A DNA stretch of 64,000 nt. It comes from Oscillatoriaceae cyanobacterium Prado104 (GTDB taxonomy: Bacteria; Cyanobacteriota; Cyanobacteriia; Cyanobacteriales; Microcoleaceae). The notes under the pieces were generated by a model. The model ran no database searches, was not told where the DNA came from, and saw nothing but the letters and a program-made list of their open reading frames with translations. The stretch's first letter is position 1; each line of letters starts with the position of its first letter. Shown here piece by piece: positions 1 through 64,000 of this stretch. Both the position numbers and the translations under genes were made by a program. Location: assembly GCA_025454405.1 (NCBI GenBank), contig JALOON010000006.1, positions 124,001 to 188,000 of the forward strand, read 5' to 3'.

Positions 1-1
1 A

Positions 2-3000
2 CTTTCTTTGCTGAAACTGTTATTGAGCCAAACGGAAACAGAATATTTGCTAGTGCTGGGTGCCTATCGAGATAATGAAGTTTTTCCGGCGCACCCGTTG
101 ATGCTGGCGCTGGAGGAAATCAAAAAAACACGAGCAACAATTAACACAATTACCCTAACAGCTCTGAATAATGCAGATCTCAATCATTTGGTAGCAGATA
201 CGCTAAAATGCTCGACCAAATTAGCGCAACCATTGACAGATTTAATTTATCAGAAAACCAAAGGAAATCCGTTTTTTGCTACGCAATTTCTCAAGGCATT
301 GTATAACGATCGCCTGATTGCATTCAACCCCCATCAGTCCCTCACTCCCATGTCATCCCGCGCTAGTTCCTTCAATGCTCTTAACCCGCCCAACGGACTG
401 ACTACCTTTGGTAAGGGGGGAAGCGCAAGCGGCTGGGAATGCGATTTAGCGCAGGTAAAAGCCGCCGCCCTCACCTCGGATGTGGTGGAGTTTATGGCAG
501 CACAGTTGAAAAAATTGCCTGCCAAAACTCAGGAATTCCTGAAGTTAGCCGCTTGTATTGGCAACTCTTTCGATCTAGCAACATTGGCAATTGTTGCAGA
601 AAAGTCGCTAGTTGATGCGGCTGCCAATTTGTGGGCAGCATTGCAGTCAGGCTTGATTTTGCCAGTTAGCGAAACTTACAAATTCTTCCAGTCCGAAGTT
701 GCGGTTTCGACTCAGGAAATTTTAGTGCCCTATCGGTTTTTGCACGATCGCGTCCAACAAGCGGCTTATTCTTTAATTCCAGACGATCGGAAACAGGCAA
801 CTCACCTGCAAATCGGACGACTTTTACTTAAAAATACTCCCCCTACCGAGAGGGATGAGAAAATTTTTGAGATCGTTAACCAATTGAATCGCGGGATAGA
901 ACTAATTCGCGAACCAGCCCAACGCGATGAATTGGCACGGTTGAATTTTGCCGCCGGCAGCAAAGCTAAAGCTGCTACTGCTTGTGCTGCTGCTGCGAAA
1001 TACTTTAAGATCGCGATCGAACTTTTAGGCACAGATAGCTGGAACCGTCAGTATGACTTGGCGCTAAATTTTTATCTAGCAGCAGCCGAGGCAGAATATC
1101 TCAACTCTAATTTTGCCCGAGCTCAATTACTGACTGAAATTGCCCTGCAACATCCGAAAACTCTGTTGGAACAAGCGAGAGTATACGAGGTAAAAATTCA
1201 TGCTTATATAGCTCAAACCCAGTTACAAAAAGCAATTGATACAGGATTTCACGTTCTGGAAATGCTAGGGGTCAAACTGGAAACAGAAAGTCCTGAAATA
1301 CAGACAATTCAGGAACTCGCCGACTTGCCAGAAATCACCGACCCGCAGAAACTAGCAGCATTGCGGATTTTGGATTTGATGGGTCGCGCTGCTTATATTA
1401 CAAATCCGCTACTTTCTTATCAGGTAGTTTGTACAGAAGTCAGTCTTTGTATCAGCTCTGGAAATTCGCCGATCGCCACTTATATTTATGCATTTTACGG
1501 CTTGATGTTGTGCGGAGTCAAGGAAAATTTTGATGCTGGCTATCAATTTGCTTTACTGAGTCTGAGGTTAATCGATAAATTTCATAGCCCGGAAGCCAAA
1601 TCAATTGTCTTCGGTCTGTTTAACGGTTATGTCAGGCATTGGAAAGAACATATTAGAACTACGCTCGAACCATTGAAAGAAGCTTTTTCCGGCGGGATTG
1701 ACAGCGGTGAATTAATATATGCCGGCTACAGCATTCTCAACTATTTCGCCCACTTATTTTTTGCGGGAGAACCTCTAAATGCAGTCGAGCAGCAGCAGCA
1801 ATATATCGATTTACTGCACAAACAAAAGTTAGAATATCATGTCAATTACGCTAGAGTATGGCAGCAAACCAGCTTAAACTTATTAGGTTGTGCTGCCAAT
1901 CCAGCAATGCTAACCGGGACTGTCTTTGATGAAACCGAAATGCTGCCAACTCTGAGCGAGCAGAATAACGGCACAACACTATTTGTGATTTATGTGGTGA
2001 AATCTTTGCTTGCCTATCTATTTGAAGAACCAGAGTTAGCGCTCGCCAGCGCACAAGAAGCAGCAAAATACCAACAAACCGCAACTGGTATGTTGCTTAC
2101 TGCCCAACACAACTTTTACTATTCTCTAGCTTTGTTAGCTAACTATCCCCGCACAGCGCAGCAGGAGCAAAACGCTTGCTTGGATCTGGTTGTAGCGAAT
2201 CAGATCAAAATGCAAATGTGGGTGCATCACGCACCAATGAACTTCCTGCACAAATGGCACCTCATAGAGGCAGAAATACTGCGGATTTTGGGCAAAAAAG
2301 CTCAAGCTATGCAACTCTACGACCTTGCCATTTCGGGAGCAAAATCAAACGAATACATCCAAGAAGAAGGATTGGCAAACGAACTCGCAGCTAAGTTTTA
2401 CCTCGAATGGGGCATCGAAAAAGTCGCCTCCGTCTACATGCAAGAAGCCTATTATTGCTACGCCCGATGGGGAGCCAAAGCCAAAGTTGAAGATTTGACA
2501 GCCCGCTACCCGCAACTGCTGAGTCCTATTTTGCAACGATCGCTGCTTAACGAGATCTCACCCATCACCTCTTCAATTAACAGTCTGGTTTCCCTGCAAA
2601 AAACAGTCTCCAGCACTTCTAATTCGATCTCTAACCTGCTCGATCTCGCTACTGTTCTGAAAGCAGCTCAAACACTTTACAGCGAAATTCATATTGATAA
2701 ATTACTTGCTAATTTAATGCAAGTGATTGTGGAAAATTCGGGAGCAGATAAAGCGGCTTTATTGCTCGATCGAGACGGCGACTTAGAAATAGTTATCAAG
2801 TATTTAGATAATGCCATTCAGTTATTATCTCCTGAGCCTGTAGATGAATGCGAGCATTTACCCACAGCCGTGATTCACTATGTCGAACGCACTATGCTAA
2901 CCGTCATTACCGATGATGCTCAAACTCATCCCAGCATAGCGAGAGATCGCTATTTCACCCAATACCAACCCCAAAGTTTGTTGTGCACTCCCATTCTCGG

Positions 3001-4444
3001 TCGAGGCAAACTAATTGGCGTATTGTATCTCGAAAACTCCCTCACCACCGGGGCATTTACTAGCAAGCGCGTCGAGTTGTTAAAATTTCTCTGTTCCCAA
3101 GCTGCAATTTCCTTAGAAAATGCTCGGCTCTACCAACAATCCCAAACTTATGCCCGACAGCTAGAACAATCTCTCCAGCAACTACAAATTAGTGAAGCCC
3201 GCTATCGTTACCTGACAACTGCTACCTCCCAAATCGTCTGGCTGGCGAGTCCCCAAGGAGAAAACCTCGATACAGTTCACTGGAGGGCATACACCGGGCA
3301 AACCGAAGCAGAAGTTAAGGGAACGGGATGGCTCAGGGCGCTGCATCCCGACGATCTGGAACGCACAACTCAAGTTTGGCTGCAAGCATTTGAAACAAAG
3401 AGCTTCTACGAGACAGAATATCGGATTCGCGGAGCTGATGGAATTTACCGTTACTTTGCCGTCCGAGGAGTTCCCGTCCTCGGAGAAGATGGCAGCGTCA
3501 AGGAATGGGTTGGAACTTGCAACGACATCGACGCCCGCAAACGTGCCGAAGATGAACTGCGCCACAAATCCCAGCAATTAGAAAACACGTTACAAGAACT
3601 TCAAACCATGCAACTGCAACTGGTGCAGAAGGAAAAAATGTCGGCTTTAGGCAATTTAGTAGCGGGCGTCGCCCACGAAATCAACAACCCAGTTGGCTTT
3701 CTGGCTGGCAACATTCGACCTGCCCTCGATTATATCCAAGACTTGTTTGGCTTAATCGATTTATATCAGGAAAAATACCCCCAACCCGATGCAGAAATTG
3801 CCGCTGAAATCGCAGCGATCGATTTAGATTTCCTGCGGGAAGATTTACCGAAATTGCTAGTTTCCCTACGAACGGGAGTCGATCGCATTGCCAACATCAG
3901 CACTTCTTTGCGCACTTTCTCCCGCGCCGATAGCGATACTCCCGTGAAGTTCAACTTGCATGAAGGACTCGACAGCACGATTTTGATTCTCAAACACCGC
4001 CTGAAAGCTAACCAACACCGTCCCGAGATTCAAATCATCAAAAACTACGGTCAGCTACCGCAAGTCAAATGCTTTGCCGGACAGTTAAACCAAGTATTTA
4101 TGAATATTTTGGCAAATGCGATCGATGCCCTAGAAGAATCGCATTACGGATGCAGTTTTGAGCAGATTGAATCTCGGGGAATTTGGATTGCCATTACTAC
4201 TCAATGGCTGTCAGAACGCCAAGCAGTTTGCGTGAGAATTCAAGACAACGGTCGGGGAATTTCCGAGACAGTTAAGGACAAGATTTTTGACCACTTATTT
4301 ACCACGAAACCTGTCGGTAAAGGCACAGGATTGGGATTGGCGATCGCCCGTCAAATCATTGTCGAAAAACATGGCGGGGCGATCGAAGTTAATTCGGAAA
4401 TCGGCAAAGGAACAGAGTTTGTCATCTGCTTGCCAAAAATTTAA
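2..4444 (+). CDS. Giant multi-domain sensor histidine kinase, 5' truncated by window edge
   Basis: The frame is open to the first base of the window, so the true start and an expected N-terminal Ser/Thr-kinase plus AAA P-loop lie outside. The visible part begins at the end of an AAA-type ATPase module (LLVLGAYRDNEV, typical of these proteins). A long helical TPR-like region follows (about residues 300-830), then a GAF domain (about 890-1045), a PAS domain (about 1065-1185, ending GTCNDIDARKRAEDEL) and a histidine kinase. The phospho-acceptor H box is VAGVAHEINNP (about 1215), the N box is NILANAIDALEE, and the G boxes are DNGRGI and GKGTGLGLAIA. This architecture is known for cyanobacterial multi-sensor signal-transduction multi-kinases; the output partner is not in the window. 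About 35 Ser/Gly/Pro-rich residues around 110-145 look like an in-frame insertion. The ligand is unknown. Confidence 0.9.
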   Translation, partial: LSLLKLLLSQTETEYLLVLGAYRDNEVFPAHPLMLALEEIKKTRATINTITLTALNNADLNHLVADTLKCSTKLAQPLTDLIYQKTKGNPFFATQFLKALYNDRLIAFNPHQSLTPMSSRASSFNALNPPNGLTTFGKGGSASGWECDLAQVKAAALTSDVVEFMAAQLKKLPAKTQEFLKLAACIGNSFDLATLAIVAEKSLVDAAANLWAALQSGLILPVSETYKFFQSEVAVSTQEILVPYRFLHDRVQQAAYSLIPDDRKQATHLQIGRLLLKNTPPTERDEKIFEIVNQLNRGIELIREPAQRDELARLNFAAGSKAKAATACAAAAKYFKIAIELLGTDSWNRQYDLALNFYLAAAEAEYLNSNFARAQLLTEIALQHPKTLLEQARVYEVKIHAYIAQTQLQKAIDTGFHVLEMLGVKLETESPEIQTIQELADLPEITDPQKLAALRILDLMGRAAYITNPLLSYQVVCTEVSLCISSGNSPIATYIYAFYGLMLCGVKENFDAGYQFALLSLRLIDKFHSPEAKSIVFGLFNGYVRHWKEHIRTTLEPLKEAFSGGIDSGELIYAGYSILNYFAHLFFAGEPLNAVEQQQQYIDLLHKQKLEYHVNYARVWQQTSLNLLGCAANPAMLTGTVFDETEMLPTLSEQNNGTTLFVIYVVKSLLAYLFEEPELALASAQEAAKYQQTATGMLLTAQHNFYYSLALLANYPRTAQQEQNACLDLVVANQIKMQMWVHHAPMNFLHKWHLIEAEILRILGKKAQAMQLYDLAISGAKSNEYIQEEGLANELAAKFYLEWGIEKVASVYMQEAYYCYARWGAKAKVEDLTARYPQLLSPILQRSLLNEISPITSSINSLVSLQKTVSSTSNSISNLLDLATVLKAAQTLYSEIHIDKLLANLMQVIVENSGADKAALLLDRDGDLEIVIKYLDNAIQLLSPEPVDECEHLPTAVIHYVERTMLTVITDDAQTHPSIARDRYFTQYQPQSLLCTPILGRGKLIGVLYLENSLTTGAFTSKRVELLKFLCSQAAISLENARLYQQSQTYARQLEQSLQQLQISEARYRYLTTATSQIVWLASPQGENLDTVHWRAYTGQTEAEVKGTGWLRALHPDDLERTTQVWLQAFETKSFYETEYRIRGADGIYRYFAVRGVPVLGEDGSVKEWVGTCNDIDARKRAEDELRHKSQQLENTLQELQTMQLQLVQKEKMSALGNLVAGVAHEINNPVGFLAGNIRPALDYIQDLFGLIDLYQEKYPQPDAEIAAEIAAIDLDFLREDLPKLLVSLRTGVDRIANISTSLRTFSRADSDTPVKFNLHEGLDSTILILKHRLKANQHRPEIQIIKNYGQLPQVKCFAGQLNQVFMNILANAIDALEESHYGCSFEQIESRGIWIAITTQWLSERQAVCVRIQDNGRGISETVKDKIFDHLFTTKPVGKGTGLGLAIARQIIVEKHGGAIEVNSEIGKGTEFVICLPKI

Positions 4445-4545
4445 CAAGGTTTTTGAGCAAGTTCAAACTTGATTTTGCTCTCGATATCTGGATAAATCTT
4501 TTTTAACTCGTTTGTCAGATGGTCGGGATGATATCCGTGGTCTAC

Positions 4546-4680
4546 GATCGCTCGTGGCGGCAGCCGATCGCTCGTGGCGGCAGCCGATCGCTCGTGGCGG
4601 CAGCCGATCGCTCGTGGCGGCAGCCGATCGCCCGTGACGACAGCCGATCGCCCGTGGTGGCAGCCGATCGCTCGTGACGG
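4546..4680. repeat. 20-bp tandem repeat, about 7 copies
   Basis: The 20-base unit GATCGCTCGTGGCGGCAGCC is repeated head to tail. Four copies are perfect, two are diverged (GATCGCCCGTGACGACAGCC and GATCGCCCGTGGTGGCAGCC), and the last is partial. Each unit carries the GATCG core of HIP1. The array lies about 100 bp after the kinase stop. A minus-strand reading frame through it is only the translated repeat and is not called as a gene. Confidence 0.9.
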
Positions 4681-5622
4681 GCGATCGTGAAAAGATGTCA
4701 AATGGGTTCTATATTTATCCAAATTCCTGCCTAAATTTTTCATAATGTTTGGAGTAATATCGTGTCCGGTAGCATCAGTTTAGATATAGGTCGATCGCCC
4801 GAAAATTATATTAAAGTTGTTTTCAGATAGGACTGCGGTGTTTTCACCCGAGCTTAAATTAGTCAGCAAACGATCGCTATCGATCGAGTAAATTTAACTG
4901 CACAACATCACAGTTGAGGCTGTCGAATTTCCTAGGTCAACTGTTAACTATCGTTCTGACATCTACCACGAGAAGTATCTTTTTCAAAACATTGCAACAG
5001 ATTTAGTAACCTGCAATACATGTGGATCTGGTGCGCATTGCATACCCTACAATTTGAACGATCGTGTAATTCCTATTTTCTATATCTGAATTCCTTGCAC
5101 CCTGCAATTTGCTAGCTCGATCGCATAAAAATTACGTATAAATCTATCGTAAATTAACATTTATTTAAACTTTGTTACTGTTGGTAACGAGTTATAATCC
5201 AATCGTTTACATGAAAGAGATGGAGTCAAAATTCCCAAGAGCGCACAGAACAAAATAATTGCGATCGTACTTTCGGCCTAACTTCCCAACTGAGAGTTTG
5301 CATCTGTGTCAACAACTGTGTCAACAACCGGGGTTCTGGCAAAAAATATAGCACCAAACTCTATATTTGAGTGCAGCAAATCCGTTTGTCCGAGCAGAAC
5401 GATAATCCTGAAAAGCTCAGTTTTGACTGAGTTATTGCACCATTCTCAATTAGCATCAAGAAACCGGGTTTCTGGCGATAAATATAGGTTTAGAGGCAGA
5501 ATATTTGCGAGAAACCCGGTTTCTGACATTGGTGCAAGATGTCAGTTTTGAACAACTTTCCGAAACAATTTTTCGGAAACAATTAACCACACAAACCACA
5601 AAAACTCAGGAGTCAATAACTG
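4681..5622. other. Long non-coding spacer upstream of phosphoketolase
   Basis: No convincing gene is seen over about 940 bases; the open frames here have no domain-like content. A promoter-like pair, TTGTTA (5172-5177) and TATAAT (5193-5198), has a short 15-base spacer and overlaps the small inverted repeat GTTAC-N5-GTAAC. Nearer the gene lies a pair of inverted copies of the dispersed AAACCCGGTTT element (5459-5476 and 5510-5527). A ribosome-binding site AGGAG sits about 10 bases before the phosphoketolase start. Confidence 0.5.
5459..5527. repeat. Paired inverted AAACCCGGTTT element
   Basis: AGAAACCGGGTTTCTGG and GAGAAACCCGGTTTCTG face each other about 33 bases apart and could form one long hairpin. 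A diverged copy (AACCGGGGTTCTGGC) lies near 5327. Related pairs occur near 26446-26520, 51902-51924 and 54756-54819, so this is a dispersed family and not a local operator. Confidence 0.7.
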
Positions 5623-8075
5623 ATGATGGTAGGAACCACCAAGATCCCGCAATTAAAGCCGCTTTCCAACTCGGAACTACACAAAATGAACGCCTACTGG
5701 CGGGCAACAAATTATCTATCCGTCGGACAAATCTACCTCCTCGACAACCCGCTACTCAAAGAACCCCTCAAACTCGAACAAGTCAAACCCAGACTTCTGG
5801 GACATTGGGGCACCACTCCAGGCCTCAACTTCATCTACGTTCACCTCAACCGGATTATCAAAGCCCAAGACTTAAACGTCATCTACATCGCAGGTCCCGG
5901 ACACGGCGGGCCGGGCTTGGTGGCCAACACCTATCTCGAAGGCACTTACAGCGAATATTACCCGAACATTTCCCAAGACGCAGAGGGTATCAAGCGGCTG
6001 TTCAAACAATTCTCATTTCCCGGCGGTATCCCCAGCCACGTCGCCCCGGAAACTCCCGGTTCGATCCACGAAGGCGGGGAACTCGGTTACGCCCTCGTCC
6101 ACGCTTACGGGGCGGTCTTTGACAATCCCGATCTGATTGTGGCGGCTGTTGTCGGCGACGGGGAAGCGGAAACCGGCCCCCTGGCTGCTAGCTGGCATTC
6201 TAACAAGTTCATCAACCCGGTTAGGGACGGGGCCGTGTTGCCGATTTTGCACTTGAACGGCTACAAAATTGCCAACCCGACGGTGTTATCTCGCATCCCG
6301 CGCGAGGAATTGGAAAGCTTGATGGTGGGGTCGAAGGTTCGGACCCAGAAACCATGCACCAGTTGATGGCTGCAACGATGGATACGGTTATCGGCGAAAT
6401 TAAGGCAATTCAGGAAAAAGCGCGGACTGAGGGCTATTCGGGCCGTCCCCAGTGGCCGATGATTGTGATGAAAACTCCTAAAGGCTGGACTGGGCCGAAG
6501 GAAGTTGACGGGAAGAAAACAGAGGATTACTGGCGATCGCACCAAGTTCCATTTTCCGAGATGGCTTCCAAACCGGAACACGTGCAACTCCTCGAAGATT
6601 GGATGAAAAGTTACAAACCGGAAGAACTTTTCGACTTGAAGGGTAGATTAATTCCCGAATTGGCAGAACTCGCACCTAAGGGCGAACGCCGGATGGGGGC
6701 AAATCCGCACGCTAACGGCGGTAAGCTGCTGCGAGATTTAAAAATGCCAAAATTTGAGGATTACGCCGTTGACGTACCGCAACCGGGCACTGCGATCGCC
6801 GAAGCCACCAAGGTTACTGGCCGCTTCCTGCGGGATGTGATGCGACTGAATGAAGAAAACCGCAATTTCCGCATTGTCGGGCCGGATGAAACTGCATCAA
6901 ACCGCCTCGATCCGGTGTTTGATGTTACCGGGCGGATGTGGGCCGGTCAGATTTTGCCGGAGGACGATCGCATTTCTCCCGACGGCAGAGTGATGGAAGT
7001 CCTCAGCGAACATTTGTGTCAGGGATGGCTGGAAGGTTATTTGCTGACAGGAAGACACGGCTTTTTCTCTTGTTACGAAGCGTTTATTCACATCATCGAT
7101 TCGATGTTCAACCAACACGCTAAATGGTTGAAAACGACGCGCGATATTCCTTGGCGCAGGCCGATCGCCTCTCTTAACTACCTCTTAACTTCTCACGTTT
7201 GGCGACAAGATCACAACGGTTTTTCTCACCAAGATCCGGGTTTTATCGACCATGTAATTAACAAGAAACCGGAAGTAGTGCGGATTTATTTACCGCCGGA
7301 TGCGAACACTTTGCTGTCTGTTACCGACCACTGTTTGCGCAGCCGCCACTACGTCAACGTAATTATTGCAGGGAAGCAGCCGGCTTTGCAGTATTTAGAT
7401 ATGGATGCTGCGATCAAACACTGTACTGCCGGCATCGGAATTTGGGAGTGGGCCAGCAACGATAAAGGTGGCGAACCCGATGTGGTGATGGCTTGTGCCG
7501 GCGATATTCCGACGCTGGAAACTTTGGCTGCTGTTGACATTTTGCGGCAGTATTTCCCCGAGTTAAAAGTGCGGGTGGTGAATGTAGTGGATTTGATGAC
7601 GCTGCAGCCCAGCAACGAACACCCCCACGGTTTGTCTGACAAGGATTTTGATGCTTTGTTCACGAAAGATAAGCCTGTGATGTTTGCTTTTCACGGCTAT
7701 CCTTGGCTGATTCACCGCTTGACGTACCGCCGGACAAATCATCCGAATATTCACGTTCGGGGTTACAAGGAAGAGGGAACGACGACGACACCGTTTGATA
7801 TGGTGGTGATTAACGATCTCGATCGATTCCATTTAGTTGGAGATGTACTCGATCGCGTTCCCAAACTCGGTTATGCAGCGGCTTACGGCAAACAAGCGAT
7901 TCGCGACAAACTGATCGATCACAAGCATTACATTACCAAACACGGCGACGATATGCCGGAAATTCGCGACTGGAAATGGCCTTATGCGGGTCTGGTGAAA
8001 TCGGATGCGCCACAGGAAACAAAAGATCCGGCGGCGACTGCTGAACAAACAGTGCGATCGGGCGCACCCGGTTAG
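5623..8075 (+). pseudogene. xfp: Xylulose-5-phosphate/fructose-6-phosphate phosphoketolase, frameshifted
   Basis: This thiamine-diphosphate enzyme cleaves xylulose-5-P or fructose-6-P with phosphate to give acetyl-phosphate plus glyceraldehyde-3-P or erythrose-4-P. The N-terminal part (5623-6329) carries GPGHGGPG and [19 protein letters not shown], the TPP-binding region. The C-terminal part resumes in another frame from about 6330 ([16 protein letters not shown]) and runs to 8075 with the usual HQDPGFIDH block. Together they give about 815 residues, close to the family length of roughly 800. At the join the family normally has about seven residues of the form YGYKPYF between VG and VEGSDP; they are missing, consistent with a 22-base deletion that shifts the frame. 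The start at 5623 follows AGGAG. The acetate kinase at 11844 is the expected partner. The break may be a real mutation or an assembly error. Confidence 0.85.
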
Positions 8076-8090
8076 CGATATTCTGGGTAG

Positions 8091-8119
8091 GGACACGGCA
8101 TTGTCGTGTCCTCTTTTTT
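8091..8119 (+). terminator. Rho-independent terminator after xfp
   Basis: GGACACGGCATTGTCGTGTCC forms a stem of at least seven GC-rich pairs and is followed by TCTTTTTT, 15 bases after the xfp stop. The same hairpin core recurs as GAACACGGTACTGCCGTGTCC near 11752, so it is probably also one of the dispersed palindromes of this genome. Confidence 0.7.
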
Positions 8120-8333
8120 AGCTGCCGTGTTCTCTTTTTTAGGTACTCTTTTATTAGTCGTTTGTCCCCGAGTCCGCCAGGGGTTGAAAACCCCTGTCTC
8201 ATAGCGAAAGTCGGTTGAAACCGACTGGCAATTTGAGATTTGAGATTTGAGATTTGAGATTGGGATTGATTGATTTAAAATAAGAGGTTGGAGGTTTAAA
8301 ATTGAGAATTAAGTGGTGGATTTAATTGATTTT

Positions 8334-8639
8334 TCAGTTCTCTTTCAGAGGACTTTCGCTATGAGACGGGGGTTTGTAAGCCCCGGCAGCCTTGCGGGTC
8401 GATCGATATCTTGATGTCTGCGTTATCTGCGTTAATGAGGCTAGCGCGCGATCGAGCAATACCTCAACTTGGGTGCGAGTTACACCCGGAAACCATTCGA
8501 GAAACTGGTCAACAGAGGCCCCATCTTTAAGGTTCTCAAAAAAAGCAGCAACAGGTACGCGCGTTCCCCGAAATACCCACGCACCGCTTACTTTGCTTGG
8601 ATGGCGTTCAATGACTTCAAAAAGGTCTAGATTCTGCAT
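8334..8639 (-). CDS. DUF433 domain protein (antitoxin-like)
   Basis: About 101 residues. The first 75 match the DUF433 pattern: an N-terminal LFEVIERHPSKVSGAWVFRGTRVPV, then the helical segment DGASVDQFLEWFPGVTRTQVEVLLD. Family knowledge: DUF433 proteins are small winged-helix-like DNA-binding proteins, often the antitoxin partner of a PIN-like DUF5615 toxin. No DUF5615 gene follows here, so it is an orphan. The last 25 residues are translated from a dispersed repeat (the CGGGGGTTTGTAAGCCCCG region) and probably replaced the original C-terminus. Confidence 0.75.
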   Translation of the reverse strand: MQNLDLFEVIERHPSKVSGAWVFRGTRVPVAAFFENLKDGASVDQFLEWFPGVTRTQVEVLLDRALASLTQITQTSRYRSTRKAAGAYKPPSHSESPLKEN

Positions 8640-8741
8640 GACGTTTGTCTAGCATACAATTAAAACAACAGAATATGTAAGTTATCATAGCATCAATCGA
8701 TCGATCGCGATTTAAAATTTGTCCATTTACAAGAGGCGGTA

Positions 8742-9770
8742 ATGCTTAAAGAAATAGAAATCCAAAATTTTCGGTGTTTTGAACATATCAAAATTTCTGG
8801 GTTTGAAAGAGTAAATTTAATCGGTGGTAAAAACAATGCTGGCAAGACAGCTTTGCTAGAAGCACTTTTTCTCCATCTTGCTCCAAAAGTTAGCAGTATA
8901 CTAATCCTAAGAGAACTTAGAAGAGAGCCATTAGAAGCCATAAAAGCTATGCCTGATAGAGCCTGGGACAACTTATTTTATGTACGAGAAAAAGATAAAT
9001 TTATAGTAATTATTGGGAAGGATGAAAACAATAATAGCGATGTAGTAGAAATCAAATCATATACATCTTCTATAACTATTAACCTCAAAAACGGAAAAAA
9101 TTTTTTTCCACGAAATAGACTACCCTCTTTAGTTGCTAGTTCTAGAGGTTTAATGAATCGTGAAAATAATTCAATAATTACTGATAGTATTTCTACTACT
9201 AGCAAAGTACCAATAATTCCCTCCTTTATCATGATTTCGGGAAGAGAACTCACACAAGCATACGATAACGCACGTTTAGATGACAAAGATAGCGAAGTTT
9301 TGAAAGCTTTTCAAATTATCGATCCGGCGATCGAATCTGTAGAAAGTTTTTCAATTGGGGAACCCACACTTTACTTGAGAAGAAAAGGAGAAAAACGTTT
9401 GCCTCTCTCATTGTTTGGAGATGCCATGAACCGAGTTGCAGAAATTATTCTTAAACTGGTAAATAGCGAACACAAAATACTGCTAATTGATGAAATAGAG
9501 AATGGCATTCACCATACAAACCAGCGGAATTTTTGGAGAGTGTTATTTCGGTTGGCAGTTGAACTGGACACCCAGATTTTTGCTACAACGCACAGTTTAG
9601 AGATGCTTCAAGCATTTGCTGATGTGGGTTTGGAACCAAATCAGGAATGCAGCAGCGCCTATTTTGAACTAGCAAGGAAACTCAAAACAAATCAAATAAT
9701 CGCAAGTCGGATCGATTTGGAAACTTTGAATTACGCACTAGAGCATCAAGAAGGAGTAAGAGGTGAGTAA
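8742..9770 (+). CDS. AAA family ATPase (OLD/RecF-like)
   Basis: 342 residues. An N-terminal strand set EIEIQNFRCFEHIKISGF typical of OLD/RecF/SMC-like ATPases is followed by Walker A GGKNNAGKT (residues 28-36), Walker B ILLIDEIENGIHH (about 245) and the sensor-like FATTHSLEMLQAF (about 283). RBS AGAGGCG lies just before the ATG. The downstream gene overlaps it by 8 bases, so the two are almost certainly cotranscribed and translationally coupled. The pair is much more AT-rich than the flanking metabolic genes, suggesting horizontal acquisition into the xfp-ackA region. Family knowledge: stand-alone ATPases of this type paired with TOPRIM-like nucleases act in anti-phage defence (OLD/Gabija, PARIS). 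The function here is inferred. Confidence 0.85.
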   Translation: MLKEIEIQNFRCFEHIKISGFERVNLIGGKNNAGKTALLEALFLHLAPKVSSILILRELRREPLEAIKAMPDRAWDNLFYVREKDKFIVIIGKDENNNSDVVEIKSYTSSITINLKNGKNFFPRNRLPSLVASSRGLMNRENNSIITDSISTTSKVPIIPSFIMISGRELTQAYDNARLDDKDSEVLKAFQIIDPAIESVESFSIGEPTLYLRRKGEKRLPLSLFGDAMNRVAEIILKLVNSEHKILLIDEIENGIHHTNQRNFWRVLFRLAVELDTQIFATTHSLEMLQAFADVGLEPNQECSSAYFELARKLKTNQIIASRIDLETLNYALEHQEGVRGE

Positions 9771-10452
9771 TATTGTCATAGTAGAAAGTAAAAATGATAA
9801 AATTTTCATGCAGGCAATGGTTGAGAAACTAAACTGCGATATCCAGGTAGCATCACCTATTTATATAGATGATTATAAAAGTTTGGAAGGCTTGAGCGAA
9901 AGAGAGTTAATCAAAGCTTTAAAAAATTTAGAAAGAAAGATTGACCAAAAAGATATCGAAAAGATTGGAATTATTATAGATCTTGATAACGATTCAGAGC
10001 AAGAGCGGCTTAACTTGGTCAATAAATGTGTAAAACAGGTGTTTGAATCGGAAACTTTGTCAAGCACTAAACAATTTATAGATATTTGTACAGCAGATAT
10101 TGGAACAAAGGCAAAATTGGCTTGTTACTTTACAAATTTTGAAGGTACGGGCGAACTAGAAACAGTCTTGAAAGCAATAAAAGCTAGAGAATCTCCCCAT
10201 GCTGATTGTTTGAATAGCTGGAAAACTTGCATAGAAAACCAGGGACAACAAATCGATCGCAAAGATTTTGATAAATTTTGGGTCAGCATCTATCTCAGGT
10301 ATGATACTTGCTCAATTCAGGAACAGAAACAAGCAGGAAGAAAATGCAGTATGTCAGGGTTTGATTATGTTATGGAACACAAAAAAGACATTTGGGATTG
10401 GACTCATCCCGCACTCGATGATTTGAAAGCTTTCTTTAAACTTTTTTGCTAA
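9763..10452 (+). CDS. TOPRIM-like/DUF3226-type partner of the AAA ATPase
   Basis: 229 residues, GTG start 8 bases inside the upstream gene, with AAGGAG upstream. The N-terminus IVIVESKNDKIFMQAMVEKL has the Glu of a TOPRIM-like fold, and IGIIIDLDND (about residues 68-77) gives the second acidic motif. This layout resembles DUF3226/DUF4435 proteins, which are encoded beside AAA ATPases. A Cys-containing C-terminal segment (residues 150-210) is not recognised. Likely role: nuclease or nucleotide-binding effector controlled by the ATPase. The DUF assignment is from memory of sequence pattern and not from a search. Confidence 0.7.
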   Translation: MSNIVIVESKNDKIFMQAMVEKLNCDIQVASPIYIDDYKSLEGLSERELIKALKNLERKIDQKDIEKIGIIIDLDNDSEQERLNLVNKCVKQVFESETLSSTKQFIDICTADIGTKAKLACYFTNFEGTGELETVLKAIKARESPHADCLNSWKTCIENQGQQIDRKDFDKFWVSIYLRYDTCSIQEQKQAGRKCSMSGFDYVMEHKKDIWDWTHPALDDLKAFFKLFC

Positions 10453-10584
10453 TTTAACTAAACTAATTTATAAAAAAATCAGCCCCACTACCAACCCCTC
10501 TCCCCCCTCTTCCTCTGCGCCCTCTGCGCCCTCTGCGGTTAATCAAAAAAAATCTCATTCACCAATCCAACAAAACCGACAAAC

Positions 10585-11223
10585 ATGAGCCTAAAAATCT
10601 ACTTCCTGCGCCACGGCGAAACAACTTACAGCAAAACAGGCGGCTTCTGCGGCGACTTAGATCCAGAATTAACCCCAGAAGGTTCTATGATGGCCCAACA
10701 ATTTGCCGCAACTTACGCAAAATTGCCCTGGAATGCAGTTTATGTCAGCCCCATGAAACGCACAATTACTACTGCTAAACCTCTGTGCGATGCTGTAGGA
10801 ATTGAAATGCAACTCCGCGACGGCTTGAGAGAAATCAAATACGGCAACTGGGAAGGCGAAACCGTTGAATCTGTCCGCGAAAAATATGCTGAAGAGTACG
10901 TGAATTGGTTGGCAGAACCTGCTTGGAACGCACCGACTGGCGGTGAAACATCTGTAGAGATTGCCAGCCGATCGTCCTTAGTTATCGCCGAAATTCAGGA
11001 AAAATACAAGAACGGAAATGTTTTAGTTGTCTCGCACAAAGCTACTATTAGAATTATTCTGTGCAGCTTGTTGGGCATCGATTTGGGGCGCTACCGCGAT
11101 CGCATTGCAGCTTTAGCAGCTTCTGTCAGTATTGTTAAATTCGATATTCGAGGGCCGCTGTTAGAAGTTTTGGGCGATCGATCGTACATGGATGAAACTC
11201 TCCGCAATTTGCCCGGTACTTAG
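10585..11223 (+). CDS. Histidine phosphatase family protein (phosphoglycerate-mutase-like)
   Basis: 212 residues with the branch-1 signature FLRHGETTYS at residues 7-16 and the second catalytic His in VLVVSHKATIRIIL (about 150). Length and motifs fit cofactor-dependent phosphoglycerate mutase/phosphatase-like proteins, whose substrates cannot be told from sequence. It lies between phosphoketolase and acetate kinase on the same strand, so a sugar-phosphate substrate is plausible but unproven. The ATG follows a spacer rich in CCTCTGCG repeats and has no clear RBS. Confidence 0.85.
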   Translation: MSLKIYFLRHGETTYSKTGGFCGDLDPELTPEGSMMAQQFAATYAKLPWNAVYVSPMKRTITTAKPLCDAVGIEMQLRDGLREIKYGNWEGETVESVREKYAEEYVNWLAEPAWNAPTGGETSVEIASRSSLVIAEIQEKYKNGNVLVVSHKATIRIILCSLLGIDLGRYRDRIAALAASVSIVKFDIRGPLLEVLGDRSYMDETLRNLPGT

Positions 11224-11262
11224 CAATAGTAAGGTGCGCAGTGCGCACCCTACATTCTAAAA

Positions 11263-11523
11263 CTAAAGAGCGCCTATGTAAGACAATCCTAAAATCGTAC
11301 CTGCTCCCAAAATATGACCGAAACAAGTGGTTCCCAAAACAGCGCCCAAACCAAAACCGCCAAACATATTCGAGGACGGCATTGCTGGCCCGACACTCTG
11401 ATTTTTGATGGTTAATTTGCCGAAAGCAATAGCTAGAATATTGCAAACAATCATGATCAGCCCGATGGTGGGGCTCCAGTCTACGGTTCTCGGCGCAACG
11501 GTCATTAAAACTGTTGTCAACAT
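11263..11523 (-). CDS. psaK: Photosystem I reaction centre subunit PsaK
   Basis: 86 residues with two membrane segments, PTIGLIMIVCNILAIAFG and FGLGAVLGTTCFGHILGAG, separated by the conserved stromal loop TIKNQSVGPAMPSSNMFGG. This is the typical PsaK layout and length. PsaK is a peripheral PSI antenna subunit binding chlorophyll at the edge of the complex. A good RBS (AAGGAG) lies 9-14 bases before the ATG. It is encoded alone, opposite in strand to its neighbours. Confidence 0.95.
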   Translation of the reverse strand: MLTTVLMTVAPRTVDWSPTIGLIMIVCNILAIAFGKLTIKNQSVGPAMPSSNMFGGFGLGAVLGTTCFGHILGAGTILGLSYIGAL

Positions 11524-11843
11524 CGCGATCGGCTCCTTAAAACTTTAGTCAATGAAAATCTAATGATGAAGGTATATCAAACAAATGTAGCGCTTGGCTA
11601 CAAATCGCATTAATACTTAACATTTTGATAACTTTCTTCATTTTATGCTCTGAGAAGGCAGGATTATTCATTGAGAAGAACAGAGAGATGGAACAACAGC
11701 AACCGCAACAGGGCGATGGGGACACGGCAACCGCAACGCAACAGGGCGATAGGAACACGGTACTGCCGTGTCCTGCAAACTTCAACGCAGTTTTTAATCA
11801 TAAAAAGTCGGTACATTCAGCAAAATAGAAATTACCAATTACC
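11524..11843. other. Spacer between psaK and ackA
   Basis: A divergent promoter region that must carry the psaK and ackA promoters. It contains two copies of a CAACAGGGCGAT unit and the palindrome GAACACGGTACTGCCGTGTCC (about 11752-11773), related to the hairpin after xfp. The open frames through it are repeat translations. Confidence 0.5.
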
Positions 11844-13076
11844 ATGAGAATTTTAGTTTTAAATGCTGGTTCTAGCAGCCAAAAAAGCTGTTTTTACGAA
11901 CTAAATGGCCTGCCAGATCGCCCGCCGCAACCCCTCTGGGAAGCGCAAATAGACTGGACTCACCGCACAAATGCAGGGGAGTTGAAAGTCAAAACAGCCA
12001 AGGGCGATCGGCTTGATGAAGAATTAACGGCAGATTCTCGCCCGGCCGCTATTGCTCGAATGTTAGATACTTTGTGGCAGGGAAAAACTCAAGTTATTAA
12101 CAGTTTAAAAGACATCGATATTGTCGGGCATCGAGTAGTTCATGGGGGTCAAAACTACCAGCAAAGTACGCTAATTTCATCGGAAGTCAAAGATGCGATC
12201 GCCCGTTTGTCCCGATTCGCACCCGTCCACAATCCGGTCAATTTAGAAGGCATTGCTGCCGTCGAAAATATCCTGCCGAATGTGCCGCAAGTAGCAGTAT
12301 TCGATACAGCTTTTCACGCGGATTTACCACCTGCAGCATTTGTTTATCCCGGTCCCTACGAATGGGTAGAAAACGGAATTCGCCGCTACGGTTTTCACGG
12401 CACCAGCCATCAGTATTGCGCGCGCAGGACTGCTCAAATTTTGAACCGAAATCTTGCCGATTTGCGGTTGATTACTTGTCATTTGGGCAACGGATGTTCG
12501 CTAGCGGCCGTTCGCGGGGGTAAGAGTATTGATACGACAATGGGTTTTACTCCATTAGATGGTTTGATGATGGGGAGTCGATCGGGCGCGATCGATCCCG
12601 GTATTATCATTCATTTATTAAGGCGATCGAACTGTACTGCGGAAGATATAGATAACCTACTGAATCGAAATTCTGGGTTGAAAGGAATTTCTGGAGTTTC
12701 TAGCGATATGCGGCAAATTTTGGAGGCGATTCAAGAAGGTAATTCTCGGGCTCAACTGGCTTTGGATATTTACGTGCATCGCTTGCGGGCTGGTATCGGG
12801 GCGATGCTGGCAAGTTTGGGAGGATTGGATGCTTTGATTTTTACTGGCGGAGTTGGAGAAAATGCGGCAGTTGTTAGGGATGCGACTTGCGAAAATTTGG
12901 GATTTATTGGGTTAAAATTGGATGGAGAAAAGAATGCGCGATCTCCCGTTGATGAAGATATTGCAGCAGTTGATTCAGCGGTGAGAGTTTTGGTGATTCA
13001 CACGCAGGAAGATTGGGAAATTGCGCGGGAATGTTGGGGGATTTTTGGCACGGGAATTGCGGCTCAATCAAAATAG
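11844..13076 (+). CDS. ackA: Acetate kinase
   Basis: 410 residues. Converts acetyl-phosphate and ADP to acetate and ATP. Visible motifs are LVLNAGSSSQK (1-13), GHRVVHGGQ, RYGFHGTSHQYC, ITCHLGNGCS and FTGGVGENAAVVR, the full acetate-kinase ASKHA set. It lies downstream of phosphoketolase on the same strand; the two form the phosphoketolase-acetate route. The first ATG is consistent with the family N-terminus (MRILVLNAGSSS). Confidence 0.97.
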   Translation: MRILVLNAGSSSQKSCFYELNGLPDRPPQPLWEAQIDWTHRTNAGELKVKTAKGDRLDEELTADSRPAAIARMLDTLWQGKTQVINSLKDIDIVGHRVVHGGQNYQQSTLISSEVKDAIARLSRFAPVHNPVNLEGIAAVENILPNVPQVAVFDTAFHADLPPAAFVYPGPYEWVENGIRRYGFHGTSHQYCARRTAQILNRNLADLRLITCHLGNGCSLAAVRGGKSIDTTMGFTPLDGLMMGSRSGAIDPGIIIHLLRRSNCTAEDIDNLLNRNSGLKGISGVSSDMRQILEAIQEGNSRAQLALDIYVHRLRAGIGAMLASLGGLDALIFTGGVGENAAVVRDATCENLGFIGLKLDGEKNARSPVDEDIAAVDSAVRVLVIHTQEDWEIARECWGIFGTGIAAQSK

Positions 13077-13115
13077 TAAATAAGTTTCGCAGTCAGGAAT
13101 TCAGTCCTTCTTTTT

Positions 13116-13145
13116 GAGGACTAAAGTCCTCACTACAAACTTTTT
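13116..13145 (+). terminator. Hairpin after ackA
   Basis: GAGGACTAAAGTCCTC is a 7-bp perfect stem, followed after 9 bases by a short T-run (CTTTTTATT). It is part of a dispersed 'gaggactaaagtcctcactac' repeat, so it may be a repeat that doubles as a terminator. Confidence 0.5.
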
Positions 13146-13291
13146 ATTGCAGGCGATCGGTCCGGATTTAGTATTATACCAAATCCCGATTAGCTACCCT
13201 CTTTATCTTCTTCCTCTTCTCTTCGCGATCTTCGCGCCTTCGCGGTTCCATAAAAATAGTATTTGGTATCCACCCAGAAAAAATTGCAGCA

Positions 13292-14797
13292 TCAAACCTG
13301 CATATCAATAATTCCCATCATGCCCAAATCTTCATGGTCGAGAATGTGACAGTGATAAACAGTCTTACCCGGAAAATCGCGGAAAGGAATCCGAATGCGA
13401 ACAGTTTCACCCCCGCGCACCAATACAGTATCTTTCCAAGCCCGGTAGGGTTCCGGCTTGCCATTGCGCGATATAATTTGGAAGGCATTTGTATGCAAGT
13501 GGAAAGGATGATCCATCAGATCCGGATCGATATTAACTAATTCCCAATCTTCGATCGAATTTAGTTTTACTTGAGTGTTTACTACTTGAGGGTCAAATTC
13601 TTTCCCGTTCAACAGAAAAGCCATCCCCATTCCGGGAGACATTGCCATCGATAATTCAAAACGCCTGACTGTTTTTGGTTGCGGTAGTTTTTCCACAGGA
13701 ATAAGTTTTTGAGGCAAAGGTAAATTAGAAACAGAACCTTGATAAGTTAGCGTTGCCAAAACTTGAGGATTTTCTGGGGAATTATCTCCCATCATGCCCC
13801 TGCCACCGTGCATCATTCCCATGCCACCGCCCATCATGCCCATACCACCTCGATCGTAAGCTAAATTTAACAAGCGATACTGCGATGGTTCTCTTTCTCC
13901 ACGTACTAAAACTTCTGCCCGTTCCCCCGGTGATAGCAGCAATTCTTTTAATTCTACGGGTGTTTCTACAGCGCCGCCATCGGTGGCAATTAAGTAAAAA
14001 AGATGCTTTTCTAAAACAAGTCGGTAAAATCTCGAAGCAGATGCATTGACGATTCTCAGGCGCAACAAGCCGCCTTTCGCGATCGATAAATTAGGATTAA
14101 CTTGACCGCTGGCAGTCAATATTTCGCCTTCACGCCCCAGCATCATTGCCATATGGTGTGGCGGTTGAATGTTGCCATTGTAATCTAAATCAAAATCTTG
14201 TAAGATTAAAAATTCCTCTTTTGCTGCTTTAATTTCGGGGATTTCATCTAATTCCCCGCGAATTACCAGCAAACCAGCCAAACCGCTAAATACCTGTCCT
14301 GCTACCATACCGTGATGGTGGGGATGATACCAAAAAGTGCCGGATGGATGATTTTTGGGGATAGTAAATTCGTAAGTGAAACTTTCTTTTGGAGGAATGT
14401 TGAGGAATGGATTATCTGCATTGCCAGCAGGAGAAACGTGCAGTCCGTGATAGTGCAGGTTGCTGTGTTCCGAGAGGTTGTTAGTAAAGCGGATGCGGAC
14501 TGTATCCCCTGGCTTTGCTTCCAAGCGCGGGCCGGGTACTTGTTCGTTATAGCTTAAAAGATAGGCTGTTTTTCCTGCTAAGTTTACGGGCTTTAAGCTA
14601 GCTGCAATGTCAACTTCTAGCAAACCACTAGCACTTTTGTAGAGTTGGGAGGAGGTTGGGGGATTGAAGTCGGACGGGGTTGGGGAATTTAAGGATGTTT
14701 TTCTATTTTGCGCGATCGCCCAGCCAAAAGCTGATGCGGTGACGGCACTAGCAGCCGTAAATAAGATAAATTTTCTGCGGTTGATTTTTTTTAACAC
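13292..14797 (-). CDS. Multicopper oxidase (CueO/laccase-like), exported
   Basis: 501 residues. The N-terminus MLKKINRRKFILFTAASAV is a Tat-like signal (RRKF followed by a hydrophobic stretch). Copper ligands are visible in all four motifs: NLHYHGLHVSP, GTFWYHPHHHG, DHPFHLHTNAF and VYHCHILDHEDLGMMG. A Met/Gly-rich loop around residues 318-338 (GMGMMGGGMGMMHGG) recalls the Met-rich Cu(I)-binding insert of CueO. Likely role: periplasmic oxidation of Cu(I) in copper detoxification. Its promoter region carries ATTTCATCCCAATTTCATT, nearly identical to a motif upstream of the DUF305 gene at 25729, suggesting common copper control. Confidence 0.93.
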   Translation of the reverse strand: MLKKINRRKFILFTAASAVTASAFGWAIAQNRKTSLNSPTPSDFNPPTSSQLYKSASGLLEVDIAASLKPVNLAGKTAYLLSYNEQVPGPRLEAKPGDTVRIRFTNNLSEHSNLHYHGLHVSPAGNADNPFLNIPPKESFTYEFTIPKNHPSGTFWYHPHHHGMVAGQVFSGLAGLLVIRGELDEIPEIKAAKEEFLILQDFDLDYNGNIQPPHHMAMMLGREGEILTASGQVNPNLSIAKGGLLRLRIVNASASRFYRLVLEKHLFYLIATDGGAVETPVELKELLLSPGERAEVLVRGEREPSQYRLLNLAYDRGGMGMMGGGMGMMHGGRGMMGDNSPENPQVLATLTYQGSVSNLPLPQKLIPVEKLPQPKTVRRFELSMAMSPGMGMAFLLNGKEFDPQVVNTQVKLNSIEDWELVNIDPDLMDHPFHLHTNAFQIISRNGKPEPYRAWKDTVLVRGGETVRIRIPFRDFPGKTVYHCHILDHEDLGMMGIIDMQV

Positions 14798-14880
14798 GAT
14801 CGCACCTCTTGTTCTATAATGATTGCGAAAGGTTTCAGATGAATTAACTGTCTGGAATACTCTCTAGCGTGCCAAAATCA

Positions 14881-14899
14881 AATGAAATTGGGATGAAAT
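14881..14899 (-). promoter_or_regulatory. Candidate copper-responsive operator of the multicopper oxidase
   Basis: On the minus strand this reads ATTTCATCCCAATTTCATT, a direct repeat TTCAT-N6-TTCAT with an 11-bp period, 84 bases upstream of the start. OmpR-family regulators such as the cyanobacterial CopR bind direct repeats of this spacing. The copy before the DUF305 gene differs at one base. Confidence 0.6.
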
Positions 14900-14964
14900 T
14901 TCTGTATAATTAAGGTTTTTTTAATTTTTCGCCTTAATGATGGAAATCACGATCGAAAAAAGAA

Positions 14965-15275
14965 CTGTCTTTAACTCAAAACTCACGCATTCAAAACTCA
15001 AAACTCCCTATCAACTCAAAACTCCCGAAAAACTTAAAACTGAAAACTCCCGAAACTTAAAACTCTCTTTCAACTCAAAACTCAAAACTAAACTCAAAAC
15101 TCAAAACTCCCGAAACTTAAAACTCTCTTTCAACTCAAAACTCAAAACTCAAAACTCAAAACTCTCTCACTCCCTCTCAACTCCCGAAAAACTTAAAACT
15201 GAAAACTCCCGAAACTTAAAACTCTCTTTCACCTCAAAACTCAAAACTCAAAACTCAAAACTCCCTCTCAACTAT
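14965..15275. repeat. AACTCAAAACTC microsatellite tract
   Basis: About 300 bases made almost entirely of variants of AACTCAAAACT, AACTTAAAACT and AACTCCCGAAAA. Higher-order units of about 57-60 bases recur within it. The plus-strand open frame through it is low-complexity translation and not a gene. Similar shorter tracts flank many genes here. Confidence 0.85.
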
Positions 15276-15279
15276 CAAC

Positions 15280-18200
15280 TTACCAAGGACTGCCAATCAT
15301 TACAAAAGCCGACCAATAATAAGGATGAACGAATTTAGTATCCCTAAAATTTCGCAGAGACTCCGGCAACTGCACGTCAGTGCCCCGACTCGTGCCCCGC
15401 AATTTGCCGCCTTCCAAACGCACTTCTCCCCGCAACATCGCGATTTGTGCTTGCCGCAAAGCTGCAGATTTAATCGGCGCTGTCCTCAACTGCTGGTAAA
15501 ATTCGCTCATCAATCCCAAAGTACCTTCATCGGAAACGTACCACAAACTCGCCACAGCCGTTTGCACGCCCGATTGCACCGCCAATCCCCCAAAACCCAA
15601 CTCCGCACTTTCATCTCCCACCGCAGTGCGGCAAGCACTTAAAACTAACAGATTCACTTGCGGATTGTTCAAGTTTAACTGCCGCAATTGATTTAGTTGC
15701 AGCCGGCTGTCCCAGAATTGAATAAAAGAATTACTTGCCGCCCCCGGCCGAAATTCACCGTGAGTAGCTAAGTGAACGATACCAAAAGGATTTCTTTGAT
15801 GTTCCCGCGTCAAATTCTCTACGGTAAATCCCTCATTCAAAAAACTCGCACCCGGCCAAGTTCTGGCAATAGATGCTATTTCAGCAGGCACCGCAGGCAA
15901 AGGATTCAAATCGGTAAATTCCGAGGCACCCATTGCTAACACGCGAAGGTTCCTGATATCGATGTAGCGAGTATCAGTTAAAGTGACGCTGGGCATCAGA
16001 TTGAGATTGTAATTTTCAATCAAAAATTGCTGTCCGTCGTGCAAAGCAGCAAAGGGAAATCCCCGCAAACCTGCATCGGCAATAAAAGAGATGGTATCAA
16101 TTTCCCGCTCTTTTAAAGTCGGTTCTAAAGGAGCAACAATCCACTGATAAAGTTGTTTGGCAAATGGCAGGTAACTGGTAGTTCCCCGTACTCCCGGTTT
16201 GGTAAGTTCCTCTCTAAATCGAGTTACAACTCTGATTAATTGTTCTCGGTTCGCAGCGGGGACGCTTTTGTAAGTTATTGCGCCAGAAGCTGTTATCAAA
16301 ACCAAATCTAATTGATCCGATCGCGAGAAAAGATAAATTATACTGGGCTTGATACCTGTTGCTGCTGACAGTTTTTCTAACTGATTTTGAATTTCTTGGG
16401 TCGATAGCGCTTCTTCCCTGAATTCTTGCCCGAAATACTGTTTGAATTGCCCGCTAAAAGAATTGTCCAGCAAAGATAAAGCTTCTGATACATTGCCAGT
16501 ATCTAGTTGGCTGGCAATGTCGCCGCGAAATACTGATTGAAAAACCGGAGTTCCGGTATTTAAATCGATTAAATTGCTGACAACTCGGGGAGTTACAATT
16601 CTTTCTTCAGGAATCGGTTCTGGAATGATTTTTATGTCTCGCGCTACCCTATTTTGATTTTCCAGTTGTTGGGGATTCAAGGGTCGATCCGGTTCTGGAA
16701 ATAATGATGTTGGTGGTTCATTTGGCGGAGTTGGTTCATTTGGTGGAGTTGGTGAAGTTGGCGGAGTTGGTTCATTTGGTGGAGTTGGTGGAGTTGGCGG
16801 AGTTGGTTCATTTGGAGGAGTCGGTGGCGTTGGTGGAGTCGGCGGAGTTGGCGGAGTTGGTGGAGTTGGTGGAGTTGGTGGAGTTGGTGGAGTTGGTGGA
16901 GTTGGTGGAGTTGGTGGAGTTGGTGGAGTTGGAGTTGGTGGAGTTGGAGTTGGAGTCAGAGGCGTTGGAGTTGGAGTTGGAGGAGTTGGAGAAGTTGGAG
17001 TTGGCGGAACAATATTGACAGAATTGCTAGCAGTCCCCGCAGCAGTACCGTTAACTCTGGCATCTCCTTCGATAAAAGGTATTTGCGGGTTTCTATTGCC
17101 GCCGCCGTGGCGGATTGAAATCGATCCGGGTTGGTTGCCGCCAACTGTGGAAAGGCTAACTCTAGTGCCGTTTTGGTTGATAAAAGTATCAGTTATGCGA
17201 ATTAAATCGGGAGTGGTAATTGTAATATTACCCCCAGGCGCATTTACTGATAAAATAACTAGATCATTTTGAGCGTTAATGCTAACTGTCGGAGCGATCG
17301 CGCCACTCACGGGATTGACATTAATCCGCCCGATATTAACATCAATGGTGCTGTCACCTGCAGCTAAAATATTCACAATTTCCGCAGCATTAATATTGCC
17401 TGTTTCGACTGTTCCCCTGCTGCTAGAAACATCAACAGCAACTCCCTGCAAATTTTCCGCATTCACGGCTAACGGCGCTCTTAAAGTGACATTTCCAGTC
17501 GTGCCGTCGGTATTGCCGATCGCAATTCTTCCCGAATTGCTGTTTGCATTAACTCCGACTCCCCGCAAATCGCCGGCAGTTATATCGCCCGAAGCTGTTA
17601 AATTGAGAATGCTTGTGGTTGCTGTTCCCGCGCCCAGCAAGATATTTCCCGATCTGCTATTTGCATTAACTAATGTTCCCAGTAAATCGCCTGCTGTTAT
17701 ATTATTAGAACCTATGATATTGACAATCCCACTAGATCCAACATTGCCGATCGCAATATTGCCTGCATCGCTATTGAGATCGACTGCTAACCCCTGTATA
17801 TTTCCCCTACTGCTTAAGCCATTGGTTGCTCTTAAAGCTATGTTAGCTGATGGAGCATCGATCGAGCCAACGCTAAGATTATTTCGGGCATTCAAACTGA
17901 TGACTGGAATCGGATTAACTAGATTTGGTGGGACAGGATTATTTATATTTCCCGTGCTAATTGTTTGTCCTGCTGCAATTCTAACATCTCCAGAAGTGAT
18001 GATATTTCCCGCAGTAACATTCCCATTGATGCTGCTAGCAGTAACAGTTGCAGCGTTGATATTGCTTGTATTTAAATCTCCTGCCGCGTTCAAAGTGATA
18101 TTTTGAGTTGCTGTATTATCTCCAACACTCAGACTTCCAGAATTGCTAGTAACATTCACTGCCACACCGCGCAATTCTCCGCGCGAATTCACGTTTTGTC

Positions 18201-20082
18201 CTGCTACGATATTGATATTGCCTGCTGTTCCAAGATCGATCGACCTTGTTTCAATATTGCCACCAACTGAACTCAAATTAATCGAGCTATTAATATTAGC
18301 AGGAAGGATGTCATCTGTCAAGATAATATTGTCGCCAGCTTGAATATCTACAGTCGAACTAGATGTTAAACTGCCCCCAACGATCGCCGATCCCGCACTG
18401 CTATCGATCTCAACTTGACCGCCGTTAATGTTTCTAGTTGCCACAGTTCCCGGTGCCGACAAAATCACAGGTCCGCCAGCAGAAATATTTTCCACAGCAA
18501 TTGTATTTGCGGACAAAAGCGGCGTTTCAGTCAAATTTGGATCGTCATCAAAACCGTCAGCAACCGGATTGACAGGATTTGCCAAACTCGATACTCCCGC
18601 CCGCAGGATTAAAGCCGGACTGCTGGTTAAAATAGCAATATCCGGATCGAGATTCGCGTTTGCATTACCCAATGCAGCATCGGGACCAGTAATTATAATA
18701 TCCCCACTAATAATGCTACCCCTTGCCTCTATTTTCAGCGAAACACCCGTATAATCTCCCAAAAAAACATCACCTTCCGCGCTGATAATCGGATCGAACA
18801 AACTCACAAAATTTCCCGGCATTCCCGACAGATTTCGGATCGAAAAATTGCCTCTCGAAGCAAAGTGAGCGTCGCCAGAAATTGCACCGTTGCTAACCAA
18901 ACTCAAATCGCCACCGCTTTGGAATTCCGGGGGAAGAGACAAGCCTCCGATCGCATTTTGAGTGAGAATATCGATCGCGCGATCGCCCCTAATATATAAA
19001 TTACCCCCAGCCCTACCCAAAAAAGGATTTTGCGCGCTATCCCGCACCCGCAAGGTATCGAGTGCCGCCAAATTCATATTGCCTGTTGCTTGCAACTGAA
19101 CCCCCGCCAACGTAAGATTTCCTGCTGCCAATATTTCGGCATTTCCTGCATTTAATTGCGGTGTTTGAGATACATTGCTAGCAGCAATCGCCACATCTCC
19201 AGGATTCACCTGCAAGCCTGACTCCACAAGCCTTACAGTACCGTCAGCAGCAACATCCACACCAGAGGCCAGACTCGTGCCACTACCTGTCAGCAACTGC
19301 GGCAAAGCAACAGGATTTAAATTCTGTTGGGAAGTTCCCAAATTCTCGCTCTTTGCTACTTCCAAACTCAATAAATGTCCGGTTTGACTGATGCGCAAAA
19401 CATTCTTTCCCGGAACCGCAGCAACTGTAATTTGCCCCCCCGGTGCCGACAAATTCCCCGTACTGACAACCGTACCGCCTAACAAAGACAAATTCTGCCC
19501 AGGCTTCACAGCTAAGTTAGCGGTATTAATAATACTTCCAGGTTGAGCCGTACCAAAATAAAAAGCGTTTGGCTGGCCGACCAACGTGCTAAAATTATTC
19601 GAGCCAGTTGCATTAAACCAATTAGAACCGAAGCCAACATTAGTCGCAGCAGTCGCCGTGAAAGAGGCCGGCACGTTCAAACTCGCGTTCGGACCGAAGA
19701 CAATCCCGGCAGGATTAATTAAAAATAGATTGGAATTGCCACCGGTAACAGAAATCAAACCGTTAATTAACGAAGCATCGCCACCAGCAATCCGAGATAA
19801 GATATTTTGAATAGATGGGTTAGTCAGAAAATTGGCCATTTGACCTTCATTCAAACCGAATTGCTGGAAACTGTGAAACAGATTCGCCCCATCTGGCGAC
19901 AAACTGCCGCCGGTGATATCGTAGCGGTTGCCACTGCTGTTAACAACAGTGCCAGTACCGTCAGTAGCAGGCGCGATCGTTTGCGCCCGCGCTGCTGACA
20001 AATAAAATTTATTAAAAATTAACAAAGAAAACGGACAAATAAATATTCCGAAGTTTTTAATTTTTGAGTTAACCTTTTTCAT
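15280..20082 (-). CDS. Filamentous-haemagglutinin-type secreted protein with C-terminal CHAT protease domain
   Basis: About 1600 residues from the preferred ATG at 20082 (MKKVNSKIKNFGIFICPF, a signal-peptide-like start); an upstream ATG at 20124 adds 14 residues. Order: signal peptide, a two-partner-secretion haemagglutinin domain (FLTNPSIQNILSRIAGG, NLFLINPAGIVFGPNA), a long beta-helix of G/N/S/I-rich repeats, a (TPP)n-rich linker encoded at about 16710-17000, then a CHAT caspase-like domain with catalytic His in IVHLATHGEF and Cys in LLVLSACRTAVGD. Such TPS-CHAT fusions are known in cyanobacteria; the role is probably cell-surface proteolysis or self/non-self interaction. No TpsB transporter gene is in the window. 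Confidence 0.9.
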   Translation of the reverse strand: MKKVNSKIKNFGIFICPFSLLIFNKFYLSAARAQTIAPATDGTGTVVNSSGNRYDITGGSLSPDGANLFHSFQQFGLNEGQMANFLTNPSIQNILSRIAGGDASLINGLISVTGGNSNLFLINPAGIVFGPNASLNVPASFTATAATNVGFGSNWFNATGSNNFSTLVGQPNAFYFGTAQPGSIINTANLAVKPGQNLSLLGGTVVSTGNLSAPGGQITVAAVPGKNVLRISQTGHLLSLEVAKSENLGTSQQNLNPVALPQLLTGSGTSLASGVDVAADGTVRLVESGLQVNPGDVAIAASNVSQTPQLNAGNAEILAAGNLTLAGVQLQATGNMNLAALDTLRVRDSAQNPFLGRAGGNLYIRGDRAIDILTQNAIGGLSLPPEFQSGGDLSLVSNGAISGDAHFASRGNFSIRNLSGMPGNFVSLFDPIISAEGDVFLGDYTGVSLKIEARGSIISGDIIITGPDAALGNANANLDPDIAILTSSPALILRAGVSSLANPVNPVADGFDDDPNLTETPLLSANTIAVENISAGGPVILSAPGTVATRNINGGQVEIDSSAGSAIVGGSLTSSSTVDIQAGDNIILTDDILPANINSSINLSSVGGNIETRSIDLGTAGNINIVAGQNVNSRGELRGVAVNVTSNSGSLSVGDNTATQNITLNAAGDLNTSNINAATVTASSINGNVTAGNIITSGDVRIAAGQTISTGNINNPVPPNLVNPIPVISLNARNNLSVGSIDAPSANIALRATNGLSSRGNIQGLAVDLNSDAGNIAIGNVGSSGIVNIIGSNNITAGDLLGTLVNANSRSGNILLGAGTATTSILNLTASGDITAGDLRGVGVNANSNSGRIAIGNTDGTTGNVTLRAPLAVNAENLQGVAVDVSSSRGTVETGNINAAEIVNILAAGDSTIDVNIGRINVNPVSGAIAPTVSINAQNDLVILSVNAPGGNITITTPDLIRITDTFINQNGTRVSLSTVGGNQPGSISIRHGGGNRNPQIPFIEGDARVNGTAAGTASNSVNIVPPTPTSPTPPTPTPTPLTPTPTPPTPTPPTPPTPPTPPTPPTPPTPPTPPTPPTPPTPPTPPTPPNEPTPPTPPTPPNEPTPPTSPTPPNEPTPPNEPPTSLFPEPDRPLNPQQLENQNRVARDIKIIPEPIPEERIVTPRVVSNLIDLNTGTPVFQSVFRGDIASQLDTGNVSEALSLLDNSFSGQFKQYFGQEFREEALSTQEIQNQLEKLSAATGIKPSIIYLFSRSDQLDLVLITASGAITYKSVPAANREQLIRVVTRFREELTKPGVRGTTSYLPFAKQLYQWIVAPLEPTLKEREIDTISFIADAGLRGFPFAALHDGQQFLIENYNLNLMPSVTLTDTRYIDIRNLRVLAMGASEFTDLNPLPAVPAEIASIARTWPGASFLNEGFTVENLTREHQRNPFGIVHLATHGEFRPGAASNSFIQFWDSRLQLNQLRQLNLNNPQVNLLVLSACRTAVGDESAELGFGGLAVQSGVQTAVASLWYVSDEGTLGLMSEFYQQLRTAPIKSAALRQAQIAMLRGEVRLEGGKLRGTSRGTDVQLPESLRNFRDTKFVHPYYWSAFVMIGSPW
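16704..17000. repeat. GGAGTTGGT trinucleotide-type repeat coding the (TPP)n linker
   Basis: About 300 bases of nearly perfect GGAGTTGGT units lie within the haemagglutinin-CHAT gene, with NEPTPP variants at one end. They encode a Pro/Thr linker between the beta-helix and the CHAT domain. Such tracts usually vary in length between strains. Confidence 0.9.
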
Positions 20083-20315
20083 ACTATCTCTATTACCAAA
20101 TATTAAGGATTTGTCAACTGCCAACGTTCAGTCCAGCGCTCGCGTCGAAACCTGTCAACTCTCAACTCTCAACTGTCCACTCTCAACTGCCAACTCAAAA
20201 CTCAAAACTCCCGAACAACTCCCAAAAAACTCAAAACTCAAAATTCAAAACTCAAAACTCCCGAACAACTGTTTAGCTTAATTATGGCACTCGCAAACAA
20301 CAAATTAACTCATTT

Positions 20316-21209
20316 ATGACAACTCCCACAATCAAAAGCCTCTACACCGATGGCGCTTGTTCCGGCAACCCTGGCCCAGGCGGCTGGGGTGCAGTAGTTT
20401 GCTTTGCTGACGGCAACTGTCACGAACTCGGAGGTGGAGAGCCCCTAACTACTAACAACCGCATGGAAATGCAGGCGGCCGTCGCTGCCCTAGAATTTTT
20501 GGCAAATTCCGGTCAAACCGAACCAGTTATCCTGTACACCGACAGCGAATACCTCAAAAACGGTATCACCAAATGGATAAAAGGCTGGAAAAATAAAGGC
20601 TGGAAAACCTCAACTGGCAAAGATGTTGTCAACCAAGACTTGTGGCATTTGCTAGACAAGCTGAATTGCCGCCAAGTAAAGTGGGAACATGTCCGCGGTC
20701 ACTCCGGCGACTTCTACAACGAACGCTGCGATGAAATTGCTCGCAGCTTTTCCCGCAATTTGATTCCGGAACTCAAACAGGCGGGAACTTTTGCCTGCAA
20801 GGATGCGACGCCACCTCCGGCTGCGGAAAATCCAATTGTTTTGGAAGAAACGGACGCAACTGGTAACAAAAGGATAGAATCCTATGTCATAACTTCTGAC
20901 CTTCTCATCTCCGATGCTGCCATGATGGATTCAAATGCCGATACCCTGGAGAACTTGCCCCGCGAGGTGAGGGTTCAGGAACTCCGAAACCTGATCGAAA
21001 CCTTGCACATAGCCGACGAAGTTGCCACTAAAGGCTACTTGATTACCAGTTCCGAACTGGCTGACTTGATGGATGTAAACGCCAGCGCTGTCACCAGTCG
21101 CGGAGATAACTGGGTGTGGCGAAATTGGGTGGTTTCTCGCGTGCGCCGCGAGGGAAACCAGATTCTCTGGCAATTGGAGCGCATAGACCACGTTAGTTCT
21201 GCTGATTAA
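20316..21209 (+). CDS. rnhA: Ribonuclease HI with extra C-terminal domain
   Basis: 297 residues, about twice the usual length of 150-160. The N-terminal RNase HI part has all acidic active-site motifs: [18 protein letters not shown] (Asp), [13 protein letters not shown] (Glu), [12 protein letters not shown] (Asp) and [14 protein letters not shown] (Asp). It degrades RNA in RNA-DNA hybrids. After a variable linker (about 160-210), residues 210-297 form a compact domain ([52 protein letters not shown]) that looks like a winged helix and may add nucleic-acid binding. Confidence 0.93.
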
Positions 21210-22058
21210 TATCAGCTATTAGTTATCAGTCATTAGTTGTTAATCACTGATGGCTGGTAACTGTTTAAAAGGAAGATTTTTGATAGTTGACACCTCACAT
21301 ACCTGAAAACTGCTGTAAGTATTTTTCCAGATAGGGCAAGGCTTCCAGAATCTTTTTAGGAGATGTCTAATAATACTTCGCTATTTTGTCATTTCGATCG
21401 GCACTTTACTTGTTTCTTTAAACAGTTTTCCGGGAAAGATTGCCGCGCAGTCTGAAGCTGTAGAATTCGATAATACCAATTCTCTATGAAGTTGCACTTA
21501 ATAAAAGAAGGAAAGGTCTTTAAGTTAAACCATGCCTCAATTCTACAAAATAATTTTAAGATATCGCAGCTACCTTTTTTAGTCAAGTCCCCAAACGCAC
21601 AAAATTTGTCAAGTAATTGAGAATTATTCCTAATCTTTTTTCAGAGAAACTGCCAAAAGCCCCAAATTAATAAATTTCACGAACAAATATAAAGTGTTGT
21701 GAAGGCGCGTGCCCGACAACACCCAGACGCACACTGATGTCTATGACAAATTCTCGCTCGAGTTGCGCTCGCATTGTGGAAAATGCCGCTCGATCGCGCG
21801 ACTCTAGATAAAATTTGCATCCAGCGCATCCTTAAGGAGAAATGGTAGATCGGTAAACAGTTGCAGAATAAAGACTTGGAGATTTCCGTACCGACAATCT
21901 CCCTGCCTTTCATCCCGCCGCTAAACTGGGTACAGTTATAACGGGGGACTTCCCGGCGAGCAGTTAAATATCGCGTTACGGTCGATCGCATAAATTTTCG
22001 AGGCGATTTTAGATGGAAATTCAGACAATCTAAAATCGCCTGAGGTATTTTGTAAACT
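21210..22058. other. 850-bp non-coding spacer with decayed mobile-element-like hairpin
   Basis: No convincing gene. An imperfect hairpin just after rnhA (about 21217-21261, arms AGTTATCAGTCATTAG and CACTGATGGCTGGTAACT) may act as terminator. On the minus strand, 21913-21948 folds into a nested stem (TCCCCCG/CGGCGGGA outer, AACTG/CAGTT inner), reminiscent of the right end of IS200/IS605-type elements, but no transposase or TnpB frame remains beside it. Confidence 0.4.
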
Positions 22059-22484
22059 TTAGGAGGCGGTTGCTGATGCTACTTTTTGAGTGCTGCTGTG
22101 ACTTGCCAGTTGAATTAATTCAACTTTATATCCATCCGGATCTTGGACGAAAGCGATAACTGTCGAACCGTGTTTCATCGGGCCGGGTTCGCGGGTAACT
22201 TTGCCGCCGTGCGCTTTAATTTCTTCGCAAGTTCCGTAAATGTCGTCAACGCCGATCGCTATGTGACCGTAAGCATCTCCTAAATTGTATTCTGCAACGC
22301 CCCAATTGTAGGTTAATTCTAAGACTGTATGGTCGGATTCGTCTCCGTAGCCTACAAAAGCTAGAGTGAATTTGCCGTCGGGATAGTCTTTTTGCCGCAG
22401 CAGTTTCATGCCGAGGACTTCGGTGTAGAATTTGAGAGATTCTTCTAAGTTGCCGACTCGGAGCATTGTGTGTAGTAGGCGCAT
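22059..22484 (-). CDS. gloA: Lactoylglutathione lyase (glyoxalase I)
   Basis: 141 residues, family-typical. Metal ligands fit the bacterial Ni/Zn enzyme: His5 (RLLHTMLRV), Glu in [11 protein letters not shown], His in [10 protein letters not shown] and Glu in GYKVELIQ. Isomerises the methylglyoxal-glutathione hemithioacetal to S-lactoylglutathione in the cytoplasm. It is a monocistronic minus-strand gene in front of the copper block. Confidence 0.96.
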
Positions 22485-22705
22485 TTTGCTAAATCCCAGT
22501 TTTGTAAGCTTTTTTTCATTTTAGCGGGGTTTGGTGGGTTTTGTGAAGGAGATTTTTTTTAATTTACTGCAGAGGGCCGAGAGGAAGAGGTGAGGGGGTA
22601 AGTTCTGAGTTTTAAGTTTTGAGTTTTGAATTGTGAACTGTCTTTAACTCAAAACTCAAAATTCAAAATTCAAAACTCTTCCCTCTTCCTTCTTCCTTCT
22701 TCCTT

Positions 22706-24952
22706 CTATTTGGGTTGGAAATTGCGCAGTCGCAGGGCGTTTGTTACTACGGAAAGCGAACTGAATGCCATGGCTGCACCGGCGACGATGGGATTTAGCA
22801 GCAAGCCGAAGAAGGGGTACAAAATACCGGCCGCGATCGGAATTCCGGCGATGTTGTAGATGAAGGCAAAAAATAGGTTTTGGCGGATGTTGCGCATGGT
22901 CGATCGCGATAGTTGGATTGCTGTAACTATGCCTTGCAAATCTCCTGAAATTAAGGTGATGTCGCTGGCTGCGATCGCGACATCCGTGCCCGTGCCGATC
23001 GCAATTCCGATGTCTGCTAAGGCTAATGCTGGTGCGTCGTTGATGCCGTCTCCTACCATCGCAACTATTTTTCCTTCGCTTTGCAGTGCTTGAATGCGAT
23101 CTGCTTTTTGGTCGGGTTTGACTTCGGCAAAAATGCGATCGATGCCGACTGCACGGGCAATCGCTTCTGCTGTTGGGCGGTTGTCTCCTGTCAGCATCAC
23201 TACTTCTAAACCGAGTTTTTTCAGTGCTGTTACTGCTGCTGCTGACGACGGTTTTAGAGCATCGGCAATGCCCAGAATTGCTTCGATTTTGCCGCTGACG
23301 GCCATCCACACAACTGTTTTGCTTGTGGCTTCAAAAGCTCTCGATCGCAGTTCTAAATATTCGGTATCGCAACCTAATTCTTGCATCCATCTCAGGGTTC
23401 CCAGGGCAATCTGTTTTCCGCCAACAATTCCTCTGACTCCGCTGCCAGCAACGGCTTCAAAATCAGCAACATCTATTAAATTTACTTCTTGCGATCGCGC
23501 GTATCTCACCACAGCTTCACCTAAGGGATGTTCCGAGTTTTGCTCTACAGATGCCGCCCATTGCAGCAAGTTTAATTCGTTACGATCGGCCGTTCCTTTT
23601 ACTGTTATAAAATCTGTTACCGTCGGCTTGCCTTGGGTGAGAGTTCCGGTTTTATCTAATACAATAACCTGAATTTTTTGAGCCAGTTCTAAACTATCAG
23701 CTCCTTTAATTAAAATCCCGTTTTCCGCACCTTTGCCGGTTCCTACCATCACCGCTGTCGGAGTTGCTAAGCCCAAGGCGCAGGGACAGGCAATAATCAA
23801 CACTTCTACCATTGTGATTATCGCTAAAGTGAGGTTGCCCGTGAGGCTAAACCAGATGATAAAAGTAGCTAGAGCGATCGCAATTACTGCGGGGACAAAC
23901 CAACGAATTATTTTATCTGCTAACTTTTGAATCGGTGCTTTTGAACCCTGGGCGTCCTGCACCATCTTGACAATTTGAGCTAAAAATGTATCTTTACCGA
24001 TTCGAGTAGCGCGAAATTTAAAGCTGCCAGTTTTGTTGATTGTAGCGCCGATTACTTCATCGCCAACTTGTTTTTTAACTGGCAAGCTTTCACCTGTTAC
24101 CATTGACTCATCGATGTTAGAAACACCTTCAATAACTTCGCCATCTACGGGGATTTGTTCGCCCGGACGTACCTGCACGATGTCGTTAATTGCTACTTGG
24201 GCGATCGGTACTTCTAACTCTTGACCTTCCCGAACAATCCGCGCTGTTTTTGCTTGCAAACCCATGAGTTTGCGAATGGCTTCTGAAGTTTCTCCCCGAG
24301 CGCGTTTTTCTAAGGTTTTTCCCAGCAAAATTAAGGCGATGACGCTTGCTGCTACTTCGTAGTAAACGCCAGAGTGCAAACCTCTCGCTGCGAATAAATG
24401 AGGGAAAAATGTTACAAATGCTGAATAAAAGAAAGCAGCACTCGTACCCAAAGCAATTAGGGTATCCATTGTAGCGGCGCGCCGTTTGAGGGATTTCCAA
24501 GCCCCTGTATAAAACGAACTGCCGCACCAGAATTGTACTGGTAAAGTTAGGAAGAATTGCAGCCAATAATTGTGCAGCCATGCGGGAATAAATGGCAGGT
24601 GCAAACCTGTCATTGCTGGGATTGCGCCGAGAAATAGTACAATGCTAATGATGCCTGCCGTCCAAAGTTTCCGCTGCAAGTTTTGAGATTCAAATCGCGC
24701 GGATTTCGCTACTATTTCATCATCTTCTGCCGCGATTTCTTGCAGCGGTAAAGCTTTATATCCTGCGTCATCTACAGCAGCTTGAATTGTTTCGAGATTG
24801 GTGGCTTTGGCATCATATTGGATCGCAGCTTGTTCCATGCCAAAATTGACACTGCACTCGATGACGCCGGGAACAGATTTAATTGCTTCTTCCACAGCAG
24901 AGGCACAAGCTGCGCAACTCATGCCTTGCAGTTTGACTGTGAGATTGTCCAT
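22706..24952 (-). CDS. copA: Copper-translocating P1B-type ATPase
   Basis: 748 residues. One N-terminal HMA metal-binding domain ([16 protein letters not shown]) is followed by eight predicted membrane segments, the actuator TGES loop (MVTGESLPV), the CPC ion site in [13 protein letters not shown], the phosphorylation motif [11 protein letters not shown] and the hinge [15 protein letters not shown]-terminal membrane residues [15 protein letters not shown] match Cu(I) pumps. It probably exports Cu(I) across the plasma or thylakoid membrane (CtpA/PacS-type; sequence alone does not settle which). The HMA chaperone gene lies about 170 bases upstream on the same strand, separated by GAAGAAG and CCAATTCCC repeats. 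Confidence 0.95.
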
Positions 24953-24969
24953 CTTAATGCACTCCTAAA

Positions 24970-25116
24970 AATGAGGGAAGAAGGAAGAAGGAAGAAGGAA
25001 GAAGGAAGAAGGAAAAGGGAAGAGTGGGATCATTAACAATTACCAATTCCCTCCGCTTCGCTTCGCCAATTACCAATTCCCAATTCCCAATTCCCAATTC
25101 CCAATTCCCAACTATC
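24970..25116. repeat. GAAGAAG and CCAATTCC microsatellites between chaperone and copA
   Basis: Two short tandem tracts, (GGAAGAA)n at 24974-25014 and (CCAATTCC/CAATTCC)n at 25040-25110, fill the gap between the two copper genes. The same units occur at 46598-46640, 49105-49120, 51940-51965 and 53595-53675. Confidence 0.8.
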
Positions 25117-25123
25117 AACTAAT

Positions 25124-25318
25124 TTAAATAGCTGGATAGCCAACAGATGCGATCGCTTTTCTAACTTCGCTTTCCTGTTTCGCAGTTTGAATTGTTACCA
25201 CTTTTGTTTTGACATCGGCGGCAACCGTCGCGTTTGAGTCTACTGTTTGCACTGCTTTTGTTATCGTCTTTGCGCAAGCAGAACAAGCCATTTTGGGTAC
25301 TTTTAACTGTAAAGTCAT
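25124..25318 (-). CDS. Heavy-metal-associated (Atx1-like) copper chaperone
   Basis: 64 residues, a single HMA domain. The metal site is MACSACAKT (CxxC) near residue 11, with the usual beta-alpha-beta-beta-alpha-beta pattern ending VGYPAI. Cyanobacterial Atx1 hands Cu(I) to P1B ATPases, and its position just upstream of copA fits. A MerR-type promoter lies immediately upstream. The His seen in loop 5 of Synechocystis Atx1 is not evident here (Tyr at VGYPA). Confidence 0.92.
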
Positions 25319-25369
25319 GGTTGAAACCTCACTAGAAATTACTCTGCTTTAAAGATGAATTTTTTCAAG

Positions 25370-25399
25370 TTTATAATCTCCAGTTAGCTGGAGAGTCAA
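25370..25399 (-). promoter_or_regulatory. MerR-family-type promoter of the chaperone/copA unit
   Basis: On the minus strand: -35 TTGACT, then the dyad CTCCAGCTAACTGGAG (25378-25393), then -10 TATAAA, with an 18-base spacer; the start codon lies about 50 bases further on. A long spacer filled by a CTCCAG..CTGGAG palindrome is the hallmark of promoters controlled by MerR-type metalloregulators (CueR, ZntR, CoaR). The cognate regulator gene is not in the window. Confidence 0.65.
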
Positions 25400-25572
25400 G
25401 CGGTGAATTCTAAAATAAATCTTAAAGTGAGATTGTCCGGTGCGCTACATTAAGTAGTTAGATTATCGGATGCGCGCTGCGCACCCAAGATTAGTAAGGT
25501 GCGCGCTGCGCACCCGCAAGATAAACTAAACTGCGCCAATCGTGAATAAATCTTTACAGTCGATCGTCCAAA

Positions 25573-25591
25573 ATTTCATCCTAATTTCATT
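25573..25591 (+). promoter_or_regulatory. Candidate copper-responsive operator upstream of DUF305 gene
   Basis: ATTTCATCCTAATTTCATT, a direct repeat TTCAT-N6-TTCAT. A -10-like TATAAA (25611-25616) lies 19 bases downstream, placing the box where an activator would touch RNA polymerase. It matches 18 of 19 bases of the box before the multicopper oxidase. Confidence 0.6.
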
Positions 25592-25728
25592 GAAATGTGA
25601 AAACATCAAATATAAATGGCTGTTTTAAGTAAGTTAGCCGAATGAAACCTGCATCGCAACAGCCCAAAATCCTTAGGATTTAGTATTTTTCCTGCTTCCT
25701 TCTTTGTTATTATTAAGAGCAAAAATCC

Positions 25729-26436
25729 ATGAAACCAGTTGCATTAAAAACCAGCTTTGCTGCGCTGACATTAACCGCCACAGTCGCCACCAGCAGCGCA
25801 ATTCTAGCAGCTTGTTCGCAAGCTCCTACCAGCCAGAATCAAACTCCAAACATTACCCCAGCAACCCAAACTAGCAGCCAGCAACATACAGCACAAGGCC
25901 ACAATATGAGTGGCATGAATCACAATATGTCGATGGATTTGGGCCCGGCAGATGCCGACTACGATTTGCGATTTATTGATGGCATGACAGTACACCATCA
26001 AGGTGCTGTAAATATGGCACAAGAAGTGCTGGCAAAATCCAAACGCCCGGAAATGAAAAAGCTAGCAAATGACATTATTGCCGCTCAAAAACGCGAAATC
26101 GAGCAAATGAAAGAGTGGCGAAAAACTTGGTATCCCAAAGCCAGCAGTACGCCGATGGCTTATCACCCTCAAGCCGGCCACATGATGGCAATGACTCCCG
26201 AACAAATGCAAGATATGATGATGAGCATGGATTTAGGCGCTGCTGGCGACCAATTCGATTTACGTTTTCTGAATGCGATGATTCCGCACCATGAAGGTGC
26301 TTTGGTGATGGCAGAAGATGCTTTGCATAAGTCGAAACGGCCGGAAATGAAGAAATTATCTCAAGAGATTTTGGATTCGCAAAAGCAAGAAATCGCGCAA
26401 ATGAAAGAGTGGCGAAAAGCTTGGTACAAACAGTAA
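25729..26436 (+). CDS. DUF305 lipoprotein, two tandem DUF305 units (CopM-like)
   Basis: 235 residues. A lipoprotein signal with lipobox LAAC (about residue 28) is followed by a Met/His-rich stretch (HNMSGMNHNMSM) and two DUF305 repeats. Each contains a DLRF-x5-M-x2-HH core (MTVHHQGAVNMAQEVL and MIPHHEGALVMAEDAL) and the shared tail KSKRPEMKKL...QMKEWRK. The repeats are so alike (KSKRPEMKKL is identical) that a recent internal duplication is likely. Family knowledge: the cyanobacterial DUF305 protein CopM binds copper in the periplasm. It shares an upstream motif with the multicopper oxidase. Confidence 0.88.
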   Translation: MKPVALKTSFAALTLTATVATSSAILAACSQAPTSQNQTPNITPATQTSSQQHTAQGHNMSGMNHNMSMDLGPADADYDLRFIDGMTVHHQGAVNMAQEVLAKSKRPEMKKLANDIIAAQKREIEQMKEWRKTWYPKASSTPMAYHPQAGHMMAMTPEQMQDMMMSMDLGAAGDQFDLRFLNAMIPHHEGALVMAEDALHKSKRPEMKKLSQEILDSQKQEIAQMKEWRKAWYKQ

Positions 26437-26445
26437 CAGGAATTT

Positions 26446-26521
26446 TGCAAAAAACCCGGTTTGCGAGCAAAATTGTCGCTTTTTGGGAGAGATTTTGGCG
26501 CAGAAATCGGGTTTTTGGGTA
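26446..26521. repeat. AAACCCGGTTT-family paired repeat
   Basis: AAAAAACCCGGTTTGCG and AGAAATCGGGTTTTTGG face each other after the DUF305 gene and may serve as its terminator. They are a diverged member of the family at 5459, 51902 and 54756. Confidence 0.55.
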
Positions 26522-26568
26522 CTCATGCGTTGTAAGACATAAATTTTACTTGGGTTAATTACTTTGGT

Positions 26569-26716
26569 TAAATAGGGCTTGCTGAATAAAACTCTCAGCC
26601 CCCGAGAGCAATGGTTTTGAGCCTTTTGCGATCGATTTAGTGCCAGGTTATGGCATAGAGATGGTCTATGCCCTATGCCCCCCTCACCAAAAGACTTATT
26701 CAGCAAGCCCTAAATA
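26569..26716. mobile_element. 136-bp MITE-like element with perfect 15-bp terminal inverted repeats
   Basis: GGGCTTGCTGAATAA (26575-26589) and its exact reverse complement TTATTCAGCAAGCCC (26696-26710) bound a non-coding 136-bp segment. Both sides carry the same six bases TAAATA (26569-26574 and 26711-26716), as expected for a target-site duplication. Ends of the type GGGCTTGCTGAATAA are known from full-length insertion sequences; this copy has no transposase and would need one supplied in trans. Confidence 0.8.
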
Positions 26717-27102
26717 GTCTTTGGTGAAAATCAGTCCGAGACGCAGGTGCTCGCTGATGCAGGGCGCGCAGCGCGCACCTTAGTGCGATGAGTTAGCCCG
26801 ATCGGGCTGTCGTTATTTGGTTACGCAAGGGTTTGAGGGCGATCTCGCCCGATCTCAGCAACTGTGCGAAAGCAAATCTGTTTCCTTTCTCACATCTTGC
26901 CCGGAGGCAACCCTTGACCGATCGAGATGGTACGCTATAAAACATAAAGTAATTTAATGCCTGTAGCTGCCTGAAAACAGCCTGCCACCAACCCGCGATA
27001 TTCAATCCGGTTAATTGCACCCGATAATTGTCTGGCCGTACCGCGCTATGTAACCTAAATTTGACGTGACCGATCGAGCAGGAGCCTCTAAGGGGAAAAA
27101 AT

Positions 27103-29193
27103 ATGAAAAAATTAGAATTTTTGCTGCAAAAAGAAGGCGATCGCGCCTGGTTGCCCCTCGATACCCCCGACGTGGAAATTCTCGAAGGCAAGTACCGCGT
27201 GGTGGCCCGCATCCAACACCCCAACACTGACATTGAAATTCGCATCAGCTACACTTCCTTTGAGCAAGTACCTCCCCTGCGCCAAGTCCAAAGCCGATCG
27301 GCCCGCACAAATTCCGAAGGATTAGTAGTCATCATTCCCTACACCCGTCTCAAACCCGGAAAGTGGGAACTCTCCTGCTTGCCTGATGCCAAATCGAGAT
27401 CGGAACAAACTTGGCAGTACGGGATTCAGTTGGAAGTATTGCCAGCAGAACAGGAAAACCCCGCACCCCTAGAACCCGCAGACTCAGAAGCAGCCCCAGC
27501 CGAACCGGAAAGCGCGATCGCACCTTCAGAAACCGCCACAGCCGTCGCTGTCGCCGAACCCGCACCCGAACTCCAACCCACCAATATTTACCAGTTCCCC
27601 AGCCCCCAAACAGCGCAGCCCAAGCCCAACTTTAACCTGCAACTAATGCTCGATCGAGACACCTTCGTAGTTCAACTCGGTCGCCCTTTAATCATTTCCG
27701 GCAAAATCGACGCAGCCCAAACTTCCCAAAAACCGGGCAGAACCCCAAACCCGCTACCCCCAGCCCAAGCCGAAGCACTCAAAAAACTCATCGGTGAGGC
27801 ACGCCTCCAGGTATGCCTGCGCGATCCCCAAACCTCCGAAATTCTCGCCCAAATCGACCAACCCCTGCCAGAACAAGTTCCCCCCTGCGTCTTCGCCTGC
27901 GTTACCTACATTCCAGCCGAGTGCAAAAGCCGCCTGATTTTAGGAGAAGCAATTCTCAACAGCGCTGGTGTTCCCCTAGCCACTCAACTATTTACACTGA
28001 CAGCCCGTTTGGAACGCCTGCTAGAGGTAATAGAAGACAATTTCACCGAACAAAACAAACAGCGGGAAATCTATCCCACTGCCCCAAAACCCGTAATCAA
28101 AAAACAACCGGTCAATCTATCTTTCCTGGCGCTAACAGAAAAGCCTTCACAAATTGCTACCCCCACCAACGCACCAGAACCAGCTAAGGAGGTTTTGCCG
28201 CCTCAACTAAATCCCCGTCCGGCAGCCGAGCGATTGGAACTGCCATCTTTCGGTCGGCAACTGCCTGAAAGCAGCCGATCGCAATTGCTCTCAACAATCA
28301 CTAATTCCACCCAAAAACCGCAGGTAAAAACTACTGCAAGTTCAATTCAATTGCCGGGAGAAATCAAACCAAAAGAAGCTGAGTTAGACGCGCTAACTCC
28401 ACCTTCAGAACCTGCAAATTCCGATGTAAATGACTCCAGCTTACCCGTCGAATCAAAATTAGAAAACAGCCCCGAACCGGAAACTCCACCAGCAACAAAA
28501 CAAGCATTTCAAAGCTTGAAAGTTGAGAATCGATTTTGGTCGCGACTGAGTTCCCTAGCTAGTACCCGCGAATCCCCCGAATGGCTGAAAGAAACTGCCC
28601 TGCCACCCACTCAAAAACCAGTCGGTAGCGGTACCAGGGCTTTGGTATCCGACAGCCCTATTTGGCCGCAACAGCCAACGGAAACCGGCGAAGCAATTGC
28701 GACGGATCTGCCTGAAACCCCAGAATCCAAAGAATTTGTCATTTTCGACGAACCGCCGCCACCAAAAAAAGTAAAGTTGAGGGGGGTATCGCCAGAAGTA
28801 GAAACAGTGGATTTGAGTCCCTACGTTTTGCCAGAAGATGAGGCAATACCGATGCCGGTGCTAAATTTGCCGCGCGGTGAAATTCAAGCAGGGCAGCGGG
28901 TGAAAATTGCTGTCAGGCTGCCGGAATTAATGCCCCGGATTTACGTAAAAATTTGGGTGTTCGATCGCCAAACTTACCTAATTCTCGACGGCCCGCGCTG
29001 GATAACCGACTTTGCCCCCAGCGGTATCGGCAGCGTGGAAGGAAGCGCCGAGTTAGAAATTCCCTACGGCTGCCTGGAAGTCGAATTTGAGGCGATCGCC
29101 GTCGAAATGCAAACTCAGCGGGAAAGTCACAAAGTAACCGTTCGCCGCCAAATTTTGCCCCCCTCAGGACCAATTTTACCCCTGGATGATTGA
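27103..29193 (+). CDS. Uncharacterised 696-residue protein with Pro/Glu-rich middle
   Basis: I do not recognise a named family. The N-terminal 120 residues (MKKLEFLLQKEGDRAWLPLD, IEIRISYTSFEQVPP) and the C-terminal 130 residues (IYVKIWVFDRQTYLILDGPRW, AELEIPYGCLEVEFEAIAVE) look like beta-rich, immunoglobulin-like modules. Between them are long Pro/Glu/Ala/Gln-rich stretches (130-190 and 350-560) around another beta-rich block (195-320). No signal peptide or membrane segment is seen, so it is probably a cytoplasmic structural or scaffolding protein. AAGGGG lies before the ATG. It stands alone in its transcription unit. Confidence 0.8.
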   Translation: MKKLEFLLQKEGDRAWLPLDTPDVEILEGKYRVVARIQHPNTDIEIRISYTSFEQVPPLRQVQSRSARTNSEGLVVIIPYTRLKPGKWELSCLPDAKSRSEQTWQYGIQLEVLPAEQENPAPLEPADSEAAPAEPESAIAPSETATAVAVAEPAPELQPTNIYQFPSPQTAQPKPNFNLQLMLDRDTFVVQLGRPLIISGKIDAAQTSQKPGRTPNPLPPAQAEALKKLIGEARLQVCLRDPQTSEILAQIDQPLPEQVPPCVFACVTYIPAECKSRLILGEAILNSAGVPLATQLFTLTARLERLLEVIEDNFTEQNKQREIYPTAPKPVIKKQPVNLSFLALTEKPSQIATPTNAPEPAKEVLPPQLNPRPAAERLELPSFGRQLPESSRSQLLSTITNSTQKPQVKTTASSIQLPGEIKPKEAELDALTPPSEPANSDVNDSSLPVESKLENSPEPETPPATKQAFQSLKVENRFWSRLSSLASTRESPEWLKETALPPTQKPVGSGTRALVSDSPIWPQQPTETGEAIATDLPETPESKEFVIFDEPPPPKKVKLRGVSPEVETVDLSPYVLPEDEAIPMPVLNLPRGEIQAGQRVKIAVRLPELMPRIYVKIWVFDRQTYLILDGPRWITDFAPSGIGSVEGSAELEIPYGCLEVEFEAIAVEMQTQRESHKVTVRRQILPPSGPILPLDD

Positions 29194-29525
29194 TAGTTGG
29201 TAAGGAGTTTTGAATTTTGAATTTTGAGTTTTGAGTTAAAGACAGTTGGTCAGGAGTTTTGAGTTTTGAATTTTGAGTTTTGAGTTAAGGACAGTTGGTC
29301 AGGAGTTTTGAGTTTTGAATTTTGAGTTTTGAGTTAAGGTTTGAGTTAAGGACAGTTTGCGGGAGTTTTGAGTTTTGAGTTTTGAGTTTTGAGTTAAAGA
29401 TAGTTCTGAAGTTCACAACTCAAAACTTAAAACTCAGAACTTCCCCTCTCCCCCACGCGACCGATCCAACCAAACATAAGTTGATAGTTGATAGTCGATC
29501 GATTGCGCGATCGATCTAACGGACA
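29194..29525. repeat. GAGTTTTGAATTTTGAG repeat spacer
   Basis: About 330 bases made mostly of repeated GAGTTTTGAATTTTGAGTTTTGAG units joined by GACAGTTGGTCAGGAG, the reverse-complement form of the AACTCAAAACT family, ending in CGATCG-rich sequence. No gene is seen. Confidence 0.75.
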
Positions 29526-30476
29526 TTATCGTCGGTTGTAGACTATTTGCCGGAACTTTTTCTTAAACTTATTCTTGTATACATAAACCGATCGCTGCAA
29601 ATCCTCAACTTGCAGCGACATTTCTGCAGCCAAACCAGTCCGCCCCCAAGCATCTTCCTGACATTTCCGGCGGCAAAAATTCATCGGTTCTGAGTAAACT
29701 TTAGATGTCGTTAAAGTTGGTTTCGGCCCGCACCAGTGAATCACAGTGGCCTGAGTTCGATCGCCCGCAGGTCCGCTTTCCGCCACCGGAAATTGTTTTT
29801 TCAACAAACTTTGGTCAAAATCCGGCACCAGCAACTGCATATCTACATTTTGCACCCGCAACCGCTTTTCTTGCGCCGCCCGGAAAATCATAAAATTCAA
29901 AAAACCCATTTCTCCATACTTAAATATCCCCGGATTGGCTTCCGTAAAATCTAAAATTTCTGCATATTCTTCCAAGCTAAAAACGCCCCGCTTGGCAAAG
30001 AAAGTACCCGTACAGAAATAGTTCGATCGAGATTGCCGCCAATCAAAATTGGGAAAATGCTTTTCCACCCCTGCAATGTCAAAGAAAAATTCCGTTACAT
30101 CCGCATCCGAGTAATCGTAACAAGGCTTGTCTATAGTAAAATCGAAATCTTGAAAATTAGCCAATTTTAAAACATCGCCCCAGACGATAGTATCGGCATC
30201 TAAAACCATAAAATTCGACCAAGGACTTTCCCAGAAAGCAATCATTTTAGTTTTGCCCCAACCAAAACTTCTTTTTCTGAGAACTTCACTAGAAACATTA
30301 GTGCGATCGATAACTTTCACCCCGTAACATTTTTCTAAAGCACTTACAGAAAACGTCCCGTCAATCAACAAACAAATCGGCACATCTGGCAGGAAATACC
30401 GGATGCTAGCACAGCAACCCTTAGCAAACAGATAATCCTGGTCGCAGCAGGCAATAATAATGCCGAAATCTTCCAT
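29526..30476 (-). CDS. Glycosyltransferase (nucleotide-diphospho-sugar transferase, GT-A/GT8-like)
   Basis: 316 residues. The N-terminal FGIIIACCDQDYLFAKGCCASI and the metal-binding LDADTIVWGD (about residue 95) fit a GT-A fold enzyme using a UDP- or similar sugar donor. There is no signal peptide or clear membrane helix, so it is likely cytoplasmic. Its start lies 9 bases after the stop of the upstream membrane glycosyltransferase, so the two form an operon, probably for a surface glycan. The acceptor is unknown. Confidence 0.75.
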   Translation of the reverse strand: MEDFGIIIACCDQDYLFAKGCCASIRYFLPDVPICLLIDGTFSVSALEKCYGVKVIDRTNVSSEVLRKRSFGWGKTKMIAFWESPWSNFMVLDADTIVWGDVLKLANFQDFDFTIDKPCYDYSDADVTEFFFDIAGVEKHFPNFDWRQSRSNYFCTGTFFAKRGVFSLEEYAEILDFTEANPGIFKYGEMGFLNFMIFRAAQEKRLRVQNVDMQLLVPDFDQSLLKKQFPVAESGPAGDRTQATVIHWCGPKPTLTTSKVYSEPMNFCRRKCQEDAWGRTGLAAEMSLQVEDLQRSVYVYKNKFKKKFRQIVYNRR

Positions 30477-30485
30477 AAATCCTCG

Positions 30486-32096
30486 CTATTGTAATAATTT
30501 CCCCAGGGACAGGATCTGACTTTTATCTTGTGCGACTAGCTCTATTTTAGAGTTTTGCTTGGTCGCCAGTTTAGCACCCAATACGTTCGTTTTTCCGTAG
30601 ACAAAAACATCGCTAAAACCGCTAGGAATATCTGGTATAGTTGACTCCCCAACCAATTGAGCCTGACTCCGCACTTTCGGATCTAACAACAGCAATTGCA
30701 GGCGCACTTTTGGTTCTAGCAAATGACCCATTGACAGTACATTTCCCAGAGTGACCTCCGAAATATCACTGATAACCAGGGGTTTTTCTGACTGATTGAT
30801 AGTACGTGCCATTGCGGGATTTTCTGTTGCCAATTCCTTAATCCACCAAACATCGGCTTGAGAACTAACGGCATTTGACAGCACCCCAACGGTTAACAGT
30901 ACAACTGTAACAACTTTCCACACCTGCTGTTTTGGGTTTGGCAGACCCGCACCGCTAATTTTAGTAGCTAGCAGGTAAGCAACGGCTATTTGAATCCCGA
31001 AATAAGTAGGAAACAGATAGCGAGCTTTGGTCGATCGGATACCTCCCAATATAACATCGGGCACCATGACTGCCAGTGCTGTCACCGCGATCGTTGTCAA
31101 AACAAACAGCCAGACTTGTTTGCCCGTCTCGGAACACAGACAATAAACTGCATAACCTGCAATTACCAATAAAACTATATTGGCAATTCCCAGGGGCATT
31201 AAATATATAGCAGGAGACTCGGAAGTCAAACCAAAATCAAAAAAAACGCGACCGATATTTGCAGCCCAATTTTTAACTAAAGATAGCTCGCTAGTTTCTA
31301 GTTGCGACCAACCTGTTGCCGCTACTGCTGCTCCTTTATTCACGAGTAAAATTATCATCCAAGGTATAAAGGCGAGCAAAGATGCAGCAGTTGCTGTTAA
31401 GTAGCCGACGACTTTTTTATTGAAGCGAAAACCTTGCGTTCCTAGCACGTAAATTCCGTGACCGATCGCCACTAGCAAGCTAAACAAATGAGTGTAAATT
31501 CCCAGAATTATTGAGACTGAGTAAACAATCCAACTCTGCTTGGTTTGCAGCCGCATCGCCCGCAGCAAAGACGCACCAGAAAACAAAATCATCGCCGACC
31601 ACAAACTGTAGGGGCGCGCTTCTTGAGCGTAAAGTATGTGGAAAGGCGAAACAGCTAGCAATCCTGTTGCCATCCACGCTACTTCGGGAGGTGCAAATAG
31701 TTCCCGGCACAGCCAATACAGGCAAGGAAATGCCAGCAGACTCATCAAAGCTGAGAAAGTTCTCGTCGCTGCGGGAGAATAACCGAATACTTTTACCCAG
31801 TATTTGACTGCTAGAAAATAAAGCGGCGGTAATTGGGGTTCTTCTATTGCCAAACTTTTAACTGTATCGCCTAAATTTTTGGCGGGATTGGGTCTTTGAT
31901 ATTCCATCAAATCTTTTGCCCCTACTAACCCAGCCCTACTGATTTCTTGAATCACTTCTGTTTGAGTGTATCCAGAAACCCGGAGCGAAGTAAATACTTC
32001 ATCGTACCAGTAAAACTTTTTGTCGATGTTTGCGAACCGGAAAAATAGCCCTAACAGCAACAAGACTGCTATCAAAAACCGCACTCTGCTTTTCAT
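30486..32096 (-). CDS. Membrane glycosyltransferase, GT39/ArnT-like
   Basis: 536 residues. It begins with a membrane helix (RVRFLIAVLLLLGLFFRF), then the periplasmic-loop motif NIDKKFYWYDEVFTSLRVSG with the acidic pair (DE) typical of GT-C enzymes, then about ten more hydrophobic helices and a C-terminal soluble domain. It matches the 'glycosyltransferase family 39' or Dol-P-Man-type pattern: transfer of a lipid-linked sugar on the periplasmic side. First gene of a two-gene operon with the GT at 29526. Confidence 0.82.
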   Translation of the reverse strand: MKSRVRFLIAVLLLLGLFFRFANIDKKFYWYDEVFTSLRVSGYTQTEVIQEISRAGLVGAKDLMEYQRPNPAKNLGDTVKSLAIEEPQLPPLYFLAVKYWVKVFGYSPAATRTFSALMSLLAFPCLYWLCRELFAPPEVAWMATGLLAVSPFHILYAQEARPYSLWSAMILFSGASLLRAMRLQTKQSWIVYSVSIILGIYTHLFSLLVAIGHGIYVLGTQGFRFNKKVVGYLTATAASLLAFIPWMIILLVNKGAAVAATGWSQLETSELSLVKNWAANIGRVFFDFGLTSESPAIYLMPLGIANIVLLVIAGYAVYCLCSETGKQVWLFVLTTIAVTALAVMVPDVILGGIRSTKARYLFPTYFGIQIAVAYLLATKISGAGLPNPKQQVWKVVTVVLLTVGVLSNAVSSQADVWWIKELATENPAMARTINQSEKPLVISDISEVTLGNVLSMGHLLEPKVRLQLLLLDPKVRSQAQLVGESTIPDIPSGFSDVFVYGKTNVLGAKLATKQNSKIELVAQDKSQILSLGKLLQ

Positions 32097-32872
32097 AAAA
32101 TTAGATAGATGCTCGAGCCGAAATGAATTTTAACATAAAAATAGGCAGATTCAGTATTGGCACCTACATTTTTTTAAGGGCGATCGCCAAGGGTGAGATA
32201 GTTACTTAGACTAGAGCAAAAATCAAGAATAAATTGATACATTTCACCGAAGAAAAAGGGTGGGAAAAATACTGTTTTCGACTGGGACTAGGTAGTCAAT
32301 ATTTAACGAAGCACGATCGGGCAGACAGCCCAACTACAAAAATGCTGTAAAAGTGCTGTTCGATCGAACAAGCACTCATGTCTGGCGTCGCTGGCAGATG
32401 CAAGTATCGCAGCTTACATAGGAACCGGGAACCGAACGAAAATTCGGCATTTGCAGCCAGAACCTCAACTCAAAAAAACTGCTTTTTTAAAGCTTTTGCG
32501 CAATTTCACAAGTGTGTTAAAATGTTGACTTAGAAAATAGAAGGAGCTTCCAACAGCCGAAAAAAGAGCGATCGCGCTGGCTTCGACTGCTGCAAGCATC
32601 AGAAAATCCTAAATTGAAGTTGTCAAGCCGGAAATTTGGCAAGTCAGGGCCTGCACCTACTGGCCTCGATCGACGAGCTCCCAAAACCCTTGCAGGAACA
32701 TCTCCAACAGGGCTAGAGGCTTTAAGATCGGGTTAAAAAGCTTGACAGAACAGGGCCTGTGGCTGTAGAAGAGTATTGACTCTGGCAGCTATTGCAAACA
32801 GGCAGGCAACCAGAAAAACTAGCAGTTACGACTTGCTGCTCGGGTCAAATAGAGTGTGATTGTGTGAGGAAA
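32097..32872. other. Long leader/spacer upstream of the porin gene
   Basis: About 775 bases between divergent genes with no credible gene. The porin ATG at 32873 has GAGGA immediately upstream; a longer in-frame extension to 32792 is rejected because it would precede the signal peptide. The length suggests a long 5' untranslated leader or several promoters. I could not identify a Fur box. Confidence 0.5.
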
Positions 32873-34969
32873 ATGAACAAAATTATTTGGAAATTACTGC
32901 TAGCATCCCCGGCGATAATCGGCTTATCGTCAGCAGTCTCGACAGGGGCGATCGCCCAAGAAGCTCCGGCAACCGCTGAAGCCAGCCAGCAAACCGCTGC
33001 TGTACCTGCTGCTGGACTTTCAGAACCGCAAATCTTGGCAGCGTCAGTTGCAGAACCAGTTGCAGAACCAGTTGCAGAACCAGTTGCAGCAGCGCCGGCA
33101 GCAGAAAAGCTCGCGGCAAATAGCACGAGCGCGATCGAGCAACCGCTTTCAGAAGTGACAGCAGCGCCAACAGAGACTGCAACAGAGGCAACAGCGGCAC
33201 CTGCTACCCCTACAGAAGCTAAAGAACTGGCAGCAGCAGCACCGGAAACTAGCGATCGAACCCTGCAAACAGAAGCACTGCCAACAGCAGTCCTGCCAGC
33301 ACAGGCACCTGCAGCAACAGCGGTCGCACCCTCGCCTCAAGTATCGGACTTGGCGCTGCAAACCAGCAAAAATCCAGCTTCCGAAACCGCTGAACTGCCC
33401 GCCGCAGTCCCAACAACGCGCACAGAAGTCGCTCAGACAGTGCCCAACGGCATGGGAGGTCCGATCGTTCCCGCCGCACCCCAAGCGCAGCAGGCCCAAC
33501 CTTCGGGTTCGATGTCCCAAGTGACATCAGTCTCGCAGCTTTCCGACGTGCAGCCTACAGACTGGGCATTCCAAGCGCTGCAATCCCTAGTCGAGCGCTA
33601 CGGCTGTATCGCAGGTTATCCTGACGGCACCTACCGCGGCAACCGCGCCCTCACCCGCTACGAATTTGCAGCCGGCGTCAATGCCTGTTTGGATCAAATC
33701 ACCAAGCTGATCGGCTCGACGGGTAATTTTGTTACCAAAGACGATTTAGCCCTTCTCCAACGCCTGCAAGAAGAATTTGCAGCCGAACTTGCTACCCTGC
33801 GCGGGCGGATTGACGCTTTAGAAGCCCGCACCGCCGAACTCGAAGCCAACCAATTCTCCACCACCACCAAACTCAGAGGAGAAGTAGTGTTTTTGGCTAG
33901 CGATACCTTCGGAGATGGTGTCGGCCTGCACGACGACAAAACATCCACCACCTTAGGTTACCGAGTGCGGTTGAACTTCGACACCAGCTTCACCGGTAAA
34001 GACTTGCTCAGAACCCGCTTGCAAGCTGTAAACATCCCCAACTACGGTGGCTCTGGTGTTACTGGCACCAACATGACCCGTCTCAGCATTGACGGCAACA
34101 GCGAGAACGCATTTACGCTTGATAAAGTGTTCTATCGCTTCCCGGCAGGCAACGCGACAGTCTGGATCGGACCTAAAGGCTTGAATCTGGATGACATTGC
34201 TCCCACGACAAATCCCTTGGCAGATTCTGCTAACTCTACTATCTCCAGGTTTGGACGTTACAATCCAGCCATCTTCCGCGGTCCAGAAGGCGCGGGTGCT
34301 GCTTTGAATTACAACTTTGGTCGCACAGTGAGGGCTACCGTAGGCTATCTTGCCTCCGACGGCGACGCTCCCAATCCTGCAGATGGCAGAGGCGTTTTTG
34401 ACGGTTCTTTCAGCGCGATCGGTCAACTCAACTTCGGTTTGGGCAAAGCATTCGATGTCGGTCTCAGCTACGTTCGGAAATACAATCGAGCGGGCGATGT
34501 TAACGTCGTCGGCGGTACGGGCAGTTCCCTAGCCAACCGTCCCTTCGGTCAATTACCCACATCCTCAGATAACTTTGGGGTGCAAGTTAATTTCAAACCG
34601 AGCCAGCGCTTCCAGATTGGGGGTTGGTACGGCTACACCAAAGCTCACCAATTGCGGGGTCGCGACTTTGACGCTACCATTCAGAATGCTGCAATTACTC
34701 TAGCTTTGCCAGATTTTGGACGGCGGGGCAACCTCCTCGGCTTCGTCTTCGGCGTACCGCCAAAAGTTACCGATAGCGATCTCAGAAGAGCGGATGGCAG
34801 CCGCCAAAAAGACCGCGATACCTCTTACCACATAGAGGGTTTCTACCGCTTCCAAGTCAACGATTTTATTTCGGTGACACCGGGCGTGTACGTGATTCTG
34901 AATCCGGAACACAACGATAACAATGACAGTATCTGGGTAGGTGTGCTGCGGACTACTTTTAGTTTCTAA
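32873..34969 (+). CDS. SLH-domain iron-uptake porin (OprB-like), outer membrane
   Basis: 698 residues. Signal peptide MNKIIWKLLLASPAIIGL..AIAQ, an Ala/Pro/Glu/Thr-rich region (about 25-215, with three VAEP repeats), then an SLH domain (SQLSDVQPTDWAFQALQSLV, YPDGTYRGNRALTRYEFAAG), a coiled coil (EEFAAELATLRGRIDALEARTAELEA split over 300-335) and a C-terminal beta-barrel ending in aromatic SF (VGVLRTTFSF). This is the standard cyanobacterial major outer-membrane porin layout; SLH binds the peptidoglycan-linked polysaccharide. The extended Ala/Pro region is longer than usual. Confidence 0.93.
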   Translation: MNKIIWKLLLASPAIIGLSSAVSTGAIAQEAPATAEASQQTAAVPAAGLSEPQILAASVAEPVAEPVAEPVAAAPAAEKLAANSTSAIEQPLSEVTAAPTETATEATAAPATPTEAKELAAAAPETSDRTLQTEALPTAVLPAQAPAATAVAPSPQVSDLALQTSKNPASETAELPAAVPTTRTEVAQTVPNGMGGPIVPAAPQAQQAQPSGSMSQVTSVSQLSDVQPTDWAFQALQSLVERYGCIAGYPDGTYRGNRALTRYEFAAGVNACLDQITKLIGSTGNFVTKDDLALLQRLQEEFAAELATLRGRIDALEARTAELEANQFSTTTKLRGEVVFLASDTFGDGVGLHDDKTSTTLGYRVRLNFDTSFTGKDLLRTRLQAVNIPNYGGSGVTGTNMTRLSIDGNSENAFTLDKVFYRFPAGNATVWIGPKGLNLDDIAPTTNPLADSANSTISRFGRYNPAIFRGPEGAGAALNYNFGRTVRATVGYLASDGDAPNPADGRGVFDGSFSAIGQLNFGLGKAFDVGLSYVRKYNRAGDVNVVGGTGSSLANRPFGQLPTSSDNFGVQVNFKPSQRFQIGGWYGYTKAHQLRGRDFDATIQNAAITLALPDFGRRGNLLGFVFGVPPKVTDSDLRRADGSRQKDRDTSYHIEGFYRFQVNDFISVTPGVYVILNPEHNDNNDSIWVGVLRTTFSF

Positions 34970-35012
34970 GAGGAGAAACTAAAGTTGCTCTAGTTCTCTA
35001 GCATTGAGTTAA

Positions 35013-35040
35013 TAAAAGCGGCAGGTGACTGCCGCTTTTT
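35013..35040 (+). terminator. Rho-independent terminator after the porin gene
   Basis: AAAAGCGGCAG-GTGA-CTGCCGCTTTTT: an 11-bp perfect stem with a 4-base loop running straight into T residues, 43 bases after the stop codon. It is the cleanest intrinsic terminator in the window. Confidence 0.92.
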
Positions 35041-35235
35041 GATTTGTTTAGTTTTTTTTAGTTAAACGCGACTTTGCATCATCCAACGCGAGCGGGGACG
35101 CTCGCACTCGTGGCTCCACATCCCGCGTCCCACATTCCGCGTCTCTACATCCCACGCCAGAGGGGACGCTCACAATCCCAGCAATACAATTGGAAATTAT
35201 GTGAGAAATATCCGATCGCGCTTTTTTACTGCTGT

Positions 35236-35529
35236 TCAAACAATTCTGTAGGTTTCTGAATTTGCAGGCCAAGAATTGGGACGGTTGTAGGTAGGAATTG
35301 TTTCAGCACAATTAGCAGGCAAACGGATCAGCAGCAGCTCGTCTTCGGCTGCTAAAATCTTCTCTAATTCCCATCTCAATTTTTCCCGATCGCGCGCGCT
35401 CAGCCAACACCTAAAAATCGAATATTGGATTCTTTCGCCGCGACTTTGAACTAATTTGTATGCTTTTCTCCAGCGCTGGGGGCTGCGAATGTCGTAGCAA
35501 ACTAAATACCAGTTTTTTGCTTCTGCCAT
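35236..35529 (-). CDS. cas2: CRISPR-associated endonuclease Cas2
   Basis: 97 residues. The N-terminal YLVCYDIRSPQRWRKAYKLV carries the conserved first-strand Asp, and RIQYSIFRCWLS the second strand. Forms the spacer-integration complex with Cas1. Its ATG (RBS GAGGCG) lies 9 bases beyond the cas1 stop on the same strand, so it is the last gene of the locus. Confidence 0.95.
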   Translation of the reverse strand: MAEAKNWYLVCYDIRSPQRWRKAYKLVQSRGERIQYSIFRCWLSARDREKLRWELEKILAAEDELLLIRLPANCAETIPTYNRPNSWPANSETYRIV

Positions 35530-35538
35530 TGTATCGCC

Positions 35539-36837
35539 TCAGCGCAAAATTAATTGACCGAACAAACCGCTTTCTTCCGACCATTCTTTTTCCAAGAGGC
35601 GCACTTCTAATTCAAACAGGCGGCGGTAGCTGAGGGAATAATTTGTGACAGGATGCTTCCAGGTTTCTTGTTTGCGGGATTCGTACAAACCGATTAGTTT
35701 GCGACAGCCGGATTCGCTCAACCAAACTCGATCGCCCCGAATGTCGAAATCTGCTTGCACTTCCCATTGATTGCGGTTGATGGAGGCGATAACTGTCATG
35801 TCAACGATCGGTACTCGGAAAATTTCAATTAAATCTAGGGCTAAAGGTGGTGCTTGAGAGCGCGGTTGGTGGTAAAATCCCAATGCTGGCTCCAATCCAA
35901 CTGTTAAAATAGCGTTGGTGATATCTTTGAGCAGCAAGGCGTAGCCGAAGCCGATTAAAGCATTGAATCGGTCTTTGGGCGGGCGGCGGTTGCGATCGCA
36001 AAAGTGCATTTCTGGGGGCGCGCCAGGACGGATTAAATAAGGCAAAGCGCCGAAATAAAGATTGCCTATTTTGCCTTCAAAGCCCAGCAGCGACGCTAGA
36101 GATTTCACTTGGGGAACTTGTTTTAAAAGAATTTGCATTTGGGCGATCGCCCGTTTTAATTCTTCGGAATTTTTCTGAATTCCGCGACTTCCCCGCATTA
36201 AGAATTTGCGCTGTCCTTGGCCGCGACAAATTACTAATTTGCGGGCTAATTCCAAACAGCGATCGGGATTGGTGAGGGCGGCATACTGGCGGATGCGGCG
36301 CTGAATGCTGCCTTGCCTGCTGTCAAAACTGCCGAGGTAGCGCCCGCCCCCGGAAATAAAATGCACTCCGATGCCCGAGTCGGCGCAAAAGTGCAAAGCT
36401 TGGGTGGAAATTTGCGAGAAACTGTGGAGTACTATTTGACTGATTTGCTGGCTGGGAATAGTTTCTACGGGTCGATCGCGGCGGGAAATTTTGATTTGCC
36501 CTCCGGTGCGGCCGACTGCGGTTCCGGGTTCGAGTACGTGCACGATTTGGCGATCGTCGTCGGCGGGAAAGAGGCGGGCGGGCTGCCATTCGGGATCGCT
36601 GGCGAGTCTGGCTTCTTCGGGGAGGCAGACTGGGGCGAGGGAACAGCGAGTGCAGAGGTTTTCGTTGTCGGTGACTGGGGGGCGTTGGGTGGAAAGTCGC
36701 AGCGATCGGGCTGTTTCGACGGCTGCGCGAACTTCGGCGCGGGCCGAGTCGTCGAGGGGGACGCGAACCAGTACGTTGTCGGCGTGGTAGCGGATTCTGC
36801 CTTCTGGAACGGTGATGCCTTTGGTGGATTCGAGGAG
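35539..36837 (-). CDS. cas1: Cas1 with the C-terminal remnant of a Cas4-Cas1 fusion (interrupted)
   Basis: The open frame runs from 36837 without a stop. The Cas1 part (from VHVLEPGTAVG at about 36543) has the catalytic Glu (LLGFEGKIGN), His (LGFYHQPRS) and acidic pair (DLIEIFRVPIVDM), so it looks intact. Upstream, in the same frame, are about 98 residues of Cas4 C-terminus: GITVPEGRIRYHADNVLVRV and the iron-sulphur cysteines CTRCSLAPVC. This is the family-typical Cas4-Cas1 fusion, but the 5' part is cut off by the TnpB element. Expression of Cas1 would need an internal start (for example GTG at 36543) or read-through. Confidence 0.93.
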   Translation of the reverse strand, partial: LLESTKGITVPEGRIRYHADNVLVRVPLDDSARAEVRAAVETARSLRLSTQRPPVTDNENLCTRCSLAPVCLPEEARLASDPEWQPARLFPADDDRQIVHVLEPGTAVGRTGGQIKISRRDRPVETIPSQQISQIVLHSFSQISTQALHFCADSGIGVHFISGGGRYLGSFDSRQGSIQRRIRQYAALTNPDRCLELARKLVICRGQGQRKFLMRGSRGIQKNSEELKRAIAQMQILLKQVPQVKSLASLLGFEGKIGNLYFGALPYLIRPGAPPEMHFCDRNRRPPKDRFNALIGFGYALLLKDITNAILTVGLEPALGFYHQPRSQAPPLALDLIEIFRVPIVDMTVIASINRNQWEVQADFDIRGDRVWLSESGCRKLIGLYESRKQETWKHPVTNYSLSYRRLFELEVRLLEKEWSEESGLFGQLILR

Positions 36838-36900
36838 TTAAACTTAAGTGCCAAAAAGTTTGCTAAACTTGTCCGCAGTTAACTACCGAGAAGAGGTTCC

Positions 36901-37992
36901 ATGTTTGCCATCAAGCGAGCGCTCAAATTGAATAATCGGGAAGCGACCTTGATGGCAAAACACGCAGGGTTTCGGCGTGTAGTTTTTAATATGGGATTGA
37001 GCTTGCGAGTCCAAATGTACGGTGTTCTTGAGTTTTCCGACTCAAAGGTCATCAACGAAGTCAAGAAAGTTCTGACCAACCAAGTCAAGAAACAGCCCGA
37101 ATGCGCATGGATGAACCAGTTGTCTTCTCGTGTTTACCAAAATGCTTTGATTGACTTGAAGAAAGCATTCGCAAGGTATCGAGAGGGAAAAGCCGGTCAT
37201 CCGAAGTTTGCCAGCCGCCGGGACGGGCAATCTTTTACAGTTGATTCTTCTAATGGCAAAGTTTTGCTAAAAGCTGGCAATACTATCAAGATTCCCACGC
37301 TGGGAACTTTTCGGCTTGACGAACCACTCCCGCAGGGGTTGGCATCTCAAACTTTTACGATTTCAAAAGAAGGAAATCGCTGGTTTGTTTCTTTTTGCGT
37401 TGATGCTGAACGTCTCCCGGTTCAACAACCTAAAGGTTCCGTAGGAATTGACATTGGTATTAAGTCATTTGCCACCCTGTCAACTCAGCAGGTCTTTGAT
37501 GCGCCAAAGCCTTTGCAGCAAGCGAAAACCAAGCTTGCTACCTTACAGCGCAAGGCTCATCGGCAAATAAAAGGTTCTCGCAACCAACGCAAAACTTACA
37601 ACAAGATCTGCAGACTCCACGCACGGATAGCCTGCATTCGTAAGGATTTCCTTCACAAGTTGACAACTTATTTAGCGAAAACATTCAAGCTAATTAAGGT
37701 TGAAGACTTGAATGTTAAAGGATTGCTGGCGAATCACAAGCTGGCTGGAGCAATATCCGACTTGGGATTTTACGAATTCAGGCGACAACTAGAGTACAAA
37801 TGCAAAATGTATGGAGCGAGCTTAGTGCTGGTAGATCGGTGGTTTCCCAGTTCTAAGATTTGCTCGAATTGCACAGCTAAAAAAGATATGCCTTTGCAAG
37901 TGAGAAATTACGATTGTCCTGCTTGCGGCTTGTCAATAGATCGCGATTTGAATGCCAGTTTAAATATTTTAAACTGGGAACCCTCGGCTTGA
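36901..37992 (+). CDS. tnpB: RNA-guided endonuclease TnpB (OrfB)
   Basis: 363 residues, a normal length. The RuvC-like triad is visible: Asp in GIDIGIKSFATLS, Glu in IKVEDLNVKGLL and Asp in SIDRDLNASLNIL. The zinc finger is CSNCTAKK...CPACG, and the N-terminal FNMGLSLRVQMYG region is preserved. Nothing suggests decay. TnpB uses an RNA from the element's right end to cut DNA matching the flanking sequence, helping element retention. RBS GAAGAGG precedes the ATG. It runs opposite to the cas genes. Confidence 0.95.
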   Translation: MFAIKRALKLNNREATLMAKHAGFRRVVFNMGLSLRVQMYGVLEFSDSKVINEVKKVLTNQVKKQPECAWMNQLSSRVYQNALIDLKKAFARYREGKAGHPKFASRRDGQSFTVDSSNGKVLLKAGNTIKIPTLGTFRLDEPLPQGLASQTFTISKEGNRWFVSFCVDAERLPVQQPKGSVGIDIGIKSFATLSTQQVFDAPKPLQQAKTKLATLQRKAHRQIKGSRNQRKTYNKICRLHARIACIRKDFLHKLTTYLAKTFKLIKVEDLNVKGLLANHKLAGAISDLGFYEFRRQLEYKCKMYGASLVLVDRWFPSSKICSNCTAKKDMPLQVRNYDCPACGLSIDRDLNASLNILNWEPSA

Positions 37993-38102
37993 GGGGGATA
38001 GCCTGCTTACCTTGGGATGGTCGGCCACCCAACAGCGCAGGAAGTGAGTTCTGAATTTTGGCTAAAGATGGCTTTGGTCAAGTTTGGGTAAGTTTTACGA
38101 AG
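37940..38102 (+). ncRNA. Candidate omega-RNA region at the TnpB element right end
   Basis: In TnpB elements the guide RNA overlaps the 3' end of tnpB and runs through the right-end hairpin into flanking DNA. Here a nested hairpin (37998-38041) lies after the tnpB stop. A transcript through the end would carry antisense cas4 sequence as its guide. This is inference from position and folding; no homologous omega-RNA was compared. Confidence 0.4.
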
Positions 38103-38216
38103 CAGTTCTTCGACTTCTTCGAGGTAGAAAAGGCGGGGACAATAGGCGAGGGCGTGGAGGGCGCTGACGCGAATTGTGTCGTGTTTTTCTTCTGGGTTAT
38201 TGTTTGGTGTTTGCAT
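38103..38216 (-). pseudogene. cas4: Cas4 N-terminal fragment, truncated by the TnpB element
   Basis: 38 residues of authentic Cas4 (of a Cas4-Cas1 fusion): IRVSALHALAYCPRLFYLEE with the first iron-sulphur Cys, then VEEL, after which the frame runs into element sequence and stops at 38007. The RecB-like nuclease motifs, normally in the following 110 or so residues, are found neither here nor in the C-terminal remnant at 36544-36837, so Cas4 nuclease activity is predicted lost. The start lies 27 bases beyond the last CRISPR repeat. Confidence 0.9.
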
Positions 38217-38242
38217 GGGATATTATCCGTAAGGTTGTTTTG

Positions 38243-38425
38243 TGGGGAAGCGCCTAACGGCATCAAAGGTAATTTCAGAGCAGGGTTTCCGGTTTCCCGT
38301 CCTTGAGGGTTTGGTGATCAACGCCTAACGGCATCAAAGGTAATTTCAGTCATCTTGAGGGTGCTGGCAAAAGCGGTCGTGTTTTCCGAGTGATCAACGC
38401 CTAACGGCATCAAAGGTAATTTCAG
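38243..38425 (-). CRISPR. Small CRISPR array: 3 repeats, 2 spacers
   Basis: Repeat of 36 bases, in plus orientation beginning GTGATCAACGCC and ending AAAGGTAATTTCAG, at 38243-38278, 38314-38349 and 38390-38425. The last two are identical; the first has lost its GTGATCAA end (TGGGGAAG). Spacers are 35 bases (38279-38313) and 40 bases (38350-38389). The degenerate repeat at the low-coordinate end, together with minus-strand cas genes, implies minus-strand transcription with the leader above 38426, where TTATATAA occurs. The repeat contains the small dyad GCC-N4-GGC. Confidence 0.95.
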
Positions 38426-38829
38426 GCCGATCGCCGAACCACTTATATAATAAACCATCCACAGCGTTTTTGCAAGCACCTTTTCCTTCTAAATTTGCGA
38501 CACCTCCTATCAAATCCAAAGTAGCTCGATCGCCCTTTTCAAACCCTCACCCATCAAAGCTTTCAAACTTTGCAAGCACCCCAACACCTCACACAACAAC
38601 CTCAAAACCAATCGCTACAAACAATCCAGAGATTACCCGCAACCAAACACCCATTACACTCAGAGATCCTTGCACTCCTGGAAAGCAAAGCGCGATCGAA
38701 GAAACCGCGTTTTTTCAATATCCTCAGTTTTCACCGAGAATAGTCGCGAACAACCCGGTTTTTGCCTGAGTTTTATGGCAATTACTGAAGTCGGAGAACT
38801 CGCGCGATCGCTCAATTCTCAACTCTCAA
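38426..38829 (-). promoter_or_regulatory. CRISPR leader region
   Basis: About 400 bases between cas5 and the array, without a credible gene. On the minus strand an AT-rich box (TTATTATATAAGT, about 38442-38454) lies just before the first repeat and could be the array promoter -10. A pyrimidine/ACAACC-rich tract and a diverged AAACCCGGTTT element (38700-38770) fill the rest. Confidence 0.45.
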
Positions 38830-39483
38830 CTATGATATTGACTGAGGGCCGATCGAGCTCCAGCAATCGTTGAATGCCAGCGCATCCGCTAGGGACAAAT
38901 CCCCCGCATCAGCCAGAACATACCGACCCCACCGAGTCTTTTTAGAACCCGCACGATCGGTCCAGCAAGGCAGCGCTAAATACCCGTTTCGATCGGACAC
39001 CAACCACTCGCAAATATCTGCTTCAAAGTTCGATCGCCACAGCACAACAGAGTTAATTAAATCCCTGCTTTCACCAAGCGACAGCCCTCCAAATCTCCTC
39101 ACTGATTCTGGGTTTACCATAGCTTCTTGCAACCTTTCCAACAGCTTTGGTTTCCCAACATCATCGCCGGCATCAACCCAGATTCCCAAATCAATACCGG
39201 TTAGCAACTCTTGAAAATCCGGCCGCGCATTCCGCTTGTCAAACTCCTGTTTAGCAACTTTAACTCGGCGAATAGTGCGCAGGACAGTAGAACGATTCGG
39301 TTTCGATAAAAGCGCGATCGCAATTTGACAGCCGCAGTGAGAATAACGGTTAATTTCTCCCACCATTGACAGCAGCATTCCGTACACCGTAGCCGGAGGC
39401 GGCACCGGATAACTTTCCCCGTATTCCCGTGCATAGGAATGCCGCCAGCCAGCAACGGGAACCTCAATTCGCAACCCAATCAT
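38830..39483 (-). CDS. cas5: Cas5, DevS-type
   Basis: 217 residues from the ATG at 39483, which overlaps the cas7 stop by four bases (ATGA). An upstream ATG in the frame is rejected because the family begins IGLRIEVPVAGWRHSY. The N-terminal GESYPVPPPATVYGMLLSMVGE is the Cas5 hallmark (substrate-like loop after beta-1). Part of Cascade, capping the 5' handle of the crRNA. The sequence resembles the Cas5 of MYXAN/Dev systems. Confidence 0.88.
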   Translation of the reverse strand: MIGLRIEVPVAGWRHSYAREYGESYPVPPPATVYGMLLSMVGEINRYSHCGCQIAIALLSKPNRSTVLRTIRRVKVAKQEFDKRNARPDFQELLTGIDLGIWVDAGDDVGKPKLLERLQEAMVNPESVRRFGGLSLGESRDLINSVVLWRSNFEADICEWLVSDRNGYLALPCWTDRAGSKKTRWGRYVLADAGDLSLADALAFNDCWSSIGPQSIS

Positions 39484-40430
39484 GCCACCTCCTCGTTGTT
39501 GATATCCGACAAAATTACTGCTTGCAAATCCCTCACCGCCTGCTTGATTCCCGCAAATACTTTTACCCCAAGCTCTTCTAATTCTGCCACTTCTGGTTCC
39601 AGGGCGATCGCGCCTGCAATCCACACTTCATTTGGATCGATATCTCCCGCCTCAATGCGGCGAACTAAATCGGCTATTGACACTTTTCCTTGCCGATTTT
39701 CCTCAAAACAATAAAGCAACCGAGGAGCAAAATCGTGAGTCCACCTGAGTACCATACTTTCAGGAGAAAAATCGTAAAGAAACCGCGCGTGATTTCCCGC
39801 AACGCTTCCCAGAGAAGTTAAAGCATCCAAAACAGAAACAATCCGATTTGCGACTTTCAAACGGTGCGGAGTCATCGCAAAACCGTACTGATAGCGAGTC
39901 GCGTGCGCCTCGGTTTGATGGATAGACTTTCGGTCTTTTTTGCCGCTAGTCGAGCCAAAAAACATATCGCCCGTATCCGCAGTTAAAGAAATTGCGCGAG
40001 TCACTTCTAGCACTCCCCGGCGAGCAATACTTTCTCCTTTTCTGAGTTTAGCTTTGCCCTTACCTTTTTTAGGAGTTGGCGTTTCTTCGATCGATTCAGG
40101 AATCCCATCATTATTGATATCTTCCGCTGCTGCTTTCGCCTCCATGTAACCCAAAACATCATCATCAATGTATATCTCTGGATTAAAAACTCCTTCTTGA
40201 ACGCGATAGTTTTCATTTTTATCATCATCCCACTTGCGGTTGACTTCTTCTCCTAAAAACTGCCACTGATAGCGAATTGCCCACCGAATCGCTTCAGCCG
40301 AAACAGTAGTGCGCAGCGAATTTTTCCAAGCCAATCGCTGCAAAGTCGTGACGTTACCTTGATTTTCGCCGCGATTGTTGGCGGCGATACCGTAATTGGT
40401 CAAAATGTTGCCAAACAAATGATATGTCAT
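39480..40430 (-). CDS. cas7: Cas7, DevR-type backbone subunit
   Basis: 316 residues. The N-terminal YHLFGNILTNYGIAANNRGEN and the middle SLTADTGDMFFGSTSG with HATRYQYGFAMTP match the DevR/Cst2-type Cas7 that coats the crRNA spacer. The large loop around residues 85-140 (charged, KKGKGKAKLRKG) is a variable insertion. Gene order cas8-cas7-cas5 is as expected; it is preceded by an unusually long gap of 344 bases and overlaps cas5. Confidence 0.9.
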   Translation of the reverse strand: MTYHLFGNILTNYGIAANNRGENQGNVTTLQRLAWKNSLRTTVSAEAIRWAIRYQWQFLGEEVNRKWDDDKNENYRVQEGVFNPEIYIDDDVLGYMEAKAAAEDINNDGIPESIEETPTPKKGKGKAKLRKGESIARRGVLEVTRAISLTADTGDMFFGSTSGKKDRKSIHQTEAHATRYQYGFAMTPHRLKVANRIVSVLDALTSLGSVAGNHARFLYDFSPESMVLRWTHDFAPRLLYCFEENRQGKVSIADLVRRIEAGDIDPNEVWIAGAIALEPEVAELEELGVKVFAGIKQAVRDLQAVILSDINNEEVA

Positions 40431-40774
40431 GGTATTTCCTGTTTGATTTGCTTGTTGTGAATTACGACAGTTCGATAATGTTAATTGGGGATTTTTGGTG
40501 GGGTGGGGCGGGTTTATTTAACCTGCCTGCTGCGTTTGAAACTGTTGGCGAACCCTTTCAAGCTAGAAATCGAATATGCTGCGCTCGTTATTCGATTTCT
40601 AGCTTGAACCCTACAGGATTGTTGATAATGGTGCAAGATGTCATTTTCACCATCAAATTCCCAGTCGGTTTCAACCGACTTTCGCTATGAGGCAGGGGTT
40701 TAAACCCCTGCCGGACTCCAGAAGCTAGCCGATAAAACCGTGGTTTTTGAAACCCAAAAACCGCCCAATTTACC
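40431..40774. other. 344-bp gap inside the cas operon
   Basis: It holds the 20-bp inverted repeat and a second dispersed palindrome, AGTCGGTTTCAACCGACTTT followed by GGCAGGGGTTTAAACCCCTGCC (about 40670-40722), also seen after xfp (8201-8230). No gene. A promoter for cas7-cas5 may lie here. Confidence 0.6.
40557..40608. repeat. Perfect 20-bp inverted repeat in the cas8-cas7 gap
   Basis: Arms TTCAAGCTAGAAATCGAATA (40557-40576) and its exact reverse complement (40589-40608) with a 12-base loop TGCTGCGCTCGT. It lies between cas8 and cas7 and would form a strong hairpin in the cas mRNA. There is no T-run, so it is more likely an RNA-processing/attenuation element or a miniature repeat than a terminator. 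Confidence 0.85.
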
Positions 40775-42457
40775 CTAACGTAAATTGCGCAGGGATTTTG
40801 GCAAAGGCACACTTTCAACACCATCATCTTCATCATCTTCATCATCTTCATCATCTTCATCCTCATCTAAATCAACATCAGAATCTTCAGTTTCGCCCGA
40901 ATCGTCGCTTGACAATTGAGGTGGCAAACCAGCAGATTTGCGAGGTTGGTAACTGACAAGTGAAAGTAAAACTAAGTTTCTTGCCATTTCCCAATCATCT
41001 AATACGAAATTCCACAATTCTGCTGAATGTTCTTGCAAAACAGGCGAATATCCCGCCCAAGACCAAAATTCGGTGATGAAAGAACAAAATGCCGACAAGT
41101 TTTTGCAGCGAATCATTTTTCGCTGCACTTTTTCCCGTTCATCTTCGATCCGCTTTCTACCTAAATCTTTTCCGTGTTCGTCGCTAGCTTTTTGGCGTTT
41201 GGCTTCGCGTTTTCCCTGTTCCATAGATCGCCCGTAAATCCCTCGCAAAGCATCGTGACAAGCCTCAATAAATCGACCGTGCGATGCTTCTTTCCATGCT
41301 GCATATTTTACCATATCTCGAAATCCTTTACTTTCATAACACAGTCGATCGAACAATTCTTTGCTAGTTATTTTTACTGCCAATTCTCCATACCAAGGCA
41401 GTTGTTTAATTAAAGCACCAGCAATTACATCCTTAGCCAAACTGGGAACAATCGCACTGCCAGAATCGCCGTAAACTACATATTTATCTTGGAAAGCAGA
41501 TTGGGCTTGCTTGTAGGCGTTGCAGATTTTTGCAGTAGCAGTTACCAAATACTTGTCCGTCGGAGATTTTTGTTTTTCGTTCCAGGGCATTTTGCCGAAA
41601 ATCACGACACGACAGCGATTGACTCGGTAAGTTTTGGCAATGCTAACTGCTGATTCGTAAGTAACTAAAAAACGCAGCGCCGCATCTCCAATCCCGGAAG
41701 CATGAAAATCTTTGTAGGCTTGACAGCGTTTGGCGTAACTCATTCTAATCTCAGCAAACTCTTTGAGATTGAGGATTTCGGGAACTATCAAAGCCGCTGA
41801 TGCTTTCTCTCCTTTGGTGAACGATCGAATTTTGAAATAACAGCAAACTACGGGCGCGTAAAGCAAAACTAAAGCATCCACAGCGCTTTGTTCGATGCTA
41901 GTTTTGCTGGTAAAAGCAGTGTGTTTGACTGTCGCCCCAGGATTCAGCCAGCCCGCTACTGCTACGGGTTTTTCTATCAGGAAGCCAGTGCGGCTGTCGC
42001 ACAAGGTTTTTGCAAACTTTTGATGGCTGTATTCAGTTAGCGATTTATAACTTACTACTATCGGCAACTTGCCCTCTTCAATCTCAAATGTTTGAGATTT
42101 TACGCCGTCACTTTTAGACAGTATTCCCTGCTGCAAAAATGTATTCAACACCCCTTGATGCAGCGCGACTCTCGATTCGATCGACAAATTTTCTGAATCA
42201 ATTCCCCGAAAACCAATTAAGCCATCATCCAGCAAGAAAGACTGTTCTAGCAACCACTCAATTGCTGCTAAATGACTGCCTGCGATCGCGAGTTTTACTT
42301 CAGATTCGTCAAGCTGCCATTTGAGATTGTCATTGGCAATCTTTTTCTTGTCTAATTGCTGCAATGTCATGTACAAACCAGCCAAACCCGCCGCGTGCAT
42401 GTCCGTATAATGCGGGCTGTGCAAGTTAAGTATGATTTCAATTTTCGTACTGTTCAC
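40775..42457 (-). CDS. cas8: Cas8, Cmx8/DevT-type large subunit
   Basis: 560 residues. The N-terminal IEIILNLHSPHYTDMHAAGLAGLYMTLQQL is characteristic of Cmx8/DevT-like Cas8a1 proteins of MYXAN-type loci. It is the large Cascade subunit for PAM recognition and Cas3 recruitment. It starts 20 bases inside the end of cas3. The C-terminus is an Asp/Glu run (DLDEDEDDEDDEDDEDD, residues about 530-547) encoded by a CATCTTCAT tandem repeat; such an acidic tail is unusual for a nucleic-acid-binding subunit and may vary in length. Confidence 0.85.
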   Translation of the reverse strand: MNSTKIEIILNLHSPHYTDMHAAGLAGLYMTLQQLDKKKIANDNLKWQLDESEVKLAIAGSHLAAIEWLLEQSFLLDDGLIGFRGIDSENLSIESRVALHQGVLNTFLQQGILSKSDGVKSQTFEIEEGKLPIVVSYKSLTEYSHQKFAKTLCDSRTGFLIEKPVAVAGWLNPGATVKHTAFTSKTSIEQSAVDALVLLYAPVVCCYFKIRSFTKGEKASAALIVPEILNLKEFAEIRMSYAKRCQAYKDFHASGIGDAALRFLVTYESAVSIAKTYRVNRCRVVIFGKMPWNEKQKSPTDKYLVTATAKICNAYKQAQSAFQDKYVVYGDSGSAIVPSLAKDVIAGALIKQLPWYGELAVKITSKELFDRLCYESKGFRDMVKYAAWKEASHGRFIEACHDALRGIYGRSMEQGKREAKRQKASDEHGKDLGRKRIEDEREKVQRKMIRCKNLSAFCSFITEFWSWAGYSPVLQEHSAELWNFVLDDWEMARNLVLLSLVSYQPRKSAGLPPQLSSDDSGETEDSDVDLDEDEDDEDDEDDEDDGVESVPLPKSLRNLR

Positions 42458-44915
42458 TAGCTCCCGTTACCTCATTATAAATTACTGCATTTTTGGGTGC
42501 GATCGGATAAATTTTTTGAAATCTTTTCCAATCTTGTAGCTGGGAAATAGGGCGAGGAAGCCTTACCGGAACAGCCCAGCGCTGTGCTTCTTCAGATAAA
42601 GCCTTATTTTTGCTGGTGCCTTTTTTAGCCCTGCGCTGTTCGGCAAACTTCTTAATTTCTGGCAGATCTTCTGCTAAAATTACAGTAATCGTATTCCCAC
42701 CTTCTCGCAAAGGTTCGGAATGACTGCACCACAATCCATCAAGCCAAATCGAGTCAAATTCTGCGATCGGTTCGCCAGTAATTTTCAAAGCAGCATTCAT
42801 CAAATCAGTTTGGGAAATTTCCCCCAATTCAGCAAGTTCTCGAACAAATTCTTTCCCCGCTTTTATCTGTTCCTCGGTATAGGGATAGCGATTGCTAGGC
42901 GAGTAGAATATAGCCTTGCAGGTGCACCCCGAGGCAAGTATTAAATTGCCAGATTCATCAAAATCAACTTTGCGGTTGAGTCTCCCCAATCGTTGAATTA
43001 TCGCCGCAAATGTAGCAAACGGAGTTATCAATAAATCCGCGCTTAAATCGAGAGACATTTCGCAAATTTGATTGGTAACAACTAGAACGCCTTGATTTTG
43101 CTGCGAGAAAGCTGCCATGACTTCCTCATGTCTTTTGAGCCGATCTTTGTACCGATATCGTGCGTGGTAAACTAAAGGCAAAAAATCTAAATTCGGGTAC
43201 TTAGCTAACTCGCCGGAAACGTAATGATAAGTTGCAACGCAGCTTTTCACAGAATTGTTTACCCACAAAACCTTTTGCTTTGCTGCTAAAGCCGCCGCGA
43301 CATCCGCCATAACATCGCTGGAACTTTCAACTACTTGGAATTGATAGCGCGGCAAATCTTCCAAATCTTTCGGCCCCGCAATTTCGGTGATTTCTTCGCC
43401 TAATTCGGTCGCAACCTCCCGAATCTTTTGCAATTGTTCCCGAGTAAAACTAGCACTCATCAACAAAATCGGCGCGCCTTTAAAAGTTTGGATAAATCTC
43501 AGCAAAGCGCTAAACAATTTGCTGTCGTAAGCGTGAACTTCATCGAAAACAAATGCACCGAGGACGATCGCGATCCAAGCATACATCGGCTTGCGGTTGT
43601 TCTGCATCAATCCCAACACTGAATCTACCGTCCCGGTGATGAGTTTTGCCATCCAAGTTTTGAAACTTTGGAGTCTGTCTTCATTTTCAATGTGGTCGTT
43701 ATTTTCATTGATTAAAGCTTCGCAAACCTCTAAATCGATATTCGATCGCGAGTGCATTAATGCTTTCTCAACTTCCGTCTTCGCTGCATAATCCACAAAG
43801 CCTTGAGTTGCCGTCCCAGTAGTAGGATACAGCACAAACAGCTTGCGATCGACTGCCCAATTTTCCCCCCACAAATAAGCCGCAATAGTTTTCCCAGTAC
43901 CGCATCCAGCTTTTACTAAAGTTATTCTAGTTTTGGTTGCAGCCACCGACTTTTGAAAACCACGGGGCTGCTGTTTCTTGAGTCGGGAATCGATAACTTG
44001 CCGGATCTCTTCCCGGCTTAATACTTGCTGCAAAACTTTCCTCAACCATTCCCGCTGATTTGGAATCTGAGGTATTGCAGATCCGGCAATATCGGCAGCA
44101 ATGACAGTGGCTTTGACTGCTGCAACAAACCGCTGGCGATCGCTATTTTTTTCAATAGTTTTTGCCAGGGCTTCGCATTCGTCCGTCACTGCCCCTACAG
44201 CATTCGTGAGTTCTTCAGGCGTCCAATTTGATTTTTTAACTTTTGGCAGTTTTGGCGGCAATTTTAACTGGCTTCCCGTGCCAATTTTGAGCAGCGCCCT
44301 AAAATCATCTCGGATGGGTTTTACATCTGGTTTAGCAGTGGCTTTGTGCTGGCAAAATACATAAAGCGGGGCATTGCCGCACTCTTTGGTTTTGACAAAT
44401 TCACGGTTTGGATCGAGTTTGAGATGGTGTCCGATCGCCCCCCAAACTGCTACTAACAAATCAACATCCTCGCAACTTTCCAGCCACTGCCGGAATTCGG
44501 GAATTTGCAGCACCATAATCGCACTTAAAATTTCGTGCCTAATTATTTGATCGACTTGGTGTTTTCTGTTGCTTGGCAGTTGCTTTTTAATGATTTTCAA
44601 CCAGTCAAGCTCATTTATTTTGTAATGCACGGATTCGGTTGCCATCAATCCCAAAAAATGCTGGTTGGCTTTCCCCCAATCGTGAATGTAGCATCCCATC
44701 AAAGTTGTTTTCAGCAGCGGGAGAGACCATTCATTTTTTAAACCTAATTGCAGGAGGATAACAGGCAGCAATTGACAGAGAATAATTTCGCCCGATCGAT
44801 ATACCGCAGCAGTATGTCCGGGCAAAAAGAAAGTTTCGCGAATTTGCTTGGGGCGATCGACAAAATCTGCGGGCAAAGACTTAGCAAAAAGTCGGGGAAA
44901 ATTCACTTGTTTCAT
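42438..44915 (-). CDS. cas3: CRISPR-associated helicase/nuclease Cas3
   Basis: 825 residues. N-terminal HD nuclease: FFLPGHTAAVYRSG (His) and CYIHDWGKANQHF (HD). Helicase core: Walker A KAGCGTGKTIAA (about residue 335), DEVH box FVFDEVHAYD, SAT-like LLMSASFTRE, and the C-terminal helicase motif QRLGRLNR. Degrades target DNA after Cascade binding. The start overlaps the cas6 stop by four bases (ATGA), indicating translational coupling. Confidence 0.95.
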   Translation of the reverse strand: MKQVNFPRLFAKSLPADFVDRPKQIRETFFLPGHTAAVYRSGEIILCQLLPVILLQLGLKNEWSLPLLKTTLMGCYIHDWGKANQHFLGLMATESVHYKINELDWLKIIKKQLPSNRKHQVDQIIRHEILSAIMVLQIPEFRQWLESCEDVDLLVAVWGAIGHHLKLDPNREFVKTKECGNAPLYVFCQHKATAKPDVKPIRDDFRALLKIGTGSQLKLPPKLPKVKKSNWTPEELTNAVGAVTDECEALAKTIEKNSDRQRFVAAVKATVIAADIAGSAIPQIPNQREWLRKVLQQVLSREEIRQVIDSRLKKQQPRGFQKSVAATKTRITLVKAGCGTGKTIAAYLWGENWAVDRKLFVLYPTTGTATQGFVDYAAKTEVEKALMHSRSNIDLEVCEALINENNDHIENEDRLQSFKTWMAKLITGTVDSVLGLMQNNRKPMYAWIAIVLGAFVFDEVHAYDSKLFSALLRFIQTFKGAPILLMSASFTREQLQKIREVATELGEEITEIAGPKDLEDLPRYQFQVVESSSDVMADVAAALAAKQKVLWVNNSVKSCVATYHYVSGELAKYPNLDFLPLVYHARYRYKDRLKRHEEVMAAFSQQNQGVLVVTNQICEMSLDLSADLLITPFATFAAIIQRLGRLNRKVDFDESGNLILASGCTCKAIFYSPSNRYPYTEEQIKAGKEFVRELAELGEISQTDLMNAALKITGEPIAEFDSIWLDGLWCSHSEPLREGGNTITVILAEDLPEIKKFAEQRRAKKGTSKNKALSEEAQRWAVPVRLPRPISQLQDWKRFQKIYPIAPKNAVIYNEVTGASEQYEN

Positions 44916-45556
44916 CTTGCCTCCCGGTAGGGCATAAAAAAGCCGCCTCCCATATGTCCTTTGCCGCCAATACCGCGATGCTGAACCAACAAAGAATCTT
45001 CATCAGTAAGTCCGGTAATTTTTACCGAATAACCTACCTTTGTATCGCCCTTAACTTTGATAGTTTTTCTGGCGATTTGGCCGTATTTGTTGAGGGGAAT
45101 TTCCGCAACGCCCGATCGCACTCCCAGCGATCGCAATTGCCGGTTCACCGCAGCTAAAAAAGTATCCGGCTGTTGGTAGCCAGCAATTACCACCATCCGG
45201 GCAAACAAGTCAGCAGCAGGCTTTAAGGGCAATATTGCGGGCACTCCCAATACGATTTCGTGGACGCCCACAGACAGTTGCCGCCCGCCAAGTTTAAAGA
45301 AATGGTGCGCGTTTTCCTCGGCCACCCTGATCCGCATTCGCGACAAATCCCCAGGACGAGATCGCTTCAGGGAGATTTTCCCGTGTCTGTCTGGATGTCC
45401 CGCTACCGTCAGCAGCCGAATCGTGCGATCGGCCCGCAAAATCGGCACCTGCTGGCAAATCGCTGCAAACAACCCGTAACCGTGATCTGCAGGGATTTCC
45501 AAACCGTGAACTCTGAAAGAAATGTCGATCGATTCTTTAACTCGGAGTGCAAACAT
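44912..45556 (-). CDS. cas6: Cas6, Cmx6-type crRNA-processing endoribonuclease
   Basis: 214 residues. The C-terminal glycine-rich loop GIGGKGHMGGGFF is the Cas6 RNA-binding signature, and FRVHGLEIPADHGYGLFAAI near the N-terminus matches MYXAN-type Cas6. It cuts the repeat to make crRNAs. It is the first gene of the operon and overlaps cas3. Immediately upstream are a 7-bp perfect palindrome and a lone copy of the CRISPR repeat core, which suggests autoregulation. Confidence 0.88.
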   Translation of the reverse strand: MFALRVKESIDISFRVHGLEIPADHGYGLFAAICQQVPILRADRTIRLLTVAGHPDRHGKISLKRSRPGDLSRMRIRVAEENAHHFFKLGGRQLSVGVHEIVLGVPAILPLKPAADLFARMVVIAGYQQPDTFLAAVNRQLRSLGVRSGVAEIPLNKYGQIARKTIKVKGDTKVGYSVKITGLTDEDSLLVQHRGIGGKGHMGGGFFMPYREAR

Positions 45557-45571
45557 TTTATTTTTGAGATA

Positions 45572-45587
45572 GGTAGTATTTACTACC
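45572..45587. promoter_or_regulatory. Palindrome GGTAGTA-TT-TACTACC upstream of cas6
   Basis: A perfect 7-bp inverted repeat 16 bases upstream of the cas6 start codon. It overlaps where the ribosome-binding site and 5' leader should be, so it could be a repressor operator or an RNA hairpin controlling the cas operon. Confidence 0.6.
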
Positions 45588-45610
45588 CTTCTCTGGATTT
45601 ATGGGTTTAT

Positions 45611-45630
45611 CGCCTGACGGCATCAAAGGT
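45611..45630 (-). promoter_or_regulatory. Solo CRISPR-repeat core upstream of cas6
   Basis: CGCCTGACGGCATCAAAGGT matches 19 of 20 central bases of the array repeat (CGCCTAACGGCATCAAAGGT). The repeat ends on both sides are not conserved. It lies 55 bases upstream of cas6 in the same orientation relative to cas transcription as the array repeats, 7 kb away from the array. Confidence 0.85.
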
Positions 45631-45883
45631 GTGGGGGAGTTGAAAGCAATGGCTGTTCGCGTCCCTGCATTCATCGCGTAGCTTTCACTACTCGGAGCGC
45701 AAAATGATCAACTCAATTCCGACTCTGGGATCGGTAATTACAATACATAGCGCATCTAGATTTTTTTGTCAACCCCGTTCTCAAAAATTCTGTCCGGGAC
45801 GCAGAAAGCGGTTTTTTTAAGGGTTTCTGGCAAAGATTCTGCAAAAAAGCGGAGATTTTTCCCCTCTAAAAACCAGAAGTTTA
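45631..45883. other. Spacer between cas operon and rph
   Basis: It probably carries the cas promoter on the minus strand. Contains a diverged AAACCCGGTTT-family pair (CAACCCCGTTCTC, about 45773, and AAGGGTTTCTGGC, about 45819). No gene. Confidence 0.4.
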
Positions 45884-46594
45884 TCAAGCTTGTCGCTGCG
45901 CCTCCAACAATTGCTGAATTCCTGTTTCAGCTAAATCCAAAATTTGATTTAATTGACTGCGGCTGAAACTTCCAGCTTCCGCAGTACCCTGAATCTCAAT
46001 AATGTTCAAATCTCCATTCATTACCACATTAAAATCAATTTCCGCCGCCACATCCTCAAGATAATTTAAATCTAAAAACGGCTCGCCTTCCAAAAGTCCC
46101 ACAGAAACGGCCGCTACTTGACGGATCAGGGGCGATCGCTCTAATTCACCTTTTTGTACTAATTTATTCAAAGCATCAGCCACAGCTACAAATCCGCCCG
46201 TAATTGAAGTTGTACGAGTTCCCGCATCCGCTTGCAAAACATCTGCATCGACAAGAATTGTGCGTTCTCCTAACAGTTGCATATCCAAGCACGATCGCAA
46301 ACTCCTGCCGATCAAGCGCTGAATTTCTTGAGTGCGTCCCGATAATTTCATAAATTCCCGCTCTTGTCGCTGTGGCGTAGCACCCGGTAACATTCGGTAC
46401 TCTGCTGTCAGCCAACCTTGTCCGGTATTCTCCAAAAATTTAGGCACTCCCGGTTTGACAGTAACGCTGCAAAGTACCTGAGTATCGCCACTTTTTGCCA
46501 ACACGGAACCGCTGGCAAATTTGGTAAATGCTCGATCGAAACTAATCGGACGCAGTTGATTTGATTGTCTGCCGTCGGGACGCTGCCAAGACAT
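45884..46594 (-). CDS. rph: Ribonuclease PH
   Basis: 236 residues, normal length. N-terminal [28 protein letters not shown], phosphate-site region [17 protein letters not shown], and [18 protein letters not shown] with the catalytic Asp pair. Phosphorolytic 3'-5' exoribonuclease that trims tRNA 3' ends. GAATTGGGA repeats fill the space upstream. Confidence 0.97.
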
Positions 46595-46770
46595 AATATT
46601 TTGAGGATTGGGAATTGGGAATTGGAAATTGGGAATTGGGAATTGGGCGAAGTGAAGCTCTGGAATTGGGCATTGATAGTTGGTATTTAACCTGCGTGCT
46701 CAATAACTGATGATTAATCAATAAGCTCGCGAGCGGGTACGCTCGCACTTGACTGCTTTGAGATCGACCG

Positions 46771-47331
46771 TCAACTGACTTGCTGTTTGAGGAATTTGAG
46801 CAGATCCTGATGCACTTTTTCAGGCGATCGATCGCCGTCGATTGTTAACAGTTTGCTGCGGCGATCGTAATACTCTAAAATAGGAATAGTCCGTTCCTCA
46901 AACAAAGCAAGCCGGCGCTGTAAAATTTCAGGATGGTCGTCCGATCGAGAACGCTCGATCGACCGCTTTACTAAGACCTCATGAGGCACTTTCAGCCAAA
47001 TAGCCCAATCGAGCTGCTGTGCCAAATCTTCCAATAAAAAATCCAATTCCTCAGCTTGAAAAGCCGTTCGCGGATATCCCTCCAACAACCAACCATTCGA
47101 CACATCAGGCATCAGCAAGCGACTGCCAAAAAATTGAATCAAAATTTCATCGGGAACTAATTCGCCGGATTCCACGTAAGGCATCACCAAATTGCCGAAA
47201 TCTGTTGCTTCGGCAATTTGGGCGCGGAGAATCTCGCCGATTGCCAGCAGAGGAATGCTCAAATTGCTGCAAAGTAGTTCGGCCTGCGTTCCCTTTCCCG
47301 CACCCGGCCCACCCAGAATTACTAATCTCAC
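46771..47331 (-). CDS. Adenylate-kinase-like nucleoside monophosphate kinase
   Basis: 186 residues with GTG start (AGGAG upstream). P-loop GGPGAGKGTQAELL (residues 7-20), NMP-binding VESGELVPDEIL and GWLLEGYPRTAFQAEEL are all adenylate-kinase motifs; the LID domain is short. It may be a second adk copy besides the housekeeping gene usual in the ribosomal-protein operon. Catalyses phosphoryl transfer from ATP to a nucleoside monophosphate, probably AMP. Confidence 0.85.
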   Translation of the reverse strand: MRLVILGGPGAGKGTQAELLCSNLSIPLLAIGEILRAQIAEATDFGNLVMPYVESGELVPDEILIQFFGSRLLMPDVSNGWLLEGYPRTAFQAEELDFLLEDLAQQLDWAIWLKVPHEVLVKRSIERSRSDDHPEILQRRLALFEERTIPILEYYDRRSKLLTIDGDRSPEKVHQDLLKFLKQQVS

Positions 47332-47564
47332 TGTGCCTTGCTCCTAGCAGCGCGACATTCAAAAGTTTACTGAAGTTTAACCTGAGTTCGCACTCGATCG
47401 GACAAATGGCTGCGATCGCCACTGCCACGTTTTTTCAACCAATTGTACATCTAGCGTGTCGCTAGCTTTGCACGGTCGTCAAATACGCTATATATTGTTA
47501 TGCAGGCTCCAGCTCCATCAGGGTCGAAGCCATGCCCAAGATTTAGCGTCCAATTTATTGTCCT

Positions 47565-48101
47565 ATGGTTGCTCAGTTACAAACGCCCGCACTCAATTTA
47601 ACTCACAGTTTGCCCTGCACGGTTGAAGGCTTGGTGCAAGTCTTTACAGGCCCGCAGCGCTGCTTTTTTACGAATGTCATGGCCCAAGCGCTGAGAATTG
47701 CGGGGCATGGAACTCCGGTACTGGCGGTGCAGTTTCTCAAGGGCGGCATCAACCAAGGACACGATCGCCCGGTGCGTTTGGGGCAGAATTTAGATTGGGT
47801 GCGGTGCGACTTGCCGCGGTGCATTGACGGAGACGATTTAGAGGAGGCGGAGGTAAAATCGATCGAGCGATTGTGGCAGTACGTTCGAGATGTGGTGCGC
47901 GAGGGTCGTTACGCGCTAGTCATTCTCGATGAGTTGAGTTTGGCGGTAAATTTGGGATTGATTTCTGAAGCAGAAGTGCTGGAATTTATTGATAACAAGC
48001 CGCACTCTTTGGATATTATTTTGACTGGACCTGCGATGCCTCAGGGAATTTTGGATGTGGCCGACCAAATTACTGAAATTCGCCGCACTCAAAAACATTA
48101 A
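47565..48101 (+). CDS. CobO/BtuR-like P-loop family protein with degenerate P-loop
   Basis: 178 residues. The overall pattern follows ATP:corrinoid adenosyltransferase CobO/BtuR: LAVQFLKGG, YALVILDELSLAVNLGLI and DIILTGPAMPQGILDVADQITEI. But the nucleotide-binding loop, GNGKGKTT in the active enzyme, is here TGPQRCFFTN, without Lys-Ser/Thr. It may have lost ATP binding or serve another role. This cyanobacterial subgroup is often annotated only as a P-loop NTPase family protein. Confidence 0.75.
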   Translation: MVAQLQTPALNLTHSLPCTVEGLVQVFTGPQRCFFTNVMAQALRIAGHGTPVLAVQFLKGGINQGHDRPVRLGQNLDWVRCDLPRCIDGDDLEEAEVKSIERLWQYVRDVVREGRYALVILDELSLAVNLGLISEAEVLEFIDNKPHSLDIILTGPAMPQGILDVADQITEIRRTQKH

Positions 48102-48109
48102 TCGGGCTT

Positions 48110-48159
48110 GTAGTCTGGACTTTAGTCCGCAAAAAAGAGCGGACTGAAGTCCAGACTAC
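48110..48159. terminator. 21-bp near-perfect hairpin after the CobO-like gene
   Basis: GTAGTCTGGACTTTAGTCCGC and GCGGACTGAAGTCCAGACTAC pair over 21 bases with one G-T wobble around an A-rich 8-base loop, starting 9 bases after the stop. Likely terminator for convergent genes; the sequence type (gtagtctggact...) is a widespread cyanobacterial palindrome. Confidence 0.65.
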
Positions 48160-48237
48160 GAACCTTGTTTATTATGTCTCTGTGCAATGCGATCGCCCGC
48201 CAATCAAATTTCATCAAAAATGGCGATCGCGCAGCAA

Positions 48238-49101
48238 CTAATCAACTGGAATTTGTTGCAATTCGGCGTCGGTTAATTTAAGGTCGATCGCCCGCACGGA
48301 ATCTTCGATACTCGAGATTTTGCTCGCGCCGGGAATGGGCAGGACGCAGGGCGATTTTGCCATCAACCACGCTAATACCAGACAGTAAACTGAAACGTTT
48401 TTTTCGCGGGCTAAATTAGCGATCGCGGGCATTTCTTGCAAGCGGCTGACGCGACGGCTTCCTCCCAACGGGCTCCAAGGAAAAAATGTCAGTTTTTCGC
48501 TTTCGCAGTATTCTAAAACGCCGTCAGATTCTGGCTGTCTGTACCACGGATTGTACTGATTTTGCACCGAGACAATTTCTACTGTATCGCGGGCGCGTTT
48601 AATCTGTTCTACGGAAAAGTTGGAAACGCCTACAAATCGAATTATGCCTGCTGCTACTGCTTCTTTTGCAGGTGCTAGGGATTCGGCGATCGAATAATCG
48701 GGATCTGGTGAGTGATATTGCCAAAGGTCGATCGGTTTTTGACCGCCCAAAGCTTCAAAACTTTCGCGAATTGTCTTGCGCAAATGGTGGGGATTGCCGT
48801 TGCGCGTCCAAGAACCCTGAGGCCGCATTAAACCGCCTTTAGTAGCAACAATTACTTTGCTTGTATCGCCGCTGTACTGTGCTAAAGCTTTGGCAATTAA
48901 CTTTTCGTTGTGATGTTTGTCGGACTCATCTTGGCAGTAAGAATCTGCCGTGTCAATTAGCGTGACACCCAAATCTAGAGCTCGATGAATTACAGAAATT
49001 GACTGCGATTCCAAGGGTCTGCTGCTTAAGGACATCGGCATTCCTCCCAGCCCGATCGCGCTGACTGTAATATCTGTATTTCCTAATTGTTTTGTTTGCA
49101 T
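48238..49101 (-). CDS. Aldo/keto reductase
   Basis: 287 residues. AKR tetrad regions are visible: DTADSYCQDES (Asp and Tyr), ATKGGLMRP (Lys), DLWQYHSPDP (His), and the NADPH-site region IPGASKISSIEDSVRAI. NADPH-dependent reduction of aldehydes or ketones; the substrate is not predictable. N-terminus MQTKQLGNTDITVSAIGLGGMP is typical. Microsatellite repeats of GAGTTTTGAG flank its 5' side. Confidence 0.92.
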   Translation of the reverse strand: MQTKQLGNTDITVSAIGLGGMPMSLSSRPLESQSISVIHRALDLGVTLIDTADSYCQDESDKHHNEKLIAKALAQYSGDTSKVIVATKGGLMRPQGSWTRNGNPHHLRKTIRESFEALGGQKPIDLWQYHSPDPDYSIAESLAPAKEAVAAGIIRFVGVSNFSVEQIKRARDTVEIVSVQNQYNPWYRQPESDGVLEYCESEKLTFFPWSPLGGSRRVSRLQEMPAIANLAREKNVSVYCLVLAWLMAKSPCVLPIPGASKISSIEDSVRAIDLKLTDAELQQIPVD

Positions 49102-49104
49102 AAG

Positions 49105-49375
49105 AAGGAAGAAGGAAGAAGGGAAGTTTTGAGTTTTGAGTTTTGAGTTTTGAGTTTTAAATTTTGAGTTTTAAGTTTTGAGTTTTAAGTTTTGAGTTTT
49201 AAGTTTTGAGTTTTAAGTTTTGAGTGCGTGAATTGTGAACTGTCTTTAACTCACAACTCACAACTCACAACTCCCGATAACTGTCTTTAACTCACAACTC
49301 ACAACTCCCGAGAACTGTCTTTAACTCACAACTCAAAATTCAAAACTCAAAACTCCTTACCAACTGTCAACTATT
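49105..49375. repeat. GAGTTTTGAGTTTTAAGTTTTGAG / AACTCACAACTC repeat tract
   Basis: The spacer between the aldo/keto reductase and the ABC permease is almost wholly repeats of the AACTC family in both orientations, with GAACTGTCTTTAACTCA linkers recurring three times. No gene. Confidence 0.8.
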
Positions 49376-49378
49376 ATT

Positions 49379-50173
49379 CTAACTAGAAGCGCTAGTATAA
49401 AAACGCAGGGCAAATCTCCAGAAGTAACGGGAGGCAACTAAAAGTGCGATCGCGAGCAATCCCGCCCCTGCGATCCAAGCTATTTCACCTCTACCCAACA
49501 TAGCTTCGGCGGGGACAGTTGTTAAGAAAGCCACGGGAACTACAAAGGTGAAGAAAAAACGGTAAGCTGCCGGATAAGCTGCCATGGGAAATCTACCCGC
49601 TTCTAACAATCCCCTGAGCACTTCAGTAACATTGTAAATTTTGACAAACCAAATACTCATGGCACCTAACATAAACCAAATGCTGTAAAGAGCGATCGCG
49701 CTGAATACCAGCGGTATTGCTGTTAAGAAATAATTGCCAACCGGCACTTGCAATTTGCTGGCCGCATATCCCAATAATCCAGCGCCGAAGATTAAATCTG
49801 GCATTCCCCAAGGCGAGATCGTGTTTGCCGACAGCCAGAATTGGGAACTGATGGGCTTGAGGAGGACAAAATCGAGAGTTCCTTGCTGCACTCGATCGAC
49901 TATACGGTTGAGATTGGGGGCGAGAAAGGTGGATGAAAAACCCTGCAATACCGTAAAAATACCTAGTACAACTAAAGCTTCCTCCCATTGCCAGCCAGCA
50001 AAAGTGTAACCGGTGCGGTAGAACAAAAACAGCCCGAAGATGCTGCCTGTCAGGTTTCCCAGGCTGCTGAGGGCGGCGAGGACAAAGTTGATCCGGTATT
50101 CGAGTTCCGCTGCGATCGCCGCTGCCCAGAAAAGTTCGATCGTGTGAAAATATCGTCCCATGTTTGCAGCCAT
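49379..50173 (-). CDS. ABC-2 type transport permease (DUF990-like)
   Basis: 264 residues with six hydrophobic helices. N-terminal AAIAAELEYRINFVLAALSSL and the loop RIVDRVQQGTLDFVLLKPISSQF are typical of ABC-2 family permeases of the DUF990 group. It would form a membrane channel with a partner permease and an ATPase, which are not adjacent here. The exported substrate is unknown. Confidence 0.85.
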   Translation of the reverse strand: MAANMGRYFHTIELFWAAAIAAELEYRINFVLAALSSLGNLTGSIFGLFLFYRTGYTFAGWQWEEALVVLGIFTVLQGFSSTFLAPNLNRIVDRVQQGTLDFVLLKPISSQFWLSANTISPWGMPDLIFGAGLLGYAASKLQVPVGNYFLTAIPLVFSAIALYSIWFMLGAMSIWFVKIYNVTEVLRGLLEAGRFPMAAYPAAYRFFFTFVVPVAFLTTVPAEAMLGRGEIAWIAGAGLLAIALLVASRYFWRFALRFYTSASS

Positions 50174-50789
50174 TTGACGGGGTTTACTCCTATATATTGT
50201 AAAGCTTTTGTAAAGCTCACTTCCTGCCAGATTTTATACCTCACTATAAATTTAAGTTATACCATTGCTTGCTTCAGTATTATTACTGAGCTAGAATATT
50301 AAGAAATTTAACTATAAGTTAACAAATTTTGCATAATATTAAAAATATCGGGATAAATATCTCTAATTTCCTCAATATTTTAAGCTTAAGTTGCTTTTTC
50401 ACACAAAAAAAATTGGCAGTTATTTACAATTCTAATACATTACACTACTTAATATTATAAACATTTGAAAAAGATGTGGCGAGATCGAACTTTAGGCTTT
50501 AGGATGGTGCATACGTACTTGAAAGTAATACGCAATACCGCTTCTGAAAAAGCAGCTACTAAGTAGGACTCAGGTACAATCTTTAGAAGGGGCAAAACCT
50601 TACCTTCTTTGTTACCTTCTTTGTTACCTTTGTTTTTGTTACCTTTGTTTTTGTGACATTTGTGACAGTGGCTTGACTTTTAACTTGCGGTAAAAATAGC
50701 TAAAAATACGCATCAAATACGCACCAAAAAGTACGAACTTAATTTCGATAAAAGAGTAGTTAGTTAACAGTCCGTAAGAGGAAAAACAC
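50174..50789. other. AT-rich spacer with TTGTTACCTT direct repeats
   Basis: About 600 bases between divergent genes with no gene. The first 400 bases are strongly AT-rich. At 50600-50670 the units TTACCTTCTTTG, TTACCTTCTTTG, TTACCTTTGTTTTTG, TTACCTTTGTTTTTG and TGACATTTG follow one another, 90-190 bases upstream of the radical SAM gene; they may be binding sites or simple repeat. Confidence 0.5.
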
Positions 50790-51863
50790 ATGGATGCTTT
50801 AACTTTATCCAGACTGGGAATCAAGCACACCAAGAGCGCTGCTGCTGAATCGCTGCGAATCAATACGGGATACGATTTTACAAGCCCAGTAACTTTTTAC
50901 GGGATTGTCAACGAACACTGCAACGTGAAATGCCGTCAGTGCGAGTATTGGCGGCTCAAAGAATATAAAGACGAAATGACGATCGAAGAGTGGCAAAATG
51001 CCCTCTTGAGTATCAAAGAATTTGTGGGTGAATTTTCAATCAACTTTAGCGGTGGCGAGCCTTATATTAAAAAAGGTTTTCTCGACTTGCTGGCCTTTGC
51101 CAACAAAAATGGCATCCACGCGGGCGTTACTACAAATGGCTACTGCATGACCAAAGAAAATGCAGCAAAAACAGTGGCGGCGCGTCCTTTTAACGTGAAT
51201 ATGTCCGTTGACGGACCGAATGCAGAATTGCACGATTACTTGCGCGGTCAACCGGGATTGTTCGATCGGCTTTCTAAAGGAATCGGCTACCTGCGTGCCG
51301 AACAGGAAAAACAAAACGTCCTGTTTCCCATCAACGTCAAACCGACGATGAACCGACTCAATTTCCGCCACCTGCCGGAAATCGTAACTTGGGCTCAGGG
51401 AATTGGGGCGACAACGGTAAACTTCCAACCTGTCAACCGCTGGACTCGGGAAACCTACGAGGAACTGTGGATCGAAAAAGAAGACATGGAAGAATTTTCG
51501 CGGGTAATCGAGCGCTTAATTGAAATGAAGCACAGCGGCGCGCCGATTATGAACAGCGATGAAGTGTTGCGCTTGATGGTAGCTCACTTTAATGAAGAAA
51601 AAGCTCCTGATTCAACCCGTCCCTGTCGGGTAGGACTGCGCAATTACTGGATCGATACGCGCGGCGATGTGAAATTGTGCGATGAATATCCGGTGATCGG
51701 TAATGTGAAACAGGAAAGCGCCCGCGCTATTTGGTACGGCGAAAAAGCGCAGAAAGTCCGCCAAGATACTTTGAATTGCGGCAAGCTTTGTCTGATTACT
51801 TGCGTGTCGCAAAAAACGATTATGGACAAAGTGAAAATGGGGATGAAACTACTGAAGAATTAA
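50790..51863 (+). CDS. Radical SAM protein with SPASM-like C-terminus
   Basis: 357 residues. The radical-SAM cluster motif is NEHCNVKCRQCEYW (CxxxCxxC, residues about 48-55), followed by SINFSGGEPYIKKGF (SAM binding). The C-terminal Cys set (RPCRVGLRNYW, VKLCDEYPVIGN, NCGKLCLITC) suggests a SPASM-type auxiliary Fe-S site. SPASM enzymes commonly modify peptides or act as cofactor maturases; no precursor peptide is evident next to it. RBS AGAGG precedes the ATG. Confidence 0.9.
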   Translation: MDALTLSRLGIKHTKSAAAESLRINTGYDFTSPVTFYGIVNEHCNVKCRQCEYWRLKEYKDEMTIEEWQNALLSIKEFVGEFSINFSGGEPYIKKGFLDLLAFANKNGIHAGVTTNGYCMTKENAAKTVAARPFNVNMSVDGPNAELHDYLRGQPGLFDRLSKGIGYLRAEQEKQNVLFPINVKPTMNRLNFRHLPEIVTWAQGIGATTVNFQPVNRWTRETYEELWIEKEDMEEFSRVIERLIEMKHSGAPIMNSDEVLRLMVAHFNEEKAPDSTRPCRVGLRNYWIDTRGDVKLCDEYPVIGNVKQESARAIWYGEKAQKVRQDTLNCGKLCLITCVSQKTIMDKVKMGMKLLKN

Positions 51864-51901
51864 GGTTGGTTTGAGGTTGAGATTGTTTGCGATCGATCGA
51901 G

Positions 51902-51931
51902 CCGGGTTTCTGACAAAAACCCGGTTTTTTT
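51902..51931 (+). terminator. Rho-independent terminator after the radical SAM gene
   Basis: CCGGGTTT and AAACCCGG form an 8-bp stem with a 7-base loop, followed by TTTTTTT, 38 bases after the stop. It is built from the AAACCCGGTTT repeat family, showing how that family can supply terminators. Confidence 0.8.
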
Positions 51932-52134
51932 AATAAAGAAGGAAGAAGGAAGAGGGAAGAAGGAAAGTTCTGAGTTTTAAGTTTTGAGTTTTGAATTAAG
52001 AACTGTCTTTAACTCAAAACTCACGCATTCACAACTCAAAACTCCTTACCAACTGTCAACTATCGACTTTTTTATTACCATAATACCAACAGTTTTTAAT
52101 GCGGACTAAAATCCATTTTTAGCTTGGCAGACGG

Positions 52135-52509
52135 ATGAAAAATTCAGTTATTTTTGGTAATGCGGGCGCGGAAGGCGCAAGCCGCGACGGGTGGTTTGCG
52201 GGTCATTTTATAACACCTGAAGATGACCCCCGATCGACCTCGGCTTTAGAATTGAAATGGGGCATTCACAAAGCAGGAGAATGCCGCACTCAATGGGCTG
52301 TAAATGCGAAAGCAACAACTCTTTCTATCTTGGTAAAAGGACGGTTCTGCCTGCAATTTCCCGATCGAGAAATTTTGCTATCAAATGAAGGAGATTATGC
52401 TCTCTGGCTGCCAGGAGTGCCTCATTATTGGCAAGCTGAAGAAGATAGCACGATCGTGACTGTGCGGTGGCCTTCCAAATCGGGAGATAGTGCGGGAATT
52501 ACTGGTTAA
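52135..52509 (+). CDS. Small cupin-like protein
   Basis: 124 residues. A beta-rich pattern fits a single cupin barrel: ELKWGIHKAGECRTQWAVNA, TTLSILVKGRFCLQFP, LLSNEGDYALWLPGVPHYWQ and TIVTVRWPS. Similar proteins are sometimes labelled signal peptidase I, which the sequence does not support (no Ser-Lys dyad, no membrane anchor). Function unknown. Its stop TAA overlaps the stop of the convergent galactokinase gene within the palindrome TTAA. Confidence 0.75.
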   Translation: MKNSVIFGNAGAEGASRDGWFAGHFITPEDDPRSTSALELKWGIHKAGECRTQWAVNAKATTLSILVKGRFCLQFPDREILLSNEGDYALWLPGVPHYWQAEEDSTIVTVRWPSKSGDSAGITG

Positions 52510-53591
52510 CTTTTAACAGAACTTTTGATTTCGGGAACCAATACCCGGCCAGTATAACCCGCCCGCTGGTAGCGCGCGATCGCCTCTGAGGCAATGCCAG
52601 CCACTTTGCCACTTTGCACCAAAGCCACGCAAGCGCCACCAAAACCTCCGCCCGTCAGCCTCGCGCCGAAAACTCCCCGGAGTTGCTGCAAGATGCTGGC
52701 GAGGGCGTCTACTGCTGGCGTCGAAACTTCGTAATCGTCGCGCTGGCTGTTGTGGGAATCGTTCATCAACTGCCCGAAACGTTCCGCAGGCAGAGATTTT
52801 AAGGCTTCCAGCACTCGGTTGTTTTCGCTAACGACATGGCGCGCCCGCTTGTTGAGGGGCTCAGGCAAGGCTTCTACTGCTTGCGGATCGGCGACATCTC
52901 TGAGGGCTTTGACTCCCAGCCTCCTCGCAGCTTCTTCGCACTCTGCCCGCCGCTGGTTGTAGCCGCTTCCTGCTGCTAAATTGTGGCTTTCGCCGCTGTC
53001 AATTACTAAAATTTCTGTACCTGTGGGAAACGGCAGCGGGCGGCGGTTGAGGGTGCGGGTGTCGAGAAATAGCATGGTATTGGTGTCTGCTAAACTCGAT
53101 GCCATTTGATCCATAATCCCGCAATTTAATCCAGCATATCGGATTTCGGCTAACTGTCCGATTTGAGCCAGCCGCAAATCGTCAAGGGGAATGTTTAACA
53201 GCCCGCGCAATCCCCTGAGGGTTGCTATTTCTAAAGCAGCGCTGCTGGACAAACCGGCTCCGATCGGCACGTTCGAGGTAATGTAGAGATTTATTGGCGG
53301 TATTTTGTATCCTTCTTTTTCTAACAGCCTGATGCAGCCGCAGATGTAACTGACAAATTTTTGCGGTATTGTATCTTCGTCTGAAACATTTATTAGTTCG
53401 TCATATTCTGCTGAATAAAAATGGTGCAGGTTGTCGTTGCTGAAGCCGATTTGCACAGTCGTGCGTTGGGGAATCGCTGTCGGCAGTACGAATCCGTCGT
53501 TGTAATCCGTGTGTTCGCCCAGCAGGTTGACTCTTCCGGGGGCGCTGGCTTGGGTTTTTGGTAATGTACCAAATACTCTTTGGAAGTTCAT
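52506..53591 (-). CDS. galK: Galactokinase
   Basis: 361 residues from the ATG at 53591 ([34 protein letters not shown]). An upstream ATG at 53687 only adds translated CCAATTCCC repeat and is rejected. Motifs: galactokinase signature [19 protein letters not shown] loop [16 protein letters not shown] and C-terminal [19 protein letters not shown]-dependent phosphorylation of galactose to galactose-1-phosphate. No other Leloir genes are adjacent. Confidence 0.95.
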
Positions 53592-53594
53592 TTT

Positions 53595-53680
53595 TAAGGA
53601 ATGGGAATGGGGAATTGGGAATGGGAATTGGGAATGGGGAATGGGGAATTGGGAATTGGGAATTGGGAATTGGAGTGTAA
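53595..53680. repeat. GGGAATTGGGAATGG microsatellite upstream of galK
   Basis: About 85 bases of GGGAATTGGGAATGGGGAATT variants directly abut the galK start codon, leaving no usual ribosome-binding site. They may affect galK expression. Confidence 0.75.
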
Positions 53681-53839
53681 AAAACAAAAACTTTGCTTTT
53701 GGCTGTCAATCTATGTATGATGACCAATTTTTTTTGAGGTTTCAAGGCTTGTTAACAAAAATAAATATGACTTGATGGCAGCGAAAAGTAAGGGTTTGTG
53801 ATAAAATGCAAATCTGAGATTTTTCGGAAGTTTCAAAAA

Positions 53840-54682
53840 ATGCGATCGACCAGACCCCGGAAACAGTTTGCTCAACATTGGCTCAAAAGCGAAAAAGCCT
53901 TAGATCGGATTGTCAAAGCGGCAGATTTGTCGGGCGATCGCGTTCTGGAAATCGGTCCGGGTACGGGCATTCTAACTCGACGCTTGCTGGCTGCGGCTGA
54001 ATCTGTCGTTGCTGTGGAAATCGATCGGGATTTGTGCGTGCAGCTAGCGAAGCAACTTGGTAAAAAAGATAATTTTTTACTGTTGCAAGGCGACATCCTG
54101 GAGATGGATTTGGACGCTCAACTTACTGCTTTTGAGAGGTTCCTAAATCCCAATAAAGTTGTAGCCAACATTCCTTACAATATTACCGGACCGATCGTCC
54201 AAAAATTGCTGGGAACGATATCTGTACCGGCTGCTAAACCCTTTGATTCGATCGTGCTGTTGGTGCAAAAAGAAGTGGCCGATCGACTCTACGCTAAACC
54301 GGGTTCTAGAGCCTTTGGCGCTTTGTCGGTGCGGGTGCAATATTTAGCAGAATGCGAGTTAATTTGTGACGTGCAGGCTAAAGATTTTTATCCACCACCA
54401 AAAGTAGATTCAGCAGTGGTGAGGTTGCGTCCGAGATTAATCGAAACTCCGGCAGTTAATCCGAAACATTTGGAAAATTTAGTTAAATTGGGATTTGGCA
54501 GCAAGCGCAAAATGCTGCGCAATAATTTGAAAGGAATTGTGGATGTAGATACGCTGGTGCAAGTGTTAGAAAAATTGGATGTAAATCCTCAATCTCGGGC
54601 GGAAGATTTAAGCGCGGCGCAATGGGTTAATTTGAGCAATAATTTATTGCAGATGACTGATGGCCGATCCATCGGGAGCTAG
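53840..54682 (+). CDS. rsmA: 16S rRNA dimethyladenosine transferase
   Basis: 280 residues from the ATG at 53840 (MRSTRPRKQFAQHWLKSEKALDRIV, the family start; a longer ATG at 53798 is rejected). SAM-binding VLEIGPGTGILTRRLL, acidic loop VEIDRDLC and catalytic NIPYNITGPIVQKLL are visible. Dimethylates two adjacent adenines near the 3' end of 16S rRNA. In many cyanobacteria it is directly followed by ispE; here an opposite-strand histidine kinase gene separates them. Confidence 0.96.
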   Translation: MRSTRPRKQFAQHWLKSEKALDRIVKAADLSGDRVLEIGPGTGILTRRLLAAAESVVAVEIDRDLCVQLAKQLGKKDNFLLLQGDILEMDLDAQLTAFERFLNPNKVVANIPYNITGPIVQKLLGTISVPAAKPFDSIVLLVQKEVADRLYAKPGSRAFGALSVRVQYLAECELICDVQAKDFYPPPKVDSAVVRLRPRLIETPAVNPKHLENLVKLGFGSKRKMLRNNLKGIVDVDTLVQVLEKLDVNPQSRAEDLSAAQWVNLSNNLLQMTDGRSIGS

Positions 54683-54755
54683 AATCTATTCTAGTCGGTC
54701 GATCGGATGCAATATGATATCAAATTTAGAGGTCGATCGAGCGCATCCAAACCAA

Positions 54756-54819
54756 AGAAACCGGGTTTTTATCGAGATATACCGCTTCGTACTGTATTGT
54801 CACAAAAAACCCGGTTTCT
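54756..54819. repeat. Paired AAACCCGGTTT element between rsmA and the kinase gene
   Basis: AGAAACCGGGTTTTT (54756-54770) and AAAAACCCGGTTTCT (54805-54819) are exact inverted copies of 15 bases with a 34-base loop. It sits between convergent genes and may terminate both. Confidence 0.75.
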
Positions 54820-54862
54820 GCCTCAATCAGAATTAAAACTGTCAACTGTCAACGATCGACTA

Positions 54863-56254
54863 TCATCGCTCGACTGAAATCGGAATTCTAATAATAAATT
54901 CCGTACCCCTTCCCATTGCGGAAATGCACTGCAATTCTCCTTGATGTTTTTCTGTGATAATTTGATAGGCGATCGACAAACCCAATCCCGTACCTTTACC
55001 TACAGGTTTCGTTGTAAAAAAAGGATCGAATATATGCTCGACTACCGCCTCTGTCATTCCCGGACCGTTATTAAAAATTACGATTTCTACCCATTTTCCG
55101 TCTAAAACTTTGGTAGAAATTTTGATAAAGCTGGCAGGAACTTCGCCCCCGCCAAGTAGTGAAGATTCGCTATCTTCCTCGAAAGCATCAATGGCATTAT
55201 TTAAGATATTTAAAAATACCTGGTTTAACTGTCCGGGATAGCACCCTACTTTAACTAAATCTCCATATTTTTTAATTATTTCAATTCTCGGACGATCGGC
55301 TATGGGATGCAAGCGATTTTGCAGCATCATCAGCGTGCTGTCAATGCCTTCATGGATGTCAGCTACTTTCATTTCTGCTTCGTCAAGCCGAGCAAAGTTC
55401 CGCAGCGACTTGACGATATCGCGGATGCGATCGGCCCCTGCTTTCATGGAATAGAATATTTTTGGCAAGTCTTCTTGGATAAAATCTAAATCTAAAGACT
55501 GGAGTTTTTCTTTAACTATAGGTATGGGATTGGGATAGTGCTGTTCGTAGATATCGATCGCATCCCACAAATTATTGAAATACTCACTAGCGGGAGCCAG
55601 ATTGCCGTAAATAAAGTTGATGGGATTGTTAATTTCGTGGGCGACACCAGCTACTACTTGCCCCAGCGATGACATTTTTTCGCTTTGAATTAGCTTGGCT
55701 TGAGTCTGCTGCAATTCTAATAAAGTTTGTTCTAGCTGTAGGGTTTGTTGCTTTAACTGGGCGGTGCGTTCTTCAACTCTAATTTCTAATTCTTCTTTAG
55801 CTTTTTGCAGTGCTTTTTCCACTTGTTTGCGCTCGAAAATTTCAGCTTCCAACTGGCTATTTGCCAGGGCTAACTGGGCGGGACTTGGCAGTGCTAAGGC
55901 TTGAGGAATTAAGTTTACTAATAAAACGGCAGTAGATAATGAAACCAGGGCAGTAAACGCTTTCATCGCTCCGGAAATCCAATAAGTAGGATACCAAAGC
56001 GTCCAAACTTCAAATATATGAGTGATGCCACAGGCGACGATAAACGCCCCAAACATGGCAAAGATCCAGTCAAAGGGCAAATCTTCGCGTTTCCGAATAA
56101 AATAAACCAGCGTAATCGGGATTGAGAAATAGGCGATCGCAATTAAAGAATCTGAGGTAACGTGCAGCCACACTAACGGCGTCTGCCAAAGGTAGCAGTG
56201 GCCGTGGGGAATATAGCCCCTGCCACCAAAAAAACTTTGCCAAATTTCCAGCAT
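54863..56254 (-). CDS. Ethylene-receptor-like sensor histidine kinase
   Basis: 463 residues. The N-terminal three-helix membrane domain closely follows plant ETR1: VTSDSLIAIAYFSIPITLVY (with the conserved Asp), then MFGAFIVACGITHIFEVWTL, containing the C-x3-H pair that coordinates Cu(I) and ethylene in ETR1, then a third helix. There is no GAF domain; a coiled coil (about 125-190) leads to the kinase, with H box VVAGVAHEINNPINFIYGN, N box NILNNAIDAFEE and G boxes NNGPGM and GKGTGLGLSIA. No receiver domain is present. Family knowledge: cyanobacterial homologues (SynEtr1) bind ethylene. It interrupts the rsmA-ispE neighbourhood on the other strand. Confidence 0.92.
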   Translation of the reverse strand: MLEIWQSFFGGRGYIPHGHCYLWQTPLVWLHVTSDSLIAIAYFSIPITLVYFIRKREDLPFDWIFAMFGAFIVACGITHIFEVWTLWYPTYWISGAMKAFTALVSLSTAVLLVNLIPQALALPSPAQLALANSQLEAEIFERKQVEKALQKAKEELEIRVEERTAQLKQQTLQLEQTLLELQQTQAKLIQSEKMSSLGQVVAGVAHEINNPINFIYGNLAPASEYFNNLWDAIDIYEQHYPNPIPIVKEKLQSLDLDFIQEDLPKIFYSMKAGADRIRDIVKSLRNFARLDEAEMKVADIHEGIDSTLMMLQNRLHPIADRPRIEIIKKYGDLVKVGCYPGQLNQVFLNILNNAIDAFEEDSESSLLGGGEVPASFIKISTKVLDGKWVEIVIFNNGPGMTEAVVEHIFDPFFTTKPVGKGTGLGLSIAYQIITEKHQGELQCISAMGRGTEFIIRIPISVER

Positions 56255-56344
56255 AATATTTCCTTTGACTTGTGAGAAAATAAACTCTGACTGATGCCGA
56301 TCGACTTTAAACTGGGAGTTCTTTAACCCGCTGTTAAATAAACT

Positions 56345-57295
56345 ATGCGCTCATATTCTCTGCTAGCTCCAGCAAAAATCAATCTATATTTGGAAATAAT
56401 CGGCGATCGCCCCGACGGATATCACGAACTGGCGATGGTACTTCAAAGCATAGATTTGGCCGATCGCATCGATTTGCGCCCGATCGGGACTGATACGATC
56501 CGCGTCCGCTGCGATCACCCTCAAGTCCCGCCCGATAAGAACAATCTCGCTTACCGGGCGGCGGATTTGCTAGCGCAGCAATTCCCCGATGCCCTGGCGA
56601 AATATGGGGGAATCGAAATTGCGATTCACAAGCAGATTCCGGTAGCCGCGGGACTGGCTGGGGGGTCTGCCAATGCGGCGGCCGTGTTGGTGGGAATCGA
56701 TTTGCTGTGGCAACTCGGCCTCACGCAGTCGGAACTGCAAGAGTTGGGCGCGATGTTGGGATCGGACGTGCCTTTTTGCATTGCTGGCGGGACGGCTTTA
56801 GCCACAGGTCGCGGCGAGAAACTGTCGCCGCTGCCGGATTTGGACGGTTTTTACGTAGTGCTGGCGAAATACCGCAATCTCAGTATTTCTACCGCATGGG
56901 CGTATCAAACTTACCGCCAAAAATTCGGCAGTACGTATTGCGCGCCGGAAGATGTGGATTGCCGCCGGGAACGGCTGCATTCGGGCCCGATGGTAGGCGC
57001 GATCGCCCACAAAGATCGGCCGCAAATCGGTCAACTGTTGCACAACGATTTAGAAAAAGTGGCTCTACCAGTTTACACGCAAGTTTTGCAGTTGCGAGAG
57101 ACTTTTGAATCGGCATCAGTTTTGGGGACGATGATGTCTGGTTCGGGACCGACGGTATTTGCGCTGGTGGAGTCTCGCGACGCAGCCTTGGAGGTTGAGG
57201 CTAAAGTAAAAAGTACGATCGCTTCTCCTGATTTGGATTTTTGGGTAGCAAAATTTACCAATACTGGCATTAGGATTGCATCTGAAGACAGTTGA
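56345..57295 (+). CDS. ispE: 4-diphosphocytidyl-2-C-methyl-D-erythritol kinase
   Basis: 316 residues. GHMP kinase motifs: SLLAPAKINLYLEIIGDRPDGYHEL, ATP loop PVAAGLAGGSANAAAVLVG and MMSGSGPTVFALV. Phosphorylates CDP-methylerythritol in the MEP isoprenoid pathway, which supplies carotenoid, chlorophyll and quinone side chains. It precedes the DUF3082 gene, as in other cyanobacteria. Confidence 0.97.
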   Translation: MRSYSLLAPAKINLYLEIIGDRPDGYHELAMVLQSIDLADRIDLRPIGTDTIRVRCDHPQVPPDKNNLAYRAADLLAQQFPDALAKYGGIEIAIHKQIPVAAGLAGGSANAAAVLVGIDLLWQLGLTQSELQELGAMLGSDVPFCIAGGTALATGRGEKLSPLPDLDGFYVVLAKYRNLSISTAWAYQTYRQKFGSTYCAPEDVDCRRERLHSGPMVGAIAHKDRPQIGQLLHNDLEKVALPVYTQVLQLRETFESASVLGTMMSGSGPTVFALVESRDAALEVEAKVKSTIASPDLDFWVAKFTNTGIRIASEDS

Positions 57296-57478
57296 TAGTT
57301 GACAGTTGACAGTTGACAGTTGACAGTTGAGTGTCAATCTAAAATCCAAAATCTCAAATCTCAAATCGATCGAGCTCGGGATGCTCTACAGATTTTTTGA
57401 TAAAATCGAAATCGAAATAGATTTTAGCGTTGTAAATCAATCTAAAATCTAAAATCTAAAATCTAAAATCGATCGATC
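57290..57478. repeat. GTTGACA and AAAATCTAA microsatellites
   Basis: Four to five copies of CAGTTGACAGTTGACAG (57290-57330), then repeated AATCTAAAATCTAAAATC (57335-57365 and 57440-57470) ending in GATCGATCGAT, fill the gap before the DUF3082 gene. Confidence 0.75.
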
Positions 57479-57481
57479 GAT

Positions 57482-57832
57482 ATGTCAGACCTCACTAATT
57501 CAGAATCCAAGTCTCAATCTTTAAAGGTAGCTGGAGAGACTTTGCCAGCCAAGTCGCAGCCTACCGTTTTGCGGTGCTTAATTGGTTCGCTAATTTCCAG
57601 CGCCTTTGCTTTTGGCTTGTATTCGCTAACAATGTCGATCGCCCTGAGTTTTGCCAGCAAGCCGGTGCATTCCGCCAATATTACCGTAATTAAAATTGGT
57701 GTCGCCGTGCGCACTTTAGTTGTGGGCATGGCAGCCTTAGGTACGGGCGTTTTCGGGATAGCAGCAGTGGGTTTGTTGCTGCTGGGAGTGCAAATTATGC
57801 TGCAAAAATTGCTGAAAAAACCAGCAGTCTGA
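57482..57832 (+). CDS. DUF3082-like small membrane protein
   Basis: 116 residues. After a 35-residue polar N-terminus there are two hydrophobic segments (RCLIGSLISSAFAFGLYSL and VVGMAALGTGVFGIAAVGLLLL) and a short basic tail. The pattern and position next to ispE match the cyanobacterial DUF3082 family, whose function is unknown. Confidence 0.75.
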   Translation: MSDLTNSESKSQSLKVAGETLPAKSQPTVLRCLIGSLISSAFAFGLYSLTMSIALSFASKPVHSANITVIKIGVAVRTLVVGMAALGTGVFGIAAVGLLLLGVQIMLQKLLKKPAV

Positions 57833-57893
57833 GAATAGCTAAATACCAAAACTTTGCTCGAAAGATGGGAAACAGAGAAGTAAAATTTAGACA

Positions 57894-58520
57894 ATGGAAT
57901 TATTTACGATCGGGCATTCCAATCTAAGTATCGAAGCGTTTGTTTCGCTGCTGCAAAAACACGAAATTACAGCGGTTGCTGACGTGCGATCGCACCCTTA
58001 CAGCCGCTATTTGCCCCATTTTAACAAATCTGAAATTAAAACTTCTCTATCAAATGCCGGTATTCAATATGTGTTTTTAGGCAAAGAGTTGGGCGCGAGG
58101 CCGGAAGATTTAAGCTGCTACGATATTGGCGGCAAAGCTTTGTACGATCGCATCGCAGCCACTTCGCTATTTGCCGAAGGAATTGGGCGCTTGCTCAAAG
58201 GTACAACCAGTTATAAAATTAGTTTAATGTGCGCGGAAAAAGACCCGATAACTTGCCACAGAACAATTTTAGTTTGCCACAAACTCAAAGAATTTAACTT
58301 GCAAATCAATCACATCCTGTCTGACGGCAATTTAGAATCCCATGCAGATTTAGAATCCAGACTTTTCAGCAAGTTTAATAAAGGCAAAAACAGCAACGCA
58401 CCCATTCAGTTAAGTTTGTTTGAAACTGTGCCGGAAGCACAAGCAGAAACCATCGATTTAGAAACAGCCTATCACCGCCAAGGATTGGAAATTGCTTATG
58501 TCAGCAAAACCGGCAATTAA
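57894..58520 (+). CDS. DUF488 protein 1
   Basis: 208 residues. N-terminal ELFTIGHSNLSIEAFVSLL and AVADVRSHPYSRYLPHFN, and the diagnostic Cys/His motif LMCAEKDPITCHRTIL (about 120-135), identify DUF488. The tail (150-208) is extended. DUF488 proteins are thought to act on nucleic acids or nucleotides and recur in defence or modification gene groups. The next gene, a second DUF488, overlaps its end. Confidence 0.85.
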   Translation: MELFTIGHSNLSIEAFVSLLQKHEITAVADVRSHPYSRYLPHFNKSEIKTSLSNAGIQYVFLGKELGARPEDLSCYDIGGKALYDRIAATSLFAEGIGRLLKGTTSYKISLMCAEKDPITCHRTILVCHKLKEFNLQINHILSDGNLESHADLESRLFSKFNKGKNSNAPIQLSLFETVPEAQAETIDLETAYHRQGLEIAYVSKTGN

Positions 58521-58950
58521 TTTATTTACCATTGGTTTTACGCAAAAAAGCGCCGAACAGTTTTTCGATACTTTGATAGCAGCGGGAGTGCGGCGGGTGA
58601 TTGACACGCGACTGAACAATGTTTCGCAATTGGCAGGTTTTGCCAAGCGCAAAGATTTGGAGTATTTTCTGCGGAAAATCGGCAATATTGAGTACGTTCA
58701 CATTTTGGATTTAGCGCCGACTCAAGATATTTTGGATGATTATAAAAAGAAGAAAGGAGATTGGGAGGTTTACGAACAGAAGTTTTTAGAATTAATGCGA
58801 TCGCGCCAAATCGAAAGTAAAGTTTCGCCGGAACTTTTAGATTGCGGTTGCTTGCTTTGCAGCGAACCAAAACCTCACAACTGCCACCGCCGTTTAGTTG
58901 CTGAATATCTCAGCGATAAGTGGCAAAATGTCAAAATCAGCCATCTGTAA
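58492..58950 (+). CDS. DUF488 protein 2
   Basis: 152 residues; a start at 58498 (MSAKPAINLFTIGFTQ) is equally possible. LFTIGFTQKSAEQFFDTLIA and VIDTRLNN match the DUF488 start, and LLCSEPKPHNCHRRLVAEYL gives the C-E...CHR motif. It overlaps DUF488 protein 1 by about 25 bases in another frame, so the two are cotranscribed. Two different DUF488 paralogues in tandem suggest a heteromer. Confidence 0.85.
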   Translation: MLMSAKPAINLFTIGFTQKSAEQFFDTLIAAGVRRVIDTRLNNVSQLAGFAKRKDLEYFLRKIGNIEYVHILDLAPTQDILDDYKKKKGDWEVYEQKFLELMRSRQIESKVSPELLDCGCLLCSEPKPHNCHRRLVAEYLSDKWQNVKISHL

Positions 58951-59851
58951 ATAGTCGATCGTTGAGATTGAAGTTTAGACTGAGCAGATATTAAACTCAG
59001 ATGTCGCTACAGTTTTGAACGTCAACAGTTGCAGCGCGTTACTCCCTTCCCACTAAAAGACTATGTACTTCTTTCTTCTTCTTCTCTTCGCGTTCTACCC
59101 TTCGGGAAGGCTTCGCCTACTGCGTCTTCGCGGTTCGTTCATTCAATACAAATTCTTCAGGAGGGAAGGGAGTAAGCGTCAGAAGCTCAACGATAAGTAT
59201 GTCAGGTCGATCGTAGCAAAAGTTGGAAAAGCGCGATCGAGAATCGCTCCCACACAAATAGACCCTAGTACATAGTTCTGCCCGATCTTGTATTTTAGGT
59301 CGATCGAAAGCTACTCGGCCTTTTCTCGATCGCACTTTTGAGTCGCCACAGCTTGTTTGATAAAGAAAAGCAATCTAAAAAACTATTTTCTTTTAAATTT
59401 TCGATCTATTGCAAGCTATCCCAATTTTTAGAAAAGCTCGATCGAACCAAATTATTGACACCATTCTCAATTATTCGACGTGTTTGCGTTGTTTGAGCTT
59501 ATTGCCTAATTTTCGGAATTGAGATACGATCGTCTAAAGTGGACTTTTATTATAACTAAATTTTGCTGTTGCCGTCGCAAACCCTTCAACTGACTCAAAT
59601 AACAGAACTCGGGCAATGCAAAAAACAAAATATTTGATGCAGATAACGGATTTCGACCGCTTTCAAATAAGATAAGAATTGTAACGCAAAAAGAGTCAAT
59701 TTTGACAAATTGCAAGTTTTATGGTATGAAGGCGAAAAAGGATCGCGGTTTAGTATCAGCTTAGTCTAAAATCCAGCTCAATCCTCAGTCATTCCATCAA
59801 TCAATCCACCAATCTAAAATCTAAAATCTAAAATCTAAAATCGATCGATTT
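58951..59851. other. 900-bp non-coding spacer
   Basis: No credible gene. It contains a CTTCTTCTTCTCTTCGCG stretch with the palindrome TTCGGGAAGGCTTCGCCTACTGCG (split, about 59100-59130), which is common in cyanobacterial spacers, several GATCG cores, and an AATCTAAAATCTAAAATC repeat right before the next start codon. It separates the DUF488 pair from the dual-OB-like gene. Confidence 0.5.
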
Positions 59852-60538
59852 ATGGTTCGCATAATTTGCCTTGCTAATTCGTGGAAACGCGGTGAAAGGT
59901 GCATCGCCGGAATTAACCCGCTGAAAGGTAAGTGGATTCGCCCCGTTTCCGATTTACCAGACGGTCGAATTCCTAAAGAAATGCGCCAGATAAATAGAAT
60001 GGAACCCGCATTGTTGGATGTTTTAGAAATTCCTTTAGCAAAAACAGGGCCGGATTTCGGATTTGAAAGCGAAAACATCTCGGTTTTGCCGGGGAAGTGG
60101 CAAAAAGTAGGGAAAGTTCCGCCAAGTTATTTATTGCAGTATTGCAGCAAAGACCAATACATTTTGCACAACGATTTGCGGTATGTTACAGTAAGCTACA
60201 TGCAGTCTCTGCCAGCGGGCGATCGACTGACTTTGCAACTGATAAAAGCAGTAAAATTTACAGTGAAAAAACTAAGTCAAAGATTTGAGGGCGGTCATAA
60301 ATGGGAAGGATTTATTGAAACGCCGCAAGGTCAAACTTTGACAGCAACAATTACCGACCCGGTGTTTATTAGAAAGTTAGAATTGAATTACCGACCGCAA
60401 AAAGTTTGTTTGGTTTCTGTGAGTTTGAGTATGCCTTGGCGGCCCGATGATTGGGAGGAAGAGGGCGATCCTTGTTGGAAGTTGATTGCGGGTGTGGTAG
60501 AGTTGCCGGAAGAAATGCAAACAGTTGACAGCAAATAA
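59852..60538 (+). CDS. Dual-OB-domain-like protein
   Basis: 228 residues. N-terminal VRIICLANSWKRGERCIAGI and GKWIRPVSDLPDGRI, the beta-rich middle and C-terminal KVCLVSVSLSMPWRPDD match my memory of the 'dual OB-containing domain' family, reported beside DUF488 genes. OB folds bind nucleic acids. It lies downstream of the DUF488 pair on the same strand. The assignment rests on pattern and context; a profile search would settle it. Confidence 0.65.
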   Translation: MVRIICLANSWKRGERCIAGINPLKGKWIRPVSDLPDGRIPKEMRQINRMEPALLDVLEIPLAKTGPDFGFESENISVLPGKWQKVGKVPPSYLLQYCSKDQYILHNDLRYVTVSYMQSLPAGDRLTLQLIKAVKFTVKKLSQRFEGGHKWEGFIETPQGQTLTATITDPVFIRKLELNYRPQKVCLVSVSLSMPWRPDDWEEEGDPCWKLIAGVVELPEEMQTVDSK

Positions 60539-60826
60539 ATGAGCGATCGATTTTTGATTGAGTTTAGCAGAAGTTCTTGACATTGGATACCTTTAATAGC
60601 TACGCTTGGAATCTTTGTCAAACCAGCAATAGCACATTAAGACTAAAGAAATCGGGCTTTTACTTTGTTTTTACAAACCCAGTTTCTCACCGCCCCCGCA
60701 ATCGATCGAACCCATATCTAGCGTAGGGTGTAGTGCGATCGCGCTATATTTAGCTAATTTTTCTGCGGTTTGAAGATTGTTCGTGCTATAATTCTGCGGG
60801 ACTGTCGCCGATAAGGGTGCTTTTTT

Positions 60827-61768
60827 ATGAAAGCCGAGTTTTACTTTGACCATCGCAGATATATTTGCAGTTTAGTTCGAGTTGATTCTGTCAAGGAGTT
60901 AAAAATTAAGAATTGTCAAGGTTTAGTTTTGGCTGTTAAGCAAGGACAAAAAGTTGGACTTATAGGAAAAACACGTCAAGATGCCAGACAGGTAGATGTG
61001 TCTCAACCGTATTTTTACAATCTGATTAAAGCAGCAATGAGTGCTTTGGATTTAGCAAGTAAAGATGAAGTTATTTTAGATAAAAATCGGGCGATCGCGG
61101 ATGCGGAAAAAATAATTCAGCAGCAAACTAGAGAAATCAGCGTTCTCAACGAACAGATGAATATGTTAATCGCTCAATTAAAACTCTTGTCAGCCCAACA
61201 TAATTCTGCCCAACAGCAGCAGTTACCTACTCTATTAATAGAAAATGATATCGCAGACAGTGAAATCAGTCAAGAGGTCGATCGACCTTTAATCTTGCCA
61301 GCAGATTTACCGCTCCAGTTAATAGAAAATGAAATCAGAGAAAGCGAACTCAGTCAAGAGACAGAGCGACCTTTAATCTTGCCAGCAGATTTACCGCTCC
61401 AGTTAATAGAAAATGAAATCAGAGAAAGCGAACTCAGTCAAGAGACAGAGCGACATTCAGCCCCGCTAGCGGATTTACCGATGCCAGAAACAGACGATCG
61501 AATCTCAGACAGTGAAATCGAACGATCGGGAGAATTTTCCACAGCAGAAACGCCTGAAACTGCATTAGATGAAATAGTAGAGCAAGTTCGGTTAGAGGAG
61601 ATTGAAGGAGAGGAAGAACTCGGCGTAATTACCGGGAAAAATGTCAACCCAGAAAATGCAGAGGAATCAGAAATTTATGCGATAGAAGTTGCTGTGCGAG
61701 GGAACGATCGTGAAGTTAAGCGGTTGCCAAGAAGGGCGTCAAATCGGAAGATGAGAAAGAAATCTTGA
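60827..61768 (+). CDS. Uncharacterised acidic protein with 28-residue tandem repeats
   Basis: 313 residues. N-terminal 90 residues (MKAEFYFDHRRYICSLVRVD) may be a small folded domain; a coiled coil follows (about 90-130, KIIQQQTREISVLNEQMNML). Then a unit centred on LIENEIRESELSQETERP repeats two and a half times (about 140-225), with two exact DNA copies of about 84 bases at 61320-61450. The C-terminus is acidic then strongly basic (RRASNRKMRKKS). No family recognised. Confidence 0.75.
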   Translation: MKAEFYFDHRRYICSLVRVDSVKELKIKNCQGLVLAVKQGQKVGLIGKTRQDARQVDVSQPYFYNLIKAAMSALDLASKDEVILDKNRAIADAEKIIQQQTREISVLNEQMNMLIAQLKLLSAQHNSAQQQQLPTLLIENDIADSEISQEVDRPLILPADLPLQLIENEIRESELSQETERPLILPADLPLQLIENEIRESELSQETERHSAPLADLPMPETDDRISDSEIERSGEFSTAETPETALDEIVEQVRLEEIEGEEELGVITGKNVNPENAEESEIYAIEVAVRGNDREVKRLPRRASNRKMRKKS

Positions 61769-61783
61769 TGCGGGCGATCGAAT

Positions 61784-62260
61784 TTATAATACTGCGCAGA
61801 ATTGTATTGTACCGCATTCTGCAATCGCCCGATCGCCATCTAAATTAAAGCGACTGCAAACCCTATAAACTGCCGAACATAAGGCGCTCGAAATCCTAAA
61901 ACAATATCCGTTTTCGGTACGCCTAGTTCCAACAACATAATATTCTTCTTCCTCAAGTCCGAATTGGGATGGTTTGATTTGAAACATCAAATCGTCCAAT
62001 TTGTGAAACTCTGAGTCCAAAACGATCGCCGCGACATCTTCCCCTGCTTGCTGTAACAGAATTCGATCGCCCCGCAACATCACTCGTTTGATAATCTCGA
62101 TCGGATTTCGGCAAAACTCCTCAGCGGTTAAACGAAGAAAACCCTCACCCCCACTCGCCCCATTTCCCAGTGGCGCAGAATTATCTGAATTATCTTGCAC
62201 TTCGCGCGCCATTGCAGGTACGATCGAACTATTGCCAGCGGTAGTATGTATTTCAGCCAT
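61784..62260 (-). CDS. Phd/YefM-antitoxin-like small protein
   Basis: 158 residues. Residues 45-95 (LTAEEFCRNPIEIIKRVMLRG, ILLQQAGEDVAAIVLDSEF) resemble the Phd/YefM DNA-binding antitoxin fold, which ends in a helix after a xAVAxL(I)-type strand. The N-terminal 40 residues are low-complexity. The last 50 residues (Cys-rich, CFRISSALCSAVYRVCSRF) look unrelated and may come from a frameshift or repeat. No toxin gene is adjacent. Confidence 0.55.
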   Translation of the reverse strand: MAEIHTTAGNSSIVPAMAREVQDNSDNSAPLGNGASGGEGFLRLTAEEFCRNPIEIIKRVMLRGDRILLQQAGEDVAAIVLDSEFHKLDDLMFQIKPSQFGLEEEEYYVVGTRRTENGYCFRISSALCSAVYRVCSRFNLDGDRAIAECGTIQFCAVL

Positions 62261-62499
62261 GACTTGTTACCCAACATTCCCATAATTCTTGACACGATCG
62301 TTGGCCGTATTGCACAACAGATATAGCAGTTCTCAAATTAAAGAGGTACGCGCGATCGTCAATTATCCCATGTACCTCACTTAACTGCGAAAAACTATAA
62401 AATCGTAAATATACAACACCTTCGTTGCTTTACCAAAAATCGAGAGTCTCGCATCTCCTTTGCTGTCAACTGTCAACTGTCAACTATCAACTGTAATTT

Positions 62500-64000
62500 A
62501 TGAATAGCTTATTCCTCGATCGCCTCCACCATCCCTCTCGTCCCGTCATCGTCTTCGACGGCGCAATGGGAACCAACTTGCAAGTCCAAAACCTCACAGC
62601 AGAAGACTTCGGCGGCAAAGAATACGAAGGCTGCAACGAATATCTCGTTCACACCAAACCCGAAGCCGTCGCCAAAGTACACCGCGGCTTCCTCGAAGCA
62701 GGCGCAGATGTCATCGAAACCGACACCTTCGGCGGCACATCGATCGTCCTCGCCGAATACGATTTAGCAGACAAAGCTTATTACTTAAACAAAACAGCTA
62801 CCGAATTAGCAAAGAGTGCCGCCGCCGAATTTTCCACACCCGAAAAGCCGCGATTTGTAGCAGGTTCGATCGGCCCCGGAACCAAATTACCCACTTTAGG
62901 ACACATCGATTTTGACACGCTAACCCGCGCTTTTGCCGAACAAGCAGAAGGACTTTACGACGGCGGCGCTGACTTGTTATTAGTAGAAACCTGTCAAGAT
63001 GTCCTGCAAATCAAAGCAGCATTAAACGCGATCGAATCCGTATTCCAGAAAAAAGGATCGCGCCTGCCCTTAATGGTATCGGTGACGATGGAAGCCACCG
63101 GCACAATGCTAGTCGGTTCCGACATCAGCGCTGTTTTGACAATTTTGCAGCCCTATCCGATCGATATTTTAGGATTAAACTGCGCCACCGGGCCCGATCG
63201 CATGGTCGAACATATCAAATATCTTTCCCAACATTCACCCTTCACAGTTTCCTGCATTCCCAACGCAGGCTTACCCGAAAACATCGGCGGTCACGCCCAC
63301 TACAAACTCACGCCATTAGAATTAAAAATGGCCTTGATGCACTTTGTCGAAGACTTGGGCGTGCAAGTCATCGGCGGCTGCTGCGGCACGCGCTACGAAC
63401 ACATCCAACAACTATCAGAAATCGGCCAAACTCTCACCCCCAAAAATCGCGAAATTACTTGGGAACCATCGGCGGCGTCAATTTACAGCGCCCAACCCTA
63501 CGAACAAGACAATTCCTTCTTAATTGTCGGCGAAAAACTCAACGCTAGCGGTTCCAAAAAATGCCGCGACTTGCTAAATGCTGAAGATTGGGACGGCTTG
63601 GTAGCAATGGCGCGAGATCAAGTAAGAGAAGGCGCGCACGTTCTCGATGTTAACGTCGATTACGTAGGCCGCGACGGCGTGCGGGATATGAAAGAATTAG
63701 TTTCCCGCGTCGTTACTAATGCCACTCTCCCTTTAATGCTAGATTCCACAGAGTGGGAAAAAATGGAAGCCGGCTTAAAAGTTGCGGGCGGCAAGTGCTT
63801 GTTAAATTCTACCAACTATGAAGACGGAGAACCGCGTTTTTACAAAGTTTTAGAACTGGCTAAAAAATACGGTGCCGGGATAGTTATCGGTACAATTGAT
63901 GAAGACGGAATGGCAAGGACAGCAGACAAGAAATTTGCGATCGCCCAACGCGCCTACAACGCCGCGATCGAATACGGAATTCCCCCGTCAGAAATCTTTT
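62500..64000 (+). CDS. metH: Methionine synthase, cobalamin-dependent, 5' part
   Basis: 500 codons are open from the ATG at 62500 to the window edge. Residues 1-330 form the homocysteine-binding domain: [22 protein letters not shown], and the zinc cysteines in GLNCATGP and [10 protein letters not shown]. From about 345 the pterin-binding domain begins ([48 protein letters not shown]). Transfers methyl from 5-methyl-tetrahydrofolate via cobalamin to homocysteine; the cobalamin-binding and activation domains lie outside. GTCAACT repeats precede the gene. Confidence 0.95.

What the first reader, a model, noticed from the sequence alone, without database searches (positions are those of the whole stretch)
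35539..38216. TnpB element splits a Cas4-Cas1 fusion and the Cas4 core is missing
The Cas4 N-terminus (to VEEL, about 38103) and C-terminus (from about GITVPEG, 36837) lie on either side of an intact tnpB, in the same strand and order. Normal Cas4-Cas1 fusions have about 110 residues, including the RecB-type nuclease motifs, between these points; they are absent. IS200/IS605 insertion does not by itself delete target DNA, so there was a deletion or a replacement. The result is a Cas1/Cas2 pair without active Cas4, next to a two-spacer array, as expected if adaptation is impaired.
Basis: partly seen in the sequence, partly recalled or inferred. Interest (0 to 1): 0.8.

Follow-up and report, generated by a model that had tools for sequence, protein, structure and literature searches.

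The report
Jumping element replaces Cas4 nuclease core
A small jumping element in a cyanobacterium sits in a CRISPR memory-making gene where exactly 85 codons, the DNA-cutting core, are missing, and at least two sister copies of the same element elsewhere also stand where a clean stretch of gene was lost, which hints that this kind of element can cut out DNA between two of its landing sites.

Summary
In a type I-MYXAN CRISPR-Cas locus a 1268-bp tnpB-only element (36838-38105, +) splits the cas4-cas1 fusion; exactly 85 codons (255 bp, not about 110 residues) with the RecB-type motifs are missing. The gap is in none of 48 scored relatives. Sibling copies fix the element's ends: it lands 3' of RGAG and ends in GCAG. 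The left junction is a native GGAG site; the loss begins exactly at the right end, where both intact fusions of the genus have GGAG. Ten sibling insertions were tested against relatives: 7 are clean, but 2 also stand in place of lost native coding DNA (210 and 1433 bp), one more perhaps (627 bp); in all three the right break point follows RGAG in a relative (chance about 0.5% per position). So the loss is most likely caused by the element, between two target motifs, probably by its transposase. The closest relative lost a different part of Cas4. Impaired adaptation is plausible but untested: cas1 and cas2 are open and the genome has a separate type I-D cas4. A disrupted cas gene is ordinary; the repeated target-to-target deletion is the interesting part.

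The parts
36838..38105 (+). tnpB-only IS200/IS605-type element, 1268 bp
   Evidence: Ends fixed by 28 distinct left ends and 36 distinct right ends in the genus, the window's own included; 18 of 21 copies with both ends are 1267-1288 bp, 3 are shortened
36834..36837 (+). target motif GGAG next to the left end, native cas4 sequence (codons of LLES)
   Evidence: GAG at 24 of 28 left ends, at 3 more with a 1-nt shift, CAG at one; same bases in L043
36901..37992 (+). tnpB, 363 aa
   Evidence: PF01385, PF07282, NF040570 over cut-off; dN/dS 0.06-0.15 against 13 full-length ungapped homologues printed
37979..38105 (+). right end, probable omega-RNA scaffold ending in GAAGCAG
   Evidence: 34 consensus pairs, 9 with compensatory changes, 17 sequences
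38106..38125 (+). would-be guide: first 20 nt after the right end, cas4 codons upstream of the gap
   Evidence: 19 of 20 nt match intact cas4 of L056 and L079 behind GGAG; 17-19 of 20 in the 7 relatives compared
38106..38216 (-). Cas4 N-terminal remnant, 37 codons; its frame runs 32 codons into the element and stops
36544..36837 (-). Cas4 C-terminal remnant with three cysteines; no ATG, GTG or TTG in frame
35539..36543 (-). cas1 (MYXAN type); the only in-frame ATG/GTG/TTG start before its domain is GTG 36543
   Evidence: TIGR03983, E 1.2e-160; starts listed
35236..35529 (-). cas2
   Evidence: PF09827, TIGR01573
38243..38425 (-). CRISPR array: 3 repeats, 2 spacers, last repeat degenerate
   Evidence: the repeat core occurs only here in the genome at up to 2 mismatches
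38830..39489 (-). cas5 (DevS/Cmx5)
   Evidence: TIGR02586
39480..40430 (-). cas7 (DevR/Cst2)
   Evidence: TIGR02585
40775..42457 (-). cas8 (Cas8a1/Csx13)
   Evidence: TIGR03485, TIGR03486
42438..44915 (-). cas3
   Evidence: TIGR01587
44912..45556 (-). cas6 (Cmx6)
   Evidence: TIGR02807

Best explanation
A tnpB-only IS200/IS605-type element stands in cas4-cas1 in place of the 255 bp that lay between two of its own target motifs. Shown: the left junction is a native GGAG site; the right junction is the exact end of the element; exactly 85 codons are gone; two sibling copies elsewhere show the same pattern with 210 and 1433 bp of native coding DNA lost. Inferred: that the right break point followed RGAG in the direct ancestor too, and that the Y1 transposase, which cuts single-stranded DNA 3' of the target motif, joined the element's two ends to two different target cuts, or moved the left end to a second motif upstream, and so dropped the piece between. 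The result is a Cas4 without nuclease motifs, cut in two, and a Cas1 that can start only at GTG 36543.
For: Element ends and target motif. Native GGAG at the left site in L043. GGAG at the right break point in both intact fusions found in the genus, L056 and L079 (same DNA as genomes G001 and G018), RGAG in 15 of 48 scored relatives. Copy L153: in G012 the same flanks enclose 1433 bp of one open gene, GGAG before the left cut and AGAG before the right. Copy L148: in G017, G003 and G012 the flanks enclose 210 bp without likeness to the element (read as one open gene in G012); left AGAG in 1 of 3, right GGAG in 1 of 3, GGAA in the others. Copy L146: 627 bp in G012, GAG left and GGAG right. RGAG occurs at about 0.5-0.7% of positions.
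Against: The ancestral codon at the window's right break point is unknown: L043 has lost it, the nearest rows of the tree (built with a faulty L043 row) are GAAG (L049, L051), and 27 of 48 relatives have AAAG. CTC, the codon needed, is common in the cas4-cas1 frame (18 of 31 CTN; 7 of 8 in L043) but not in cas7 (2 of 9) or cas8 (4 of 20). 7 of 10 tested copies are clean. In L146 the interval of the one relative holds, in my reading of its translation, a relic of another tnpB and may be an insertion there. No transposase of this family was identified (4 Y1 matches in the genome, not examined).
Confidence: 0.6

Rival explanations
1. Two copies of the element inserted in the same orientation at the two target motifs, and recombination between them removed one copy and the interval.
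For: Gives the same exact junctions at both ends.
Against: Needs two close insertions in each case; among the right ends listed no two lie near each other in the same orientation (closest pair 4.2 kb apart, opposite strands, G003), and none of 63 loci with a right end held two.
Confidence: 0.2
2. Deletion first: slippage between two GAG motifs removed 255 bp of cas4 and the element later landed at the GAG left at the joint.
For: Slippage would leave a target motif at the joint; both halves are in one frame; Cas4 was hit by another lesion in L043.
Against: Needs the insertion to choose the very motif that marks the joint, and the same in L148 and L153; no scored relative of cas4 has the gap without the element, and the relatives fetched for the two siblings have the interval.
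Confidence: 0.08
3. Insertion at the left GGAG, then an unrelated deletion of the right flank that ended at the element by chance.
For: 33 of 48 relatives do not have RGAG at the right break point.
Against: The break falls exactly on the element boundary here and in L148 and L153, each time behind RGAG in a relative.
Confidence: 0.07
4. Assembly error: the core is present in the cell but was skipped at a repeated element.
For: Many copies of the family in the genome; raw reads not seen.
Against: The nearest full copy in the genome is only 81% identical in DNA; both flanks are cas4 in order inside a 237-kb contig; no separate core found.
Confidence: 0.03
5. TnpB has taken over a role in the CRISPR locus in place of the Cas4 nuclease.
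For: tnpB is open, its family is under purifying selection, and it sits where the nuclease core was.
Against: Opposite strand, own conserved right end, many stand-alone copies in the genus; in the DNA held of 53 related loci only one distant tnpB (L092, 30% identity).
Confidence: 0.02

Closest known systems
IS200/IS605-family TnpB elements (ISDra2, IS608)
   Same: Insertion 3' of a short fixed motif without target duplication, structured right end, TnpB domains; in ISDra2 the motif is the TAM (PMC8612924, passages read)
   Different: Motif RGAG; no tnpA in the element; native DNA between two motifs lost in this and at least two sibling copies
Cas4-Cas1 fusion of type I-G (Geobacter sulfurreducens, PDB 7mi4; Methanosarcina barkeri, PMC10504553, passages read)
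   Same: Cas4 fused N-terminally to Cas1; intact relative L079 matches 7mi4 over residues 21-555
   Different: Here type I-MYXAN, and the Cas4 nuclease core is gone
Type I-MYXAN (MxI-B) CRISPR-Cas of myxobacteria (PMC11237760, passages read)
   Same: Cas6, Cas3, Cas8a1, Cas7/DevR, Cas5/DevS, Cas1, Cas2 by profile; Cas1 fused with Cas4 there
   Different: Cyanobacterial host; broken Cas4

Membership tests
Type I-MYXAN CRISPR-Cas | Profile matches for cas6, cas3, cas8a1/csx13, cas7/DevR, cas5/DevS, cas1_MYXAN, cas2 | tested here: met
Functional Cas4-Cas1 fusion | RecB-type nuclease motifs of Cas4 present | tested here: not met
   85 codons holding these motifs (named from memory) absent
Functional Cas4-Cas1 fusion | One reading frame through Cas4 and Cas1 | tested here: not met
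   split by the element; the N-terminal frame stops inside it
IS200/IS605-type TnpB element | TnpB domains | tested here: met
IS200/IS605-type TnpB element | Fixed target motif 5' of the left end, no target duplication | tested here: met
IS200/IS605-type TnpB element | Insertion without loss of target DNA | tested here: inconclusive
   7 of 10 tested sibling copies clean, 2 with loss, 1 unresolved; the window copy with loss
IS200/IS605-type TnpB element | Own Y1 transposase tnpA | tested here: not met
   4 Y1 matches in the genome at E up to 0.001, none on this contig
IS200/IS605-type TnpB element | RNA-guided cleavage with RGAG as TAM | not testable with these tools
   inferred from ISDra2

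The most novel reading that the evidence does not exclude
This family has a regular deletion mode: its Y1 transposase can join the two ends of the element to two different RGAG cuts on the same single strand, so that the element replaces the DNA between them (210, 255, perhaps 627, and 1433 bp seen). In the window this removed the Cas4 core, and the new guide of TnpB matches intact cas4 of congeners, so TnpB could even help to spread the deleted allele (this last step I would give about 0.1).
Probability: 0.45. Interest if true: 0.65.

Novelty: new variant of a known kind. Interest (0 to 1): 0.5.

Why it matters
IS200/IS605 elements are taken to insert without harming the target beyond the insertion itself. 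Base-exact loss of 210 to 1433 bp between two target motifs at several copies of one family would mean that such elements also remove DNA in a patterned way, which a simple transposition assay can test. It also shows the Cas4 part of a fusion lost by different lesions in two close relatives while cas1 and cas2 stay open.

Tried and rejected
On rechecking, the 3 of 10 queried copies left aside were followed up and two of them show losses too; the claim was withdrawn, odds and scores were raised for that reason, and the chance-deletion and deletion-first rivals lowered.

Right break point: the notebook entry says L079 has CTGCAC behind VEE; one search shows CTCCAC, so that note is wrong.

Tree: L043 went in with a wrong reading frame and is meaningless; only the place of the window among the other rows was used; the window piece was one base out of frame; one search used instead. 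Alignment holds one mis-placed row (L128), left out (17 of 18 rows kept). One search dropped matches that began more than 12 bases into the left end or stopped before base 90 of the right end, and repeated identical junctions. For L146 two further places (L225, L227) have the flanks overlapping or out of order (paralogous genes) and were not used. For L110 genome G009 has 72 bp between the flanks that look like remains of the element's two ends. Repeat counts used a loose pattern and were not used. Array length was rejected as a measure of lost adaptation.

Not tested: the other 10 of 20 sibling copies with both ends (no genome searches left).

Literature: searches. No listed title or abstract start describes a TnpB element in a cas4-cas1 fusion or deletion between two target motifs by an IS200/IS605 element; the listed papers were not read through. 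Seen: abstract and one section of PMC11870625; passages of PMC8612924, PMC11237760, PMC10504553, PMC6519985. PMC6547450 is not held.

Full report
What is there. On the minus strand, 45556 to 35236, lies a type I-MYXAN CRISPR-Cas locus: cas6, cas3, cas8, cas7 (DevR), cas5 (DevS), a short array, cas4-cas1 and cas2. The array has three repeats and two spacers; the repeat core occurs nowhere else in the genome at up to 2 mismatches. The cas4-cas1 gene is split by a tnpB on the plus strand.

Limits of the element. Of 28 distinct left ends in the genus (the window's included) 24 follow GAG directly, 3 with a 1-nt shift and one follows CAG; the base before is A or G in nearly all. Of 36 distinct right ends 35 end in GCAG and one in GCAC. 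The window element is 36838-38105; 18 of 21 copies with both ends are 1267-1288 bp and 3 are shortened. The right end has a conserved RNA-like fold (34 pairs, 9 with compensatory change, 17 sequences), and tnpB has dN/dS of 0.06 to 0.15 against 13 homologues.

What is missing. Of 53 related loci, 46 have exactly 85 codons between VEE and the junction codon, one 87, one 79, and five could not be scored. None of the 48 scored has the gap. In L079 the missing residues are 40-124. They hold the stretches GLRGRLDAL, PYEHKRGR and QILSYA, which I name from memory as the RecB-type D, E-x-K and Q motifs; the alignment with PDB 7mi4 covers them. The cysteine of YCPRL and three of CTRCSLAPVC remain on different fragments. 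The missing piece, searched as a protein in the own genome, matched only the type I-D cas4.

The junctions. The left junction reads GGATTCGAGGAG and then the element; L043, the closest relative (86-87% in DNA), has the same bases in uninterrupted cas4. The sequence after the right end belongs 255 bp away. Before it, on the plus strand, both intact fusions found in the genus (L056, L079) have GGAG; among 48 scored relatives 15 have RGAG and 27 AAAG. In the cas4-cas1 frame CTC, which gives GAG, is 18 of 31 CTN codons (7 of 8 in L043), but only 2 of 9 in cas7 and 4 of 20 in cas8. So at the window alone the case for a second target motif is fair, not closed.

Sibling copies. Joined flanks of 10 of the 20 other copies with both ends were searched in 29 genomes of the genus (the list was cut). 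Seven empty sites were aligned: five exact at the joint, one with a 2-nt difference, one without the full motif but without a gap at the joint. The other three are different. L148: in three genomes its flanks enclose 210 bp with no likeness to the element, read in G012 as one open gene; the left cut follows AGAG in one of them (GAA in two), the right cut GGAG in one (GGAA in two). L153: in G012 the flanks are colinear and enclose 1433 bp of one long open gene; the left cut follows GGAG and the right AGAG. L146: in G012 the flanks enclose 627 bp, GAG left and GGAG right, but that stretch seems to hold a relic of another tnpB, so it may be an insertion in G012. L146 and L147 (G007, G006) have nearly the same flanks and count as one event. 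RGAG stands at 0.5 to 0.7% of positions in such DNA, so RGAG before the right cut in all three is not likely to be chance, even allowing three relatives for L148.

How it may work. In ISDra2 and IS608 the transposase cuts single-stranded DNA of the lagging-strand template and inserts 3' of the motif (PMC8612924, passages). If the two ends of the element were joined to two motif cuts on one single strand, or the left end were moved to a second motif upstream, the interval would be lost with exact junctions. The lengths, 210 to 1433, fit the length of an Okazaki fragment (recalled). Recombination between two insertions would give the same joints, but no close pair in the same orientation is among the right ends listed, and none of 63 loci holds two. 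TnpB cutting alone would not place the break at the motif (inference).

Relatives. L043 has lost the first part of cas4: the last repeat of its array is followed directly by cas4 codons, and cas4 has a frameshift before cas1, while 334 codons of cas1 are open. In L083 a repeat-like sequence also runs into a shortened cas4, and its cas1 match stops at residue 341 of 432. Of 29 genomes of the genus, the own included, 7 have a cas1 match and in three of them it is a short relic.

Function. Cas4 in fusions trims the PAM end and sets orientation (PMC10504553, passages), so its loss should harm new spacers; this was not tested. Cas1 can start only at GTG 36543 among ATG, GTG and TTG, without a Shine-Dalgarno-like sequence that I can see. 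A separate cas4 lies beside a type I-D cas1. dN/dS of cas1 and cas2 against L043 is 0.12 and 0.16, averaged over the time before the break.

Verdict. The deletion is most likely the element's own doing, between two of its target motifs, as in at least two sibling copies. Impaired adaptation stays open. The would-be guide matches intact cas4 at 19 of 20 nt behind GGAG, so TnpB might act on cas4-positive alleles; this is a guess.

Noticed in passing
L043:4777-4830: The last full repeat of the array directly abuts cas4 codons (break within a base or so of the repeat end); the N-terminal part of Cas4 is lost, and cas4 has a frameshift before cas1.
   Followed up: partly
L083:4600-4760: A repeat-like sequence runs straight into a shortened cas4, as in L043 but in another lineage.
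   Followed up: partly
L231:5960-7229 and L229:14063-15495: Sibling element in place of 1433 bp of a long CheR-like/PAS-like open gene that is whole in genome G012 (gene type read by eye from the translation).
   Followed up: yes
L232:4364-5651 and L221:399-608: Sibling element in place of 210 bp that three other genomes keep (read as one open gene in G012).
   Followed up: yes
L106:10085-10429, L107:9660-10004, L108:9098-9358: Three congeners keep only a short relic of cas1 of this locus.
   Followed up: partly
L172 (583 bp), L113 (382 bp), L169 (314 bp): Internally shortened copies of the element with both ends kept.
   Followed up: no
L182:15506-18337: Separate type I-D cas4 and cas1 near a contig end, with a 95-aa open frame where cas2 would be, without a profile match.
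   Followed up: partly
L090:4440-5000: Cas4 of a Blastocatellia fusion carries a long Ser/Gly-rich insert in its core.
   Followed up: no
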